Positions 1 through 64,000 of a stretch of 64,000 nt of DNA are shown here, one piece after another. The position numbers and the translations under genes are program-made. The DNA is from Actinomyces sp. B33. Its GTDB lineage: Bacteria > Actinomycetota > Actinomycetes > Actinomycetales > Actinomycetaceae. Position 1 is the first letter of the stretch; every line of letters begins with the position of its first letter. Location: contig NZ_JAMRYR010000005.1 in the NCBI RefSeq assembly GCF_028437565.1, positions 124,001 to 188,000 of the forward strand. The letters are read 5' to 3'. The notes under the pieces were generated by a model. That model ran no database searches, was not told the origin of the DNA, and saw only the letters and a list, made by a program, of their open reading frames with translations.

Positions 1-73
1 GTTTTGGGAGTCCGGAGGGCCACGAACGTCGTCGAATAGCATCCCCGTGCACACAAGCGGCTACGCTGACCCC

Positions 74-1198
74 GTGGCCACCGAATTCCCCGAAGAGATC
101 CAGTCCCTGCGCACGACGATGGACAACGTCGTGGCGGTCGTCCAGCCCGACAGGCTCCGCGCCCAGATCGCCGAGCTCTCCGAGCGGGCAGCCGCCCCGG
201 ACCTGTGGGACGACCCCGCCCGTGCCCAGGAGGTCACCTCCGCCCTCAGCCACCGCCAGAGCGACCTCGACCGCGTGACCCGAATGGTCGAGCGCATCGA
301 CGACCTCGAGGCGATGGTCGAGATGGCCGGCGAGGACCCCGACGAGGCCGCCGAGATCCTCGCCGAGGCCGAGGTCGATCTCGCCGTCCTCAAGAAGGAC
401 ATCTCCGACCTCGAGATCCGCACCCTCCTCGACGGGGAGTACGACGAGCGCAACGCCGTCGTCACCATCCGATCGGGCGCCGGCGGCGTCGACGCCGCGG
501 ACTTCGCCGAGATCCTCCTGCGCATGTACCTGCGCTGGGCCGAACGCCACGGCTACCCGACGAAGGTCATGGACACCTCCTACGCCGAGGAGGCGGGCCT
601 GAAGTCCGCGACCTTCGAGGTCCAGGCCCCCTACGCCTACGGCACCCTGTCCGTCGAGGCCGGCACCCACCGGCTCGTGCGCATCAGCCCCTTCGACAAC
701 CAGGGGCGGCGCCAGACCTCCTTCGCGGCCGTCGAGGTCATCCCCCTCATCGAGTCGACCGACCACATCGAGATCCCCGAATCCGAGCTCAAAGTCGACG
801 TGTTCCGCTCCTCGGGCCCCGGCGGCCAGTCCGTCAACACGACCGATTCCGCGGTGCGCATGACCCACATCCCCACCGGCATCGTCGTGTCGATGCAGGA
901 CGAGAAGTCCCAGATCCAGAACCGGGCCGCGGCCCTGCGCGTCCTCCAGTCGCGACTCCTCGTCCTGCGCCACGAGGAGGAGCAGGCGAAGAAGAAGGAG
1001 CTCGCCGGCGACGTCAAGGCCTCATGGGGCGATCAGATGCGCTCCTACGTCCTCCAGCCCTATCAGATGGTCAAGGACCTGCGCACCGAGTTCGAGTCCG
1101 GCAGCCCCCAGAACGTCTTCGACGGCGACATCGACGGCTTCATCAACGCCGGCATCCGCTGGCGCAAGAACGAGCAGAACGCCGCCGCCGACCGGTGA
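74..1198 (+). CDS. prfB: Peptide chain release factor 2 (RF2)
   Basis: Class I release factor that reads UGA and UAA stop codons and triggers peptidyl-tRNA hydrolysis on the ribosome. The protein carries the GGQ hydrolysis motif ([17 protein letters not shown], in the C-terminal half) and the SPF tripeptide of the anticodon-like loop ([11 protein letters not shown]), which separates RF2 from RF1 (PxT). The frame is uninterrupted, so the programmed +1 frameshift seen in many prfB genes is absent, as is usual in actinobacteria. I chose GTG 74 because it begins at the conserved N-terminal helix ([11 protein letters not shown]); GTG 47 in the same frame is an alternative adding nine residues. No strong ribosome binding site decides between them. 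It is followed by ftsE after 117 bases, the same order as in mycobacteria. Confidence 0.95.
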
Positions 1199-1315
1199 GC
1201 CCCGCGCCCGCGCCGAAGAGCCCCGACATGCGCGGGCCGGGCGTGTCACTGGGAGGCGCGGGGGAATCGCGCGCCTAGTCTGATCGGTGACCACGACCCC
1301 GATCTGGACGGCCCC

Positions 1316-2005
<690 letters not shown>

Positions 2006-2009
2006 TCGC

Positions 2010-2924
2010 GTGAAGCTCCGATTCATCCTCTCCGAGGTCGGCAAGGGACTGTCGCGCAACCGCGCGATGTCGGTCGCGGTCGTCCTCGTGACCTTCGTGT
2101 CCCTCCTGTTCGTCGGCGTTGCGGGACTGTCCCAGATGCAGGTCTCGCGCATGAAGTCGCAGTGGTACGACAAGATCGAGGTGTCGATCTACATGTGCGC
2201 CATCGACGACGGGAACGCCTCGTGCAACGGCGACGAGGCGACGGACGAGCAGATCGCCGCGGTGAGGGCCAAGTTGGAGTCCCCCGAGATGAGCCAGTAC
2301 ATCGAGCGGGTGTACGAGGAGTCCAAGGAGGACGCCTACGCGAACTTCCTCGAACTGTACGGGGACTCGGCGATCGGCCAGTGGACGAGCGCCGACATGC
2401 TGCAGGTGTCCTTCCGCATCAAGCTCGTCGACCCCGAGCAGTACTCGATCATCAAGGAGGAGTTCTCCGGCGTCGCGGGCGTGTCCGAGGTGCGCGATCA
2501 GCGCGAGGTCGTCGAGCCCCTGTTCAACGTCATCGACTCGGCGCGGACCCTGGCCCTGGGCCTGGGGGCGGTGATGATCGTCGCGGCGATCCTGCTGATC
2601 TCGACGACGATCCGCCTGTCGGCGATGAGTCGCGAGACGGAGACGCAGATCATGCGCTACGTCGGGGCGTCCAACCTGTTCATCCAGGCGCCGTTCATGA
2701 TCGAGGGGGCGCTCGCGGCGATCGTCGGCGCCCTGGCGGCCATCGGCTCGCTCTTCGCCGGCGTCCACTTCCTCATCCAGCAGTGGCTGGCGCCGGCGTT
2801 CGAGTGGACGAGCTTCATCGGCGTGCGCGAGGTGTGGATCATGACGCCGGTGCTGATCCTGGCCGCGGTGCTGCTGGCGCTGGTCGCGTCGGCCGTGTCC
2901 CTGGCGAAGTACACGAAGGCCTGA
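2010..2924 (+). CDS. ftsX: Cell division protein FtsX (permease-like)
   Basis: Membrane partner of FtsE. The 304-residue protein starts at GTG 2010, four bases after the ftsE stop (VKLRFILSEVGKGLSRN). It has one N-terminal transmembrane segment (MSVAVVLVTFVSLLFVGV), a large extracellular domain containing two cysteines (MCAIDDGNASCNG), then three C-terminal transmembrane segments, the standard FtsX topology. The extracellular loop of FtsX is the part that binds the cognate hydrolase, and a secreted coiled-coil M23 protein is encoded ten bases downstream. The open frame extends upstream of 2010 through ftsE in another frame, but that part is not coding. Confidence 0.96.
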   Translation: MKLRFILSEVGKGLSRNRAMSVAVVLVTFVSLLFVGVAGLSQMQVSRMKSQWYDKIEVSIYMCAIDDGNASCNGDEATDEQIAAVRAKLESPEMSQYIERVYEESKEDAYANFLELYGDSAIGQWTSADMLQVSFRIKLVDPEQYSIIKEEFSGVAGVSEVRDQREVVEPLFNVIDSARTLALGLGAVMIVAAILLISTTIRLSAMSRETETQIMRYVGASNLFIQAPFMIEGALAAIVGALAAIGSLFAGVHFLIQQWLAPAFEWTSFIGVREVWIMTPVLILAAVLLALVASAVSLAKYTKA

Positions 2925-2934
2925 TGAGGAGTCG

Positions 2935-4215
2935 ATGATGAGGGTTCTTCCTGGTGCCGACCGGCGAGGGGGCCGACGCGGGCTTATCGCGTTGAGCGCC
3001 CTCGCCCTCGCGGCGGGGATCGTTCCCCTCGGGGCGGGGACCGCCGTCGGGGATGACGATCGGGACGCGGTCGAGCAGGAGAAGGACCGCGCCGCGGCGT
3101 CCATCTCGGCCCTCAAGGAGCAGGTGACGGATATCGACGCCGAGCTCGCGGGGATCTTCGTCGAGTTGGAGTCCCTCAATACGCAGATCCCGGTCGCGCA
3201 GGCGGCCTTGCAGGAGGCGCAGTCGAGGTTCGAGGCCGCCGACCGCGAGCACGAGGTCGCCCTGTCGCAGTTGGAGTCGGCCCAGGCCGAGAGGGGGGCC
3301 CTCGACGCGCAGGTGGCGCAGGCGCGGGCCTCCCAGGAGGAGGCGACGCAGGCGATCGCGGGGCTGGCCCGGCAGATGTACAAGGACGGGTCGGCTTCGG
3401 CGGTGGCCCTCGCTCTGACGGCGGAGGGATCCGCGTCGATCGATCAGCGGGCCGCGGCCGCGGACGCCTTGAGCCGGACCCAGGCGCAGGCCCTCCACGC
3501 GGCCCTGGACTCCCAGGCCTCCCAGCGCACCCGGGTGGCCCGTCAGGAGGCGATCACCGAGCGGATCGCGGCCCTGGAGGAGACGGCCCGCCGGGCCGCG
3601 CAGGAGGCGCAGGAGGCGCAGGACGAGGCCGCGGCTCACGTCGTCGAGTTGGACGGCCTCAAGGAGCGGGCCCAGGCCGCGCAGGCCCAGTGGGATTCGC
3701 GCAAGGAGGAGGCGGTCTCCCAACTCGCCCAGGCGGAGGCGGATTACCAGGCGAAGGCCGCCGAGCTGGCGGCGATCGACGAGCGCAACCGCGCCGAGCG
3801 GGCGTCGTACACGTCGGCGTCGGGGATGCGCAATCCGGTGGACAACATGACGGTGACCTCGCCCTTCGGGTGGCGGACGCATCCGGTTCTCGGGTACGCG
3901 AAGTTCCATCAGGGGGTGGATTTCGGGGCCGCGTGCGGCGACAAGGTGTACGCGGTAGCCGACGGAGTGGTGTCGGCGGTGTCGTCGAGCGTGTCGGCGG
4001 GCACCTATGTCGACGTCAATCACGGGATGATGGGCGGGGAGTCGACGCTCACCGAGTACCTTCATCTTCAGGCGGTCTACGTGTCGCCGGGGCAGTCGGT
4101 GAGCGCCGGAACGGTCCTGGGCGAGGTCGGGATGACGGGGTACGCGACCGGGTGCCATCTGCATTTCGGGGTGACGAAGTCCGGGGCGTACGTCGATCCG
4201 TTGATGTACCTGTGA
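2935..4215 (+). CDS. Secreted coiled-coil M23 peptidase (EnvC-like FtsEX partner)
   Basis: A 426-residue exported protein. An N-terminal signal segment (about residues 14-38, rich in Leu/Ala) is followed by a long Ala/Glu/Gln-rich coiled coil (about residues 40-285), then a LytM/M23 domain with HPVLGYAKFHQGVDF and the terminal HLHFGV. The zinc ligands H..GVD and HLH are present, so the domain looks catalytically competent, unlike E. coli EnvC, which is degenerate. Position directly behind ftsEX, with an RBS (GAGGA, 2926-2930), and the coiled-coil-plus-hydrolase design suggest it is the septal peptidoglycan hydrolase, or activator, controlled by FtsEX. ATG 2938 is an equally possible start. 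It could also act as a general cell-wall hydrolase. Confidence 0.88.
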   Translation: MMRVLPGADRRGGRRGLIALSALALAAGIVPLGAGTAVGDDDRDAVEQEKDRAAASISALKEQVTDIDAELAGIFVELESLNTQIPVAQAALQEAQSRFEAADREHEVALSQLESAQAERGALDAQVAQARASQEEATQAIAGLARQMYKDGSASAVALALTAEGSASIDQRAAAADALSRTQAQALHAALDSQASQRTRVARQEAITERIAALEETARRAAQEAQEAQDEAAAHVVELDGLKERAQAAQAQWDSRKEEAVSQLAQAEADYQAKAAELAAIDERNRAERASYTSASGMRNPVDNMTVTSPFGWRTHPVLGYAKFHQGVDFGAACGDKVYAVADGVVSAVSSSVSAGTYVDVNHGMMGGESTLTEYLHLQAVYVSPGQSVSAGTVLGEVGMTGYATGCHLHFGVTKSGAYVDPLMYL

Positions 4216-4299
4216 CCGCGCTACGATGGGTGGCCGCGCCCGTCGGGGGCGCGGGGTGCGGGCTCGGGGCCCGCCGGTGATTTGAGGAGGGGGTGCGAC

Positions 4300-4830
4300 G
4301 TGCCCAAGGAGTGGAAGAAGCCGAAGCCGACCGAGGGGGAGCGCCGCAAGGCCGCCTCGGATGCGAAGAAGACGATCGCCCGCAATAAGAAGGCGCGTCA
4401 CGACTACCTCATCGAGGATACGTGGGAGGCGGGCCTGGTCCTGTCGGGGACCGAGGTCAAGGCGCTGCGCATGGGGCGCGCGTCGCTCGTCGATTCCTGG
4501 GTCGAGGCCAAGGACGGCGAGGCCTGGTTGTACGGGGCGAACATCCCGATGTACGCCCAGGGGTCGTGGAACAATCACGCGCCGACCCGCAAGCGCAAGC
4601 TCCTGCTCCATAAGGCGGAGATCCAGCGGATGCAGCAGAAGGTCATGGCCAAGGGGTACACGATCGTCCCGTTGGAGCTGTACTTCATCGGCGGCAGGGC
4701 CAAGGTCGAGGTGGCCCTGGCCAAGGGCAAGCAGGAGTGGGATAAGCGCCAGGCGTTGCGCGAGGCCCAGGATCGGCGCGAGGCGCTGCGCGAGATGCGC
4801 CGGTACGCGAAGCGCCCTGCGGGACGCTGA
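4300..4830 (+). CDS. smpB: SsrA-binding protein SmpB
   Basis: Binds tmRNA and brings it to stalled ribosomes in trans-translation. The 176-residue frame has the SmpB hallmarks: NKKARHDYLIEDTWEAGLVLSGTEVKALR, the SLVDSWVE stretch, and a basic C-terminal tail (ALREMRRYAKRPAGR) that mimics mRNA in the decoding channel. I chose GTG 4300 because a strong AGGAGGGGG lies just upstream (4286-4294); the open frame extends to a TTG at 4282 that would overlap this site. Its RNA partner ssrA is encoded 13.9 kb downstream in this window. Confidence 0.96.
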   Translation: MPKEWKKPKPTEGERRKAASDAKKTIARNKKARHDYLIEDTWEAGLVLSGTEVKALRMGRASLVDSWVEAKDGEAWLYGANIPMYAQGSWNNHAPTRKRKLLLHKAEIQRMQQKVMAKGYTIVPLELYFIGGRAKVEVALAKGKQEWDKRQALREAQDRREALREMRRYAKRPAGR

Positions 4831-4832
4831 TC

Positions 4833-4895
4833 GTCGGGATCGCAGACGCGTGCGGCGGGTGACGATTGCGTCACCCGCCGCACGATCGTCCCGAC
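4833..4895. terminator. Bidirectional GC-rich hairpin terminator
   Basis: A perfect 15-bp stem (4850-4864 with 4869-4883) closes an ATTG loop, and an outer pair of arms (GTCGGGA 4833-4839 with TCCCGAC 4889-4895) extends it. It lies between smpB on the plus strand and the convergent lipoprotein gene on the minus strand, so it probably ends both transcripts. There is no U-tract, which is common for actinobacterial terminators. Confidence 0.75.
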
Positions 4896-4901
4896 CGGGG
4901 G

Positions 4902-5210
4902 TCAGTGGGAGTCGGAGGACTTCCCGTCGTGCATCTTGTCGTCGCTCATCTTCCCGTCGTCCATCTTGTCCTTGCCGTCGTGCATCTTGCCGTCCGACAT
5001 CGCACCGTCGTGCATCTTCCCGTCGTCCATCTTGTCCTTGCCGTCGTGCATCTTGTCGTCGCTCATCTTGCTGTCCGACATCTGCGAGGAGTTCGAGGTC
5101 TTCCCGTCGTTCATCGAGTCGCCTCCGGCGCCCCCCGCGTTCGAGCAGGCGGCGAGGCCGACGGCGGCCGAGGCGAGGATCATGGCGGAGGCGGCGAGCT
5201 TACGGATCAT
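4902..5210 (-). CDS. Met/Asp/His-repeat lipoprotein (pentapeptide MxKDx-like)
   Basis: A 102-residue predicted lipoprotein. The N-terminus ([22 protein letters not shown]) is a signal peptide ending in the lipobox LAAC. The rest is a low-complexity chain of short units such as [18 protein letters not shown], repeated about three times in tandem, very rich in Met, Asp, Lys and His. This resembles the pentapeptide MXKDX repeat family. Function is unknown; the Met/His content would suit copper or other metal binding, which is inference. I chose ATG 5210 because it begins the signal peptide and follows an AGAAG site; an upstream in-frame ATG at 5243 would overlap the promoter leader. It is divergent from dipZ, and a SigK-type promoter lies in front. 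Confidence 0.82.
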
Positions 5211-5260
5211 GAGGATTCTTCTTTCGTCGTGGACGCCCTTCATCGGCGTCTTCGCAGATT

Positions 5261-5287
5261 GTTCGGAGCCGACGACTCGCCGGATTG
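5261..5287 (-). promoter_or_regulatory. SigK-type promoter for the repeat lipoprotein
   Basis: Read on the minus strand this is CAATCC (5287-5282), a 15-base spacer, then CCGAAC (5266-5261). The published mycobacterial SigK consensus is CCATCC-N15/16-CCGAAT, so both boxes differ by one base and spacing is exact. It would start transcription about 45 bases before the lipoprotein ATG. A sister promoter for dipZ lies 38 bases away on the other strand. Confidence 0.7.
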
Positions 5288-5324
5288 GTCCTGTTCGAGT
5301 GATCTATGCCATAGCAGGATTCGC

Positions 5325-5351
5325 CGATCCATCCGGGCGAGGACTCCGAAC
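5325..5351 (+). promoter_or_regulatory. SigK-type promoter for dipZ
   Basis: CGATCC (5325-5330), a 15-base spacer, and CCGAAC (5346-5351), close to the mycobacterial SigK consensus CCATCC-N15/16-CCGAAT. The -10 element is identical to that of the divergent lipoprotein promoter, and in both the two spacer bases before it are CT. The predicted start lies about 25 bases before the dipZ ATG, leaving room for its ribosome binding site (AGAAAGG, about 5368-5374). Confidence 0.7.
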
Positions 5352-5382
5352 CAGGGGTGACGACAACAGAAAGGTGTCACCC

Positions 5383-7179
5383 ATGCTCAGCGTGGTCCTC
5401 ATCGGCTTCCTCGGAGGCCTCATCACCGGGATCTCCCCATGCATCCTCCCGGTCCTCCCCGTGATCTTCCTGTCCGGCGGCGCCCAGGGCGCGCGCGCCC
5501 AGGACCAGTCGGCGGCCCCGAAGATCACCTTCGCCCCCGCCGGCATCGGCCTGGGGACATCGGGCGCCCCGGGGGCAGCGCCGATGGCCTCCTCGACGGG
5601 CGCCTCTCCCATGCCCCAGGTTTCGCGCTGGCGCCCCTATCTGGTGGTCCTCGGCCTGGTCATCAGCTTCACGGTGTTCACCCTCCTGGGGTCGGCGCTC
5701 TTGACCCTCCTGGGCCTGCCGCAGGACTTCATCCGATGGACCGGGGTGGTCCTGCTCGCGGCGATCGGCATCGGGATGCTCTTCCCGCAGGTCATGGAGT
5801 TCCTCGAGAAGCCTTTCGCCCGATTCGGGCGCTCCGGCGGCAAGAGGCCGTCGAACGGCTTCCTCCTCGGCCTCGTCCTGGGCGCGGCCTACGTCCCGTG
5901 CGCCGGCCCCGTCCTCGCCGCCGTCTCCGTCGCGGGGACGACCGGTCAGATCGGCGTCGAGACCGTGGCCCTGGCCTCCTCCTTCGCCATCGGCACCGCC
6001 GTCCCCCTCCTCTTCTTCGCCCTCGCCGGTCGCAAGCTCACCGAGCGCATCGCCGCATTCCGAACCCGCCAGCGCGCCATTCGCATCACCGCGGGCGTCG
6101 CGATGATCGCCCTGGCCGTCGGCATCGTCACCGACCTGCCCGCCACCATCCAGCGCGCCCTGCCCGATTACACGTCGGCGATTCAAAAGAGCACCGACGA
6201 GGCGCTCCACGGCCCCTCGGGGGCCGGCGCGTGCCAGCCCGGCTCCGAGTCCCTCGGCGATTGCGGCCCCCTGGCCCCGATCAGCGGCATCGTCTCCTGG
6301 TTCAACACGCCCGGCGACGCGCCGATCGCCGAGGCCGACCGCGCGGGCAGAGTCGTCCTCGTCGACTTCTGGGCCTACTCGTGCATCAACTGCCAGCGCG
6401 CGATCCCCGGGGTCGAGCGGATCTACGAGACCTACAAGGACTCCGGCCTGGAGGTCATCGGCGTCCACTCGCCCGAGTACGCGTTCGAGCGCGAGGTCGA
6501 CAACGTCAAGGACGGCGCCGCCAGGCTCGGAGTCTCCTACCCGGTGGCCGTCGACTCCGACCTCGTCACCTGGCAGAACTTCGACAACCACTTCTGGCCC
6601 GCCCAGTACCTGTCCGACGCGAATGGGCGTCTGCGCTACTTCGCCTACGGCGAGGGCGGCGAGGAGACCCTCGAGCGCCACATCCGCTCGCTCCTGACCG
6701 AGGCGTCCCCCGGCGTCGCATTGCCGGCCGCGATCTTCGCCGACGGCGAGGAGGCTGACGAGGCCGCCCTCGGCGCGCGCACCCCGGAGACCTACCTCGG
6801 CTCGGCCCGGGCCGAGCGCTGCCAGTGCGACGAAGGGCGGGTCGCGCCGCTGAGGAACGGCGAGCACGGCTTCTCCTTCCCCACCGACCTCGACCTGCAC
6901 CACTTCGCCCTCGACGGCCAGTGGAGCGTCTCGGACCAGTCGATCTCCCCGAACGGCGGGACCGCGGGACTGCGCCTCCACTACGAGGGCCGTCAGGTCA
7001 ACCTCGTCGCCTCCGGGAAGGGGAAGATCCGGTACACGGTCGACGGCCAGACCCGCGAGCTGATGGTCGACGGGGTCCCCAACGGCATCGAGCTCGTCTC
7101 CACGGACGAGACGTCGCAGGGGATCCTCGATCTCGAGGTCGATGAGGGCCTGGAGCTCTACTCCTTCACCTTCGGGTGA
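5383..7179 (+). CDS. dipZ: DipZ: fused CcdA-type membrane domain and thioredoxin-like protein
   Basis: Moves reducing equivalents from cytoplasmic thiols across the membrane to an extracytoplasmic thioredoxin domain. The 598-residue product starts with a CcdA/DsbD-like membrane domain (about residues 1-250) with the paired cysteines in [12 protein letters not shown] and [14 protein letters not shown] thioredoxin-like domain follows, with the redox motif CINC ([22 protein letters not shown]) and a YAFE segment, then a C-terminal beta-rich domain (about 480-598). This is the architecture of Mycobacterium tuberculosis DipZ, here somewhat shorter. ATG 5383 has a good ribosome binding site; the open frame extends upstream but without coding character. 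In M. tuberculosis dipZ belongs to the SigK regulon; here a SigK-like promoter and sigK-rskA flank it. Confidence 0.93.
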
Positions 7180-7185
7180 GGGTAT

Positions 7186-7230
7186 GCGCTGGGCGCGCGA
7201 GTCCCCAACGAGGACTCGCGCGCCCAGCGC
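7186..7230 (+). terminator. Perfect 19-bp hairpin terminator after dipZ
   Basis: Left arm 7186-7204 and right arm 7212-7230 pair perfectly over 19 bp around a seven-base loop (CCAACGA). It begins six bases after the dipZ stop codon and ends 53 bases before the sigK -10 box. No T-run follows. It most likely separates dipZ transcription from sigK-rskA. Confidence 0.75.
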
Positions 7231-7282
7231 GGCGCGGGGGCCGTTCCCCCGCCCGTATCAACGGATCGAGGATCGGCCCGTC

Positions 7283-7288
7283 TACTAT
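7283..7288 (+). promoter_or_regulatory. -10 box (TACTAT) for leaderless sigK
   Basis: TACTAT ends six bases before GTG 7295, so the transcript probably begins at or next to the start codon. The same TANNNT-N6/7-start arrangement recurs at several genes in this window. No SigK-type element is visible here, so sigK itself may be transcribed by the housekeeping sigma factor. Confidence 0.55.
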
Positions 7289-7294
7289 GTGGGG

Positions 7295-7846
7295 GTGAAT
7301 GACAGTGACATCGCAGACGAGGAGCTCGTGGGCCTGGTGGCGCGCGGCGATGAGCAGGCCTTCGCCGACTTCTACGACAGGTGGTCGGGCCGGCTCTTCG
7401 GCCTCATCCTCAGGATCCTCGTCGATCGGGCGCAGGCCGAGGAGGTCCTCCAGGAGGTATTCCTCGAGGCGTGGCGGTCGGCCGGCGGGTTCGATCCGTC
7501 CCGCGGGTCGGCTCGAGGGTGGATCGTCACGATGGCGCGGCGTCGGGCGATCGACAGGGTGCGGGCGAGCCAAGCCGCGCGGGACCGCGAGTCCCGGGCG
7601 AGTCTCGAGGGTATCCCCTTCGACGAGACCGCCGAGGCGGTGCACGCGTCCATCGCCGCCCGCGAAGTGCGCGAGGCCCTCGATGAGATCGGCGAGCCGC
7701 ATCGATCGACGGTGATCCTCGCGTATTTCACGGGGTTGACGCATCAGGAGATCGCCGAGCGCAGCGGGGCGCCGCTGGGCACTGTCAAGACGAGGATCCG
7801 CGACGGGGTGATCCGCCTGCGGACGATACTGGGAGTCGAGGGATGA
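7295..7846 (+). CDS. sigK: ECF RNA polymerase sigma factor, SigK-like
   Basis: A 183-residue group IV sigma factor with region 2 (FADFYDRWSGRLFGLILRIL...AEEVLQEVFLEAW) and region 4 (ILAYFTGLTHQEIAERSGAPLGTVKTRIRDGVIRLR), the helix-turn-helix that reads the -35 element. It overlaps the anti-sigma gene context typical of SigK/RskA, and SigK-type promoters occur upstream of dipZ and the repeat lipoprotein. I chose GTG 7295, placed six bases after a TACTAT box; GTG 7289 is possible. The open frame extends back to 7142 inside the end of dipZ and the terminator, which is not coding. The protein contains no cysteine, so the disulfide redox switch described for M. tuberculosis SigK cannot operate here. 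Confidence 0.88.
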   Translation: MNDSDIADEELVGLVARGDEQAFADFYDRWSGRLFGLILRILVDRAQAEEVLQEVFLEAWRSAGGFDPSRGSARGWIVTMARRRAIDRVRASQAARDRESRASLEGIPFDETAEAVHASIAAREVREALDEIGEPHRSTVILAYFTGLTHQEIAERSGAPLGTVKTRIRDGVIRLRTILGVEG

Positions 7847-7860
7847 AGGAGGGAGCACCG

Positions 7861-8679
7861 ATGAGTCGGATGAAAGGCGACGGGCGGGGCGTCGCCGGGG
7901 TCGGTGACGACTGTGAGGGCGTCGACCGCGAGGTGGCGGGGATCCTCGGGGCGTCCTTGACGCCGGTGGCCCCTCCCGAGCGGATCCGCGCGGCGCTGCT
8001 CGACGAGATCTCGCGCACGGCTCAGGACGATCCGATCGAGGCCCCGACGCCGCTGCGATCCGATCGGGTGCCCGGAGGGCGGGCTCCGGTCGAGGAGGCG
8101 GAGGGGGCGACGGTCGTCGAGTTCCGTCCGCGCCGCGTGACGCGGTGGCTGTCGCGGGCCGCGGCGGCCGCGGCGGTGGTCGTCGTCGGCCTGGGGGGCT
8201 ACCAGTACGGTCGGATGTCGACGATGGAGACGATGTCGGATGCGACCTCGTACGCCAAGCTCAATCAGATGCAGGACGTCGAGCGGGCGTCCGACACGAT
8301 GCCCGACGGGCACATCGCGACCCTGACGTGGTCGGAGTCGATGGATATGGCGGCCGTCGCCCTGCCGGCGGCGATGACCGAGGGGATGGATGGCGAGGAC
8401 GGGCCGTTCCTCCACGTGTGGGTTCGCAGGAACGGGGTCGTCGAATCGGCCGGCGTGTACGAGCCGAGCAGGGGGATGGAGTTCTCCTTCATCCATCTGA
8501 TGCCCGCGGAGGGCACTGACGTCCTCGTCACGCAGGAGCCGTCGAAGGGGGCGGATCGTCCGACGGGGGAGCCCCTTGTCGTCATCCACGTCGGCGCCCG
8601 GGGAGGCGCTCCGGAGGGTCTGGGATCCGGGTCCGGCTCGGCGGCGGGGTCGGCCGCCGCGGTGTCCGATCGCGCGTAG
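7861..8679 (+). CDS. rskA: Anti-sigma-K factor RskA-like membrane protein
   Basis: A 272-residue membrane anti-sigma factor expected to hold SigK inactive until cleaved by regulated proteolysis. An N-terminal cytoplasmic sigma-binding part (about residues 15-95, including EVAGILGASLTPVAPPERIRAALL) is followed by one transmembrane segment (WLSRAAAAAAVVVVGLGGYQYG, about 97-118) and an extracytoplasmic RskA-type domain (ATLTWSESMDMAAVALPAAM...FLHVWVRRNGVVESAGVY). The open frame starts at ATG 7843, overlapping the sigK stop, but ATG 7861 follows a near-consensus AGGAGGG (7848-7854) and is preferred. The low-complexity tail (GSGSGSAAGSAAA) is unusual. The pair is clearly one operon. Confidence 0.88.
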   Translation: MSRMKGDGRGVAGVGDDCEGVDREVAGILGASLTPVAPPERIRAALLDEISRTAQDDPIEAPTPLRSDRVPGGRAPVEEAEGATVVEFRPRRVTRWLSRAAAAAAVVVVGLGGYQYGRMSTMETMSDATSYAKLNQMQDVERASDTMPDGHIATLTWSESMDMAAVALPAAMTEGMDGEDGPFLHVWVRRNGVVESAGVYEPSRGMEFSFIHLMPAEGTDVLVTQEPSKGADRPTGEPLVVIHVGARGGAPEGLGSGSGSAAGSAAAVSDRA

Positions 8680-8763
8680 CGCGCGGGCCTGGGCGCCGGG
8701 GCCGGTGGGGGATGAGTCGCCGGACTGAGGCGTCGCGGTGCGACGGGGTCCTCGCGAGGCGGT

Positions 8764-8833
8764 AGGAATCGGCGCGCCGATGCAGGAGCGCTGCGATGAG
8801 CGTGCTCCGGGAGCCCGCGGCATCGGATTCCTC
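8764..8833. repeat. Complex inverted repeat downstream of rskA
   Basis: In the 346-base gap between rskA and the GH43 gene, AGGAAT and CCGATGC on the left pair with GCATCGG and ATTCCT on the right, around an internal GGAGC-type hairpin. ATCGGCGCGCCGAT (about 8767-8780) is also a 14-base palindrome. This may terminate the sigK-rskA transcript. The rest of the gap contains only the GH43 promoter region. Confidence 0.35.
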
Positions 8834-8874
8834 AGAGGCCGGAGTGCTCGAGAGGCGATGATCTCGAGTAAGTG

Positions 8875-8909
8875 TTGACGGAGCCCGTCGAATACGGTTA
8901 ACGTTCACA
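8875..8909 (+). promoter_or_regulatory. Promoter with LacI-type operator for the giant GH43 gene
   Basis: A -35 box TTGACG (8875-8880) is followed after 18 bases by TAACGT (8899-8904). The -10 box is overlapped by GGTTAACGTTCACA (8896-8909), which differs by one base from the reverse complement of the operator-like sequence before araDA (32649-32662) and by two from that before the ytfQ-like gene (35088-35101). An operator on top of the -10 box suits repression by one of the LacI proteins encoded at 26 and 31.5 kb. Confidence 0.6.
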
Positions 8910-9026
8910 CATCTGTGGTCCGACGGTGGGCCCATGCCCGTCCGGCGAAGCGGCCGCGACGGCGCCACCTCGACGACGGACCTGAACACGCCCAGTCCCC
9001 TGGCCGATCAGCAGGAGCCGATACAC

Positions 9027-12000
9027 ATGAGACGTCACCACACGCCCCTGAGAACAGGGATCGTCGCCGCAGCACTGGCCGGACTCGTCGGCACGGGGCT
9101 GATCGCGGTCCCGGCCGCGCCGGCCACAGCCGCGACCACCGATCCCATCGCCGAATACCTCTTCACCAGCGCGCCGGCGGACTCCACGACCATCAAGAAC
9201 ACCGCCCCCGACGCGACCGTCGGCGACGCCCGTGTCCGCAACGGGGCGGCAAGGCACTGGACCGACTCCTCCCTGCTCCTGACCGGTGGCTCCAAGACCG
9301 GCTCGGGCACCTGGGTCGAACTGCCCGACGACCTCCTGAAGGGCTCCGAGCAGGCGACCGTCCAGATGGAGGTCAAGGCCGACGCCCCGATGCTCAACGC
9401 CTTCCACTTCCTGTGGAACATCGGCAACGACTCCTCCGACACCGAGTACTTCTTCTCCTCCCTCAACTGCGGCAACGGTCGTCGCCCCCTCGTCGGCATC
9501 AAGGCCTCCGGGCGCGAGGAACTCGTCCAAGCCGGCTCCTGCGGCGTCAGCGCGGACCAGTGGATCTCCGTGACCTCCGTCGTCGAGGACTCCACCGCGT
9601 CCCTGTACATCGACGGCGTGCGCGTCGCCTCCGGCCCCGTCAGCGCCACCCCCGCGAAAATCGCCGACCAATCCCTCAACGCCATCGGGCGATCCCCTTG
9701 GCCCGACCCCCTCTTCTCCGGCGCCGTCTCCTCGTTCCGCGTGTGGAACCGCGGCCTGAGCGCCGACGAGATCGCCGACCTGTCCGCGCGCGACGCCACA
9801 CTCCACGAGACGGCGATCACCGCTCGCGCCCAAGCGATCCTCGACGGGCTGACGATGCCCTCCGGCAGCATCGACGCCGACTTCGTCACCCTGCCGACCG
9901 CCTCCGGCGCAGTCGCATGGACCTCGTCGGCCCCCGAGGTCATCGCCCCCACCGGGGCCGTCGTCCGGCCCTCCCTCGGAGCCGAGCCCGTCCAGGTCGA
10001 CCTCACCGCGACGGCGACCGTTCGCGGCCTGAGCGCCACCCGCACGGTCCGCGTCACCGTCGAGCCCTCGACGCTCACCGACGCCGAGCGGCTCGACCAG
10101 ACCGCCCAGGCCTACGCGATCCAGCCCGTCCTCCAATCCGGGACGACCCTGCCCGCCGGCCCCGCCGGCACCACGCTGACCCTCGCCGGCGACGCCTCCA
10201 TCGGCGTCGACGAAGCCCGAACCGTCACCGTCGCCGGCGACCAGCCCGTCGAGGGCACCATCACGGCCACCATCGCCAAGGACGGGGCCACCGTCGTCAA
10301 GGCCTTCCCGGTCACCGTCCTGCCCCGCTCCGCCTCCACCCAGATCCTCTCCTACCACCGCACCGCCACCACCGAAGACCGCGCGAACAACGGCGATATC
10401 GCCTACTCGATGCACCTGGCCCTCGACGAGAACGGCACATGGACCCCCCTCAACGAGAACTACGGCGTCTTCTTCGCCCGCACCGCGACCTCGCCGGCCC
10501 AGAACGAAGACATCAACACCTCCCTGCACCGCTCCCTCAAGGACCCCTCGCTCTTCACCGCCGCCGACGGGACCTACGGCGTCGTCGCCGTGCGCACCGC
10601 CCGCGGAACCGCGCAGGCCGACGCGACCGGAGCCACCTCGATCCTCGTCGCCTCGTCGAAAGACCTGCTCTCCTACGAGGAGGCCGCCGACTCCGGCTCG
10701 ATCATCGACGTCGGCGAGACCAACGGCGTCAACGCCCCCTACGTCGTCTGGGACTCCTCGCAGAAGCACTACCTCGTCGGCTGGACCGACGACGGCGGCA
10801 TCGACAAGCACACGACCTTCGACTCCCTCGCCGACTCCACCGCCACCCACGGCCCCGTGCGCGTCGGCGCGGTCAGCGTCTCCGGCTCCGTCGACGACCC
10901 CGGCATCGAGGACTACGCCGCCGGACGATCGATCGCGATCCCCGCCAGCGTCGCCGACGCCCTGAAGGTCCGCCTCGGACGAGTCGTCAACACCGGCGCC
11001 TCGACGATCGCCGGCGTCTCCGTCGACGTCGACACCCCCGTCGCCGAACTCCCCCTGGCCTCGACCATCGACCTGTCCTACTCCGACGGCTCGACCGCGA
11101 CCCTGCCCGTATCCTGGGACCTCTCCCTCGTCGACACCTCCAAACCCGGCTCCTACCAGGCCACCGGCACCGTCCTCCGGGACGAGTACCCCGTGCCCTT
11201 CGCCGAGGAGCGCGCCGACCCCTCCGTCTACAAGTGGCAGTGGAAGCGCGAGGACGGCGCCCAGACGAAGTACCTGATGATCGCCACCAACGACATCCGG
11301 GGCGACAACGTCTGGCAGAACGGCACCCCCCACATGCCGATCCGCATGGCCGACTCCATCACGGCGCTGGCCGACACCCCCGGGGACTCGACGGGGCTCA
11401 TCGACTCTCGCGGCTACAACCCGAAGGAGTCGGTCCTCATGTCCAAGGGGCAGCGCAACTCCCAGGGCCAAGCCATCACCGGCTCCTTCTGGGCGCCCGA
11501 ATTCCACGAGATCGACGGGAAACTGACGATCCTGTTCATGCCCAGCTACAACTCGCGCTGGACCGATGGCGCAGCCGCCTACACCCAGCTCAAGAAGGAC
11601 GACAAGGGATTCGACCTCGACCCGACCGTCGCCGCGAACTGGACCGTTCCCACAACGGTGACCCGGGCCGATGGCAAGCCCCTGGCCACCACCGCCTCCG
11701 GCGGCGTCGGCATGTCCCTCGACATGACCTACTTCACGGATCAGGCCGGCCAGTCCTACTACGCCTGGCAGCAGCTCGGCGCCATCTACATCGCGACCAT
11801 GGATCCCGCCGACCCGTCGAAGGTCACCTCGATCCCGCGCCGCATCGTCGCCCCCGAATACGCGTGGGACAACGCCATCGCCGAGGGCCCCAACGTCGTC
11901 GAGCGCGACGGCAAGCTCTACCTCATCTACTCCGGGTCCGCCGTCGGCAAGTCCTACACGACCGGACTGGCCGTCGCCGACGCCTCCGGGGCCTCCGACC

Positions 12001-15000
12001 TCACCGACCCGGCCTCCTGGGCCAAACTCAACTACCCGATCCAGAAGTCCGGGATCTTCAACGGCCAGTGGCAGCTCGGCACCGGGCACGGCATGTGGAC
12101 GGAGGACGAGCACGGATCGATGCTCTACGTCTTCCACGCCTACGCCAACAACACGCCCGGGTACTCGAACTACTCCGGCCGCGACATGTTCGTGCGCCGC
12201 GTCCACTGGGCCTCCGACTCCATGCCGATCTTCGACATGGACCTCGACGAGGAGGTCGCGCCGCGCTTCGCCACGGTCACCGCGACCGTCACCGTCGGCG
12301 GGGGAGGGGTCGACGTGCCCGCACCCTCGGCCCACTACGACATGACCCGCTCGGCAGGAAAGCTCGTCGACGTCTCCGGCAACGGCCACGACGCCGCCCT
12401 GACCGGGATGGACGACGCCTCCTTCATCGACATCGACGGGCAATCCATCGCCGACTTCACCGGCACCGGCTACGCCACCCTCCCGTCGGGCCCGATCACC
12501 CGCGGCGACAACGACTTCACCGTCGAGATCACCGTCGCCGGGGCCGCCCTGCAGAACCAGTTCGGCTGGGTCATCGGCGACGGCATCGGCGACTGGAACA
12601 CCACCCGGCTCGGCAACTACGTCTTCGTCAACCCGGCGTCGAGCGAACGCGCCGGAGGAATCCTCGCCGGGATCCGCGTCAAGAAGGGATCGAGCAACGG
12701 GGAGGTGCGCATGCCCGCCGGCGGCGCCATGTCCTCGACGTCCTTCACGACGGTGACGATGACCTCCAAGGACAACAATCTGTCCCTGTACGTCGACGGC
12801 AAGAAGGTCTCCACCGTCGACCACGAGTACTCTCTCTCCGACATCGTCCCCACCGGGGACGTCCTCGGGTACATCGGGCGCTCCCTGTACCGGCCCGACG
12901 GGCTCCTCAAGGCCAAGGTCTCCGACGTCAAGCTCTGGGATAAGGCCCTGACCCCCGCCGAGGTCGCCTCGTCGGCGCCCGGCGCCGCCGAGCGCACCAA
13001 GCTCTTCCAAGCGATCCTCGACCGCGACATCCTCGCCGCCATGCTCGGCGGCAACGCGTCGGCCGAGGAGATCACCCAGGACCTCACCCTGCCCGCCTCC
13101 GTCAACGGCATGGCCCTGACCTGGCAGTCCTCCGCGCCCCAGACGATCAGCGCCACCGGCGTCGTCTCGCGCACCAGCCAGGACGTCCCCGTGACGATGA
13201 CCGCCACCGACACGACCGGCACCCCCCACTCCTTCGCGCTCGTCGTCAAGGCGATCAGCGAGAACGAGGTCGCCGCCCAGGTCGCAGCGGATCTCGACGC
13301 CATCGGCCTCGACGAGGTCGCCTACGAGAACCTGCCGCTCGTCGCCTCCGGGACGAAGTACGCCTCGGCGATCACGTGGACGTCCTCCGACCCCGCCCTC
13401 GTCACCGAGACGGATCCGGGCTATACGGCCGCGCCCGTCGGCGCCACCGACCCCTATGCGGGCGCAGGCATCGTCACGAGGCCGGCCTACGGCGCCGGCA
13501 ACGCCGCCGTCACCCTGACCGCTACCGCCGTCAAGGGCGAGGCGCGCGAGAGCCGCACCTTCAACGTCACCATCGCCGAACTCGGGCGCAGCGCGCCCGA
13601 CGCCGGATACGCGGCCGCCTACTTCACATCCGATAGCGACGAGAAGGTCTACGAGGCCTACACCACGGAGAACAACTTCTTCACCTTCACCCCGGCCAAC
13701 GGATCGAAGCCGGTCCTCGCGCCGACGACCGACACCACCGGCCTGCGCGACCCCTACATCCTGCGCTCGGTCAACGGCGACAAGTACTACATGGTCGCCA
13801 CCGACCTGTGCATCGGATGCGGGACCTCATGGGGCGACGCCCAGTCCAAGGGCTCGCTCAAGATCGAGGTGTGGGAGTCCACCGACCTCGTCACCTGGAC
13901 GAGGACGAACGAGAACGAGGACACCGGCATCACCGTCAACCGGCCCGAGGCCGGCATGACGTGGGCGCCCGAGGTCGCCTGGGACGAGCACCTCCAGGCG
14001 TACGTCGTGTTCTTCGCCTCGCGCCTGTACGACGACGTCCAGCACACCTCGACCTCCACCGGGGGCCACGCCCGGATGTTCTACGTCATCACCCGCGACT
14101 TCGAGCACTTCACCTACCCGCCGCAGACGTGGCAGGACACGGGACGCGCGAGGATCGACTCGACCGTCACGAAGATCGGCGACTACTACTACCGGTTCAC
14201 CAAGAACGAGGACAGCGGCGCCGCCGACGGACTCGAGCGCGGCAAGGACATCTTCCTCGAGCGCTCCACGGTCCTCACCGCGCCGACGGCCTCGTCGAAC
14301 TGGGACGCCGACCCGACGACGACCTGGCAGCTCGTCGACACCGCGATGACGACGAAGATCACCGGCCAGGCCGGCGAGGGCCCGCAGATCGTCAAACTCA
14401 ACGAGGGCGACCCGAATAACGCGGGCGACACCTACGCGTTCCTCGTCGACAACTACGGCAACGGCGGATACGTCCCGTTCCTCGCCGAGGGCAGCTCCAT
14501 CGCCGCCTCGGCGAAGGGCTCGCGGCTGTCCGAACGGGCCGACTGGAAGGCCCACTCGACGAGCGGCCTGCCCGCCAGCCCGCGCCACGGCGCCTTCGTC
14601 AACGTGCCCCAGACGGTGCTCGACGCGATGGACTCGTGGACGGGGATCGCTCCGGTCGCCTCGACCACCAAGGTCACCGTCGCCGACTCCGTGGCGACCG
14701 CCGTCGTCACCGCCGCCGACCGCGGCGACGTCATCGGCACCGTCACCTTCTCCTCGGGGCAGTGGAGCCGGACCATCGACCTGACGGACCACCGGGCCAA
14801 CGTCGAGGTGCCCGACACCGTCACCGGCGTCATCACCGCGTCCTACGACGGATTCCGCGACGGCCTCGTCAAGACGTCGACCGGAACGGTCAACGCCGAC
14901 GGGACGCCGACCGGCGACGGCACGGACGACGAGCCGATCGACACCCAGGTGCCCGCCGCCGACGTCCACTACGCCTTCGACGAGGCGCCCGCGGACGGGC

Positions 15001-18000
15001 GCACCATCGACAACGTCGCCGGCGACGGCCTCGACGCCGCGCTCGAAGGCACGGGAGGCGTCTTCGCCAACGGCGCCCTCGCCCTGCCCGGCGGCGCCGC
15101 CGGCTCCGACGCGGCCCACGTGACGATCCCCGGACGGGCCTTCGACGGCCGCGACGTCGTCACCATCAACATCTGGATGGCCAACGCCACCGGCAACGGC
15201 AACTACGCCGGCGCCTACGTGGGCAACGCCTCCCAGAACAACGGGTACTGGCTGTTCAACCCGTCGAACCCGAACGGGCGCGTCAAATCCGTCATCACCA
15301 CCGCGACCCCGTCCTCGCCGAGCACGTCCCCGTGGTCGACCGAGCGCGGGACCGCCGAGCGGGCCTCCACGTCGTCCATGGCGATGTACACGACCGTCAT
15401 CGACGGCAAGAACGGCGTGATGTCGGTCTACCTCAACGGGCACAAGATCTCCGACACGGCGATCACCACGGACCTGACGAGCTTCGGCGACCTCGTCGCC
15501 TTCATCGGCAAGTCGCCCTACCCCGACGCGTTCTTCAAGGGCACGGTCGACGACTACTCGCTGCACTACTCGGCGCTGTCGCCCAGGCAGATCACCGCCC
15601 TGTACCGCTCGCAGGCCCTCGAACGCGCCAAGGCCCAGGTCGCGGCCGCGATCCCCGCGACCGCCACCGAGGACTTCGCCCTGCCGACGACGGCCGCCGG
15701 CGTCACGGTCCGCTGGGCCGTGGCCGACGGCGACGCGATCGGCATCGACGGAGCCCGCGCCCGAGTCTCCCGTCCCGCCGCCGAGGCCGGGGACGCGACG
15801 GTCCGTCTCGTCGCGACCTACGTCATGGACGGGACCAAGGTCTCGACCTCCGAGCGCGAGGTCCTCGTCCCGGCGGACCTGTCCGACCAGGACAAGGCGC
15901 AGGCCGACCTCGACGCGGTGTCAATCGTCAACGCCGAGGACATGCGGACGAACTTCTCCGTGCCGACTCAGGGCGCCCACGGGTCGACCATCGCCTGGAG
16001 CGTCGTCGACGACGGGGGAGCGCAGGCCGACATCGGCGAAGGCGTCAACTCGGCGTCCCGGACCGTGACGGTGCGCCGTCCCGCCGCGGGCAACGACCCG
16101 GTGACCCTCACCCTCAAGGCCGTGTCGACGAACGGCGGGGGGAGCGCGACGAAGCAGTTCACGGTCGTCGTCCAGCCGATGCCGTCCGATGAGGACGCGA
16201 CCGAGGCCTACGTGTGGGCGTTCTTCACCGGTGAGGGCGACGGCGCCGAGAAGATCTCGATCGCGGCGTCGAAGGGCAACGACGCGCTGGCGTGGAACAC
16301 GCTGAACAACGGCGTCCCCGTCATCGAGTCGACGGCCGGCACCGGCGGTCTGCGCGACCCGTTCATCCTGCGGTCCCACGAGGGCGACAAGTTCTACATG
16401 ATCGCCACGGACCTCAAGGTCGCGGGCCTGGCGGGCGGCTTCACGACCGCCCAGCGCGAGGGCTCCCGGTACATCGAGATCTGGGAGTCGACGGACCTCG
16501 TCAACTGGTCGCAGCAGCGCCACGTCAAGGTGTCGAGCGATCTGGCGGGCAACACCTGGGCACCGGAGGCGTTCTACGACGAGGCGAGCGGCACGTACGT
16601 CGTGTACTGGGCGTCGAACCTCTACGACTCGCCGGACGCGTCGGCGCGCACCTCGCTGACCTACAACCGCATGGTGTACGTGACGACCGATGACTTCGTC
16701 AGCTTCTCCGAGCCGACGGTGTGGATCGACTCCCAGCGCGGCAACGGCCGCGACGGCAAGGGCGCGATCGACGTGACCGTCGGATACGAGGACGGCGTCT
16801 ACTACCGCGTCTACAAGGACGAGCGGGACATGTCCCTGCGCGAGGAGAAGTCGACGAACCTCTTCGCCGAGCTCCACGGCGAGTTCGCCGACGCGCAGGG
16901 CCCGGCCGACGAGTGGACGCTCATCGGGGCCAAGCTCCTCGACGGCCTGGACAACGCCTGCGCCTCGTGCGGCGGGAAGTTCACCGCGGGCGAGGGGCCG
17001 ACGCTGTTCCCCGCGAACGAGGGCGACGTCAACGGCGCCAAGTGGTTCCTCTTCGCCGACCAGCCGAACTATCACGGCGGGCCGAACCACTACATCGGTT
17101 TCGCGACCGACCGGTCCCTCGCCGAGACCGGGGCCGACGGGTGGTACTCGGTGGCTCAGAAGCTGTCGGCGAACATGCCGCAGAACGCCGATGGCGGCAA
17201 GCCGCGTCACGGCACGGTCATCCCGGTGACCCGAGACGTCTACCAGAAGGTCCTCGAGGAGCTCCAGCCCGATATCGCCGTGGCCTCGGTGGCGGCGATG
17301 GAGGTGTCGACGACCGTCGGCACGGTCCCGGTGCTGCCCGCGTCGGCTGAGCTGACGATGGCGGACGGGAGCTCGTCGACGGCGGAGGTCGTGTGGGAGG
17401 AGGTCGCCGCCGAGTCCTACGCGACGCCGGGGACGTTCACGGTGCGCGGAGTCGCGCAGAACGATTCGCGCGAGCCGGTCGAGGTCGTCGTGACGGTTTC
17501 GCCGGTGCCGTCCTCGGACGCGTCGCTCGCGTCGTTGACGATCGCGGGGGTGACGGTCGATCTGACCCGCGATCCGCTGGCCGTCGAGGTCGCCGACCCG
17601 CGGGCGCTGACCGCCGACGGGGTCGTCGCCGTTGCCTCGGACGAGGGGGCGAGGGCCGAGGTCGTTGTCGAGGGGACGACGGTGACGGTCACGGTGACCG
17701 CTGAGGACGGGACGACGGCGCGGTACTCCGTGTCGGTCGGCCGGGCTCCGGAGCCGACGCACGATCCCGCGGTGGTTCTCGACGACGATGAGGTCGTGCG
17801 CGGCCAGATACTGGCGATCACCGGCACCGGGTTCGTGCCGGGGGCGTCGGTTGAGGCGGTGTTCCATTCGACTCCGGTGGCGATCGGCGTTGAAGAGGCC
17901 GATGGCGACGGCGGCGTGGGGTTCACCTTCACGGTTCCCGCCGATGCCGAGTTCGGCGAGCACCGGGTGGTGCTGACGCAACCGAGCACCGGACTGGAGG

Positions 18001-18524
18001 CCGAGGCGGCGCTCGCGGTGTTCAGGGGGGAGAACCCGGACGAGCCGGTTGATCCGGATCAGCCGGTGGACCCGGTGGACCCGGATCAACCCGTGGACCC
18101 GGTGGACCCGGATAAGCCCGTGGACCCGGTGGACCCGGATAAGCCGGTGAACCCCGTGGACCCGGATAAGCCGGTGGACCCGGTGGACCCGGATCAGCCG
18201 GTGGACCCCGTGGACCCGGATCAGCCGGTGGACCCCGTGGACCCGGATAAGCCCGTGGACCCGGTCGATCCGGATAAGCCTGTGAATCCCGTGGACCCGG
18301 ATAAGCCGGTGGACCCGGCTCAGCCGGACACCCCGGTGGCTCCGGATGATTCGAAGGGCGGTGACGGCGTCAAGCTCAAACCGTCCGTCGGGAAGAAGCC
18401 GGCGGCGACGCCCGGCCGCGCGCTGGCGGTGTCCGGATCGAATGCCCTGGTGGTGTCAGCGGGGGCTCTGTCCCTGCTCGGGATCGGCATCGGGGCGGTT
18501 AGGAGGAGTCGCAAGACTCGCTGA
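9027..18524 (+). CDS. Giant cell-wall-anchored protein with three GH43 modules, LamG and Ig-like domains
   Basis: A 3165-residue secreted protein, probably an arabinan- or arabinoxylan-degrading enzyme. Order from ATG 9027 (AGGAG at 9012): signal peptide (1-36, ending APATAA), LamG 1 (about 38-250), atrophied Ig-like segments, GH43 1 (about 438-1082, interrupted near 610-728 by an Ig-like insert), LamG 2 (1098-1320), Ig-like, GH43 2 (1523-1874), LamG 3 (1974-2198), two Ig-like, GH43 3 (2391-2746), Ig-like and cadherin-like domains, a VDPVDPDKP stalk (about 3003-3100), and a sorting region LAVSG, hydrophobic segment, RRSRKTR. Each GH43 module keeps DP, WAPE and EGP motifs (for example near 503, 821 and 953), so all three look active. 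Substrate is inferred from the family and the arabinose genes with similar operators. An open frame reaches 8934 upstream, but it lacks a signal peptide start. Confidence 0.9.
18045..18320 (+). repeat. Tandem repeats encoding the VDPVDPDKP stalk
   Basis: About ten in-frame copies of a 27-base unit, with variants DQP/DKP and VDP/VNP, inside the GH43 gene. The encoded Pro/Asp-rich stretch is a typical wall-spanning stalk next to a sorting signal. Long near-identical units make copy-number change by slippage likely and assembly error possible. There are no unique spacers, so this is not a CRISPR array. Confidence 0.9.
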
Positions 18525-18548
18525 AATCGGTCCCGATGATCCGATGAC

Positions 18549-18590
18549 GGGGCGGGCGGTGTCGCGCGGGAACGCGGTGCCGCCCGCCCC
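18549..18590 (+). terminator. Hairpin terminator after the GH43 gene
   Basis: GGGGCGGGCGG (18549-18559) pairs with CCGCCCGCCCC (18580-18590), with further CGCG pairing inside the loop, followed by CTCTTATC. It lies 25 bases after the stop codon of the giant GH43 gene and before the ssrA promoter. Confidence 0.75.
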
Positions 18591-18633
18591 CTCTTATCGC
18601 ATCGTCGGTTCGGATCGTGGGGAGTCGTTCGCC

Positions 18634-18662
18634 TTGTGAAGGGGGAGGCGACCAGATAGGCT
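18634..18662 (+). promoter_or_regulatory. Promoter of ssrA
   Basis: TTGTGA (18634-18639), a 17-base spacer and TAGGCT (18657-18662). Transcription would start near 18669, giving a precursor with about 33 extra 5' bases to be trimmed at 18702. Confidence 0.55.
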
Positions 18663-18701
18663 GAGAGTCCGGCCGGTGGCCGGTGGGTGAAGAACTCAAT
18701 A

Positions 18702-19074
18702 GGGGATGATCGGTTTCGACGGCGGTCGTCGATCGAGGGGAAGCGGGCCGAGAACGTGCGCTCAACTCGTTAACGCTGCGTGCAAACCAATAGGTGCCGA
18801 ACAGAACCGCACCGACTACGTTCTCGCCGCCTGATATCGCCGCGTGAACCTTTAGTCCGTCAGCCCGGGTGGTGCTCTCAGCCCGGTGTCTGGCGTCGTT
18901 CAGAGAGCCACTGGGTGGGGGTCATGTTGGTGGGCCCTCTCCAACACTTCATCAACTGAGCCTACTGGCAGCAGGCCTGCATGACGTCAGGGGCTGAGAA
19001 ATAATCAGCAGGATGCGCCCGGAGAAGACCTCGGGGCCGGCCGTCGGACGGGGGTTCGATTCCCCCCATCTCCA
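18702..19074 (+). ncRNA. ssrA: Transfer-messenger RNA (tmRNA)
   Basis: Rescues stalled ribosomes together with SmpB. The 5' end GGGGATGATCGGTTTCGAC pairs as acceptor arm with CATCTCC near the 3' end (GGGATG with CATCTCC, one G-U). The T-arm GGACGGGGGTTCGATTCCCCCC precedes it. The internal reading frame from GCC 18796 to TGA 18832-18834 encodes the tag AEQNRTDYVLAA, ending in the degradation signal LAA. Pseudoknot-forming stretches follow. The terminal CCA is not encoded (the sequence continues ACG), so it is added after transcription. The 3' end is a classical integration site, and a decayed mobile region begins right behind it. Confidence 0.95.
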
Positions 19075-19082
19075 CGCTAGGG

Positions 19083-19112
19083 ACCCCGGGACCGCATGGT
19101 CCCGGGGTTTTC
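19083..19112 (+). terminator. Terminator of ssrA
   Basis: ACCCCGGGACC (19083-19093), loop GCAT, GGTCCCGGGGT (19098-19108), followed by TTTCCC: a strong intrinsic terminator nine bases after tmRNA. Confidence 0.85.
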
Positions 19113-19387
19113 CCTTGCTCCTCTGCGGTTTTCTCCGCCTCCCATCCGATCCGCCATGCCACAGGATGGGGCAGGGCGGGGCATAGTTAGTGGCACGGGG
19201 GTGGCACAAGATGTGGCATGAGATGCCGTGCCAGATCCTTCAGAAGGAGAGCGTCATGGCGAAGAGGTCACGGGAGTTGAGCCCCTGACCTCAGCGACGA
19301 ACCGGGTGTCGGCCGCGTGGCCGCTCTGGTGCATGCGTGTAGCCGCCGGGTCTTGCGGGGAATGCCCCCGCTGGGTGTTCACATTGC
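19113..19387. other. Intergenic start of the ssrA-linked scar, with TGGCAC repeats
   Basis: No credible gene. TGGCAC at 19191 and 19202 and TGGCAT at 19214 are direct repeats spaced 11-12 bases, followed by the inverted form ATGCC-G-TGCCA (about 19223-19232). This spacing resembles arm-type integrase sites, but no integrase gene remains in the window. Short open frames on both strands here show no family resemblance and are not called. Confidence 0.35.
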
Positions 19388-19895
19388 TTAGCTGGTCGGG
19401 CCCTCATGGTGAGCCAGGGTCGCGAATCCGTCCACCAGTGGTTGCAAGCGTTCTCGTTGGTCGGGATGCATGACGCACCAGTAGTCCGGGTTGGCTGCGG
19501 CGTCGGTGATGGGCACGTGGACGCGATTGCTGGTCTCGGCGTCGGCCGGGTACAGGTTCTGTGGTGAACACGGGGAGCGTGGATGCTTGTGTGATTTTGC
19601 GCCAGGGGTCAGCGTCCTGCACCAGGAAAGTCGCCCGGGGCATGCGATCGCGAACCAGGTCGTCCCAGAAACCGAGGTTCGGCTGGAGCAACATAGTCTC
19701 GCCGTCCAGATCGTGCAGCCGGATCGACCGGTAGACGGCGACCGGGTGCGCGGGCGGAACCGACACGTAGAGAGGTGTTCACTGCCGATCCGCACAGCGG
19801 GTGTGCCGGACTCGGGTCGTCGTGTTGTCACGGCCAGTTGGTATTCACTCGTGCGGATGGCCCGTTCGACCGCGCCGCCGCCGTCCTCCTCGCAA
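19388..19895 (-). pseudogene. LysR-family regulator C-terminal remnant
   Basis: Fragments of a LysR substrate-binding domain are readable only by switching frame. One frame gives AVERAIRTSEYQLAVTTRR and GTPAVRIGSEHL. A second gives YVSVPPAHPVAVYRSIRLHDL and FWDDLVRDRMPRATFLVQD. The first frame resumes at ETSNRVHVPITDAAANPDYW and ends LVDGFATLAHHEG. At least two frameshifts (near 19770 and 19560) and loss of the DNA-binding N-terminus make this a pseudogene. It lies within the scar behind ssrA and abuts an HNH fragment, so the 5' end was probably lost in a rearrangement. The upstream boundary is approximate. Confidence 0.7.
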
Positions 19896-19924
19896 CCTTC
19901 ACCTGACTACGCGCATAAAGGAAA

Positions 19925-20104
19925 CACACCCTAGCCGACGGCAGACACACCCCGGTCGCTGAAGTCCACCACATCCTCCCCCTCGAACACGGAGGCGCCC
20001 AAGACTTCGACAACCTCAGATCGCTGTGCAAACCCTGCCACTCGAGACAGTCCGCGCTCGATGGTGACCGGTGGAGGAACAAGTCGCAGGTCTACAGCTA
20101 TTAG
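19925..20104 (+). pseudogene. HNH endonuclease C-terminal fragment
   Basis: The frame reads ADGRHTPVAEVHHILPLEHGG, then FDNLRSLCKPCHSRQS, and stops at TAG 20102-20104. This is the HNH core: HH, an Asn-Leu pair, and the LCxxCH zinc knuckle. An in-frame TAA lies a short way upstream and no start codon or N-terminal half is present, so only the end of the gene survives. HNH nucleases of this type are common beside phage packaging genes, and a terminase small subunit gene occurs 1.5 kb further on. The left boundary is approximate. Confidence 0.7.
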
Positions 20105-20352
20105 GAGACGGAGTCGATCGCGTTCTTAGCGGTGAGCAGGTCAGCGCCGGTTCGTACTCGGTACGCCTTGATCGCTTCGATCGAGCGTCCCTGCTCGACC
20201 AGCTTCTTCTCCTCGGCTGACACGCCGTAGATGTCCAGGTTGTCAGCGTCCTCGCCAAGCCTTGTCCTCAGCTCAGCAAGGAGCTTCAACAAGCGCTCGT
20301 TCTCACGACGTAAGCGCTCAATTTCTCGTGCCTGAACAAACCACTTAGCCAT
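20101..20352 (-). CDS. Small protein with L7/L12 C-terminal-like domain
   Basis: An 83-residue protein that starts with a hydrophobic and charged helix (AKWFVQAREIERLRRENERLLKLLAEL, a short coiled coil) and ends with a segment resembling the ribosomal protein L7/L12 C-terminal domain (EEKKLVEQGRSIEAIKAYR, then TGADLLTAKNAID). Function is unknown. I chose ATG 20352 with GGTAGG upstream; GTG 20361 is in frame. The stop overlaps the end of the HNH fragment by three bases. An AT-rich upstream stretch contains TAAAAT, a plausible -10 box. It seems intact although its neighbours are decayed. Confidence 0.6.
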   Translation of the reverse strand: MAKWFVQAREIERLRRENERLLKLLAELRTRLGEDADNLDIYGVSAEEKKLVEQGRSIEAIKAYRVRTGADLLTAKNAIDSVS

Positions 20353-20516
20353 CTTCGTCACCTACCAGTTCAATTTTGTATGGCTTCTATTTTATCACAG
20401 GCGGGTAGGGGTCTTGGATCTCTAGGGCAGAGTCTGGGATCAACGGGCCTGCGGTCTCGCGCGCAAAGTCTTCGAACCAAACAGAGTATTGACCCGGCGT
20501 CCTGAGCTGGTGCGTT

Positions 20517-21084
20517 TTACCGCTTCTGTTTTGGGGCTTTCGGGTTTGATGTGTTGGCTTTCTGGTGGGCGCGCAGTTTCTTAATGGCTCAGTCGTAGTG
20601 GCTGGGTGCTGCTGACACTAGGTCGGACCCCAACGAGGTGATTCCTGTCCACGAGAAGTATTGTTTCTTTCGTGAACAGCTCCTCATCGGTGAAACTCTC
20701 GATGAGTTCGACTATCTGGAAATGACTCGTGGTCAGCATCTCCTGTATCTGACCCAAGGGCGCATTGTGGTAATGTTCCCAGATTTCCGTGTTCAAGACT
20801 GCGTAGTCTGCCATGTGTGAGGTGCAGGCAGAATGGTTGTGCTTGATCATCGAGGTTGGAATCAAGGAAGTTGAACAGCATTTTTTGACACGCGCATAGG
20901 TGGGCAAGGACATCGTGCAGATTCTTGTCTCTGGCCCAGCGGGTTCCAGTACGGTCGAAACCTACGCCGAAAACAGGCTGACGCTTTCTATCTCCGGCCG
21001 CATGGAGTCAATCAACGCCTGCAGCGCGTCCCACCGGAAAGTGGTCGCCTCCAACAGTTCCGTTTTTGTTTTCGCTCGAGCCAT
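20517..21084 (-). pseudogene. ClbS/DfsB family protein, decayed
   Basis: Reading the minus strand from ATG 21084 gives MARAKTKTELLEATTFRWD and an in-frame TAG. The family motif DKNLHDVLAHL then appears in another frame. A third stretch reads VLNTEIWEHYHNAPL...IVELIESFTDEELFTK, and a further shift gives FSWTGITSLGS and a TGA before AIKKLRAHQKA. These are the conserved segments of the ClbS/DfsB four-helix-bundle family in correct order, broken by at least three frameshifts and two stops. The region is visibly less GC-rich than the flanking chromosome. Only shadow ORFs cover it. Confidence 0.72.
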
Positions 21085-21148
21085 GCCTAATTGGAACACA
21101 GAACGCCGAGAAATTAGCAGAGGAGGCGCCTCGTGGCAAAAGGTGGAT

Positions 21149-21565
21149 CTAGTGATAACGCGATTGCAGTTCAGCTTGTAGGTCGCGGAAATACCGGGCT
21201 TGATAGGCGGCTAGGAATCGTTTCGCTATCCAGTTCGGAACTAGCCTGTTCTGAAGGTGGACATCTTCGATGAATCTAACTCGGCAGCCACCATCTTCTT
21301 TTGGTTCGAAGGTGCCCTTCCATGTACCAGTTAGAGACGGCGAATCCATTTGAAATTCCCAACTGTGGAATGATTCGAGGCGGGTTGTGTGGAATCGTAT
21401 GGGTTTGTCTCTTTTTGGAATTTCAATGAATCTGCGTTCATCGACGATTTGGCATTCGGATAGATCACTGCGCCATTGCCAGTTAGTTAGATCGGTAACC
21501 ACCTGCCAGATTTGCTGGGGAGTATAGGGAAGGTCTTCTTCCCGAACAGCAACGATCTTTCCCAT
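21149..21565 (-). CDS. SRPBCC family protein
   Basis: A 138-residue intact frame with the pattern of START/polyketide-cyclase-like (SRPBCC) proteins: an N-terminal strand leading into TPQQIWQVVTDLTNWQWRSDL, central strands, and a C-terminal helix (NWIAKRFLAAYQARYFRDLQAEL). Such proteins bind hydrophobic ligands; the ligand here cannot be predicted. ATG 21565 follows AGGTAGG. The gene is clearly poorer in GC than the core genes, a sign of recent transfer, and lies between the ClbS pseudogene and a phage-type gene on the opposite strand. Confidence 0.75.
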   Translation of the reverse strand: MGKIVAVREEDLPYTPQQIWQVVTDLTNWQWRSDLSECQIVDERRFIEIPKRDKPIRFHTTRLESFHSWEFQMDSPSLTGTWKGTFEPKEDGGCRVRFIEDVHLQNRLVPNWIAKRFLAAYQARYFRDLQAELQSRYH

Positions 21566-21611
21566 ATCTACCTACCTTTGCTCGACAACCCTTCTACTGG
21601 AGAAATATGTC

Positions 21612-22184
21612 ATGGCTCGTGATGGTACCAACCGAGGCGGTCGTCGGGTGCGTGCGGGTGCGAAGCCTGACCCGTTGAACGAGAAGCTCGCCGCTGGCCG
21701 ACCGGCCACTCGGCTTGAGGATCCGCTGGCGACGCCGTTCGACTTCGAAGGCTCCGATATCGGCGATGGGGCGGTGTTGTCGGGGGAGACGATGCCCGAA
21801 CCGTCGGAGTACTTGTCTGCGGTACAGAAGAACGGCAAACCACTCGGTGCTGACCTGGTGTATCGGGAGACATGGGAGTGGCTGAATGAGCGTGGCGGTT
21901 CCCAGTTCGTTTCCAAGCGCCTGATCGAGGCCTACGCCCAGGCGTTCGCACGTTATGTGCAGTGCGAGGAAGCGATCTCCAAGTTCGGCCTGCTGGGTAA
22001 ACACCCAACCACCGGGACTGCAATCGCATCCCCATTCGTGGCGATGAGTCAGAGCTTCGGTAAGCAGGCCAACGTGTACTGGTACGAGATCTACGAGATC
22101 ATCCGCGCGACCTGCACCACCGACTATTCGGGTGCTGCACCCGGTGATGAAGTGATGGAGCGCCTGCTGCAAGCCCGCTCCTAA
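21612..22184 (+). CDS. Phage terminase small subunit, P27-like
   Basis: A 190-residue protein with a basic start (MARDGTNRGGRRVRAGAKPDPLNEKLAAGRPATRL) and a helical region (LNERGGSQFVSKRLIEAYAQAFARYVQCEEAISKFGLLGKHPTTG) typical of P27-family terminase small subunits, which recognise phage DNA for packaging. ATG 21612 follows GGAG at about 21597. No large terminase or structural gene is found, so it is a leftover of a phage or phage-derived element. The ssrA 3' end 2.5 kb away is a plausible integration point. Confidence 0.7.
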   Translation: MARDGTNRGGRRVRAGAKPDPLNEKLAAGRPATRLEDPLATPFDFEGSDIGDGAVLSGETMPEPSEYLSAVQKNGKPLGADLVYRETWEWLNERGGSQFVSKRLIEAYAQAFARYVQCEEAISKFGLLGKHPTTGTAIASPFVAMSQSFGKQANVYWYEIYEIIRATCTTDYSGAAPGDEVMERLLQARS

Positions 22185-22253
22185 AACCCTTTGAGTCTTT
22201 GCGCCTGCGCCGATCGGGTGGGTGCTTTTTCGTGCTGAGAAAGTGAGCCTTTG

Positions 22254-22877
22254 ATGGTTGATGTGCGTACGTGTGAGTCGGTGTGTGTGGGGCATCCGGA
22301 CAAGGTGTGCGATCAGATCGCAGACCAGATTCTTGATGACCTTCTGCGTACCGATCCGGTTGCGCGGGTGGCGGTGGAGGTGATGACAGCTGGGCGTCGG
22401 ATCATCGTTACCGACGAGATCACCACGTCCGCCAGGCTTCGCATCCGTGAATCGGTGCGAGAGGCCCTATGCAGGATTGGATACAACCCGAACCGGTTCC
22501 TGGTCTATGTGTGGACGCGTAAGCAGTCGCCCGACATCGCCGCAGGCGGCTCGACTTCGCTGGAAGCCCCTGAAGGCAACACGAGTGCGTTCGCCCTGCA
22601 GGGCGCGGGGGATCAGGGCACCGTCTACGACTACGCCATCAACAAAGCATCTGAGCGTCTGCCGTTGCCGCTGGTTCTCTCGCACGAGATCTGCCGCCGT
22701 CTCGACACCGCCCGTGTGGAGGGCACGATCCACGGCCGGGCAGCGGAGGTCAGGTCGGGCGGTCTCGGCATGACGGTGGTCGGACGTCAGGGGATGGGCC
22801 CGACATTCCCGAGGGCTCTCCCTAGACTCATCCCATGGCTGCCCTCGAATCCCTGGAGGAGATTCTTTCATCCCTGA
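22254..22877 (+). pseudogene. S-adenosylmethionine synthetase N-terminal fragment
   Basis: Starts MVDVRTCESVCVGHPDKVCDQIADQILDDLL, with the MetK HPDK methionine/ATP motif, then QSPDIA and the glycine-rich GAGDQGTVYDYAIN. After LSHEICRRLDTARVEGTIHG (about 22735) similarity ends and the frame runs as unrelated sequence into the next gene; the C-terminal two thirds of MetK are missing. A short stretch in another frame there resembles the following MetK segment only weakly. MetK-like proteins occur in phages and mobile elements, so this is more likely cargo than the chromosomal metK. It marks the right side of the scar: the promoter of the next core gene begins near 22823. Confidence 0.75.
22823..22828 (+). 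promoter_or_regulatory. -10 box (TAGACT) for a leaderless ACT-domain gene
   Basis: TAGACT ends six bases before ATG 22835. It fixes the start codon and shows that the core chromosome has resumed by about 22.8 kb. Confidence 0.55.
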
Positions 22878-23269
22878 CCGTGTCCGCCCGCGGAGTCTAC
22901 GCCTACGTCGAGATCGGCGAATGGCCGGCCGGCGCCCATCCGCTCGCCGTCGTCGTCGAGGACGAGGGCGCCGCCGCGATCCTGCCGATTGACGAGGCCT
23001 TCGCGCTCGTCGACGGCCCGCTCGACCGTTTCGCGCTCCTGACGCTCGACGTCCATTCGTCGTTGACGAGCGTCGGCCTGACGGCTCTCGTGTCGACGGC
23101 GCTCGCCCGGCGCGGCATCTCCTGCAACGTCGTCGCCGGCTTGCGCCACGACCACCTCCTCGTCCCCGAGGATCGGGCCGACGAGGCGCTCGCCGTCGTG
23201 CGCGCACTCGCGTCGGGCGACGCGGATCCGACCGTGTGCCGGCACCTGGGGGACGACGGGCCCCGGTAG
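22835..23269 (+). CDS. ACT domain-containing protein (DUF2241/ACT_3 type)
   Basis: A 144-residue protein with two ACT-like halves. The N-terminal half includes GVYAYVEIGEWPAGAHPLAVV, and the second contains the family signature LTSVGLTALVSTALARRGISCNVVAG followed by RHDHLLVPEDRADEALAVV. ACT domains bind small ligands, often amino acids, but the ligand of this group is unknown. It starts at ATG 22835 behind a TAGACT box, probably as a leaderless transcript. It is the first intact core gene after the mobile scar, and its start region overlaps the tail of the metK fragment frame, so it may have been disturbed little or not at all. Confidence 0.85.
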   Translation: MAALESLEEILSSLTVSARGVYAYVEIGEWPAGAHPLAVVVEDEGAAAILPIDEAFALVDGPLDRFALLTLDVHSSLTSVGLTALVSTALARRGISCNVVAGLRHDHLLVPEDRADEALAVVRALASGDADPTVCRHLGDDGPR

Positions 23270-23306
23270 TCTCTCGGTCAGACGCAGATCGCAGGAGGAG
23301 TGAGTG

Positions 23307-23495
23307 ATGAGCGACGATACGACGACCAGCATCCGCGGCGCCCGCGCCGGAGACGTCGTCGAGGTCGACGGCGTCCGTTACGAGAGGATCGACGCCATCG
23401 AGGGCGACAACTGGGCCGACGAATGGCGCGCGGTCGACTCCGGCGAGTCGATCGGCACCGCCGACCTCGAGCGCCTGTCCTCCGCCGAGGACTGA
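23307..23495 (+). CDS. Small acidic protein of unknown function
   Basis: A 62-residue acidic protein (SDDTTTSIRGARAGDVVEVDGVRYERID...) that I do not recognise. A strong AGGAGGAG (23293-23300) sits six bases before ATG 23307, and a TAGTCT -10 box (23267-23272) overlaps the stop codon of the ACT-domain gene, which together support real expression. The sequence looks like a small beta-rich domain (VVEVDGVRYERIDAIEG) followed by an acidic tail. GTG 23304 is in frame just upstream. Confidence 0.6.
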   Translation: MSDDTTTSIRGARAGDVVEVDGVRYERIDAIEGDNWADEWRAVDSGESIGTADLERLSSAED

Positions 23496-23891
23496 ACCGC
23501 TGGGGACCCCCTCGTCCGTCGGGGCGTCCGCCCGACCGGATGAGGGCGCGGTGTCCAGCGGGACCGGGCTGCGAGGAGGCCGAAGCATCGTCGGCGAGCT
23601 CCGGGCCCCGGGCCCCTGCCAGGTCGGCGAGGCCGACGAGGCCCGGGAGCCGACCGGAGTCGGGAGGGCCTGACGGGCACCGGCGCGTCGAGGAATCCGG
23701 GCGCGAGAACCTCCCGGAAAGAATCCCAGGGAATCCGAAGGTTCGCTCGATCCTGCGTCCAGGTCCGGGCCCTACGCTCGGGGATACCACAAAGGAATAC
23801 GGCCCGGGGCAGAGGCTGCCCCCATCGTTCGGGCCGACGACATTGTGCAAAAGGAGCGCTATCGGACGATTGTGACTGTGTTGATGGGATG
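23496..23891. other. Gap with no recognised gene
   Basis: About 400 bases between the 62-residue protein and a hairpin. Open frames on both strands are composition artefacts: none has a start with a ribosome binding site or a recognisable domain. No tRNA, repeat array or known riboswitch is seen. Confidence 0.5.
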
Positions 23892-23927
23892 CGTTGAGGG
23901 CCGGCCCCTGCGGGCCGGCCCTCAACG
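23892..23927 (-). terminator. Perfect 16-bp hairpin terminator of the purine permease gene
   Basis: Arms 23892-23907 and 23912-23927 pair perfectly around CTGC. It lies 24 bases beyond the stop codon of the minus-strand permease gene, so it most likely ends that transcript. Confidence 0.75.
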
Positions 23928-23950
23928 TCTGCGCGTCATCCGCCGTCGGG

Positions 23951-25906
23951 TCAGTCGAGCTGCTCGAAGCCCTCGGTCCATGCGGCGCGCACGGGGTTGG
24001 CGTCGGCGACGAGGGCGTCGAACCGTTCGTCGGCGATGTCGATGACCTCTCCGAGGGCGAAACGGGCCTCGCGCGCCGGGGACGACTCGACGCGGCGCCA
24101 CCCCGATTCGATGATCCGGGCGCGGTCCGACAGGTTCGACACGCACATGACGAGCGGCCGGGAGAACCTCTCGCGGTAGGCGGCCCCCAGGGCCCTCAGC
24201 TCCCGCTCCTCCTGGTCGTCGAACTCCCCGAATGCCAGGGAGGTCGTGTCGACCTTCGACTGGTCGTCGCCCGAGTCGGTCAGCAGCAGGTCGACGATGT
24301 CCTCGTACCCCCCGATGAGCTCTTCCTGCTCCTCCTCGGTTGCCGCGAGGACCTCGTCCTCGAAGGCGCGGCGCAGGTCGGCCGTCGAGGCGAAGGGGCG
24401 GTGCTCCCAGGCCCGCTCGACGGGCCACGTCTGCCCGGTGAACATCTGGGAGAAGGCGGCGACGAACTGTTCGCGGCTCATCGCGTTGACCTCGTCGAGG
24501 GGGACCGGGCGCCCCTGGACGACGGCGACGCCCGGCCCGGAGGATCGGCCGACGTGGAAGAACAGCAGGTTGAGGACGATGGCGGCGAGGGCGCCGATGG
24601 TGACGCCCGATCCGAAGACGATCCGCAGCCAGGAGGGCAGGGCGGCGGCGATGTCGGGCTTGAGGGTGACGAGCATGGCGAGCCCCAGCGAGGTCGACAC
24701 GATGACGGCGTTGCGGTTGTCGCGCATGTCGACGGCGCTGAGGGTCTGGATGCCGACGACGGCGACGCTGGCGAACATCGCGAGGGAGGCGCCGCCGATG
24801 ACGGGCTGGGGGATGGAGGCGACGACGGCCCCGGCCTTGGGCAGCAGGCCGAGGAGGATCATGATGACGCCGGCGACGGTGACGACCCACCGGGACTTCA
24901 CGCGGGTCAGCCGCACGAGCCCGACGTTCTGGGCGAAGCACGTGTAGGGGAAAGAGTTGAGGATCCCTCCCAGGACGGTCGACAGCCCGTCGGCGCGCAG
25001 CGCGTTCGCGATGTGCCGGGGGGTGATGCGCTTGCCGACGACCTCGCCGGTGGCGAAGACGTCGCCGGTGGTCTCGACGGCGGTGATCGCCATGACGATG
25101 AGCATCGACAGGATCGCGGTCGCTGAGAACTTCGGCAGTCCGAAGAAGAACGGGTAGGTGACGCCCGCCCACGAGGCGCCGGTGACGCCGGAGAAGTCGG
25201 CGTCGCCGAGGGCGAAGGCGACGAGGGTCATGACGACGAGGCCCAGGAGGACGGACAGGGTCGCGAGGAAGCCGGTGAAGAGGCGCTGGACGAGGACGAT
25301 GATCGCGATGGTCGCCAGCGCGTAGCACAGGCCCCTGATCGTCGCGGCGGGGTCGGGGCCGTCGGGGGAGGAGGCGCCCCAGGCGACGATGTCGCCGGCG
25401 GACACGGCGATGAGGGTGACGCCCATGACGGTCAGGAGGGTGCCGGTGACGACCGGTGGGAAGAACTTCAGGAGCTTGGCGAAGTAGGGGGCGACGAAGA
25501 AGACGATGAGGCCGGCGGCGATGATCGACCCGTACATCGTCGCGAGCCCGGTCGTGGGGTCGGCTCCGGCCGGCGTCGCGGCCGCGCCGATGGCGATGAG
25601 GGGGGAGACGGCGGTGAAGGTGACGCCCTGGATCAGGGGCAGGCGCACGCCGATGCGCGTGCCGATGCCGGCCGATTGGATGATCGAGGCGATGCCGCAG
25701 GTGAACAGGTCGGCGTTGATGAGGTGGATCAGGGTCTGCTCGTCGAGGCCGAGCCCCGAGGCGATGACGAGGGGGACGACGACGGCCCCGGCGTAGAAGG
25801 CGAGGACGTGCTGGAATCCGAGGACGAGGAGCTTGCCGATGGGCGGCACCTGGTCGACGGGGTGGGCGGGGGGCTGCGGCGGTTGGGGCGCGGTGGATCT
25901 CATCAT
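23951..25906 (-). CDS. Purine permease (NCS2) fused to an OHCU-decarboxylase-like domain
   Basis: Residues 1 to about 470 are a nucleobase:cation symporter-2 with about 12-14 membrane segments. They include GFQHVLAFYAGAVVVPLVIA, QSAGIGTRIGVRLPLIQGVTF and the NCS2 motif region AITAVETTGDVFATGEV...LNSFPYTCFAQNVGLVRLTRV. Residues about 474-651 form an OHCU-decarboxylase-like domain (MSREQFVAAF, WEHRPFASTADLRRAF, LRALGAAYRERFSRPLVMCVS). This links uptake of urate or xanthine to the urate-breakdown enzyme. The HPDLAG and SxxEQ motifs that carry the catalytic His and Glu in active OHCU decarboxylases are not recognisable (GGYEDIVDLL and TTSLAFGEFDDQEE instead), so activity is doubtful. I chose ATG 25906 behind AGGAG; ATG 25945 is in frame. 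Confidence 0.85.
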   Translation of the reverse strand: MMRSTAPQPPQPPAHPVDQVPPIGKLLVLGFQHVLAFYAGAVVVPLVIASGLGLDEQTLIHLINADLFTCGIASIIQSAGIGTRIGVRLPLIQGVTFTAVSPLIAIGAAATPAGADPTTGLATMYGSIIAAGLIVFFVAPYFAKLLKFFPPVVTGTLLTVMGVTLIAVSAGDIVAWGASSPDGPDPAATIRGLCYALATIAIIVLVQRLFTGFLATLSVLLGLVVMTLVAFALGDADFSGVTGASWAGVTYPFFFGLPKFSATAILSMLIVMAITAVETTGDVFATGEVVGKRITPRHIANALRADGLSTVLGGILNSFPYTCFAQNVGLVRLTRVKSRWVVTVAGVIMILLGLLPKAGAVVASIPQPVIGGASLAMFASVAVVGIQTLSAVDMRDNRNAVIVSTSLGLAMLVTLKPDIAAALPSWLRIVFGSGVTIGALAAIVLNLLFFHVGRSSGPGVAVVQGRPVPLDEVNAMSREQFVAAFSQMFTGQTWPVERAWEHRPFASTADLRRAFEDEVLAATEEEQEELIGGYEDIVDLLLTDSGDDQSKVDTTSLAFGEFDDQEERELRALGAAYRERFSRPLVMCVSNLSDRARIIESGWRRVESSPAREARFALGEVIDIADERFDALVADANPVRAAWTEGFEQLD

Positions 25907-26150
25907 GGCGTCTCCTGACGGAGCGGTGTGCGGGGACGCGCTCATTCTTCTCCGGCGCGGGGGAGGCGGGGGAATCGGGTGGCGAAGATCGCATCCGCGC
26001 GGCGAAGGGAGGACGGCGTGGGGAGATTGGGGGGGCCGAGGCCGGTGCCGGCCTGGGCGCGCTCCGTGTTAGCGTGTCCTGACCGGAGATCGCACCGCTT
26101 CGGCCGGCCGTCCCGGTTACGGCGGTCTTCGCGTCTGAGGAGGAGTGTTC

Positions 26151-27185
26151 ATGGGGTCCGCTAAGCGTCCGCCTGCGATGATGGATGTTGCGGCTCTGGC
26201 GGGGGTTTCGCACCAGACCGTGTCGCGGGTGCTCAACGGGACGGGCAAGGTCGCCCCCCAGACCCGTGAGCGCGTTCAGGCGGCGATCGATCAGCTCGGC
26301 TACCGGCGCAATTCGGTGGCGCGGGCCCTGGTGACGCGCAAGTCGGGGATCATCGGGATCGTGACGACGACATCGGTGCACTACGGGCCGACATCGATCC
26401 TCGTGGCGATCGAGTTGGCGTCGCGCCAGGCGGGGTACTTCACGGGCGTCACGGCGCTGGAGGACTTCTCGGTGGAGTCCTTGACGAGCGCTTTCGATCA
26501 CTTCCTCGGCCTGGCGGTGGAGGCGATCGTCGTCATCGCGCCGGTGGTGGGGATCGCGGAGGCGGTCGAGGCCGTCCGCGTGCCGGTCCCGGTGGTGGCG
26601 GTGACGGCGGCGGATGTCGTGGGGGCGTCGGATATCCGGTCGGTGAGGGTCGATCAGCTGGGTGGCGCGCGCGAGGCGGTTCGTCATCTGGTGGATCTGG
26701 GGCACCGGGACATCGTTCACATCGCGGGCCCGGAGGATTGGTTCGAGGCGAGGATCCGCTTGGACGGGTGGCGCGTGGAGCTCGAGGCCGCCGGCGTGGG
26801 CGGCCGTGTGGCGCCGGTGCGCGGCTGGGAGGCGTCGGTCGGGTACGAGGCCGGCAGGGCGCTGGTCGACGAGGGCCTGCCGACGGCGGTCTTCACGGCG
26901 AACGATGCGATCGCGTTGGGGCTGATTCGCGCGCTGGACGAGGCGGGGGTGGACGTCCCGGGGGACGTGTCGATCGTCGGGTTCGACGACGAGCCGATGT
27001 CGAGGTACTTCCGTCCGGGCCTGACGACGGTCCGTCAGGACTTCTTCGATCTGGGCCAGCAGGTCCTGTCGGCGGTCAGCTCGGCGATCGAGGGGGAGGG
27101 GGAGTGCTTCCCGATCCTGCGGCCGACCGAGTTGATCGTCCGGGATTCGACGGCTGCTCCGCGCACGCTCGTCCCGTCCGTCTGA
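26151..27185 (+). CDS. LacI family transcriptional regulator (first copy)
   Basis: A 344-residue sugar-responsive repressor. The N-terminal helix-turn-helix reads MMDVAALAGVSHQTVSRVLNG, followed by the hinge (RRNSVARALVTRKSG) and a periplasmic-binding-protein-like effector domain with AVFTANDAIALGLIRAL and DVSIVGFDDEPMSRYF. Its recognition helix SHQTVSRVLN is identical to that of a second LacI protein at 31.5 kb, and the hinge is very similar. ATG 26151 follows GAGGAGGAG. It sits directly upstream of the chvE-mmsAB transporter on the same strand, so it probably controls that transporter. A TAGCGT box near 26070 may be its -10. A pentose such as arabinose is a likely effector; this is inference from context. 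Confidence 0.9.
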   Translation: MGSAKRPPAMMDVAALAGVSHQTVSRVLNGTGKVAPQTRERVQAAIDQLGYRRNSVARALVTRKSGIIGIVTTTSVHYGPTSILVAIELASRQAGYFTGVTALEDFSVESLTSAFDHFLGLAVEAIVVIAPVVGIAEAVEAVRVPVPVVAVTAADVVGASDIRSVRVDQLGGAREAVRHLVDLGHRDIVHIAGPEDWFEARIRLDGWRVELEAAGVGGRVAPVRGWEASVGYEAGRALVDEGLPTAVFTANDAIALGLIRALDEAGVDVPGDVSIVGFDDEPMSRYFRPGLTTVRQDFFDLGQQVLSAVSSAIEGEGECFPILRPTELIVRDSTAAPRTLVPSV

Positions 27186-27248
27186 CCCGCTCGCTCTTCA
27201 GCGCTTCCCACTAGCGCCTGGCCTCCCATCCCGAGTGGGGAGGTCGGC

Positions 27249-27264
27249 ATGTGCACGTGCACAT
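27249..27264. promoter_or_regulatory. Perfect 16-bp palindrome ahead of chvE
   Basis: ATGTGCACGTGCACAT is fully self-complementary. It lies 134 bases before the chvE start codon, in the 211-base gap after the LacI gene, and is a good candidate for a regulator binding site. It differs from the GTTAACG-type sites of this region, so a different protein may bind it. Confidence 0.45.
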
Positions 27265-27307
27265 TGTTATGAAACATTTACTCCGTGATGTTGCGCACAT
27301 CGCATGT

Positions 27308-27321
27308 GATCGTTAACGTGA
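27308..27321. promoter_or_regulatory. Candidate LacI-type operator ahead of chvE
   Basis: GATCGTTAACGTGA shares the GTTAACGT core with the operator-like site before the giant GH43 gene (8896-8909). It lies 76 bases before the chvE start codon. Confidence 0.4.
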
Positions 27322-27397
27322 AGCGAGTCGGCCACCCATCGAGGTTCGGCGACTCGCAGTGCTACACCATCTCAGTTGCTCGACGAGGAGTACACCA

Positions 27398-28582
27398 ATG
27401 ACAACCACTCGTTCATTCGGCCGTCGCGCCAGCGGTCTCGCGGCCCTCTTCGGCGCAGGAGCCCTCGTCCTGAGCGCATGCTCGGGCGGCGGGGCGGGTG
27501 CCCCAGCAGCCGGTGAATCCGGCGCCGCCCCCGCAGCCGAAGGCTCCATCAAGGTCGGCGTCGCCATGCCGACCCAGACCTCCGAACGGTGGATCGCCGA
27601 CGGTAATGCCGTGAAGGAGGGCCTGGAGAAAGCCGGCTACACCGTCGACCTCCAATTCGCCAACGACGACATCCCCACCCAGACCCAGCAGATCGACCAG
27701 ATGATTACCAATGGAGCGAAGATCCTGGTCATCGCCTCCATCGACGGCACCGCCCTGTCCAGCCAGCTCGACGCCGCCGGCGCCGCGAACATCCCGGTCG
27801 TCTCCTACGACCGCCTGATCCGCGACAACGAGAACGTCGATTTCTACGTCTCCTTCGACAACTACAAGGTCGGCGTAGCCCAGGCGAAGGCCCTCCTCAC
27901 CGGCCTCGGCCTCACCGACAAGGACGGGGCCAAGGCGGCCGATGCCCCGGTCGGCCCCCTCAACATCGAGCTCTTCGCCGGTTCCGCCGACGACAACAAC
28001 GCCGGATTCTTCTTCAATGGCGCGATGGACACCCTCAAGCCCTTCATCGACGAGGGGACCCTCGTCGTGAAGTCGGGCCAGACCTCCTTCGACCAGGCGG
28101 CGACGCTCCGCTGGTCGCAGGAGGCCGCTCAGAAGCGCATGGAGGACATCCTTACTTCGACCTACGGCGGTGGCACTGAGCCGCTCGCCGGCGTTCTCTC
28201 GCCCTTCGACGGAATCTCACGCGGCATCATCACCGCCCTCCAGGGCGCGGGTTACGGCCCCTCGATCGCCGACGGCCTTCCGATCGTCACCGGCCAGGAC
28301 GCCGAGATCGCCTCCATCAAGCTCATCAACGACGGCGTCCAGCAGTCGACGATCTTCAAGGACACCCGTCTCCTCGCCGCCCAGGCCGTGAAGACGGTCG
28401 AGGCGATCGGCAAGGGGGAGACCCCCGAGGCGAACGACACCAAGACCTACGACAACGGCGTGAAGGTCGTCCCCTCCTACCTCCTCGAGGTTCAGACCAT
28501 CTTCAAGGACAACATCGAATCCGACATCGTCGGCTCCGGCTACTACACGGCCGATGAAGTCGCTGCCGGCGTCACCAAGTGA
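27398..28582 (+). CDS. chvE: Multiple-monosaccharide ABC transporter, substrate-binding lipoprotein ChvE
   Basis: A 394-residue extracellular sugar-binding lipoprotein. The signal peptide ends in the lipobox LSAC, followed by a Gly/Ala/Pro linker and the type I periplasmic binding fold: [40 protein letters not shown]-type segment ([23 protein letters not shown]), and [17 protein letters not shown]. The pattern fits ChvE/MmsA-type proteins that bind aldoses such as L-arabinose, D-galactose or D-xylose. ATG 27398 follows CGAGGAG. It is the first gene of chvE-mmsA-mmsB and follows a LacI gene. Arabinose is the likely substrate given araDA downstream, but specificity cannot be read from sequence. 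Confidence 0.92.
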
Positions 28583-28661
28583 GCCACCCGGTGGGCGGGC
28601 GGAGGATCTCCCACCCGCCCACCGGTCACTCATCCCCTCGACTCGCGAATGCGGAAGTGAA

Positions 28662-30209
28662 ATGACGTCAAACATTTTGGAGATGCGAGACATCGACAAA
28701 GGATTCGCCGGGGTCCAGGTGCTCAAGCACGTGAACCTCGAAGTCCGGCGTGGTGAAGTGCATGCCCTGTGCGGTGAGAACGGCGCCGGAAAATCGACCC
28801 TCATGAAAGTCCTCTCGGGCGTGTACCCGCATGGCCACTACGACGGGACGATCGTCTGGGAGGGCGAGGAGGTGAAGTTCTCCTCCATCAAGGACTCCGA
28901 GAATCTCGGCATTGGAATCATCCATCAGGAGCTCGCTCTCGTCCCGTACCTGTCGGTCGCGGAGAACCTCTTCCTCGGAGTCGATAAGCCCCGCAAGAAT
29001 GGTCTGATCGACTGGCATCAGGTCAACCATCTCGCTGAGGAGGTCTTGAAGAGGGTCGGTCTCGATGAGAACGTTACGACTCCCGTCGGTCAGCTCGGCG
29101 TCGGGAAACAACAGCTCATCGAAATCGGCAAGGCCCTCTCCAAGGATGTCAAACTCCTCATCCTCGATGAGCCCACGGCGGCTCTCAATGACAATGACTC
29201 GGCACAGCTGCTCGATCTGGTTCGCCAGCTCAAGGACTCCGGGGTGTCCATCGTCATCATCTCCCACAAGCTCAACGAGATCGCCGCGATCGCGGACCGC
29301 ACGACGATCCTGCGCGACGGCATGTCCATCGAGACCCTGAACATGAAGGATCCTGCCTCGACCCAGAACAGGATCATCTCGCTCATGGTCGGCCGCGAGC
29401 TGTCCCAGCGCTATCCGGTGCGCGAGTCCACGATCGGCGAGGAGATCTTCCGCGTCGAGGACTGGACCGTTTACCACCCGACCCAGGAGGGGCGCGTCGT
29501 CATCAAGGACGCCTCCTTCAACGTCCGCCATGGAGAGGTCGTCGGGATCGCCGGCCTCATGGGAGCAGGGCGGACCGAGCTGGCCCGATCGATCTTCGGC
29601 CGATCCTACGGGCGCAATATCTCGGGCCGGATCTACAAGGATGGCAGGGAGATCCAGATCAAGACCGTGTCGGACGCGATCAAGAATGGTATCGCCTACG
29701 CGACCGAGGATCGCAAGCAATACGGCCTCAACTTGATCGACGACATCCGCCACAATATCGGTATCGCGGGCATCTTCAAGCTTGCCAAGCGCGGCATGGT
29801 CAACGGCAACGAAGAGCTCGCCGTCGCCGTCGACTACAAGGAGCGGATGAACATCCGCTCCCAGTCGGTCCTCCAGCTCGCTGGATCCCTCTCGGGAGGC
29901 AACCAGCAGAAGGTCGTCCTGTCGAAGTGGCTCTACACGGATGCGGACGTTCTCATCCTCGACGAGCCGACCCGCGGCATCGACGTCGGCGCGAAGTTCG
30001 AGATCTACACCCTCATCAACAAGATGGTCGAAGAGGGCAAGGCCGTCATCGTGATCTCCTCCGAGCTCGAAGAGATCCTCGGCATCTCCGACCGCGTCTA
30101 CACCCTTGCCTACGGGCGCATCACCGGTGAGGTGCCGATTGCCCAGGCGAACCAAGAGAACCTCATGGAACTCATGACCATTGAACCCTCAAGGGAGAAC
30201 GACAAGTGA
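28662..30209 (+). CDS. mmsA: Multiple-monosaccharide ABC transporter, ATP-binding protein
   Basis: A 515-residue CUT2-family ATPase with two ABC modules. The first has Walker [10 protein letters not shown], signature [18 protein letters not shown] and Walker [12 protein letters not shown]. The second has a degenerate Walker A ([10 protein letters not shown]), signature [15 protein letters not shown] and Walker [15 protein letters not shown]. Such asymmetry is normal in RbsA/AraG/MmsA proteins. ATG 28662 lies 80 bases after chvE with GGAAGTG upstream; the frame is open further upstream but unsupported. The stop overlaps the start of the permease gene, indicating coupled translation. Confidence 0.94.
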
Positions 30210-31375
30210 GCACCACCAAGAGCCTGGGCGAGATGTTCAGGGGAAACATCCGCCAGAGCGGTATCTTCTTCGCCTTCCTGGCGATCGCCATCCTGTTCGC
30301 CGTGCTGAACCCGTCCTTCCTGAGTCCTGGGAACCTGACGAACATCGTCCTCCAGTACTCCTACATCCTGGTCCTCGCGATCGGTATGCTCTTCGTCATC
30401 ATCCTCGCCCAGATCGACCTCTCGGTCGGCTCGGTCGTGGCCGTGACGGGCGCCTTGTCGGCGGTCCTCGTCATCAAGCAGGGGATGCCCTGGTGGGTCG
30501 GCGCCCTCGCCGCCATCGTCCTCGGCCTGGTCATCGGGGCATGGCAGGGTTTCTGGGTCGCATACGTCGGGATCCCCGGCTTCATCGTGACCCTCGCCGG
30601 CATGCTCCTCTTCAGGGGTCTGACCTTCCAGATTCTTGAGAACGTATCCCTCTCGCCGTTCCCGAAGCCCTACTACAACATCGCCAACGGCTTCTTCAAC
30701 GGCCTGCTCGGCGGCAACGGATACGACGTCTTCACCCTCGTGGTCTTCGGTATCGGTGTCGCGGGCTTCGCCTACCAGCAGTTCCGTTCGCGCCAGGCCC
30801 GTATTGCCTACAATCAGGCGGTGGAGTCCATGGGGCTCTTCGTCGGGAAGATCCTCGTCATCGGCGCTTTCGTCATGTGGTTCGCCTACCAGATCGCCTC
30901 CTCGCGCGGCCTGCCCTTCGTCCTCGTGATTCTCGCCGTCCTTGTCCTCATCTACGGCACGCTCGCGAACTCGACGGTCTTCGGCCGCGACGTCTACGCG
31001 ATCGGCGGCAACCAGGCCGCTGCCGCCCTGTCGGGCATCAACGTCAAGGCCGTGACCTTCTGGACCTATGTGAACATGGGCTTCCTCGCTGCGGTCGCCG
31101 GCATCGTCTACTCGGCCCGCATGAACGGCGCCCAGCCTTCCGCAGGCAATATGTTCGAACTTGACGCCATCGCCGCGTGCTTCATCGGCGGCGCGTCAAC
31201 GACCGGCGGCATCGGCAAGCTGTCGGGCGCCCTCGTCGGCGGTCTCATCATGGCCGTCATGTCGAATGGTATGCAGCTCATGGGCGCCTCCACCTCGACC
31301 CAGCAGATGGTCAAGGGCCTCGTCCTTCTCCTCGCCGTCGCCTTCGACATCTGGAACAAGCGCCGCGCCGGCTGA
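30206..31375 (+). CDS. mmsB: Multiple-monosaccharide ABC transporter, permease
   Basis: A 389-residue integral membrane protein of the CUT2 permease family (GguB/MmsB), with about ten hydrophobic segments and the conserved stretch [46 protein letters not shown] and [36 protein letters not shown] match the loops that contact the ATPase. GTG 30206 overlaps the mmsA stop codon. It ends the transporter operon, followed by a strong terminator. Confidence 0.94.
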
Positions 31376-31409
31376 TGCGGGCCTCGTCTCCTGCTGGAAG
31401 TGGGAGGGG

Positions 31410-31453
31410 GAGCGGGGCGGCGTTCTAGACGCCGCCCCGCTCCGGGTTTCTTT
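31410..31453 (+). terminator. Intrinsic terminator after mmsB
   Basis: GAGCGGGGCGGCGT (31410-31423) and its exact complement (31429-31442) form a 14-bp stem with a five-base loop, followed by GGGTTTCTTT. It closes the chvE-mmsA-mmsB operon. Confidence 0.85.
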
Positions 31454-31535
31454 CATTCGCAGCGGCTCCTCGCTCAATGGGCTTTCGCATAGCCTTGCCT
31501 TAGAGGCGAACGAGGATTTCGGAGGAACTTGTTTC

Positions 31536-32564
31536 ATGGCGCGTCCCAAACGGCTCAATCGCCCGCCGTCGATCCTCGACGTTGCCGCGGCGGCGGGGGT
31601 CTCCCACCAGACTGTCTCCCGGGTCCTCAACAACTCGAAGAACGTCCTGCCGCAGACGCGCGAGCGCGTGCAGGCCGCGATCGACGAGCTCGGATACCGC
31701 AGGAATTCCGCCGCGAGGGCTCTCGCCCGGCACAAGTCGGAGATGATCGGCGTCATCACGACGACCTCCCTCGACTACGGGCCCTCCTCGATCCTCATGG
31801 AGGTCGAGCTCGCGGCCCGGGCCTCGGGGTACTACACGGCGGTCGCCCCGATCGAGGATTACGACGACTCCTCGATCGAGGAGGCCCTCGACCATCTCCT
31901 CGGCCTGCCGGTCGAGGGCCTTGTCGTCATCGCCCCGCTGCGCGATGTCGCGGCGGACATGTCGAAGAAGGACATCCCCGTTCCGGTGGTCGCGGTGACG
32001 ACACAGGAGATGGGGGAGGTCGCGGGGGTGATCCCGGTGGCGATCGATCAGGTGAAGGGGGCGCGCCTCGCCCTCGAGCACCTGTACGGACTGGGGCATC
32101 GGGATATCGCGCACATCGCCGGTCAAGCGGAATTCTTTGAGGCGCGGCATCGGGAGGCGACGTGGCGCGCCTTCATGGGGGAACGCGCCCTGGCGATCCG
32201 TGAACCGGTGGCGAGGGGATGGGACTTCTCGATCGGCTACGAGGAAGGGCGGCGCCTCCTGGCGGAGGGGATGCCCAGTGCGGTCTTCTGCGCGAACGAC
32301 CAGATCGCCCTGGGCCTGTACCGCGCCCTTGAGGAGGCCGGGAGGTCCGTGCCCTCGGATGTGTCGATCGTCGGGTTCGACGATATGCCGGCGGCGCGCT
32401 ACTACTCCCCGGCGCTGACGACGATCAATCAGGATTTTGCCAGCCTGGGGCGCCTCGTCCTCTCGACCCTCCTCGAGGCGATCGACGCTCCCGAGGCGGC
32501 GGGAATCGCGCCGAAGAGTCTTGAACCAGTGCTCGTCGTCAGGGATTCCACGGCCCGCCCGTAG
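31536..32564 (+). CDS. LacI family transcriptional regulator (second copy)
   Basis: A 342-residue LacI protein. Helix-turn-helix ILDVAAAAGVSHQTVSRVLNN, linker GYRRNSAARALARHKS, and a sugar-binding domain (AVFCANDQIALGLYRAL, DVSIVGFDDMPAARYYSP). It is a close paralogue of the regulator at 26.2 kb, with the same recognition helix and similar length throughout. ATG 31536 follows GGAGGAAC; the frame open back to 31161 is not coding. It sits between the chvE operon and araDA, which suggests it is the arabinose-responsive repressor of araDA and probably of the other genes with GTTARCGY sites. Confidence 0.91.
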   Translation: MARPKRLNRPPSILDVAAAAGVSHQTVSRVLNNSKNVLPQTRERVQAAIDELGYRRNSAARALARHKSEMIGVITTTSLDYGPSSILMEVELAARASGYYTAVAPIEDYDDSSIEEALDHLLGLPVEGLVVIAPLRDVAADMSKKDIPVPVVAVTTQEMGEVAGVIPVAIDQVKGARLALEHLYGLGHRDIAHIAGQAEFFEARHREATWRAFMGERALAIREPVARGWDFSIGYEEGRRLLAEGMPSAVFCANDQIALGLYRALEEAGRSVPSDVSIVGFDDMPAARYYSPALTTINQDFASLGRLVLSTLLEAIDAPEAAGIAPKSLEPVLVVRDSTARP

Positions 32565-32623
32565 CGCCCTCCCCCTTGCCTTCGAGGGCTTAGCCCTTCT
32601 TGCGCGCATGTGGATCAAATTCT

Positions 32624-32662
32624 TTGAAAAACGTGGACATCACAGTAATGTGAACGCTAACC
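32624..32662 (+). promoter_or_regulatory. Promoter with LacI-type operator ahead of araDA
   Basis: TTGAAA (32624-32629), a 16-base spacer and TAATGT (32646-32651) form the promoter. TGTGAACGCTAACC (32649-32662) overlaps the -10 box; its reverse complement GGTTAGCGTTCACA matches the site before the GH43 gene at 13 of 14 positions. Confidence 0.65.
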
Positions 32663-32758
32663 TATAGGTGTTGACATCCGTTTCGTCGCTCCTTCCCGCA
32701 TGGCGCGGATCGCACGCAGTGGTGCGGGGGCTGACACCAAAATGAAAGGACTGCGAGC

Positions 32759-33499
32759 ATGGATCACCGCGATCCGAGCACCTGGGACGAGGAATTCGCC
32801 GCCCGGGTGCGACAGACCCGAGAAGTCGTCGCACGGCTCCACGCGGAGCTGCCCCGCTGGGGCCTCATCGTCTGGACGGCCGGCAATGTCTCCCAGCGCG
32901 TCAAGGGCCCGGCCGAGGACGGGTCGCAGGACCTCCTCGTCATCAAGCCCTCCGGTGTCAGCTATGACGACCTGACCCCAGAGTCGATGGTCGTCTGCGA
33001 CCTCGACGGCGCCCTCGTCGAGGGGGAGGGATCCCCCTCATCGGACACCGCGGCCCATGCCTATGTCTACGCGCACATGCCCGAGGTCGGCGGCGTCGTC
33101 CACACCCACTCGACCTACGCGACCGCCTGGGCCGCGCGCGGCGAGGAGATCCCCTGCGTCCTGACGATGATGGGGGACGAGTTCGGCGGCCCCGTGCCCG
33201 TCGGCCCCTTCGCCCTCATCGGCGACGACTCGATCGGGCGCGGCATCGTCGAGACCCTCTCGGAGTCCCGCAGCCCCGCCGTCCTCATGCGCAACCACGG
33301 GCCCTTCACCATCGGCTCGGACGCGCGCGCCGCCGTCAAGGCCGCCGCCATGGTCGAGGAGGTCGCGCGCACCGTCCACATCGCCAAGCAGCTCGGCGAG
33401 CCGATCGCCATCGAGCAGGACAAGATCGACAGCCTCTACACCCGATACCAGTTCGTCTACGGACAGCACGACGGCAACGACGAAGGAGAACAGCGATGA
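32759..33499 (+). CDS. araD: L-ribulose-5-phosphate 4-epimerase
   Basis: Converts L-ribulose 5-phosphate to D-xylulose 5-phosphate, the last step before the pentose phosphate pathway. The 246-residue class II aldolase-fold protein shows [17 protein letters not shown] (phosphate and substrate contacts), SSDTAAH, the zinc-binding [11 protein letters not shown] and MRNHGPF. ATG 32759 is the first start after AAAGGA. Its stop overlaps the araA start (ATGA). There is no araB next to it; the usual araBAD order is broken. Confidence 0.95.
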
Positions 33500-35004
33500 C
33501 AAGCTTCTACGAGGGCCGAGAGGTCTGGTTCTACACGGGCAGCCAGGACCTCTACGGCGAGGAGACCCTCCGCCAGGTCGCCGACCAGTCCCAGGAGGTC
33601 GTCCGCCTCCTCAACGAGGCTGGCGTGATCCCCGCCCCCGTCGTGTGGAAGCCGGTCCTCAAGGACTCCGACGCGATCCGCAGGGCGATGCTCGAAGCCT
33701 CCGCCGACGACCGGGTCCTCGGCGTCATCTCCTGGATGCACACCTTCTCGCCCGCGAAGATGTGGATCCGCGGCCTGGAGGTCCTTTCCAAGCCCCTGCT
33801 CCACCTGGCCACCCAGGCGAACATCGAGATCCCGTGGGACTCGATCGACATGGACTTCATGAACCTCAACCAGGCCGCCCATGGCGACCGGGAGTACGCT
33901 TACATCCTCACGCGCCTGGGCGTGCCCCGTACGACCGTCGTCGGGCACGCCTCGAACGCGTCGACCGTCTCGCGCGTGGCCGACTGGGTCCGCGCCGCCG
34001 CCGGTTTCGCCGCGACCTCGGAACTGAAGGTCGTGCGCTTCGGCGACAACATGCGCAACGTCGCCGTCACCGAGGGCGACAAGACCGAGGCCGAGCGTCG
34101 CCTCGGGGTGTCCGTCAACACCTGGGCCGTCAACGATCTGGTCGCCGCCGTCGACGCGGTCGACGAGGCGGCGATCGACGACCTCGTCGCCCTCTACGAG
34201 GAGCGGTACGACGTCGCCGAGGAGCTTCGAGCCGGCGGGGAGCGGCACGAATCGCTGCGCTACGCGGCCCGCGAGGAGATCGCGATCCGCTCCTTCCTCG
34301 ACGAGCGGGGGGCCAAGGCCTTCACGACGAACTTCGAGGACCTTGGCGCCCTTCGACAGCTGCCGGGCCTGGCCGTCCAGCGCCTGATGGCCGACGGCTA
34401 CGGCTTCGGGGCCGAGGGCGACTGGAAGACGGCGGTCCTCGTGCGCGCGGCCAAGGTCATGGGCGAAGGCCTGGAGGGCGGGGCCTCCCTCATGGAGGAC
34501 TACTGCTACAACTTCGTCGCGGGCCAGGAGATGATCCTGGGGGCGCACATGCTCGAGATCTGCCCGTCGCTGACCGAATCCACTCCTCGCATCGAGATCC
34601 ACCCCCTGGGGATCGGCGACCGCGAGGACCCGGTGCGGATGGTCTTCAACGCCGACGCGCGTCCCGGGGTCGTCGTCGCCATGTCGGACATGCGCGACCG
34701 CTTCCGTCTGACGGCCAACGTCGTCGAGGTCGTCGAGCCGCCCCATGACATGCCCAAGCTGCCCGTCGCTCGTGCGATGTGGGTCCCCGAGCCCGATTTC
34801 TACACCTCCGTCGAGGCGTGGCTGACGGCCGGGGCGGCGCATCACACGTGCATGTCGACTCAGGTCGGCATCGACGTGTGGGAGATGTTCGCGCGCATCG
34901 CGAAGATGGAGCTTCTCGTCATCGACGAGTCCACGACGCGGCGAGACTTCTCCTCGTCGACGCGGTGGAACCAGGCGTACCACCGTCTCGCCGAGGGGCT
35001 GTGA
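33496..35004 (+). CDS. araA: L-arabinose isomerase
   Basis: Interconverts L-arabinose and L-ribulose in the cytoplasm. The 502-residue length is typical. Metal-binding residues appear in [38 protein letters not shown] and GAAHHTC, in the family order. The start ([23 protein letters not shown]) is the standard N-terminus. It overlaps araD by four bases. An operator-like site and the ytfQ-like gene follow. Confidence 0.97.
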
Positions 35005-35087
35005 TCCTCCGGCCGGGCACCCCCGTGCCCGGCCGGACCACCGATTCGTCGCCGAATCGTGACGAGCGGGTGGATCCATGCAGTATG

Positions 35088-35101
35088 TGTTAGCGTTAAC
35101 C
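35088..35101. promoter_or_regulatory. LacI-type operator ahead of the ytfQ-like gene
   Basis: TGTTAGCGTTAACC. The half TGTTAGCG matches the classical LacI-family half-site, and the other half GTTAACC is that of the GH43 site. A weak CAGTAT -10 candidate (35081-35086) precedes it, so the operator would lie at the transcription start, 74 bases before ATG 35175. Confidence 0.6.
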
Positions 35102-35174
35102 TTGTGAGTGGGGCATACGGCATGCAGCCGCCTATCCCTCCCTCTCCATGCATCAGTTTGTTCGAGGAGGAACA

Positions 35175-36212
35175 ATGACCATCAACACGCGCTTCCGCAG
35201 CCTCGCCGCCGCCACCGCGGCCGGCCTCGCCATCGTCTCCCTGACCGCCTGCGGCGGCGGCCAGACGACCGACTCCGCCGATTCGGCGGCCTCCGGCTCG
35301 TCCACAGCCGACTCGACCTCGTCGACCAGCGCCTCCGATATCACCGTCGGATTCGTCGCCGTCGGCCCCGAGGGCGGCTTCCGCACCGCCAACGAGAACG
35401 ACATCCAGCAGGCCTTCAAGGACGCCGGCATCACCCTGAAGTACTCGCCGACGACCAACAACGACCAGCAGAAGCAGCTCGAGGCCTTCGCCTCCTTCGT
35501 CAACGAAGAGGTCGACGCGATCCTCCTGTCGGCCACCGAGGCCACCGGCTGGGAGGAGTCCCTCAAGACCGCCCAGGAAGCAGAGATCCCCGTGATCCTC
35601 CTGGACCGCGGCATCGAGCCCAACGACGAGTCCCTCTACTCGACCCACATCGGCCCCTCGAACCTCGAAGCCGGCAAGGCCGCCGCCCAGTGGGCGATCG
35701 ACAACAACCCGGACGGCGCCAAGGCCGTCGTCCTCGAAGGCCCCGCCGGCCTGTCGGTCGTCAACGAGCGCAACGAGGGCTGGGAGTCCCTCATCTCCGG
35801 ATCGAACATCGAGGTCCTCGAGAACCAGTCGGCCAACTGGTCGACCGAAGAGGGCAAGACCGTCACCGAGGGCCTGCTCGACAAGTACAACAACGACATC
35901 AAGGTGATCTTCGCCCAGAACGACGAGATGGGACTGGGAGCGGCCCAGGCCGTTGAGGCCAAGGGCCTGACGACCGGCAAGGACGGCGTCCAGATCATCA
36001 CCATCGACGGCACCCGCCCGGCGCTCGAGGGCCTCCTGGCCGGCAAGCTCTCCTACGTCATCGAGTACAACCCGATCTTCGGCAAGGACGCCGTCGACGC
36101 GGTCCGCTCGCTCGTCGAGGGCAAGACCGTCGAGAAGAGCATCGTCGTCGACTCGGCCTCCTTCGACCAGGACTCCATCACCCAGGAGATCATCGACGGC
36201 CGTCCGTACTGA
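35175..36212 (+). CDS. ytfQ: Furanose-type sugar ABC transporter, substrate-binding lipoprotein (YtfQ-like)
   Basis: A 345-residue lipoprotein (signal peptide ending LTAC) with the fold of YtfQ: ITVGFVAVGPEGGFRTANENDIQQAF, LKYSPTTNNDQQKQLEAF, IPVILLDRGIEPND, VIFAQNDEMGLGAAQAV and IDGTRPALEGLLAGKLSYVIEYNP. E. coli YtfQ binds galactofuranose; homologues in other bacteria serve arabinose. Here the araDA genes lie directly upstream and an araDA-like operator precedes it, so L-arabinose, arabinofuranose or short arabino-oligosaccharides are plausible ligands. ATG 35175 follows GAGGAGGAAC. Confidence 0.88.
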   Translation: MTINTRFRSLAAATAAGLAIVSLTACGGGQTTDSADSAASGSSTADSTSSTSASDITVGFVAVGPEGGFRTANENDIQQAFKDAGITLKYSPTTNNDQQKQLEAFASFVNEEVDAILLSATEATGWEESLKTAQEAEIPVILLDRGIEPNDESLYSTHIGPSNLEAGKAAAQWAIDNNPDGAKAVVLEGPAGLSVVNERNEGWESLISGSNIEVLENQSANWSTEEGKTVTEGLLDKYNNDIKVIFAQNDEMGLGAAQAVEAKGLTTGKDGVQIITIDGTRPALEGLLAGKLSYVIEYNPIFGKDAVDAVRSLVEGKTVEKSIVVDSASFDQDSITQEIIDGRPY

Positions 36213-36268
36213 TCGGATATCGTCGATCACCGACACGCGCGCCCCCGGCGCCGTCTGACTCGTCGACA

Positions 36269-36303
36269 CGCGGGGGCGGGAGGAGATCCCTCCCGCCCCC
36301 GCG
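36269..36303 (+). terminator. Intra-operon hairpin between binding-protein and ATPase genes
   Basis: Fifteen-base arms (36269-36283 and 36289-36303) pair perfectly around AGATC. There is no T-run. Placed after the binding-protein gene, it may stop part of the transcripts or protect the 3' end so that more binding protein than ATPase is made. Confidence 0.65.
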
Positions 36304-36357
36304 CTGCGGTCGCCGCCGCACCGCCCGCCCCGGCGGGCGCCTGCCTCGAACAAGGAC

Positions 36358-37908
36358 GTGAGAGAAGTGGATCAACAAGAACACGGGGGCGCCCCCGCCC
36401 CCATCGCCCAGATGACGGGCATCTCCATCGAATTCCCCGGAGTCAAGGCCCTCGACGGCGTCGACTTCAGGCTCTTCCCCGGCGAAGTCCACGCGATCAT
36501 GGGGGAGAACGGGGCCGGAAAATCGACCCTCATCAAGGCCCTGACCGGGGTCTACCAGATCGACTCGGGCACGATCCTCGTCGAAGGCAAGCCCCAGCGG
36601 TTCAACGGAACGGCCCAGGCTGAGGCCGCCGGGATCTCGACCGTGTACCAGGAAGTCAACCTGTGCACGAACCTGTCCATCGGGGAGAACCTCATGCTCG
36701 GCCACGAGGTCCGATCCCCCCTCGGGATCAACTGGAAGGCCACCCACCGCCAGGCCAGCGAGGCCCTCGGCCAGGTCGGCCTCGACCACCTCGATACCCG
36801 CGCGCCGCTGGCTTCCGTGTCCATCGCCGTCCAGCAGCTCGTCGCCATCGCCCGCGCCACCGTCGTCAACGCCCGCGTTCTCATCCTCGACGAGCCCACC
36901 TCCTCTCTCGACGTCAGCGAGGTCGCCCAGCTCTTCGCCATCATCCGACGGCTGCGCGACCAAGGCGTTGCCATCCTCTTCGTCTCCCACTTCCTCGACC
37001 AGGTCTACGAGATCTCCGATCGCATCACCGTCCTGCGCAACGGCCGCCTCATCGGCGAGGACCTGACGGTCAACCTCCCGCGCAACGTCATGGTCTCCAT
37101 GATGATCGGCCAGGACCTCAGCAACCTCGACGCCATCCAATCCAAGAGGCCCGAAGTCGCCGACGACGCCCCCGTCCAGCTCGTCGCCGAGGAACTGTCG
37201 AGGATCGGCTCGGTCGACGCCGGCTCCTTCGACGTGCGCCAGGGCGAGGTCCTCGGCTTCGCCGGCCTCCTCGGATCCGGGCGCACCGAGGCCGTGCGCC
37301 TCGTCTTCGGCGCCGACCGCCCAGACTCCGGGACCCTCACCCTCAACGGGGAGACGATCCACGCGGTCGGTCCGCTGCGCTCCCTCGCGAAGGGCATCGC
37401 CTACTCCACCGAGAACCGGCGCGACGAGGGCATCATCGCCGCCCTGTCGGTGCGCGACAACATCATGATCTCCCTCCAGGCCATGCGCGGATGGGCCAGG
37501 CGCATCCCCCAGGCCGAGCAGGAGGAGGTCTGCCAGCGCTACATCACCGGCCTGGGCATCAAGACCCCGTCGGGCGACACCCCCGTCGGCTCACTGTCCG
37601 GCGGCAACCAGCAGAAGGTCCTCCTGGCCCGGTGGCTCGCCACCAGTCCCAAAGTCCTCATGCTCGACGAGCCCACCCGCGGCATCGACGTCTCCGCGAA
37701 GTCCGAGATCATGAAACTCGTCTTCGACCTCGCCCAGGACGGGATGTCGATCGTCTTCGTCTCGTCGGAGATGGACGAGGTGCTGCGCATCTCGAACCGG
37801 ATCGTCGTCATGCGCGACCGCCACCAGGCCGCCCTCATCGACAATGACGGGACCCTGACCCAGAAGGACATCGTGGGCATCATCGCCGAAGGAGGAGAGC
37901 AGGCGTGA
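36358..37908 (+). CDS. ytfR: Furanose-type sugar ABC transporter, ATP-binding protein (YtfR-like)
   Basis: A 516-residue double ABC ATPase of the CUT2 family. Module 1: [25 protein letters not shown] and LILDEPTSSLD. Module 2: GLLGSGRTEAVRLVF (degenerate Walker A), [15 protein letters not shown] and [13 protein letters not shown]. It is the paralogue of mmsA but with the YtfR-type start (MTGISIEFPGVKALDGVDFRL). GTG 36358 and GTG 36367 are both possible starts; neither has a strong ribosome binding site. It overlaps the next gene by four bases. Confidence 0.92.
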   Translation: MREVDQQEHGGAPAPIAQMTGISIEFPGVKALDGVDFRLFPGEVHAIMGENGAGKSTLIKALTGVYQIDSGTILVEGKPQRFNGTAQAEAAGISTVYQEVNLCTNLSIGENLMLGHEVRSPLGINWKATHRQASEALGQVGLDHLDTRAPLASVSIAVQQLVAIARATVVNARVLILDEPTSSLDVSEVAQLFAIIRRLRDQGVAILFVSHFLDQVYEISDRITVLRNGRLIGEDLTVNLPRNVMVSMMIGQDLSNLDAIQSKRPEVADDAPVQLVAEELSRIGSVDAGSFDVRQGEVLGFAGLLGSGRTEAVRLVFGADRPDSGTLTLNGETIHAVGPLRSLAKGIAYSTENRRDEGIIAALSVRDNIMISLQAMRGWARRIPQAEQEEVCQRYITGLGIKTPSGDTPVGSLSGGNQQKVLLARWLATSPKVLMLDEPTRGIDVSAKSEIMKLVFDLAQDGMSIVFVSSEMDEVLRISNRIVVMRDRHQAALIDNDGTLTQKDIVGIIAEGGEQA

Positions 37909-38975
37909 GTACTCGAACAGGATCGGCCCCGCGCCGAAACCCCCTGGCCGGCATCGACACCCGGATCATCTGGACCCTCGTCGCCATCATCCTGCTCATC
38001 GCCATCTGCGCGATCAAGGACCCGACGTTCTTGCGGATCGGCTTCACCGGCGGGAGTCTCAACGGCCCCCTCATTGACGTCCTGCGCAACTCCGCGCCCT
38101 ACCTGATGATCGCCGTCGGCATGACCTTCGTCGTCTCGACGGCGGGGATCGACCTGTCCGTCGGAGCGGTCATGGCCGTCTCGGGCGCCATCGCCATGAC
38201 CCTCCTGCAGGGGGCCTCGGGCACCAGCGGGGCGATCGTCGCCCTCGCCGGCGCCCTGGGGGCCTGCGCCCTCATCGGCGCGTGGAACGGGGCGCTCGTC
38301 GCCTACATCGGACTCCAGCCCTTCGTCACCACGCTCATCATGATGCTCGCCGGGCGCGGCATCGCCAAGGTCATCACCGACGGCGAGAACCTCGCCGCCA
38401 CGAACGACTCCTTCAAGGCCCTGGCTACCGGCCACCTCCTCGGGCTGCCCCTGGCGTGGGTCCTCGCGACCCTCATCGTCGTCGCCGTCGCGCTGCTCAT
38501 GCGGCGCACCGCCCTGGGCCTGGAGATCGAGGCCGTCGGCCTCAACCCCGTCGCCTCGCGCATGGCCGGCATCGAGCCGCGTCGTATCCTCTTCACCGTC
38601 TACATCATCTCCGCCGTCCTGGCCGCGATGGCCGGCGTCTTCTCCGTCGGCAACGTCATGCGCGTCGAGCCGGCCAACACCGGCATGGGCTACGAGATGG
38701 ACGCGATCCTCGCCGTCGTCATCGGCGGGACCTCCCTGCTGGGCGGGCGCTTCTCCCTCCTGGGGACTTACCTGGGCGCTCTGATGATCCCGATGCTCGA
38801 GAAGACGATCGTCTGGCTGGGCATCCCCAACGCCGCGACGCCCGCCTTCAAGGCGATCATCGTCATCGCGGTGTGCGTCCTGCAGTCCGGGCTCGTCGCC
38901 AAGCTGACGACCCGCAAAGCCAAGCCCCCGCTCCCGCACGAGACCGAGCCCGCCGTGGCCAAGGAGGTGGCGTGA
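37905..38975 (+). CDS. ytfT: Furanose-type sugar ABC transporter, permease 1 (YtfT-like)
   Basis: A 356-residue membrane protein of the CUT2 permease family, with about nine hydrophobic segments and the loop TFVVSTAGIDLSVGAVMAVSGAIAMTLL. ILAVVIGGTSLLGGRFSLLGTYLGALM matches the second conserved loop. The start GTG 37905 overlaps the ATPase stop. It pairs with the following YjfF-like gene, as in E. coli ytfT-yjfF, where two different permeases form the pore. Confidence 0.92.
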   Translation: MSTRTGSAPRRNPLAGIDTRIIWTLVAIILLIAICAIKDPTFLRIGFTGGSLNGPLIDVLRNSAPYLMIAVGMTFVVSTAGIDLSVGAVMAVSGAIAMTLLQGASGTSGAIVALAGALGACALIGAWNGALVAYIGLQPFVTTLIMMLAGRGIAKVITDGENLAATNDSFKALATGHLLGLPLAWVLATLIVVAVALLMRRTALGLEIEAVGLNPVASRMAGIEPRRILFTVYIISAVLAAMAGVFSVGNVMRVEPANTGMGYEMDAILAVVIGGTSLLGGRFSLLGTYLGALMIPMLEKTIVWLGIPNAATPAFKAIIVIAVCVLQSGLVAKLTTRKAKPPLPHETEPAVAKEVA

Positions 38976-38977
38976 CC

Positions 38978-40063
38978 ATGAGCACGCAATCCGCAGGCAA
39001 GAGCCGCTTCAACGCGTGGCTGACCCGGGACCTCAACAAGATCCCGACCTACGTCGCCGTCGCCGTTCTCCTCGCCCTCTTCATCGTCGGACAGCTCGCC
39101 TACGGCAAGTTCTTCCGGCTCAACACGGTCTCGTCGCTCTTCAACGACAACGCCTACCTCATCATCCTCGCCATCGCGATGACCCTGCCGATCCTCATCG
39201 GCGGCATCGACCTGTCCGTGGGCGCCGTCATCGCCCTGAGCTCGGTCGTCGGGTGCACCATGGCGAACGCGGGCGTCCCCTGGCCGGTCGTGGCCGTCGT
39301 GATGATCCTCATCGGGACGACGATGGGCGCGCTGTCGGGTGTCCTCGTGCGGTTCTTCGACATGCAGCCGTTCATCGCGACGCTGGCGACGATGTACCTG
39401 GGCCAGGGCATCGCCGCGATGATCTCGAGCAAGCCGATCGTCCTCGACGAGGGCAACGGGCTGCGCCTCCTGGGGACGAAGCTCACCCTCGTCGACGGTC
39501 CGAAGGTCAACGACCTGACGGTCTCCGTGGGCGTCATCATCGCCGCGCTCGTCGTCCTCATCGCCTACTTCGTCATGCACCGCACCCGCACGGGGCGGAC
39601 CATCTACGCGATGGGCGCTCCCGCGAAGGACTCGGCGCGCCTGATGGGCCTGCCCACGGGGCGCTCCCTGTCGTCGATCTTCCTGCTGTCGGGGACGTTC
39701 TCGGGCATCGCCTCGGTCGTCTACGTCGCCGGGGTCGGCAAGGGGCAGAACATCCTCGGCCAGGGGTGGGAGCTCAACGCCGTGGCCGCCGCCGTCATCG
39801 GCGGGACGATCATCACCGGCGGCGCCGGGTACGTCCTCGGTTCGATCGTCGGAGCTCTCGTCTTCGCGACGACGAGCCTGATCATCACCCGCGATGGGCG
39901 CATCCCCCCGGCCGCGACGACGATCATCACCGGATTGATGCTCCTCCTGTTCGTCGTCGTCCAAAGGCTCATCATCTTCTTCGCCGAACGGCAACGGGCC
40001 AAGGGCGGGCGGATGATGAGCGCCGCTCCCGAGGGTTCTCAGTCGGTACCCGAACGGGTCTGA
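38978..40063 (+). CDS. yjfF: Furanose-type sugar ABC transporter, permease 2 (YjfF-like)
   Basis: The second permease of the transporter, 361 residues. It has the LPILIGGIDLSVGAVIALSSVVG loop and AVAAAVIGGTIITGGAGYVLGSIVGAL. A good ribosome binding site (AAGGAGG, 38961-38967) favours ATG 38978; GTG 38972, which would overlap the previous stop codon, is also possible. The gene ends the operon, followed by a hairpin terminator. Confidence 0.92.
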   Translation: MSTQSAGKSRFNAWLTRDLNKIPTYVAVAVLLALFIVGQLAYGKFFRLNTVSSLFNDNAYLIILAIAMTLPILIGGIDLSVGAVIALSSVVGCTMANAGVPWPVVAVVMILIGTTMGALSGVLVRFFDMQPFIATLATMYLGQGIAAMISSKPIVLDEGNGLRLLGTKLTLVDGPKVNDLTVSVGVIIAALVVLIAYFVMHRTRTGRTIYAMGAPAKDSARLMGLPTGRSLSSIFLLSGTFSGIASVVYVAGVGKGQNILGQGWELNAVAAAVIGGTIITGGAGYVLGSIVGALVFATTSLIITRDGRIPPAATTIITGLMLLLFVVVQRLIIFFAERQRAKGGRMMSAAPEGSQSVPERV

Positions 40064-40081
40064 GACCCGTTCGCCGCCCGT

Positions 40082-40118
40082 CGCGTCGCCCCTTCCCGCC
40101 CCGGGAGGGGGCGACGCG
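40082..40118 (+). terminator. Hairpin terminator after the yjfF-like gene
   Basis: CGCGTCGCCCCTTCCCG (40082-40098) pairs with CGGGAGGGGGCGACGCG (40102-40118) through one G-T wobble, with a three-base loop, 18 bases after the stop codon. Confidence 0.75.
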
Positions 40119-40252
40119 CGTCCATCAGGTGGGAATCCGTCACGAAATCGGCGAAAACACGCGCCAGAACTGACAATTCGCCTCCGTATTCCGTAATGTT
40201 TCCCCGTGACCATCTTCGTGGTCCCCGACAACGACAGGAATGAGGTTCCTAC

Positions 40253-40534
40253 ATGTCCGTGAATCGCACCGAGCTCGTCGCTCAGATCGCCGAGCGCGCC
40301 AACCTGACCAAGGTCCAGGCGGATGCCGCTCTGGGCGCCTTCCAGGACGTTCTCGTCGAGTCCCTGGCCAAGGGCGAGTCCGTCAAGGTCACCGGCCTGC
40401 TGTCGGTCGAGCGCGTCGAGCGCGCCGCTCGCACGGGCCGCAACCCCCGTACGGGCGAGGAGATCCAGATCCCCGCGGGCTACGGCGTCAAGCTGTCGGC
40501 GGGCTCGACCCTGAAGAAGGCCGTCGCCAAGTGA
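40253..40534 (+). CDS. HU family DNA-binding protein
   Basis: A 93-residue histone-like protein that bends and packages DNA. It shows the HU pattern: VNRTELVAQIAERANLTKVQADAALGAF, the beta-arm region VERAARTGRNPRTGEEIQIPAG with the tip motif RNPxTG, and the end VKLSAGSTLKKAV. ATG 40253 follows AGGAATGAGG. Length and composition are typical; there is no Lys/Ala-rich tail as seen in mycobacterial HupB. It is monocistronic between two terminators. Confidence 0.96.
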   Translation: MSVNRTELVAQIAERANLTKVQADAALGAFQDVLVESLAKGESVKVTGLLSVERVERAARTGRNPRTGEEIQIPAGYGVKLSAGSTLKKAVAK

Positions 40535-40555
40535 TCGCGGCCTGAACGACGACGC

Positions 40556-40585
40556 GGAGGGCGGTGCCGATCGGCACCGCCCTCC
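40556..40585. terminator. Bidirectional terminator between HU and the ROK regulator
   Basis: GGAGGGCGGTGCCGA and its exact complement form a 30-base perfect palindrome starting 21 bases after the HU stop. It ends three bases before the stop codon of the convergent ROK gene, so it serves both. Confidence 0.8.
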
Positions 40586-40587
40586 CG

Positions 40588-41727
40588 TCATGCGCGGGGC
40601 TTGATCTCGCGGGCCCGGGCGATGGCCCCGAGGACGCCCCCGTTCTCGCCCGTCGAGGCCGCCTCGATGATGAGGCGGCGGGTGATCAGCGGGTGGCACC
40701 CGGTGTACAGGGCCGCCCGCACCGAGGCGAGGAACACCTCGACGGTCGACAGCCGTCCCCCGATGAAGACGGCGTCGGGGTTGAAGAAGCCGGCGACGAG
40801 GCACAGGGCCTCGCCCAGTCGGGTCCCCGCGGTGCGCAGGAGGCGGACCGCGAGGGCGTCCCCGTCGATGGCGCTGGCGATGAGGTCGTCGGTGCCCGCG
40901 GCGCCGCCGGTCAGGCGGTTCCATTGGCGGCCCAGGGCGCGTCCGGACACGACGGTGTCGAGGCACCCGGTCTTGCCGCAGGAGCAGGGCTCGTCGCCGG
41001 TCCCGGTGATGCGCACGTGGGAGATGTCGCCGGCCGACCCGGTCGCGCCCCGGTGGATGCGCGAGCCGATGACGACCCCGACGCCCAGGGCGCTGCCGGC
41101 CTTGACGCTGAGGGAGCTGCGGATGCCCGTGTGGGCGAGGTGCTCGCCGAGGGCGAGGAGGTCGGCGTCGTTCTCGACGGCGACGGGCGCGCGGTACCTG
41201 TCGGCGAAGAACTGCTCGACGGGGAAGCCGTGCCAGCCGGGCAGTCGCGCCCCCGAGTCGACGGATCCGCGGTCGGGGTCGATCGGTCCGGGCAGGCCGA
41301 TGCACACGGAGCCGGGCGAGGCGCGTCCGTGGTCGGTGAGCATCGCGTCGAACCGGTCGGCGAGGGAGGGGAGCAGGACCTCGGGTCCGGACGAGGTGTC
41401 GATGTCGAGGTCGACGAGGTCGAGGATCGTCCCGTCGTCCTCGGCCAGGGCGAGGCGGGCGTGGCGGGTGCCGAGGTCGGCCGCGAGGACGGGGGAGAGG
41501 GCCGAGGCGAGGCGCAGGGTGCGCGAGGGGCGCCCCCCGGTCGAGGGGGCGGATCCCGACTCGACGACGAGGCCGGCCGCGATGAGCTCGTGGATGCGCA
41601 GGGAGACGATCGAGGTGGACACGCCGAGGTCGCGGGCGAGGGCGGGGCGGGTCGAGGAGGGGCGGCGCTCGAGGGCGTCGAGCAGGCGCCGGTGGATGTC
41701 CAGGAGCGCTGGATCGTCGATGCTCAT
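40588..41727 (-). CDS. ROK family transcriptional repressor
   Basis: A 379-residue protein with an N-terminal winged helix (RPALARDLGVSTSIVSLRIHELIAAGLVVE) followed by the ROK sugar-kinase-like fold: LAADLGTRHARLALAED, IGLPGPID, VENDADLLALGEHL, and the zinc-type motif CSCGKTGCLDTVVSG. Proteins of this design (NagC/XylR/Mlc) bind an operator unless a sugar is present. I chose ATG 41727, which follows GAGGAGG on the minus strand; the frame is open further upstream. It is divergent from the fucosidase operon and very probably controls it through the inverted repeat at 41858-41879. Confidence 0.9.
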   Translation of the reverse strand: MSIDDPALLDIHRRLLDALERRPSSTRPALARDLGVSTSIVSLRIHELIAAGLVVESGSAPSTGGRPSRTLRLASALSPVLAADLGTRHARLALAEDDGTILDLVDLDIDTSSGPEVLLPSLADRFDAMLTDHGRASPGSVCIGLPGPIDPDRGSVDSGARLPGWHGFPVEQFFADRYRAPVAVENDADLLALGEHLAHTGIRSSLSVKAGSALGVGVVIGSRIHRGATGSAGDISHVRITGTGDEPCSCGKTGCLDTVVSGRALGRQWNRLTGGAAGTDDLIASAIDGDALAVRLLRTAGTRLGEALCLVAGFFNPDAVFIGGRLSTVEVFLASVRAALYTGCHPLITRRLIIEAASTGENGGVLGAIARAREIKPRA

Positions 41728-41857
41728 GGATCCTGTGCCTCCTCTTCGTCCAAATCGTTGAGTGAAGTGTAGGCCGATCTTCGGTGATCGGCGGAGCGAA
41801 CAACCGTTATGCATTTGTGAACTACGAGGGTTATGCGTTCTTTCGGGGAATGCGCTA

Positions 41858-41879
41858 TTGTCCGATTGGTGTAGGACAA
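41858..41879. promoter_or_regulatory. Inverted repeat, candidate ROK operator
   Basis: TTGTCC and GGACAA separated by ten bases, located 40 bases before the fucosidase ATG and in the divergent gap with the ROK regulator gene. The left half overlaps a possible -10 box (TATTGT, 41856-41861). Confidence 0.55.
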
Positions 41880-41918
41880 AGTAGTTCTGTTCATCCGATT
41901 CATTGGAGGAAGTTGCTG

Positions 41919-43223
41919 ATGCCGCGACCCGTCACCCCGGAGCAGGCCGCCGCCCACGCATGGTTCGACCACGACCGGTTCGGCCTGTTCGTGCACTACG
42001 GCATCTACTCCGTCGCCGCCCGCCACGAATGGGTGATGACCCGCGAGCGGCGCACCGTCGAGGACTACGAGAAGTACGCCGAGTTCTTCGACCCCGACCT
42101 CTTCGACGCCCGCGAGATCGCCCGAGCCGCCAAGAGCGCCGGAATGGGATACGCCGTCCTGACGACCAAGCACCACGACGGCTTCTGCCTGTGGGACTCG
42201 GCCCTGACCGACTACACCTCCCAGGCCCACCAGGGCCGCGACCTCGTGCGCGAATGGGTCGACGCCCTGCGCGCCGAAGGACTGCGCGTCGGCCTCTACC
42301 ACTCGCTCATCGACTGGCACCACCCCGACTTCCCCTACGACTTCCACCACCCCCGCCGCGACGACCCCGACGCCCACGACCCCCACCCCGAGCGGACCAT
42401 GGAGGAGTACCGCCGCTACCTCCACGGCCAGGTCCGAGAACTCCTCACCGGCTACGGGACGATCGACTACCTCTTCTTCGACTTCTCCTACCCCTGGAAG
42501 CTCGAGGGATTCACCGGCAAGGGACACGACGACTGGGGATCGGTCGAGCTCCTCGACATGTGCACCCGCCTCCAACCCGGCATCCTCGTCAACGACCGCC
42601 TCGACATCCCCGGCGACCTCGTCACCCCCGAGCAGTACCAGCCCAGCGCCCCGATGACCCTCGCGGGCCGGCGCGTGCGATGGGAGGCCTGTCAGACCCT
42701 CAACGGCTCCTGGGGCTACGACCGGGACAACACGGACTACAAGAGCCACGACATGCTCGTGCGCATGCTCGTCGACACCGTCTCCAAGGACGGCAACCTC
42801 ATCCTCAACATCGGCCCCGACGCCCGCGGCGCCATCACCGCCGCCGATCGGGACGCCCTCGACGCCATCGGCGAATGGATGCGACTGCACCGCGCCTCGA
42901 TCATCGGCGCCGGCGCCGCCGACGGCTTCACCGCCCCCGCCGGCACGGTCCTCACCCGCCGCGCCGACCGCCTCTACGTCCACCTCCTCCACTGGCCCTT
43001 CGGCCACCTCCACCTGCCCGACCTGGCCGGCCGGGTCCGCTTCGCGCGCCTCCTCAACGACGGCTCCGAACTGCCGATGAGCGTCCTGCCGCCCGACAAG
43101 GAGGCCCTATCCACCGACCTGGGAGGGCAACCCGAGGGGACCCTCACCCTCACGCTCCCAGTGCGCCGACCCGACGCACTGGTCCCCGTCATCGAGCTCT
43201 ACCTCGACGACGCAGACGAATGA
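41919..43223 (+). CDS. Alpha-L-fucosidase, GH29 family
   Basis: A 434-residue intracellular-type glycosidase without signal peptide, so it would act on imported oligosaccharides. It has the GH29 hallmarks WFDHDRFGLFVHYGIYSV, KHHDGFCLWDS, LYHSLIDWHHPDF, and the nucleophile region TIDYLFFDFSYPW (the family usually has WFDG; here FFDFS). SKDGNLILNIGPDARGAI is also typical. The start ATG 41919 follows TGGAGGAAG; the frame is open back to 41784 through the operator, which is not coding. The carboxy-terminal beta-sandwich is short. It heads the operon with a CUT1 transporter, M81 peptidase, ROK kinase and CutC. Confidence 0.9.
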   Translation: MPRPVTPEQAAAHAWFDHDRFGLFVHYGIYSVAARHEWVMTRERRTVEDYEKYAEFFDPDLFDAREIARAAKSAGMGYAVLTTKHHDGFCLWDSALTDYTSQAHQGRDLVREWVDALRAEGLRVGLYHSLIDWHHPDFPYDFHHPRRDDPDAHDPHPERTMEEYRRYLHGQVRELLTGYGTIDYLFFDFSYPWKLEGFTGKGHDDWGSVELLDMCTRLQPGILVNDRLDIPGDLVTPEQYQPSAPMTLAGRRVRWEACQTLNGSWGYDRDNTDYKSHDMLVRMLVDTVSKDGNLILNIGPDARGAITAADRDALDAIGEWMRLHRASIIGAGAADGFTAPAGTVLTRRADRLYVHLLHWPFGHLHLPDLAGRVRFARLLNDGSELPMSVLPPDKEALSTDLGGQPEGTLTLTLPVRRPDALVPVIELYLDDADE

Positions 43224-43273
43224 CACCGACGAGAACCCAACGACCGCGCACCGACCTCAAAGGAGAGAACACC

Positions 43274-44557
43274 ATGAAGATGCGCTACACCGCCCTCGCC
43301 GTCGCCACGGCGATGACCGCCTCCCTCGGGCTGGCCGCCTGCTCGGGCGGCTCCGGCTCCGGGACGACCGCGACCGCCGACGGCACGATCGCCCTGACCT
43401 GGGACATGTGGGGCAGCTCCGACACCGACCTCAAATGGATCGAGGACACCGCCAACGTCGTCCGCGAGCAGAACCCCGACATCGAGCTCACGACGAACGT
43501 CGCCTCATGGGGCGACTACTTCACCAAGCTCACCTCGAACATGTCCTCCGGGCAGCTGTCGTGCCTGACCTCGATGAACGGCCAGAAGCTCTCGGTCTTC
43601 CACCCCGCCCTCTCGCCCCTGACCGACGAGGACCTCGCAACCGCCGGCATCGACCCAGCCGACTTCACCGACGGAGCCCTCGACATCCTCACCTATGACG
43701 GCACCCTCTACGGCATCCCCTACGACGTCGCTGCCATGCTCGTCTACTACAACAAGGACATGCTCGCCGAGACCGGGACCCCCGAGCCCGTCAACGGCTG
43801 GACCTTCGACGATTTCGTCGCCACCGCCAAGGGGGCGACGACCGATGCTCACAAGGGCTTCGGCATGGGCATGGGCGAGTTCCAATGGCTCGCCCTGCCG
43901 ATCGCCAAATCCGGCGTTCAGCCCGTCGCCGCCGACGGCACGCTCCAACTGACCGACCCGAAGTTCGTCGAGGCCGCCGAGTGGTACGCCTCCCTGGCCA
44001 CCGCCGAGGGCGTCGCCGACCCCGTCCCCTCGGCCTCCGAGGCCGGCTGGGGCGAGGACCAGTACTCCTCGGCCAACACCGCCATGGCCGTCGACGGCAC
44101 GTGGAACGCCCAGGGCTACTTCACCAACGAGAAGGGCTTCGCCGCGGGCGCCGTCACCCTGCCGAAGAACGCCGACGGCTCCTCCGTTGGCCTCGTCCTC
44201 GGCTCCGGATTCGGCATCGCCGCCACCTGCCAGGGCCCCGAGCGCGAGGCCGCGCTCAAAGTCCTCGGATCCCTCGTCTCCAAGGAGGCCCAGGACCTGA
44301 TCTCGTCGTCCGGGCGCTCCTACCCGTCGCGCGTCGAATCCCAGCCGCTGTACTTCGACTCCCTCGACGAGGCCTACCGCGAGGACGTCCGCACCGTCTT
44401 CGAGGCCGCGTTCTCCGGACTCCAGGGCCAGCACGTCAACGAGAAGTGGGCTCAGGTCTCGGAGTACTTCACCCCGAACCTCGTCTCCGTGTACACCGGC
44501 GACTCGACGATGGCCGACATGCTGGGCAACGCCCAGAAGCAGTTCGGCCAGAACTGA
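43274..44557 (+). CDS. CUT1 sugar ABC transporter, substrate-binding lipoprotein
   Basis: A 427-residue lipoprotein (signal peptide with lipobox LAAC) of the MalE/UgpB-like extracellular solute-binding family: LTWDMWGSSDTDLKWIEDTANVV, then GIPYDVAAMLVYYNKDMLAETGTPEPVNGWTFDDFV, and AMAVDGTWNAQGYF. Such proteins feed two-permease transporters that rely on a shared ATPase (MsiK-like) encoded elsewhere; indeed no ATPase is found here. Ligand is unknown, but the neighbouring fucosidase suggests an oligosaccharide, perhaps fucosylated. ATG 43274 has AGGAGAG upstream. Confidence 0.91.
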   Translation: MKMRYTALAVATAMTASLGLAACSGGSGSGTTATADGTIALTWDMWGSSDTDLKWIEDTANVVREQNPDIELTTNVASWGDYFTKLTSNMSSGQLSCLTSMNGQKLSVFHPALSPLTDEDLATAGIDPADFTDGALDILTYDGTLYGIPYDVAAMLVYYNKDMLAETGTPEPVNGWTFDDFVATAKGATTDAHKGFGMGMGEFQWLALPIAKSGVQPVAADGTLQLTDPKFVEAAEWYASLATAEGVADPVPSASEAGWGEDQYSSANTAMAVDGTWNAQGYFTNEKGFAAGAVTLPKNADGSSVGLVLGSGFGIAATCQGPEREAALKVLGSLVSKEAQDLISSSGRSYPSRVESQPLYFDSLDEAYREDVRTVFEAAFSGLQGQHVNEKWAQVSEYFTPNLVSVYTGDSTMADMLGNAQKQFGQN

Positions 44558-44582
44558 CCCGACCAGAGGAACCACCGACGCC

Positions 44583-45497
44583 ATGACCACCACACCTGTG
44601 TCCCGCCCCCGGCGGAGCAGGCTGCGCAGGGCGGAGTCCCTCCAGGCGCTGGGCTTCGCCAGCCCGGCCCTGGTGGGGCTCTGCCTCTTCACAGTCGTCC
44701 CCGTCGTCCTGTCCATCGTCATGAGCCTGTACGACTGGCCGGCCTTCGGGCAGAGGCGATTCGTCGGCCTGGACAACTACGCCTGGCTGATGACCCAGAG
44801 CCCCGACTTCTGGCCCGCCCTGCGCAACTCGGTGGTCTTCACCGTCCTGTACGTCCCGGCGAACATCATCGTGTCACTGGGGCTCGCCCTCCTCATCGGG
44901 CCGAGGATCCGCGGGCGCAACGCCTTCCGCGTCCTCTTCTTCATCCCCGTCGTCACCCCCATGGTCGCCAACGTCCTCGTGTGGCGCATGCTCCTGCAGC
45001 CCCAGGGCCTGTTCAACGGCATCTCCCAGTCGTGGTTCGGCTACGAACTGCCCGTGTTCCTCTCCGACCCGCACTGGGCGATGGCGATGATCGTCATCAT
45101 GTCGGTGTGGCAGGGGCAGGGGTACAACATGCTGATCTTCTCCGCCGCCCTCGAGGAACTGCCCGATTCGGTGATGGAGGCCGCCCGCATCGACGGGGCC
45201 AGCGGGGCGACGATGCTCTTCAAAGTCGTCCTGCCGATGATCTCCCCGTCGATCTTCTTCGCCGCCGTCATGACCGTCATCTCCTCCCTCCAGGTCTTCG
45301 TCCAGCCGCAGCTGCTCACCGGCGGCGGTCCCGGCAACTCGACCCTGCCCCTCGTGATGTTCATCTACAACACGGGCTTCAAGTTCCACCAGCTCGGCGT
45401 CGCCGCGGCCGCCGCGTGGATCCTCTTCGCCCTGGTCATCCTCGTGACCGCCTTCCAATTCGCCGCCCAGAGGAGGTGGGTCCACTATGAAGCGTGA
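44583..45497 (+). CDS. CUT1 sugar ABC transporter, permease 1 (MalF-like)
   Basis: A 304-residue membrane protein with six predicted membrane segments and the EAA loop LEELPDSVMEAARIDGASGATMLFKVVLPMISP, which contacts the ATPase. The N-terminal part (LQALGFASPALVGLCLFTVVPVVLSIVMSLYDW) is typical of the first CUT1 permease. It overlaps the second permease gene by 11 bases. Confidence 0.93.
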   Translation: MTTTPVSRPRRSRLRRAESLQALGFASPALVGLCLFTVVPVVLSIVMSLYDWPAFGQRRFVGLDNYAWLMTQSPDFWPALRNSVVFTVLYVPANIIVSLGLALLIGPRIRGRNAFRVLFFIPVVTPMVANVLVWRMLLQPQGLFNGISQSWFGYELPVFLSDPHWAMAMIVIMSVWQGQGYNMLIFSAALEELPDSVMEAARIDGASGATMLFKVVLPMISPSIFFAAVMTVISSLQVFVQPQLLTGGGPGNSTLPLVMFIYNTGFKFHQLGVAAAAAWILFALVILVTAFQFAAQRRWVHYEA

Positions 45498-46377
45498 CGC
45501 CCGAGAGCCCGAGCGCGCGAAGAACACCCGCGTGGGACTCCTGGGCGGGGAGCCCACGCCGTTCAAGGACGCGATCCAGCACCTCGCCGTCTGGGCCTCG
45601 GCCCTGATCTTCGCCTCGCCCCTCGTCTACGCGTTCTTCTCCTCCCTCAAGGCCAAGGAGGAGGTCTTCTCGATGCCGCCGACCCTCTTCGGGGCCAGGC
45701 TGCGATGGGAGAACTACATCGAGGTCTTCACCTACGGGCCGTTCCTGCGCTACATCGGCAACTCGTTCCTCGTCGCGATCCTCGGGACCCTCGTCGTCCT
45801 CGTCGTCTCGACGACCGCCGGATACGCCTTCGCCAGGCTCAGGTGGAAGGGGCGCGAGGGCGCGTTCGTCCTGTTCCTCGCGACGATGATGATTCCCGCC
45901 GAGGTCCTCGTCATCCCGATGTTCATCCTCATGCAGAAGTTCGGATGGGTGAACACCTATCAGGCGCTCATCCTCCCCTTCGCCTTCGGCGCCTTCGGGA
46001 CCTTCCTCATCCGCCAGTTCATGCGGTCCATCCCCTACGAGATCGAGGAGGCGGCGCGCGTCGACGGAGCCGGCCCCGTGCGGACCTTCCTGCAGATCAT
46101 CCTGCCGCTGACGAAGTCGGCCATCGCGGTCCTGTCGGTGTTCACCTTCATGAGCTTCTGGAACTCCTACCTGTGGCCCCTGATCGTCACCGTCGACTAC
46201 CAGACCCTGGGCACCCTGCCCGTCGGCCTGACCTCCTTCTCCAGTCAGCACGGGACGCGCTACGAGCTCCAGATCGCCGCCTCGATGATCTCCATGGTCC
46301 CCACGACCCTGCTCGTCATCGTCCTGCAGAAGCACCTCATCAAGGGCATCTCCATGTCCGGCATGGGCGGGCGCTGA
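45487..46377 (+). CDS. CUT1 sugar ABC transporter, permease 2 (MalG-like)
   Basis: A 296-residue membrane protein with the EAA loop MRSIPYEIEEAARVDGAGPVRTFLQIILPLTKSAIAVL and the MalG-type ending (VVLQKHLIKGISMSGMGGR). Starts inside the end of the previous gene, so translation is coupled. Together with the upstream binding protein and permease it forms a complete CUT1 transporter except for the ATPase. Confidence 0.94.
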   Translation: MKRDAREPERAKNTRVGLLGGEPTPFKDAIQHLAVWASALIFASPLVYAFFSSLKAKEEVFSMPPTLFGARLRWENYIEVFTYGPFLRYIGNSFLVAILGTLVVLVVSTTAGYAFARLRWKGREGAFVLFLATMMIPAEVLVIPMFILMQKFGWVNTYQALILPFAFGAFGTFLIRQFMRSIPYEIEEAARVDGAGPVRTFLQIILPLTKSAIAVLSVFTFMSFWNSYLWPLIVTVDYQTLGTLPVGLTSFSSQHGTRYELQIAASMISMVPTTLLVIVLQKHLIKGISMSGMGGR

Positions 46378-46466
46378 CGCCCTCCCGAACCCCTCCCCTC
46401 CGACCGTCCCCGGCCGTGGCGCTCGCGCACCAGGCGCGCCGGCCACCCCTCTACTAGGAGAACATC

Positions 46467-47927
46467 GTGGTCGTCCGACCCCGCATCGCCGTCTGCGGCA
46501 TCCACATCGAAAGCTCGACCTTCACCCCCTACACCTCGACAGCCGACGACTTCGCCGTCACCCGCGGCCCGGACCTCATGGCCCGCTACGAGTGGCGGGG
46601 CGCCGACTGGGCCCTCGCCGTCGACTGGGTGCCGATCCTCCACGCCCGCGCCCTGCCCGGCGGCGTCGTCGAGCGCGGCGCCTACGACGCCTGGCTCGCC
46701 GAGATCCTCGACGGCCTGAGCGCCGCCGGCCGCCTCGACGGGGTCTTCTTCGACATCCACGGGGCGATGAGCGTCGACGGCCTCGACGATGCCGAGGGCC
46801 ACATGATCGGTGCGATCCGCTCGGTCATCGGGCCCGAACCGATGGTCTCGGCCTCCATGGACCTGCACGGCAACGTGTCCGACGCCCTCTTCGAGGGCTG
46901 CGACCTGCTCACCTGCTATCGCATGGCCCCCCACGAGGACGCCTGGGAGTCGCGCGAGCGCGCCGCCCGCAACCTCGTCGACCGGCTCCGCCAGGGCCTG
47001 CCCAAACCGGCCAAGGCCCTCGTGCACGTCCCCGTCCTCCTGCCTGGGGAGAAGACCTCGACGCGCATCGAGCCGGCGAAATCCCTGTACGCGATGATCG
47101 AGCCCGTCGAAGCCATGGACGGGATCCTCGACGCCGGGATCTGGATCGGCTTCGCGTGGGCCGACCAGCCGCGCTGCACCGGCGCCGTCGTTGTCACCGG
47201 CGACGACCCCGAGCTCGTCGCTGAGCAGGCGCGGATCATCGGCCAGGAGTTCTGGGACAGGCGCCGCGACTTCGAGTTCGTCGCCCCCGTCGCCACCATC
47301 GACGAGTGCCTCGACTTCGGCCTGAGAGCCCGGCGCCCCTATTTCATCTCCGACTCCGGCGACAACCCGGGGGCCGGCGGCGCCGACGACGTCACCGTCG
47401 CCCTCGCCAGCCTTCTCGCCTGGCCTCCCGTCGTCGACGGGTCCCTCGACGTCGTCCACGCCTCCATCGTCGACCCGGATGCTGCGGGCGCCTGCTGGCG
47501 GGCCGGGGTCGGTCAGAGCGTCGACATCGAGGTCGGAGGCCGCATCGACACCCGGCCCCCTGGGCCCCAGCGGGTGCGCGGGACCGTCCGGGCCCTCGCC
47601 GACGACCCGCTCGGCGGGCCCACGGCCGCGATCCGCACCGGGGGCCTCACCCTCATCGTCACGACGAACCGCGCCCAGTACACGACGTTCGAGCAGTTCG
47701 AGCGCCTCGGCATCGACATCGCCGCCGCCGACGTCGTCGTCGTCAAGATCGGCTACCTCGAGCCCGACCTGTATGAGACCCAGGCCGACTGGCTCATGGC
47801 CCTGACCCCCGGGGGCGTCGACCAGGACCTCCTGCGCCTGGGCCATACGAGGATCTCGCGCCCGATGTTCCCCTTCGACCCCGACATGGACCCCGGGGCG
47901 ATGGCGGCGCGGGTCGTGATCCCGTGA
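46467..47927 (+). CDS. M81 family metallopeptidase (MlrC-like)
   Basis: A 486-residue protein of the family named after microcystinase C: N-terminal domain IAVCGIHIESSTFTPY, FFDIHGAMSVDGLDDAEG, SASMDLHGNVS and CYRMAPHEDAWE (probable metal ligands), and a C-terminal MlrC domain beginning near YFISDSGDNPGAGGADD. In actinobacteria and proteobacteria these proteins often sit in sugar or peptide transport operons and their true substrate is mostly unknown. GTG 46467 follows TAGGAG. It overlaps the downstream ROK kinase by four bases. Here it more likely acts on a small amidated or peptide-linked sugar derivative than on microcystin; that is inference. Confidence 0.88.
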   Translation: MVVRPRIAVCGIHIESSTFTPYTSTADDFAVTRGPDLMARYEWRGADWALAVDWVPILHARALPGGVVERGAYDAWLAEILDGLSAAGRLDGVFFDIHGAMSVDGLDDAEGHMIGAIRSVIGPEPMVSASMDLHGNVSDALFEGCDLLTCYRMAPHEDAWESRERAARNLVDRLRQGLPKPAKALVHVPVLLPGEKTSTRIEPAKSLYAMIEPVEAMDGILDAGIWIGFAWADQPRCTGAVVVTGDDPELVAEQARIIGQEFWDRRRDFEFVAPVATIDECLDFGLRARRPYFISDSGDNPGAGGADDVTVALASLLAWPPVVDGSLDVVHASIVDPDAAGACWRAGVGQSVDIEVGGRIDTRPPGPQRVRGTVRALADDPLGGPTAAIRTGGLTLIVTTNRAQYTTFEQFERLGIDIAAADVVVVKIGYLEPDLYETQADWLMALTPGGVDQDLLRLGHTRISRPMFPFDPDMDPGAMAARVVIP

Positions 47928-48844
47928 CAGCCTCCCTGTACGCGGGGATCGACGTCGGCGGCACCGCGATCAAATGGATGATCGTCGACGCCGCCGGGCG
48001 GATCGAGGCGCAGGGGCGGGCCCCCACGCTCCGCCGGGGAGTAGCCGCGCAAAGCACGGCCATCGCCCGCCGCCTGTCCGACGAGCACCCGGGGATCGCC
48101 GGGATCGGGGTGATCTGCCCGGGGATCGTCGATGAGGCCGCCGGTCGTGTCGTCTACGCGTCGAACCTCGATCTCGACGGGGCGGCGCTCGCCGAGGACA
48201 TCGGCGGGGCCACGGGTATCCCCGCGCGCCTCGGGCACGACGGAAGGGCCGCCGGCATCGCCGAGGGCCTCATGGGGGCGGGACGAGGGGCCTCCTCCTT
48301 CCTCATGATGCCCATCGGCACGGGCATCTCCATGGCCGTGATGCTCGGCGGACGGGCGTGGGCCGGCGCCTCCTACTGCGCGGGCGAGATCGGGCACGCC
48401 CCCGTCTTCCCCGACGGGGAGACCTGCGGGTGCGGCCAGCGCGGCTGCCTGGAGGTCTACGCCTCCGCCACCGGCCTGGCCCGCCGCTACCGGGACGCCG
48501 CCGGCGTCGACGTCGGGGCGAGGGGCGTCGAGGAGCGCCTGGGGTCAGACCCGATCGCCGACCGCGTGTGGGGCACCGGTGTTCACGCGCTGGCCGTATC
48601 CCTCACGCAGATGACGCTCGCCCTCGACCCCGAGCGCATCGTCGTCGGCGGCGGCCTGTCCCATGCGGGCCCCCGCCTCCTCGACCCCCTGCGCGCCGAG
48701 CTCGCCGATATGCTCCGCTGGCGGCGGCCGCCCGGCCTCGTCGCCGCCGAGCTCGGGGACGCCGCCGGCCGCTGGGGGGCCGCCGTCCTGGGGGCGCGGG
48801 CCGCCGGGGCGTCGTGCTACGAGGCGTGGGAGCCGCTCCGATGA
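47924..48844 (+). CDS. ROK family sugar kinase
   Basis: A 306-residue protein without DNA-binding domain: ATP motif GIDVGGTAIKWMIVD, ICPGIVDEAAG, LGHDGRAAGIAEGLMGAG (with the catalytic Asp), PIGTGISMAVML, and the zinc motif EIGHAPVFPDGETCGCGQRGCLE. It should phosphorylate a hexose or N-acetylhexosamine released from imported glycans. The substrate cannot be decided from sequence; glucose and N-acetylglucosamine/mannosamine are common for this group. It overlaps the M81 and cutC genes, so the three are translationally coupled. Confidence 0.9.
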   Translation: MTASLYAGIDVGGTAIKWMIVDAAGRIEAQGRAPTLRRGVAAQSTAIARRLSDEHPGIAGIGVICPGIVDEAAGRVVYASNLDLDGAALAEDIGGATGIPARLGHDGRAAGIAEGLMGAGRGASSFLMMPIGTGISMAVMLGGRAWAGASYCAGEIGHAPVFPDGETCGCGQRGCLEVYASATGLARRYRDAAGVDVGARGVEERLGSDPIADRVWGTGVHALAVSLTQMTLALDPERIVVGGGLSHAGPRLLDPLRAELADMLRWRRPPGLVAAELGDAAGRWGAAVLGARAAGASCYEAWEPLR

Positions 48845-49566
48845 CCGCCGTGGAGATCTGCGTCGACGACCTCGCGGGGGTCTCGGCCGCCCGCGCCGGC
48901 GGAGCCGACCGCGTCGAGGTGTGCGCCGACCTGGCGTGCGGGGGGCTGACACCCTCCTTCGGCCTCGTCGAGGACGCCGTGGACGCGGCCCCCGTCGGCG
49001 GCCTCCAGGTGCTCGTCAGGCCCCGGCCCGGCGACTTCCTCCACACGAGCGACGAGGTGTCGCGCATCGCCTCCGACATCCGGGCACTGCGCCGCCTCGG
49101 GGAGGCGACGCGCACACGCCTGGGGTTCGTCGTCGGCGTCCTCGCCCCCGGAGCCGTCATCGACGAGGCCGCCGCCCGGCTCCTGCGCGACGAGGCGGAG
49201 GAGGCGCCGCTGACCTTCCATCGGGCCTTCGACCTCGTCGCCGACCAGGACCGCGAACTCGACCGCCTGATCTCCTGGGGCTACGACCGGGTCCTGACGA
49301 CCGGCGGGGATCCGGTCACGGCCCGGCCCGAACGGCTCAAGAGGCTGGCGCAGCGCGCCGGCGACGACCTCGTCGTCCTCGTCTCCGGGGGGCTGCGCTC
49401 CCACAACGTCGCCGACATCGCCCGCCGATCCGCCGCCCGCGAAGTCCACATGAGGGCCCCCGGGGCGTCCGGCGGCACCGATCCGCACGAGGTCCGGCGC
49501 ATCGTCGAGGCGCTCGCGGGCCCCGGGAGCGCGGCCCGGGCCGACATCGCGGCGCGGCGGACATAG
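48841..49566 (+). CDS. cutC: CutC family protein
   Basis: A 241-residue TIM-barrel protein. The conserved segments are [70 protein letters not shown] and VSGGLRSHNVADI. CutC was named for copper tolerance, but its enzymatic role is not settled and a role in sugar metabolism has been suggested. Its position in a glycan operon behind a ROK kinase supports a carbohydrate role. ATG 48841 overlaps the kinase stop. Confidence 0.92.
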   Translation: MTAVEICVDDLAGVSAARAGGADRVEVCADLACGGLTPSFGLVEDAVDAAPVGGLQVLVRPRPGDFLHTSDEVSRIASDIRALRRLGEATRTRLGFVVGVLAPGAVIDEAAARLLRDEAEEAPLTFHRAFDLVADQDRELDRLISWGYDRVLTTGGDPVTARPERLKRLAQRAGDDLVVLVSGGLRSHNVADIARRSAAREVHMRAPGASGGTDPHEVRRIVEALAGPGSAARADIAARRT

Positions 49567-49569
49567 AAT
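49564..49569 (+). promoter_or_regulatory. -10 box (TAGAAT) for a leaderless DUF3039 gene
   Basis: TAGAAT ends seven bases before ATG 49577 and overlaps the cutC stop codon, marking a new transcription unit. Confidence 0.5.
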
Positions 49570-49576
49570 GAGGCCC

Positions 49577-49909
49577 ATGCGCGACGCACTCGACGAACCC
49601 ACCGGCCCCGGCGCCCCCTCGGGCCCGGCGACCCAATCCTCCACGGGCCTCCTGGAGCGCACCGAGGTCGAGCAGGAGAAATCCCCCGGGGACGGCGATC
49701 GATTCGCGCACTTCGTCCGCAAGGACAAGGCCTCCTCCGCGATGATCACCGGCCAGCCCGTCGTCGCCCTGTGCGGCAAGGTGTGGATCCCCACCCGTGA
49801 CGCCTCGAAGTTCCCCGTGTGCCCCACGTGCAAGGACGTGCGCGACTCCATGGGCTCCAACGGGCGCAACTGGCCCTTCTCCGACGGCTCGGGCGGCACC
49901 GGCCAGTGA
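49577..49909 (+). CDS. DUF3039 domain-containing protein
   Basis: A 110-residue actinobacterial protein of unknown function. The conserved part is DRFAHFVRKDKASSAMITGQPVVALCGKVWIPTRDASKFPVCPTCKDV, with Cys residues in LCGKVW and VCPTCK that look like a small zinc site. In actinobacteria it is regularly next to the helicase gene that follows. ATG 49577 is placed seven bases after a TAGAAT box; ATG 49568 in the same frame lies inside that box. The stop overlaps the helicase start (GTGA). Confidence 0.85.
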   Translation: MRDALDEPTGPGAPSGPATQSSTGLLERTEVEQEKSPGDGDRFAHFVRKDKASSAMITGQPVVALCGKVWIPTRDASKFPVCPTCKDVRDSMGSNGRNWPFSDGSGGTGQ

Positions 49910-51717
49910 CCCCCGCGGAACGACACCACCCGTCCCGCGCCTCCGCCTCCGCCGCCCGCTCGATGCCCCCGGCCTTCCCGGACCGGGCGCCCCGCGGCGC
50001 CGCCGGGTCGCTGCGCGCCTGGCAGGCCCGGGCCCTGAGCCAGTACCTCGAGGCCGCCCCCCGGGACTTCCTCGCCGTCGCCACCCCCGGCGCCGGCAAG
50101 ACCACGTTCGCGCTGCGCATCGCCGTCGAGCTCATCGGCCAGGGCGCCGTCGACAAGGTCTGCGTCGTCTGCCCCACCGAGCACCTCAAGACCCAGTGGG
50201 CCGATGCCTCCGCCCGGGTCGGCATCCACATCGACCCGGCGTTCACGAACTCCCAGGGCCGGGCCGGTTCGCACTTCGACGGCGTGGCCGTCACCTACGC
50301 CCAGGTCGCCGCCAACCCGTCCGTTCACGCGGCCCGCACCCGCGCCCACCGCACCCTCGTCATCCTCGACGAGATCCACCACGCGGGCGACGCCCTGTCC
50401 TGGGGCGACGGCGTGCGCGAGGCCTTCGAGGACGCGACCCGGCGCCTGGCGCTGACCGGGACCCCGTTCAGGTCCGACACCGCGCCGATCCCCTTCGTCC
50501 GCTACGAGGAGGACTCGCAGGGCATTCGGCGCTCGCGGGCGGACTACACGTACGGCTACGCCGACGCCCTGCGCGACCTCGTCGTGCGCCCCGTCCTGTT
50601 CATGTCCTACTCCGGGCAGATGGCGTGGCGCACGAGCGCCGGGGACGAGGTGAGCGCCCGCCTGGGCGAGCCGCTGACGAAGGACATGATGAAGCAGGCG
50701 TGGCGCACGGCCCTGGACCCGACGGGCGAGTGGATCCCCGCGGTCCTGCGGGCCGCCGACCAGCGGCTCGAGGAGGTCCGCCGCCAGGTGCCCGACGCCG
50801 GCGGCCTCGTCATCGCCTCCGATCAGACGCAGGCGCGCGCCTACGCCCGCCATCTGCGGATGATCACCGGCCGGGCGGCCACGGTCGTCCTGTCCGACGA
50901 CGCGGACGCCTCCGAGCGCATCGACGCCTTCCGCGAGTCGGACGACAAGTGGATGGTCGCCGTGCGCATGGTCTCCGAGGGCGTGGACGTGCCGCGCCTG
51001 TCCGTCGGCGTCTACGCGACGAACACGTCGACGTCGCTCTTCTTCGCCCAGGCCGTCGGGCGCTTCGTCCGGGCCCGGCGGCGCGGGGAGACGGCCACCG
51101 TGTTCATCCCCTCGGTTCTGCCCCTGCTCACGCTCGCCGGGGAGATGGAGGTCGAGCGCGACCACGCCCTCGACCGGCCCGCCGCGGCCGGGGCCGACGA
51201 GGACTCGATGTGGAGCCCGGAGGACGCCCTCGTCGCCCGGGCGAACAGGCAGGAGCGGGCGTCCTCGGACCTTCTCGGCCAATTCGAGGTCCTCGGCGCG
51301 GACGCGGAGTTCGACGGGGTTCTCTTCGACGGGGCCGCGTGGGGGGCGGGCGCCGAGGTCGGCTCCCAGGAGGAGCAGGAGTACCTGGGGATCCCCGGCC
51401 TGCTCGACGCCGATCAGGTGACGACGCTCCTGAGGGCACGTCAGGCCGAGCAGATCGCCTCTCAGCGCAAGACGCGGGCGGCGGCGCGCCTGCGCGAGGA
51501 GAACGCGGGAGTATCCGAGCATCGGCTGCGCGCCTCCAAGCGCAAGGAGCTGTCGCGCCTGGTCTCCTCGTGGTCGCGCCGCTCGGGGGACACGCACGCG
51601 GTGATCCACGCCCAGTTGCGCCAGCGCTGCGGGGGGCCCGAGGTCGCCCGGGCGACGACCGACCAGATCGAGGCGCGCATCGCCCTGCTGCGCGAGTGGT
51701 TCGTCGGGCGGGGCTGA
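49906..51717 (+). CDS. DEAD/DEAH box superfamily 2 helicase
   Basis: A 603-residue ATP-dependent helicase or translocase. Motifs: Q-region RAWQARALSQYL, Walker A ATPGAGKTTFALRIA, VVCPTEHLKTQW (Ia), DEIHHAGD (II), LTGTPFRSD (III), and the C-terminal VSEGVDVPRLSVGVYATNTSTSLFFAQAVGRFVRARR (V-VI). It resembles RAD25-like actinobacterial helicases always found beside DUF3039. GTG 49906 overlaps the DUF3039 stop; ATG 49963 is another candidate nearer the conserved domain. Role in DNA repair is a guess from the family. Confidence 0.88.
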   Translation: MTPAERHHPSRASASAARSMPPAFPDRAPRGAAGSLRAWQARALSQYLEAAPRDFLAVATPGAGKTTFALRIAVELIGQGAVDKVCVVCPTEHLKTQWADASARVGIHIDPAFTNSQGRAGSHFDGVAVTYAQVAANPSVHAARTRAHRTLVILDEIHHAGDALSWGDGVREAFEDATRRLALTGTPFRSDTAPIPFVRYEEDSQGIRRSRADYTYGYADALRDLVVRPVLFMSYSGQMAWRTSAGDEVSARLGEPLTKDMMKQAWRTALDPTGEWIPAVLRAADQRLEEVRRQVPDAGGLVIASDQTQARAYARHLRMITGRAATVVLSDDADASERIDAFRESDDKWMVAVRMVSEGVDVPRLSVGVYATNTSTSLFFAQAVGRFVRARRRGETATVFIPSVLPLLTLAGEMEVERDHALDRPAAAGADEDSMWSPEDALVARANRQERASSDLLGQFEVLGADAEFDGVLFDGAAWGAGAEVGSQEEQEYLGIPGLLDADQVTTLLRARQAEQIASQRKTRAAARLREENAGVSEHRLRASKRKELSRLVSSWSRRSGDTHAVIHAQLRQRCGGPEVARATTDQIEARIALLREWFVGRG

Positions 51718-51762
51718 GCGCCGGGGCGCACGACCACGTTTTCGCATCGATGGGGGTGAGTC

Positions 51763-52080
51763 TCACTCCCCGATGAGGTGCAGGCCCGCGATGCAGCCGA
51801 TGAGGACGGCGACGAGCACGATCCGCAGGACGGAGGCGGACTCGGCTCCCGACAGGATCGAGTAGCCGACGGTCGCCACCGCGCCCGTGCCCGCCCACGC
51901 CGCGTAGGCGGTGCCCACGGGGATGTCGCGCATGGCGACCATCAGCCCGCCCATCGAGATCGTGCAGGCGAGGAGGAACACGAGGAGCGTCCCGACGCGG
52001 AACTCCTCGCCCAGGCGGGCCAGGGCCGAGGCCCAGACGGCCTCGAACAGTCCGGAACCGATGAGGACCACCCACGCCAT
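51763..52080 (-). CDS. SMR family transporter, SugE/Gdx-like
   Basis: A 105-residue protein with four membrane segments. The first contains the essential Glu (GSGLFEAVWASALARLG), as in SMR proteins that exchange protons for guanidinium or quaternary ammonium compounds. The sequence resembles the SugE/Gdx group more than QacE/EmrE, judging by the short loops and GTAYAAWAGTGAVATV. It is on the minus strand, 25 bases downstream of pncB, probably cotranscribed. A guanidine riboswitch, which often precedes Gdx genes, is not seen because there is no leader. Confidence 0.82.
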   Translation of the reverse strand: MAWVVLIGSGLFEAVWASALARLGEEFRVGTLLVFLLACTISMGGLMVAMRDIPVGTAYAAWAGTGAVATVGYSILSGAESASVLRIVLVAVLIGCIAGLHLIGE

Positions 52081-52105
52081 CGGCGTCTCCTTCCCGGATC
52101 GCCGG

Positions 52106-53449
52106 TCAGGCGATCGACTCGTAGCGGGTGGGGATGGCGACCTCGCCCTCGGACAGGCGCCACGCCTGGTAGGGCAGTTCGTTGCGCGAGCGCACGTGGC
52201 GCTCCTGCGCGGCCTCGAGGGCGCGCGGCCCCCACAGCCCGGAGTCGATGGCGCCGCCGGTGACGAGGGGGACCTGCAGGGGCCTGGCGCCCGCCGCCTC
52301 GAGGGCGGACGCCGCCTCCTGCGGCGAACCGCCGACGACGAGGAGCTCCTCGGCGGCGTAGCCGTCCTCGTCGAGGACCCGGCCGGCCGTCTTGCGCCCC
52401 CCGACGGTGCCCTTCGACTCCGACTTCTTCGCGACGGGGATCTTCTCCCCGTCCTCGCCGACGCGCTCGACGAGCTTGTACACGAGGGACGAGGTCGGCA
52501 CGCCCGATCCGGTGACGAGCTTCGTGCCCACCCCGTAGGAGTCGATGGGCGCCGCCCCCAGGGCCGCGATCGCGTACTCGTCGAGGTCGTTCGTCACGGT
52601 GATCCTCGTCGTCGTCGCGCCGAGCGCGTCGAGCTGCCCGCGGACCTTGAAGGCCTGGGCGACGAGGTCGCCGGAGTCGAGGCGCACCGCGCCGAGCTCG
52701 CCGCCGGCCGCGCGCGCCGCCTCGACGGCGTTGACGACGCCCTGCTCGACGTCGTACGTGTCGACGAGCAGCGTCGTCGAGGGGCCGAGGAGGGCGATCT
52801 GGGCGGCGAAGGCCTCCGGCTCGCTGTCGTGCAGGAGGGTGAACGAGTGGGCGGCGGTGCCGATGGCCCGGATGCCGTAGCGCTTGGCGGCCTCCAGGTC
52901 GGAGGTGCCGGCGAAGCCCCCGATGACGGCGGCCCGGGCCGCCGACACGGCGGCCCTCTCGTGTCCGCGCCGTGCCCCCATGTCCATGCAGGGGCGCCCG
53001 TGGGCGGCGATCGTCATGCGCGACGCCGCCGAGGCGATCGCGCAGTCGTGGTTGAGGATCGACAGCAGGAGGGTCTCGAGCAGCGTGCACTCGGCGAAGG
53101 TCCCCTCGACGGTCAGCACGGGGGAGCCGGGGAAGTAGCACTCGCCCTCGGCGTAGCCGCGGATGTCTCCGCAGAAGCGGAACCCCCGGAGGTAGTCGAG
53201 GGCGTCGTCGGAGACGATCCCCTGGGCGTGGAGCCAGTCGATCTGATCGGGCTCGAACTCGAAGCGCTCGAGGGCCTCGAGGATCCTGCCGATCCCGGCG
53301 ACGACGCCGAAGCGGCGGGTCGCGGGCAGCCGGCGCCCGAAGACCTCGAAGGTCGAGGGGCGAAGGGCCGTCCCCGCCTTGAGGGCGGCGTCGACCATGG
53401 TCAGCTCGTACATGTCCGTGAGCAGGGACGTGGATGCGGATGCGGGCAT
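52106..53449 (-). CDS. pncB: Nicotinate phosphoribosyltransferase
   Basis: First step of NAD salvage from nicotinic acid: makes nicotinate mononucleotide from nicotinate and PRPP. The 447-residue protein has the family pattern LLTDMYELTMVDAALKAG near the start, ILNHDCAIASAASRMTIAA, GFAGTSDLEAAKRYGI, GTAAHSFTLLHDSEPEAF, TLLVDTYDVEQGVVNAV and GVRLDSGDL-type segment GAVRLDSGDLVAQAF. It lies next to clpS, divergently, as in M. tuberculosis. Confidence 0.95.
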   Translation of the reverse strand: MPASASTSLLTDMYELTMVDAALKAGTALRPSTFEVFGRRLPATRRFGVVAGIGRILEALERFEFEPDQIDWLHAQGIVSDDALDYLRGFRFCGDIRGYAEGECYFPGSPVLTVEGTFAECTLLETLLLSILNHDCAIASAASRMTIAAHGRPCMDMGARRGHERAAVSAARAAVIGGFAGTSDLEAAKRYGIRAIGTAAHSFTLLHDSEPEAFAAQIALLGPSTTLLVDTYDVEQGVVNAVEAARAAGGELGAVRLDSGDLVAQAFKVRGQLDALGATTTRITVTNDLDEYAIAALGAAPIDSYGVGTKLVTGSGVPTSSLVYKLVERVGEDGEKIPVAKKSESKGTVGGRKTAGRVLDEDGYAAEELLVVGGSPQEAASALEAAGARPLQVPLVTGGAIDSGLWGPRALEAAQERHVRSRNELPYQAWRLSEGEVAIPTRYESIA

Positions 53450-53517
53450 GCGTCCAACCTAGTCGGTTCCGGCCCGCGCAGACGACCCAAAGCCGCGCGA
53501 CGAGACCCGCGGGCGCC

Positions 53518-53523
53518 TAGTCT
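53518..53523 (+). promoter_or_regulatory. -10 box (TAGTCT) for leaderless clpS
   Basis: TAGTCT ends six bases before ATG 53530, so the clpS transcript probably has no 5' leader. Confidence 0.55.
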
Positions 53524-53529
53524 GGCCGT

Positions 53530-53826
53530 ATGACGACAACCGCGATCCGACCGGCCGCCGGGGCCGCGCCGACGCGGGCGGGCCTGCCCGTCTGGCGCAC
53601 CGTCGTCCTCGACGACCCCGTCAATCTCATGGACTACGTGACGAGCGTCTTCCGTCGGCACTTCGGCTACCCCCTGGCCCGATGCGAGGCCCTGATGATG
53701 CGGGTCCACACCGAGGGGCGCGCCGAGGTCTCGCGCGGGCAGCGCGAGCGCATGGAGGCCGACGTCGTCGCCCTGCACGGGTACGGCCTGCACGCGACGC
53801 TCGAACCCGTGGGGGCAGACGAGTGA
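53530..53826 (+). CDS. clpS: ATP-dependent Clp protease adaptor ClpS
   Basis: Delivers N-degron proteins to the Clp AAA+ unfoldase (ClpC1 in actinobacteria). A 98-residue protein with a disordered N-terminal extension and the conserved core WRTVVLDDPVNLMDYVTSVFRRHFGYPLARCEALMMRVHTEGRAEV. The DDPVN motif and the Met and His of the N-degron pocket are present. The stop overlaps the start of DUF2017 (GTGA). Confidence 0.94.
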   Translation: MTTTAIRPAAGAAPTRAGLPVWRTVVLDDPVNLMDYVTSVFRRHFGYPLARCEALMMRVHTEGRAEVSRGQRERMEADVVALHGYGLHATLEPVGADE

Positions 53827-54392
53827 TCGACGCGTTCGAGCGGATCGACGACGGCTACGCCGCCAGGATCGACACCGACGACGCCCTCGTCCTCCAGCGG
53901 CTCGTCGACGAGATCCTCGTCGTCCTCGACGACCCCGGGGACCTCTCCCTCCTCGTGGGCGCCGCCACCGATCTCGAAACGGACCGGGAGGCCCCCCGCG
54001 AAGGGGCCCTGGGTAGGCTCCTGCCGTCGATGAGCCCCGACCCGGACCGCGCCTCGAAGCTGCGGGCGCTGACCGAGGACGCCCTGCGCTCGCAGAAGTC
54101 GGGTCGGCTGCGGCGGATGTCCGCCCGACTGGACGAGGCGCGCGCGGATCGCAGGGCCGTCGTCTCCGAGGAGGACGCGTGGGAGTGGCTCGCGGCCCTC
54201 AACGACCTGCGCCTGGGGCTGGCCGGCGAGCTCGGACTGTCGGACGACGCCGACGCCGAGCGGATCGCCGACCTGGCGGCCCGCCCTCCGACCGGGTGCA
54301 GATCCCAGGCGGCGGCCGTCGCCTACATGGTCGTCACCTGGTGGCAGGACTCACTCCTGTCCGCCATGAACTCCCCGGCCCTCGACCACTAA
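53823..54392 (+). CDS. DUF2017 family protein
   Basis: A 189-residue actinobacterial protein of unknown function, regularly found behind clpS (as Rv1332 in M. tuberculosis). Conserved parts are the start VIDAFERIDDGYAARIDTDDALVLQRLVDEILVVL and the helical WEWLAALNDLRLGLAGELGL with LLSAMNSPA near the end. GTG 53823 overlaps the clpS stop. A partner or regulator of ClpS is possible from linkage only. Confidence 0.85.
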   Translation: MIDAFERIDDGYAARIDTDDALVLQRLVDEILVVLDDPGDLSLLVGAATDLETDREAPREGALGRLLPSMSPDPDRASKLRALTEDALRSQKSGRLRRMSARLDEARADRRAVVSEEDAWEWLAALNDLRLGLAGELGLSDDADAERIADLAARPPTGCRSQAAAVAYMVVTWWQDSLLSAMNSPALDH

Positions 54393-54395
54393 TGT
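54390..54395 (+). promoter_or_regulatory. -10 box (TAATGT) for leaderless murI
   Basis: TAATGT overlaps the DUF2017 stop codon and ends seven bases before ATG 54403. Confidence 0.5.
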
Positions 54396-54402
54396 CCACG
54401 GT

Positions 54403-55239
54403 ATGGACAACGCGCCGATCGGCATCTTCGACTCGGGCCTCGGCGGCCTGACGGTCGCGCGGGCGATCATCGACAAGCTCCCCGATGAGCAGATCCTCTA
54501 CCTCGGGGACACCGAACGCACCCCCTACGGCCCCCGCCCGATCGCGCAGGTCCGCCAGTACACCCTCGCCTGCCTCGACGAACTCGCCTCCCGCGGGGTC
54601 AAGGCCCTCGTCATCGCCTGCAACACGGCGACCGCCGCCGCGCTGTCGGACGCACGCGAGCGCTACTGGATCGACGCCGGCATCCCCGTCATCGAGGTGA
54701 TCTCCCCGGCGGCGCGCCAGGCCGTGGCGACGACCCGCAACAGGCGCATCGGCGTCATCGCGACCGAGGCGACCGTCCAGTCCGAGGCCTACCTCAACGC
54801 CCTGGCGGCCGTCCCCGGGCTGACCGTCGTCCAGCGGGCGTGCCCGCGCTTCGCCGAGTTCGTCGAGGCCGGGACCACCACGGGCGAGGAGCTGGAGTCG
54901 GTCGCCCGCGACTACCTCGCCCCCCTCGGCCAGGCCGGGATCGACACCCTGATCCTCGGGTGCACCCACTACCCGCTCCTGACCGGGGTCATCGGGCGCG
55001 TCATGGGGGACGGCGTCTCCCTCGTCACCTCCTCGGAGGCGACGGCCAACGTCGCGTACAACGAGCTCACCGACCGCGGGCTCCTCCACGGGCCGTGGCG
55101 GGGGGCCGATGGGCCCGAGCACCGATTCCTCACGACCGGCAGGTCGACGACGTTCCCGCGCCTGGCGCGCCGCTTCCTCGGGCCGGAGGTGTCGCGGGTC
55201 GACGAGGTGGACCTGAGTCCGGGGGAGGGACGGTCGTGA
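54403..55239 (+). CDS. murI: Glutamate racemase
   Basis: Makes D-glutamate for peptidoglycan. The 278-residue protein has the start PIGIFDSGLGGLTVARAI, the first catalytic Cys in VIACNTATAAAL and the second in LILGCTHYPLLTGVI, plus YLGDTERTPYGPRP. It overlaps the following MBL-fold gene by four bases. The order murI-MBL-fold (Rv1338-Rv1339) is also seen in mycobacteria. Confidence 0.97.
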   Translation: MDNAPIGIFDSGLGGLTVARAIIDKLPDEQILYLGDTERTPYGPRPIAQVRQYTLACLDELASRGVKALVIACNTATAAALSDARERYWIDAGIPVIEVISPAARQAVATTRNRRIGVIATEATVQSEAYLNALAAVPGLTVVQRACPRFAEFVEAGTTTGEELESVARDYLAPLGQAGIDTLILGCTHYPLLTGVIGRVMGDGVSLVTSSEATANVAYNELTDRGLLHGPWRGADGPEHRFLTTGRSTTFPRLARRFLGPEVSRVDEVDLSPGEGRS

Positions 55240-56048
55240 GGCTGACGATCATCGGGTGCACGGGTTCGATGTCGGGGCCCGCCTCGCCGGCCTCGTGCTA
55301 CCTCGTCCAGGCGACAGGCGTCGATCCGGCGACCGGGGCCCGGCGCGTGTACTCGGTGGCCCTCGACCTGGGGCCCGGCTCTTTCGGGGCCCTGTGGCGG
55401 CATCTGGATCCGCGCGATCTCGACGCGGTCCACGTGTCCCACGGGCACGCCGATCACATCGGCGACATCATCTCCCTTCAGGTGCATCGGCGCTGGGGGC
55501 CGGGCCGGGGGGCGGCGCCGGTGCTCGTCGCGGGCCCCGCGGGCACGGCCGAGCGGGTCCGCCAGATCGACGGGACGACGGAGCCGGACGGGTACGAGGA
55601 CGAGTTCTCCTTCCTGACGCTCGTCGATTCGACGGTGTACGAGGTCGGTCCGATGCGGCTGACGGCCGCGGCCGGTCGGCATTCGGTGGAGTCCTACGGG
55701 GTCCGTATCGAGGGGCCGGACGAGGCGGATCCGTCGCGGACGGTGTCGATGTTCTACACGGGGGACACGGACGAGGCCGAGTCGATCGTGCGGGGGGCGC
55801 GCGGCGTCGACCTGTTGCTGAGCGAGGTGGGGTTCACCTGCGCGGACGCGGCGGAGGGGATCCATATGAACGGCGTGCGCGCCGGCTCCCTGGCGGCGCG
55901 CGCCGGGGCGGGGCGCCTGGTGGCCACTCACATCCAGCCGTGGACGGATCGGGCGGTCGTCGAGGCGGAGCTGCGTTCGGCGTGGTCGGGCCCGTTGGAC
56001 TTCGCCCAGTCCGGGCAGGTGTACGAGGTCGGGGCGGGGCGGCGCTGA
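55236..56048 (+). CDS. MBL-fold metallo-hydrolase (Rv1339-like, probable cAMP phosphodiesterase)
   Basis: A 270-residue beta-lactamase-fold hydrolase with the metal motif VSHGHADHIGD, AAAGRHSVESYGVRI, FYTGDTDEAE and VATHIQPWTD. By position behind murI and pattern it matches M. tuberculosis Rv1339, described as an atypical class II cAMP phosphodiesterase; that function is transferred by homology. GTG 55236 overlaps the murI stop codon. Confidence 0.85.
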   Translation: MRLTIIGCTGSMSGPASPASCYLVQATGVDPATGARRVYSVALDLGPGSFGALWRHLDPRDLDAVHVSHGHADHIGDIISLQVHRRWGPGRGAAPVLVAGPAGTAERVRQIDGTTEPDGYEDEFSFLTLVDSTVYEVGPMRLTAAAGRHSVESYGVRIEGPDEADPSRTVSMFYTGDTDEAESIVRGARGVDLLLSEVGFTCADAAEGIHMNGVRAGSLAARAGAGRLVATHIQPWTDRAVVEAELRSAWSGPLDFAQSGQVYEVGAGRR

Positions 56049-56086
56049 GGCGGCGGGCCCGGCCTCCCGGTGGGGACGGGCCGCGC

Positions 56087-57007
56087 CTAGTCGATGGCGG
56101 GGGTGCGCCCGCGGTGCTCGGCGACCCAGTGGAAGAGCTGCTGGCAGACCTGGGCCTCGGCGCTGGCCTCGTTCCATCCGGCGTTGCGCCGGCGCAGGAG
56201 GATCCGCCTGACTCCGAGGGCCGGCAGCGGGGTGATCCTCATCCCCTCGGTGCTCAGCCCCTCGACGGCCATCGAGGGCAGGACGCTCGATCCCTTCCCG
56301 GCGCGGATCATCGCGCGGGCCGCGTCGTAGTTCGTGTAGGAGAAGGGGACCCAGCGGATCTGGGGGAGGGTCGAGGTCAGGCGCTCCATGACGTGGGCGC
56401 CGACGGTCCCGGGGGCGACGCGCAGCCAGTCGATGTCGGCGAGCCCGCGTTCGGAGCCGACGGCGCCGACGGCCTCGGGGCTGACGAGGACCCAGGGCTC
56501 GTCGATGAAGGGGGTGTCGGTGCACCCCCGGGGGGCGGCCCCGCCGATGTCGGAGTCGCGCTCGACGACGAGGAGGTCGTAGCGGCCCGAGCGCAGGGCG
56601 GTCATCCCGGGGGCCTCCTCGGTCTCGGCGATGTGGAGTTCGACACCCGGGAGGGAGGTGCGCAGGAAGTCGAGGAAGGGCAGGAGGACGGAGCGGATCA
56701 CGGTCTGGAAGGCGCCGATGGTGACGATGCCGGTGACCTGCCCGGCTATGGGCCGCAGGGATTGGAGGGTCTCCTCGAGCTCGATCTGGATGCGCTCGGC
56801 GCTCGCGGCGATGATCCTGCCGGCGGGGGTGAGGACGGCTCCCGCGGGCGTGCGCTCGATGAGCTCGAGGCCGACCTCGTCCTCGAGTTTTTGGATCTGC
56901 TGGGAGACGGCGGAGGGGGAGACCATGAGGATGTCGGCCGCGGCGACGATGCCGCCTTCGCGCTGGACGGCGAGGAGGGCGGGGAGCCGTTTCGGATCGA
57001 TGTGCAC
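56087..57007 (-). CDS. LysR family transcriptional regulator
   Basis: A 306-residue regulator with an N-terminal winged helix-turn-helix (LPALLAVQREGGIVAAADILMVSPSAVSQQIQKLEDEVGLELIERT) and a substrate-binding domain (GIVTIGAFQTVIRSVLLPFLDFLR, GYDLLVVE-type RYDLLVVERDS, IRAGKGSSVLP). It is divergent from a small membrane protein, with a palindrome in the shared promoter region. The ligand is unknown. It interrupts the murI-MBL-rph order known from mycobacteria. Confidence 0.9.
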   Translation of the reverse strand: MHIDPKRLPALLAVQREGGIVAAADILMVSPSAVSQQIQKLEDEVGLELIERTPAGAVLTPAGRIIAASAERIQIELEETLQSLRPIAGQVTGIVTIGAFQTVIRSVLLPFLDFLRTSLPGVELHIAETEEAPGMTALRSGRYDLLVVERDSDIGGAAPRGCTDTPFIDEPWVLVSPEAVGAVGSERGLADIDWLRVAPGTVGAHVMERLTSTLPQIRWVPFSYTNYDAARAMIRAGKGSSVLPSMAVEGLSTEGMRITPLPALGVRRILLRRRNAGWNEASAEAQVCQQLFHWVAEHRGRTPAID

Positions 57008-57020
57008 TGGGTCTCCTCTA

Positions 57021-57035
57021 TTAAGCCGAACTTAA
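57021..57035. promoter_or_regulatory. TTAAG-N5-CTTAA palindrome, candidate LysR site
   Basis: TTAAGCCGAACTTAA in the 86-base gap between the LysR gene and the divergent membrane-protein gene. Spacing and symmetry resemble the T-N11-A boxes of LysR regulators. The region is AT-rich in an otherwise GC-rich sequence. Confidence 0.5.
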
Positions 57036-57093
57036 CGCTGAATGAAGAGTGCTTCTATTGTACTTGAGTCGAGGCCTTGGCATCATCGGTTCC

Positions 57094-57420
57094 ATGCAGA
57101 TGACGGTGCAGGACATCGCGATGGTCCTCGGATGGTTCGGGGCGGCCGGCTCCATGGGCGCGTACTACCTCGTGTCCAGCGGTCGATTCGCCTCCGACTC
57201 CCTGCGTTACCACGGCCTCAACATGGCCGCCTGCGCCCTCCTGGTCGTCGCCTGCTGCGCGACGGGCTCATGGCCGTCGATGGTGACGAATCTCCTGTTC
57301 ATCCTCATCGGCGTGCGGATGTCGTGGCGGGTCCGCGACCGCCTCGTCGCCAGGATCGCGTCGCTCGTCCGGCCGGGCGCCGCGCGTCGGGCCGCATTAG
57401 AGGCGCTTAAGGCCAGCTGA
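57094..57420 (+). CDS. Small membrane protein (CBU_0592-like)
   Basis: A 108-residue protein with about three membrane segments (MVLGWFGAAGSMGAYYLVSSG, MAACALLVVACCATGSW, VTNLLFILIGVRMSW) and a basic C-terminus. It resembles the CBU_0592 family of unknown function. I chose ATG 57094; the open frame extends to 57049 through the promoter. It is divergent from the LysR gene and may be its target, for example an exporter or sensor. Function is not known. Confidence 0.7.
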   Translation: MQMTVQDIAMVLGWFGAAGSMGAYYLVSSGRFASDSLRYHGLNMAACALLVVACCATGSWPSMVTNLLFILIGVRMSWRVRDRLVARIASLVRPGAARRAALEALKAS

Positions 57421-57511
57421 AGCCAATATCGATTGATTCCATGGTCTGTGAGGAGGATCATAGGAACATCCTCAGACAACGGGGTCTGACGGATCAGCAG
57501 TGAGGATGACC

Positions 57512-57646
57512 ATGAAAGCGCCACCCAGCACATTGATCGCCCGACTGCGCGCCCTCCTGATGCCGACCATCCGTTGGCGTCAGCAGCGCGATGAACTCCA
57601 GTTCGTCATGGATCGCCCGATCTACGGCAATCTCGTGGCGCGGTGA
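57512..57646 (+). CDS. Possible 44-residue basic small protein
   Basis: A short frame, MKAPPSTLIARLRALLMPTI to LVAR, with GAGG six bases before ATG 57512 (ATG 57506 is in frame). It is followed by a strong terminator, and an inverted repeat (GAGGAT 57453-57458 with ATCCTC 57468-57473) lies upstream. The sequence has an amphipathic basic helix and a stretch RDELQFVMDRPIYGNLVAR. No family is recognised. Confidence 0.4.
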   Translation: MKAPPSTLIARLRALLMPTIRWRQQRDELQFVMDRPIYGNLVAR

Positions 57647-57672
57647 GCGCCGACGACCTGGACGCACGAGGA

Positions 57673-57700
57673 AACCGCCCCGGCTGATGCCGGGGCGGTT
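57673..57700. terminator. Hairpin terminator before the rdgB end
   Basis: AACCGCCCCGGC (57673-57684) and its exact complement (57689-57700) form a 12-bp stem around TGAT. It can end the plus-strand small gene and the minus-strand rph-rdgB transcript. Confidence 0.75.
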
Positions 57701-57747
57701 CGCGTTCGCCCTCGCCGCTCCGGCGATCCGTCGACCGGGGGAGGGGC

Positions 57748-58374
57748 TCACCCGGCCTCGGCGCCCAGGGCCTCGACGAGGCGCGGGGCCAGCGCCCTGA
57801 AGGCGATGCCCCGATGACTGATCGCGTTCTTCTCCTCCGGGCTCATCTCAGCCGTCGTCAGCGCGAAGCCGTCGGGGACGAAGACCGGGTCGTAGCCGAA
57901 GCCCCCCGAACCGCGGCGCTCGCGGAGCAGGCGACCGCGCACCTCGCCCCGCTCGGTGAACTCGCGCCCGTCGGGCAGGACGAGGGCGGCGGCCGACACG
58001 AACGCCGCCGCCCGGTGCTCGTCGCGCACGTCGGCGAGCTGAGCCAGGAGCAGGTCGAGATTCGCCGCGTCGTCGCCGTGGCGCCCCGACCAGCGCGCCG
58101 AGAAGATCCCCGGGGCGCCGCCGAGGACGTCGACGCAGATCCCCGAGTCGTCGGCGACCGCCGCCAGCCCCGTCGCCCGGCACAGCGCCCGCGCCTTGAT
58201 GAGCGAGTTCTCCTCGAACGAGGCGCCGTCCTCGACGGGCTCGGGCGCGTCGAAATCCGACATGCGCGCGATGGCCCCCGGCTCGAAACCCTCCCATGCG
58301 GCGGCGAGAATCGCCTCGAGCTCGCTGATCTTGTGGGCGTTGCCCGTGGCGAAGACCAGGCGAGGCGCTCCCAT
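57748..58374 (-). CDS. rdgB: Non-canonical purine NTP pyrophosphatase (RdgB/HAM1)
   Basis: Removes dITP, ITP and XTP from the nucleotide pool. A 208-residue protein with FATGNAHKISELEAIL, VEDGASFEENSLIKARAL, AVADDSGICVDVLGGAPGIFSARWSG, SGGFGYDPVFVPDG and TTAEMSPEEKNAISHRGIAFRAL, all in the expected order. ATG 58374 shares one base with the stop codon of rph, so both are in one minus-strand operon. Confidence 0.96.
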   Translation of the reverse strand: MGAPRLVFATGNAHKISELEAILAAAWEGFEPGAIARMSDFDAPEPVEDGASFEENSLIKARALCRATGLAAVADDSGICVDVLGGAPGIFSARWSGRHGDDAANLDLLLAQLADVRDEHRAAAFVSAAALVLPDGREFTERGEVRGRLLRERRGSGGFGYDPVFVPDGFALTTAEMSPEEKNAISHRGIAFRALAPRLVEALGAEAG

Positions 58375-59144
58375 CAGGCGACCTCGACGCGCTCGCCGAC
58401 GCCGGCCTCCAGGCACAGGCGCTGGGCGCGGGCCAGTCGGGAGTTGCCCGCCGTCGCCAGGTCGAGGAGCGCCCCCAGCTCGGCGCGGTCGAAGGGCGCG
58501 TGCTCGGCGGTGCCCTGCACCTCGACGAACGCGCCCGACCCCGTCTGGACGACGTTCATGTCGGTCTGGGCCCGGACGTCCTCGACGTACGGCAGGTCGA
58601 GCATCGGCACGCCGTCGACGATGCCGACCGAGATCGCCGACACGGAGTCGGTCAGGACCGGGGCGCCGGCCCGCGGCGCGACGATCCCCCGCTCCGTCGC
58701 CCACCGAACGGCTTCGGCCAGCGCGATGTAGGCGCCCGTCACCGAGGCGGTGCGGGTCCCCCCGTCGGCGCGCAGGACGTCGCAGTCCAGGACGATCGTG
58801 TTCTCCCCGAGGGCGGACACGTCGACGACCGCCCGCAGGGACCGCCCGATGAGGCGGGAGATCTCATGGGTGCGCCCGCCGATCTTGCCCTTGACGGATT
58901 CCCGGGAGGAGCGCTCCGAGGTCGCCCGCGGCAGCATCGCGTACTCGGCGGTCACCCACCCCTCGCCCGAGCCCTTGCGCCAGCGGGGGACGCCCTCCGT
59001 CAGGGAGGCGACGCACAGGACCCGGGTGGCGCCGAACTCGACGAGGACGGATCCCTCTCCCGTCCCCGACCATCCGCGGGTCAGGGCGACGGGCCGGAGC
59101 TGATCGGTGGCGCGCCCGTCGGCGCGCAGATGAGTCGTCGTCAT
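58374..59144 (-). CDS. rph: Ribonuclease PH
   Basis: Phosphorolytic 3' exonuclease that trims tRNA 3' ends. A 256-residue protein starting [20 protein letters not shown], with [74 protein letters not shown] and [16 protein letters not shown] 59144 gives this N-terminus; a much longer open frame upstream overlaps nudC on the other strand and is not coding. rph and rdgB are on the minus strand here, unlike murI. Confidence 0.96.
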
Positions 59145-59168
59145 GACGCCCACCCTACCCGAGGGGGT

Positions 59169-59174
59169 TAGCGT
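59169..59174 (+). promoter_or_regulatory. -10 box (TAGCGT) for leaderless nudC
   Basis: TAGCGT ends six bases before ATG 59181. Confidence 0.5.
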
Positions 59175-59180
59175 GGAGTC

Positions 59181-60164
59181 ATGCGCTGCGACCTGCCCCT
59201 GGCCCGCGGCGGGGTCGACCCCCTCGTCCCCGTGCGCGAATCCGTCGACCCCGTCCGACTCGTGCGCGAGGGGCCATCGGCCCTGACGGGGGCGGCCGGG
59301 CGGATCGGCGCCGTGCGGGTCCTGCCCGTGACCGCGCGCGGATGGGTCGGGGTCGAAAGGGGAGGGGAGGGCCCGCGCCTCGCCTCGATCCCCCTGGCCG
59401 AGGCCGAGCGGCTGATCGGCGTGGGCCGGCCCGTCCTGTTCCTCGGGGCGACCGGGGACGCCGCCCGCCTCGCGCTCGTCCTCGACGCCGACGACGAGCC
59501 GCGATCGGGCCCCTGGCGGTGGGCGGCCCTGCGCTGGTGCGGCCACCTCCTGGGCGACGACGACGCGGCCCTGGCCGCCGCGGCCGCCGCCCTGGCCGCC
59601 TGGCACGACTCCTTCCGGTACTGCCCGCGCTGCGCCGCCCCCGTCGAGCCCCGGGCCGGCGGGTGGTCGACGGCGTGCACCGGCTGCGGGGCCGTCGAGT
59701 TCCCCCGCCACGACCCGGCGATCATCGTCCTCGTCGTCGACGGGCGCGACCGCGCCCTCCTCGCCCACAACACGGCGTGGAGCGGGTCCTTCGCCTCGGC
59801 CATCGCCGGATTCGTCGAGGCGGGGGAGTCCCCCGACCGCGCGGTCGCCCGCGAGGTCCGCGAGGAGGTCGGCCTCGAGGTGCGCGACGTCGAGTACCTC
59901 GGCTCCCAGCCCTGGCCGTTCCCCCGCTCGCAGATGCTCGGCTACCGGGCCCGCACCGTCGGGGCCGAGGCCGTCCCCGTCCCCGATGGGCAGGAGATCG
60001 AATGGGCCCGCTTCTACAGCCGGGAGGACCTCGCCGAGGAGATCCGCGGGGGGCGGCTCGAACCGCCCGGCCGCGCCTCGATCGCCTCGGCGATGCTGCG
60101 CGACTGGTACGGCGGTGAACTCCCCGAGCCCCCCGGCGCCCCCGACCCGCTGAGACGGCCCTGA
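59181..60164 (+). CDS. nudC: NAD(+)/NADH diphosphatase
   Basis: Nudix hydrolase that splits NAD(H) and can remove NAD caps from RNA. A 327-residue protein with an N-terminal domain, a zinc ribbon (CPRC...CTGC, near residues 150-175), the Nudix box [25 protein letters not shown], and the NudC-specific [11 protein letters not shown]. It precedes uvrD2, as in M. tuberculosis. Confidence 0.93.
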
Positions 60165-60213
60165 CGCGCCGCCCGAGGCCCCACGTGCCGGCGACCCGTG
60201 GGATGATCCGACC

Positions 60214-62250
60214 ATGACCACGACGCCCGATGAGATCCTCGACGCCCTCGACCCGGATCAGCGGGCCGTCGCCACCCGCGTCGCCGGGCCGCTGGCGGTC
60301 CTGGCGGGCGCGGGGACGGGCAAGACCCGGGCGATCACGTATCGCATCGCCTACGGGGCGGCGGTCGGCGCCTACGACCCCTCGAACGTCCTGGCCGTGA
60401 CCTTCACCAAGCGCGCCGCCTACGAGATGCGCCACCGCCTCGCCGCCCTGGGGGTGCCCAGGGCGCAGGCCCACACTTTCCACGCCGCGGCCCTGCGGCA
60501 GCTGCGCTACTTCTGGCCGACCTACATCGGGGGCCCGGTCCCCGACATCGTCCCCCACAAGGCGTCGCTCGTCTACGCGGCCGGCGCGCGCCTGGGCATC
60601 GGCGTTGACAAGGCCCTGGTGCGCGACCTCGCGGCTGAGATCGAATGGTCGAAGGTCAGTCTCGTCGACGCCGCCCACTACCCGGAACGCGCCCGGTCGC
60701 TCGGGCGGCAGGCCCCCGCCGGGGTGTCCGAGCAGGACATGGCGCGCCTCCTCGACGTCTACGAGGAGGTCAAGGCCGAGCGCGGCGTCATCGACTTCGA
60801 GGACGTCCTCACCCACATGTGCGGCCTCCTCCAGGAGCGCCCCGAGGTGGCCTCCGCCGTCAGGGCGCAGTACCGCCACTTCGTCGTCGACGAGTTCCAG
60901 GACGTCAACCTCCTCCAGCACCGGCTCCTCGACCTGTGGCTCGGGGGGCGCCACGACGTGTGCGTCGTCGGCGACGTCGCCCAGACGATCTACTCCTTCA
61001 CCGGCGCCACCCCCGAGTTCCTCACCGGGTTCGCCCGGCGCCACCCCGGCGCCGCCGTCCTCGAACTCGTCCGCGATTACCGGTCGACCCCGCAGATCGT
61101 GTCCGTCGCGAACTCCCTCATGGCGCTGTCGAGGCGCGCCAGCGGAACGGTGCGCCTCGTCTCCCAGAACGACTCCGGGCCCGCCGTCGCGTTCCGCGCC
61201 CACGGCGACGACCGCGCCGAGGCCGAGGCCGTCGCCTCCCGGATCCGCGAACTCCTCGCCGAGGGCGTCGAGGCCAGTCGGATCGCGGTCCTCATTCGGA
61301 TGAACAGCCAGTCCCAGATCCTCGAGGAGGTCCTGTCCTCCCGGCAGATCCCCGTCGCGATGACGAACTCCACCCCCTTCTTCCGCAGGGAGGACGTGCG
61401 CTCGGCGGTGGCGGCCCTGCGCGCCGCCTCGATCGCCCCCGACGAGGCCGCCTCCCCTCTCGACCAGGCAGTCGTCGACGTCCTCTCCCCGATGGGGTGG
61501 TCCCCCGAGATGCCGGTCGGCGGAGCGGCTCAGGAGCGATGGGCCGACCTCAACGCGATCATCCAGTGGGCCCAGGACTCCAACGCCGACGACCTCGCCG
61601 GGTTCGTCGCCGAGCTCTCCGACCGCGCCCAGTACCAGGTCGAGCCGGACCAGTTCGGGGTCGAGCTGACGACGATCCACGCCGCCAAGGGGCTCGAATG
61701 GGACGCGGTGTTCGTCATCGGAGCCGCCGAGGGGCTGCTGCCGATCTCCTACGCGAAGACCCCCGAGGCCCGCGAGGAGGAGCGCCGTCTCCTCTACGTG
61801 GCGATCACCCGCGCGCGCCGGGTCCTGGAGATCTCGTGGGCGCGCGCTCGCTCGGAGGGCGGGCGGGGCTCGCGCCGGCGCTCGCGGCTCCTCGACGGCA
61901 TCTGGCCGGAGGAGGCCCCGTCCCCCGCAGCCCCTCCGGCGCATGCGCGGAAGACGACGACGCGCGCCGCCAACCGGGAATTCGAGGAGACCCAGTCCGC
62001 CCAGACCATCGATCTCTTCGCCCGCTTGAGGGCCTGGCGCCTGGCCGAGTCGAAGGCCAGGTCCGTTCCCCCGTACGCGGTGTTCTCCGACCGGACGCTG
62101 CGCGACATCGCCATCGTCGCGCCCAAGACCCTCACGCAGATGCGGGTGATCTCCGGAGTCGGGCAGGTGAAGATCGACCGGCACGGGCCCGCCGTCCTGG
62201 CGATCGTCCGGGGCGAGGAGGTCGTCGTCGACGAGGACGAACCGGCCTGA
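60214..62250 (+). CDS. uvrD2: ATP-dependent DNA helicase UvrD2
   Basis: Superfamily 1A DNA helicase. Motifs in the 678-residue protein: Q motif [11 protein letters not shown], Walker [51 protein letters not shown] (II), [13 protein letters not shown] (III), [12 protein letters not shown] (IV), [17 protein letters not shown] (V) and [17 protein letters not shown] (VI). A C-terminal HRDC domain ([26 protein letters not shown]) marks UvrD2. GATGAT before the ATG is only a weak promoter candidate. Confidence 0.93.
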
Positions 62251-62327
62251 CGGACGGCGCCCGAACGATCGGGCCCTTCCCGCGCGCGGCCGCCGGCGGC
62301 CGCGTCGAGCAGGAGCGGCCCGGACGA

Positions 62328-63257
62328 TCAAGCCGCCCGCTCCAGACCCGGAGGGCATCCCGCCGCCCCGCAGGCGCATCCCGGCTCGGGCGGCACGGCC
62401 GTGCGCGACAGGACTCCCCGCGAGTCGACGCGGACGAGCTGCTGGCACTCCTCGGGCGTCGCACGACCCCGGATCGCCGCCTCGACGAGGTCGGCGATGA
62501 CGAGGGAGGCCGCGCAGGAGGCGCGCGCCGGGGTCGGGGGCAACGGCCACGTCGGCAGGTCCCGCAGGTGGATCAGGCGGGCCGGGTCGTCCCCGATCCG
62601 CCGGGCCTCGACGCACTGATGGCAGGTCGTCGCCCCCGGCATGACCAGAGGGCCGATCTCGTACCCCGATTCGAGGCGGGTGACGACCAGGTGGGGGATC
62701 TCCTCGCGGACCCACCGCAGCGTCGCCTCAGGATCGGCCCGTCGTTCGGCGGACACGAGGACGAGGCCCGGGCTCCCCGAGAACGACGACCGGGCGCTCG
62801 GCACGAGGCGCGCGAGATGCTCGCGCGCCGAGAAGGCCCGGTCCTGACCGAGCCGGTCCTCGCCGACGACCCGGGCGAGATCGCGCTCGACGACTCCCGG
62901 CGAGCTGATCGTCACGGCCACGTCGACGGACTCGGCGATGACCCCGATGGAGGATAGGCAGGCGGCGCAGAGCCCGTCGAGGTGCAGACGGGCCGCCGTC
63001 CGGGGCTCGGGACGGTCGACGAGTCCGGCGGCCTCCAGGGCGGCCTCGATCCTTCCGGCGCCCGGGGGCGGGGGAGGGCAGGGGCGCCGCGACAGCGGGT
63101 GGTCGAGGCGGTGGGAGGCGATGCGGGCGCAGGCGTGGACCCAGGCCTGCTCCTCGGGCGTCAGCGCGTCGAGGACGACCCCGGAGGCGGGGTCCCCGCC
63201 GATGCGCAGGGAATCGGCGCCGTTCCACAAGACGGCGGTGCCCGGACGCAGTAACAT
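62328..63257 (-). CDS. ThiF/TOMM cyclodehydratase-like protein
   Basis: A 309-residue protein resembling the leader-peptide-binding, E1-like partner of TOMM cyclodehydratases, a group annotated in many actinobacteria far from any RiPP gene. The clearest parts are PGATTCHQCVEARRIGDDPA (the zinc-type CxxC and following Arg), ARLHLDGLCAACLSS, and the terminal CACGAAGC cluster. ATG 63257 follows GAGAGG on the minus strand. No precursor peptide, YcaO or dehydrogenase lies in the window. It sits between uvrD2 and a DUF2342 gene, so it is probably a conserved core gene rather than part of a toxin cluster. Function is unknown. Confidence 0.65.
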   Translation of the reverse strand: MLLRPGTAVLWNGADSLRIGGDPASGVVLDALTPEEQAWVHACARIASHRLDHPLSRRPCPPPPPGAGRIEAALEAAGLVDRPEPRTAARLHLDGLCAACLSSIGVIAESVDVAVTISSPGVVERDLARVVGEDRLGQDRAFSAREHLARLVPSARSSFSGSPGLVLVSAERRADPEATLRWVREEIPHLVVTRLESGYEIGPLVMPGATTCHQCVEARRIGDDPARLIHLRDLPTWPLPPTPARASCAASLVIADLVEAAIRGRATPEECQQLVRVDSRGVLSRTAVPPEPGCACGAAGCPPGLERAA

Positions 63258-63350
63258 GTCGGATCCTCTCAGTTCGTCTCGTATGAGACGATTCTTCACG
63301 ATCCGCGCGGGACGGGCCAGAGCGGGCCCTCCCCTGTGGACGGCCCGCGC

Positions 63351-64000
63351 TCAGGCGGACGGGGCACTCCCCTCGTCGGAGGGGCCGTCGTCGTCCGAGG
63401 ACCCCCGATCGGGCCCCGACCCGGAATCGCCGCCCTCATCCGCCGCACCGGCCCGTCGCAGAGCCTCCGACTCCGGGTCGTCCTGCGGGGACAGGCCCTG
63501 GGCCCAGCCCATCGTCCCGTCCAGCAGGGACTCCAATGCGGCGTCGATCTGCGCGTCCTGCTCGTGGGCGGCCCGCCGCAGGACGAGGAAGGACTCCGGT
63601 GAGTCCAATTCCCCGGTCGTCGGGACCATATCCGGATGGCTCCACAGGGCCTCGCGGCCCTCGGATCCCGAATCGTCCGCGACCAGCGAGAAGATCTCGG
63701 CGGCGCCCCTCGCGCGCCGGGGCCTCATCGACAACCCGATGAGCCGGCCGAGGACCTGCTCGGCAGCCCCGCCCGACGCCCGACGCCGCCGCATCATCTC
63801 GCGGAGCTGATCGGCGTGCGGAAGGTAGGGGGCGACGGCGAGGGCGGTGACGACCTCGACCCACCCCTCGACGAGGGCCAGGAGCGTTTCCAGGCGCTCG
63901 AGGGCCGACCGCTGCTCGGCCGTGGGGGACGTCGAGAAGACCCCTCCCGACATCGCCCCCTCGATCGAGGCCGGATCCGACAGGTCGACGCCGCGCGCCG
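63351..64000 (-). CDS. Zinc-dependent metalloprotease, DUF2342 family (partial)
   Basis: C-terminal 216 residues of a gene that runs off the right edge of the window; the frame stays open to base 64000 (VDLSDPASIEGAMSGGVF). Conserved segments are ALERLETLLALVEGWVEVVTALAVAPYLPHADQLREMMRRRR, AEQVLGRLIGLSMRPRRARGAAEIF and REALWSHPDMVPTTGELDSPESFL. These match the DUF2342/Rv3195-type family found near uvrD2 in mycobacteria. The predicted catalytic part lies outside. The Asp/Ser/Gly-rich tail (DSGSGPDRGSSDDDGPSDEG) is low-complexity. Confidence 0.85.
   Translation of the reverse strand, partial: ARGVDLSDPASIEGAMSGGVFSTSPTAEQRSALERLETLLALVEGWVEVVTALAVAPYLPHADQLREMMRRRRASGGAAEQVLGRLIGLSMRPRRARGAAEIFSLVADDSGSEGREALWSHPDMVPTTGELDSPESFLVLRRAAHEQDAQIDAALESLLDGTMGWAQGLSPQDDPESEALRRAGAADEGGDSGSGPDRGSSDDDGPSDEGSAPSA

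Follow-up and report, generated by a model that had tools for sequence, protein, structure and literature searches.

A divergent pair of putative SigK-type promoters lies between dipZ and a methionine-rich lipoprotein gene in Actinomyces sp. B33 and most of the related Actinomycetaceae loci compared, directly next to sigK and rskA, and the same predicted pair serves two unrelated partners of dipZ, since elsewhere in the Actinobacteria a fasciclin gene of the MPT70/83 type occupies the lipoprotein slot. The locus is probably an Actinomycetaceae form of a SigK-RskA-DipZ envelope-stress module, in which SigK would fire dipZ together with an exchanged lipoprotein that acts as a methionine sink. 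That SigK controls dipZ and surface antigens is already known, and the SigK regulon makes the MPT70 and MPT83 antigens of tubercle bacilli. What is new here is the exchange of the fasciclin protein for a Met-repeat protein, a signature in the RskA ectodomain, a predicted leaderless TANNAT promoter of sigK, and a SigK without its cysteine pair. The part of the literature that was surveyed described neither the partner swap, the RskA difference nor the conserved sigK promoter and did not name the arrangement for Actinomyces or Schaalia; earlier work on SigK-regulon evolution may mention it.

The locus and its divergent promoters

The window, a stretch of 64,000 nucleotides, carries the lipoprotein gene on the minus strand (4902..5210), encoding a 102-residue Met/Asp/Lys/His repeat protein that is free of cysteine apart from the lipobox. 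Its start at ATG 5210 is preferred over an upstream ATG at 5243 because the relatives begin similarly (M-x-I-R-K or alike). Opposite to it, dipZ (5383..7179, plus strand) encodes a DsbD/CcdA-type membrane part, a TlpA-like thioredoxin (YSCINCQR) and a C-terminal Thioredoxin_10 domain. The putative promoter of the lipoprotein gene (5261..5287, minus strand) reads CAATCC-N15-CCGAAC from 5287 to 5261, and that of dipZ (5325..5351, plus strand) reads CGATCC-N15-CCGAAC; the two boxes, the N15 spacing and the common CCGAAC described in the initial annotation are present letter for letter. Downstream of dipZ are sigK (7295..7846, plus strand), encoding an ECF sigma factor with no cysteine at all, and rskA (7861..8679, plus strand), encoding anti-sigma K with an N-terminal anti-sigma part, one membrane segment and a Met-rich ectodomain. 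Directly 3' of rskA, at 8934-18524, is an open reading frame of 3196 amino acids with repeats (a string of 17 protein letters) near its end and a C-terminal tail that resembles a membrane anchor.

Single matches to the motif are uninformative at the scale of a genome. The pattern C[ACG]ATCC-N15-CCGAA[CT] occurs three times in the window (0.20 expected from shuffles), the third match, at 46813, lying within an open reading frame (L006); with N16 spacing there is one further exact match, at 58682, also covered by an open reading frame (L081). When one mismatch is allowed, the counts are at chance level for both spacings (6 against 3.99 expected for N15, 2 against 4.50 for N16). The whole genome (2.28 Mb) holds seven exact N15 and three exact N16 matches, the former being about what 0.2 per 64 kb predicts, and the pattern read backwards as a control gives none at either spacing. 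Three of the genome's five other N15 matches lie within open reading frames and two do not. Scans of 16 relatives (2-16 matches each) and of the genome itself with a variant -10 (many matches) were likewise chance-like. The genome-wide scan that the initial annotation had proposed as a check was therefore not discriminating, its counts being near chance. The use of the motif to name further regulon members was rejected on the same chance-like counts in the genome and its 16 relatives, and seven extra stretches, five in relatives and two in the genome itself, yielded no convincing additional target. Because single matches occur near the chance rate, the evidence for the boxes is comparative: what stands above chance, as far as the letters can tell, is the divergent intergenic pair and its conservation.

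Conservation was examined in two samples. A SigK search at E 1e-15 matched in 79 of 148 genomes, the window's own included, and 39 SigK-match loci of relatives were fetched. The dipZ-sigK-rskA order of the window is found in 16 of these 39 (L039-L053, L071), dipZ accompanies a fasciclin gene in two (L055, L070), and no dipZ was seen within the stretch fetched for the remaining 21. The module is patchy: of 34 relatives of the same genus, 10 match SigK at E 1e-50 or better. Named GTDB genomes were also searched with a dipZ profile; the best 80 of 552 loci were kept and contributed eight from Actinomycetaceae, and after removal of L089 and L091 (same species as L039 and L071) 23 loci of the Met type remained, the window among them. 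As 17 of the 23 come from the window's genome or the SigK search, their sigK adjacency is partly a matter of selection; all eight Actinomycetaceae loci found through dipZ alone, among those best 80 of 552, have sigK directly downstream. Promoters were scored by an 11-point rule, C[not T]ATCC-N15/16-NCGAA[CT], with 10 of 11 or better as a pass. The rule was fixed after the window and L039-L053, L055, L070 and L071 had been viewed, and was applied unchanged to the other loci; expectations are from 60 dinucleotide shuffles per locus.

Among the 23 Met-type loci, which are not independent of one another (L051-L053, for example, are near copies), a score of at least 10 is reached by the forward site, before dipZ, in 20 (0.45 expected), by the reverse site, before the lipoprotein gene, in 20 (1.7 expected), and by both in 18 (0.03 expected). 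Both sites are perfect in nine (0.00 expected), and overlapping control windows from the same loci gave the pair in 0 of 5261. The forward score falls below 10 in L042, L046 and L071, the reverse score in L047, L050 and L071. L050 is a natural negative: its slot yielded no lipoprotein, and the reverse score there is 8, too low for a reverse promoter. Under the unchanged rule, other Actinobacteria with a fasciclin gene opposite dipZ also show the pair, in 28 of 36 such loci (0.07 expected), these loci being drawn in part from the best 80 of 552 dipZ loci; overlapping control windows gave it in 3 of 6326, with L099 left out (a single genome contributes L098 and L099 as duplicate contigs). That such boxes are chance matches in GC-rich DNA, as the near-chance count of the pattern genome-wide might suggest, has a negligible probability: the divergent pair is kept at similar distances despite diverged intergenic DNA, and the shuffle and control-window comparisons refute chance as far as sequence can.

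The boxes had been likened to mycobacterial SigK promoters, and at the level of sequence the likeness is borne out, the motif C[ACG]ATCC-N15-NCGAA[CT] being common to the fetched mycobacterial loci. In these co-directional loci a score of at least 10 of 11 is found before 21 of 21 fasciclin genes, in a search region about 320 bases wide, and before 11 of 13 dipZ genes. SigK-dependent promoters of mpt83, mpt70 and dipZ of M. tuberculosis are reported (PMC9861118). Adjacency, promoter type and conservation lead us to infer SigK dependence of both promoters in the present locus as well. Were they instead to belong to another ECF sigma factor, two features would be accommodated: the final letter of the -10 is mostly C here and T in mycobacterial loci, and some fasciclin loci with the pair (for example Demequina L097 and L126, Amycolatopsis L102) have no sigK beside dipZ within the stretch. 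This reading is nevertheless very unlikely: dipZ is immediately followed by sigK in all 23 loci of the Met type and in 19 fasciclin loci that carry SigK, and comparisons by profile and by solved sequence both point to SigK as the nearest sigma factor. The best solved match of the sigK product is SigK 4nqw_A (2.7e-39, of four matches at E 1e-15), and the NCBIfam model PRK09646 for SigK scores 223 bits, just under its cut-off of 226, the next model reaching 139.9 bits.

Exchange of the surface partner

A Met/Asp/Lys repeat lipoprotein is encoded in 22 of the 23 Actinomycetaceae loci. Methionine makes up 7-31% of the mature part in the 22 proteins recovered, and none of them has a cysteine beyond the lipobox; their length with signal (69-133 amino acids), repeat number and histidine content vary freely. 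The mature part of the window's protein, 81 residues long, includes 5 His and 11 Met; the protein had been described as a Met/Asp/His repeat unrelated to the mycobacterial partners. Its unrelatedness to fasciclin stands; histidine as a conserved part does not, being absent from 11 of 22 lipoproteins, and Met/Asp/Lys repeat is the better name. No Pfam family matches the window's protein at E 1, and it lies below every NCBIfam cut-off. TIGR02953, the model of pentapeptide MXKDX proteins, which are likewise short exported Met/Lys/Asp repeats, has a cut-off of 41 bits and leaves it unmatched at E 1; two of ten lipoproteins from relatives match that model weakly, the better with 27.1 bits.

In Microbacterium, Mycetocola, Agromyces, Pseudoclavibacter, Lentzea and others, the slot is occupied by a fasciclin lipoprotein, and sigK is again downstream of dipZ. 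Gene order and divergent pair are alike in Microbacterium, Mycetocola, Agromyces and their relatives, with a fasciclin gene facing dipZ, sigK and rskA; the differences are the cysteine-bearing fasciclin protein in the slot and an RskA that usually shows GGG or a similar sequence where DGH would be and lacks W-x3-MxM. Fasciclin (PF02469) was found in none of the 17 Met-type genomes searched, the window's own included and one being 70% complete. A quick tree of 96 DipZ rows places all 23 Met-type proteins in one group (SH-aLRT 100), so that one replacement is documented, most likely by a single event in the ancestor of this clade. Its direction, from fasciclin to Met-repeat, is suggested by the wide spread of fasciclin, the root of the tree not being fixed. 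The idea of a conserved SigK-DipZ axis with differing surface partners is thus strongly supported, the same pair and dipZ, often adjoining sigK, being found with both partner types. To call the partners interchangeable, as was initially done, is too strong, as the 23 Met-repeat loci amount to one DipZ clade and one swap.

The swap also bears on what DipZ does. The full-length protein, with CcdA, thioredoxin and C-terminal domains, is confirmed: PF02683 (DsbD_TM), PF00578 (AhpC-TSA) and PF17991 (Thioredoxin_10) score over cut-off, and the profile matches the solved DipZ ectodomain 5cyy/2hyx at 7.9e-118. DipZ has been called potentially involved in the disulfides of MPT83 and MPT70 (PMC9861118). 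Between its first aligned residue and the stop, the best fasciclin match per locus does contain 2-4 cysteines in 56 of 56 loci; the lipobox cysteine is part of this count where the alignment extends to it, as it does in L055, whose protein has two further cysteines. As Met-type partners have no cysteine beyond the lipobox, DipZ cannot serve disulfides of its neighbour in this branch and, judging from these sequences, must act on other substrates, at any rate here. Both dipZ and the pair of promoters persist without a partner disulfide, which implies that partner disulfides are not the general reason for the SigK-DipZ link.

SigK and its own predicted promoter

The cysteine pair of M. tuberculosis SigK (C133/C183) is absent from all 25 Met-type rows (23 distinct loci, with L089 and L091 counted). 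It is also absent from 17 of 19 SigK proteins of dipZ-sigK operons with a fasciclin gene, and it is present in 23 of 80 SigK proteins aligned over enough length; the columns agree with the 4nqw_A alignment. Absence of the pair has been tied to altered or truncated anti-sigma factors (PMC7509140), whereas the cysteine-less SigK described here goes with a full-length RskA.

The sequence TANNAT lies 4-9 bases before an in-frame start of sigK in 23 of 23 Met-type loci, the set that this result covers, as against 6 of 2828 control windows. Leaderless housekeeping promoters of actinobacteria take this form, TANNAT just before a start codon, and TACTAT at 7283..7288 (plus strand) is the predicted -10 of such a promoter for sigK-rskA. 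The gap between dipZ and sigK contains a strong, terminator-like hairpin (7181..7259, plus strand) without a clear T-run; the stretch 7177-7262 folds with -65.1 kcal/mol, at a z of -7.9 relative to shuffles. The hairpin is a possible terminator separating the dipZ and sigK transcripts. Taken together, the predicted promoter and the hairpin suggest that sigK-rskA is probably expressed separately, from its own promoter, and that SigK would mainly drive the two effectors.

The RskA ectodomain

The rskA product matches RskA_C (PF10099) over cut-off at 8.6e-10, and the N-terminal part of the profile matches 4nqw_B at 2.2e-14. Its ectodomain carries DGH at residues 149-151, W157, M161 and M163. All 23 unique ectodomains of the Met type have DGH, and 20 of the 23 have H-x5-W-x3-M-x-M, as against none of 53 others for either. 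The ectodomain core is also rich in methionine, at 5.7% across 24 Met-type rows compared with 1.9% across 55 others (L089 mistakenly counted among the latter); with another filter, which kept 15 of 23 Met-type rows, the values are 5.2% and 1.8% (54 rows), with p 1.4e-7 in a rank test that ignores kinship. As the Met type is one clade, the RskA difference counts as one co-change and not as many. Ectodomains of RskA are also Met-rich in L067 (G136, of another family) and L121 (Mycolicibacterium septicum), with 8% and 9%, and that of L067 carries MGEH...MGM.

RskA would be the component that reads an extracellular signal. The stimuli of SigK-RskA in M. tuberculosis are described as obscure (PMC9861118). 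Tentatively, and with a probability that we place well short of even, the RskA ectodomain may have become a Met/His sensor of methionine oxidation or a soft metal along with the partner swap, the lipoprotein meeting the same chemistry and DipZ reducing other proteins. Such a sensor, if real, would assign a concrete signal to a SigK-RskA pair. Both the partner swap and the RskA difference that accompanies it point to a testable class of signals, Met oxidants or soft metals, that could be studied in Actinomyces-type bacteria rather than in tubercle bacilli.

Copper buffering is the chief rival to a methionine sink. The module would then handle soft metals, the Met-rich and sometimes His-containing lipoprotein buffering surface Cu(I) and RskA sensing copper or silver with the His, Trp and Met conserved in its ectodomain. 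The clade-wide H-x5-W-x3-M-x-M and DGH would fit this, as CusF binds Cu(I) through a pair of Met and a single His beneath a Trp cap (PMC6235853), and some of the fold matches of the ectodomain, all weak, are to the copper proteins FetP, CrdA and HftA. An AlphaFold2 model of RskA residues 131-240 is beta-rich, with block mean pLDDT of 83-96, and its predicted strand order places H151 away from M161 and M163, which would argue against a CusF-like site. The soft-metal reading is regarded as unlikely.

Proposed mechanism and related systems

The preferred reading remains a methionine sink under SigK control. Basal SigK and RskA would be made from their own leaderless housekeeping-type promoter. 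An envelope signal would free SigK from RskA, and the freed SigK would fire the back-to-back promoters of dipZ and the surface lipoprotein. The lipoprotein would then act as a sacrificial methionine sink at the surface against Met-oxidizing attack (HOCl, peroxide), while DipZ would pass reducing power across the membrane to oxidized cysteines of other envelope proteins. Confidence in this explanation is slightly lowered by the several fasciclin loci that have the promoter pair and no sigK beside dipZ.

Composition and analogous systems make a methionine sink the most likely role of the lipoprotein. The closest parallel is Brucella BcrS-AbcS/bcrXQP, in which production of a Met-rich MXKDX peptide and of MsrQP under HOCl is driven by an ECF/anti-sigma pair and goes with HOCl resistance (PMC8315932). 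Alike in the two systems are the ECF factor with a membrane anti-sigma factor, the small Met-rich exported protein and the envelope redox system; the Brucella sigma factor belongs to group ECF16 and so differs from SigK (PMC8315932). The redox partner is MsrPQ in Brucella and DipZ here, and the Brucella peptide is named an MXKDX repeat protein, whereas the window's lipoprotein is below the TIGR02953 cut-off.

No methionine sulfoxide reductase joined to the module was found. The genome encodes a single MsrA and a single MsrB that look cytosolic by eye, and an MsrP-like protein (PF00174) is absent from it and present in 2 of 17 Met-type genomes. As no exported methionine sulfoxide reductase was found with the module, the sink would not be recharged as in Brucella. 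A Met-rich peptide is also paired with MsrPQ in Azospira mrpX-yedYZ, which reportedly responds to HOCl and is said to be driven by an ECF/anti-sigma pair as in Brucella.

Compared with the mycobacterial SigK-RskA regulon (mpt83-dipZ-mpt70; mpt83-sigK-rskA), the relatives of SigK, RskA and DipZ and the form of the promoter are alike. The present locus differs in having a Met/Asp/Lys repeat lipoprotein instead of fasciclin, a divergent layout with dipZ adjoining sigK, a SigK without the redox cysteine pair though RskA is of full length, and a Met-rich RskA ectodomain with DGH...W...MxM.

Methionine might also be incidental, the lipoprotein serving the cell surface as a spacer, structural or by its charge, or as an adhesin-like decoy, and DipZ acting on other proteins. 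Fasciclin proteins, the other occupants of the slot, are adhesion-type domains, and the free drift of length, repeat number and histidine content in the lipoprotein would suit a spacer. Methionine, however, stays at 7-31% in all 22 lipoproteins while these other features drift, and the core of the RskA ectodomain is Met-rich in the same clade, so that a spacer or decoy seems rather improbable.

A second copy of dipZ lies directly 3' of rskA in L042 (9508-11289; genome G001) and L046 (8516-10306; G002), with no SigK-type site in the 260 bases upstream of either second copy. These same two genomes encode the lipoproteins that are richest in methionine, which makes up 28% and 31% of their mature parts, respectively, in MMSD/MMxD repeats.
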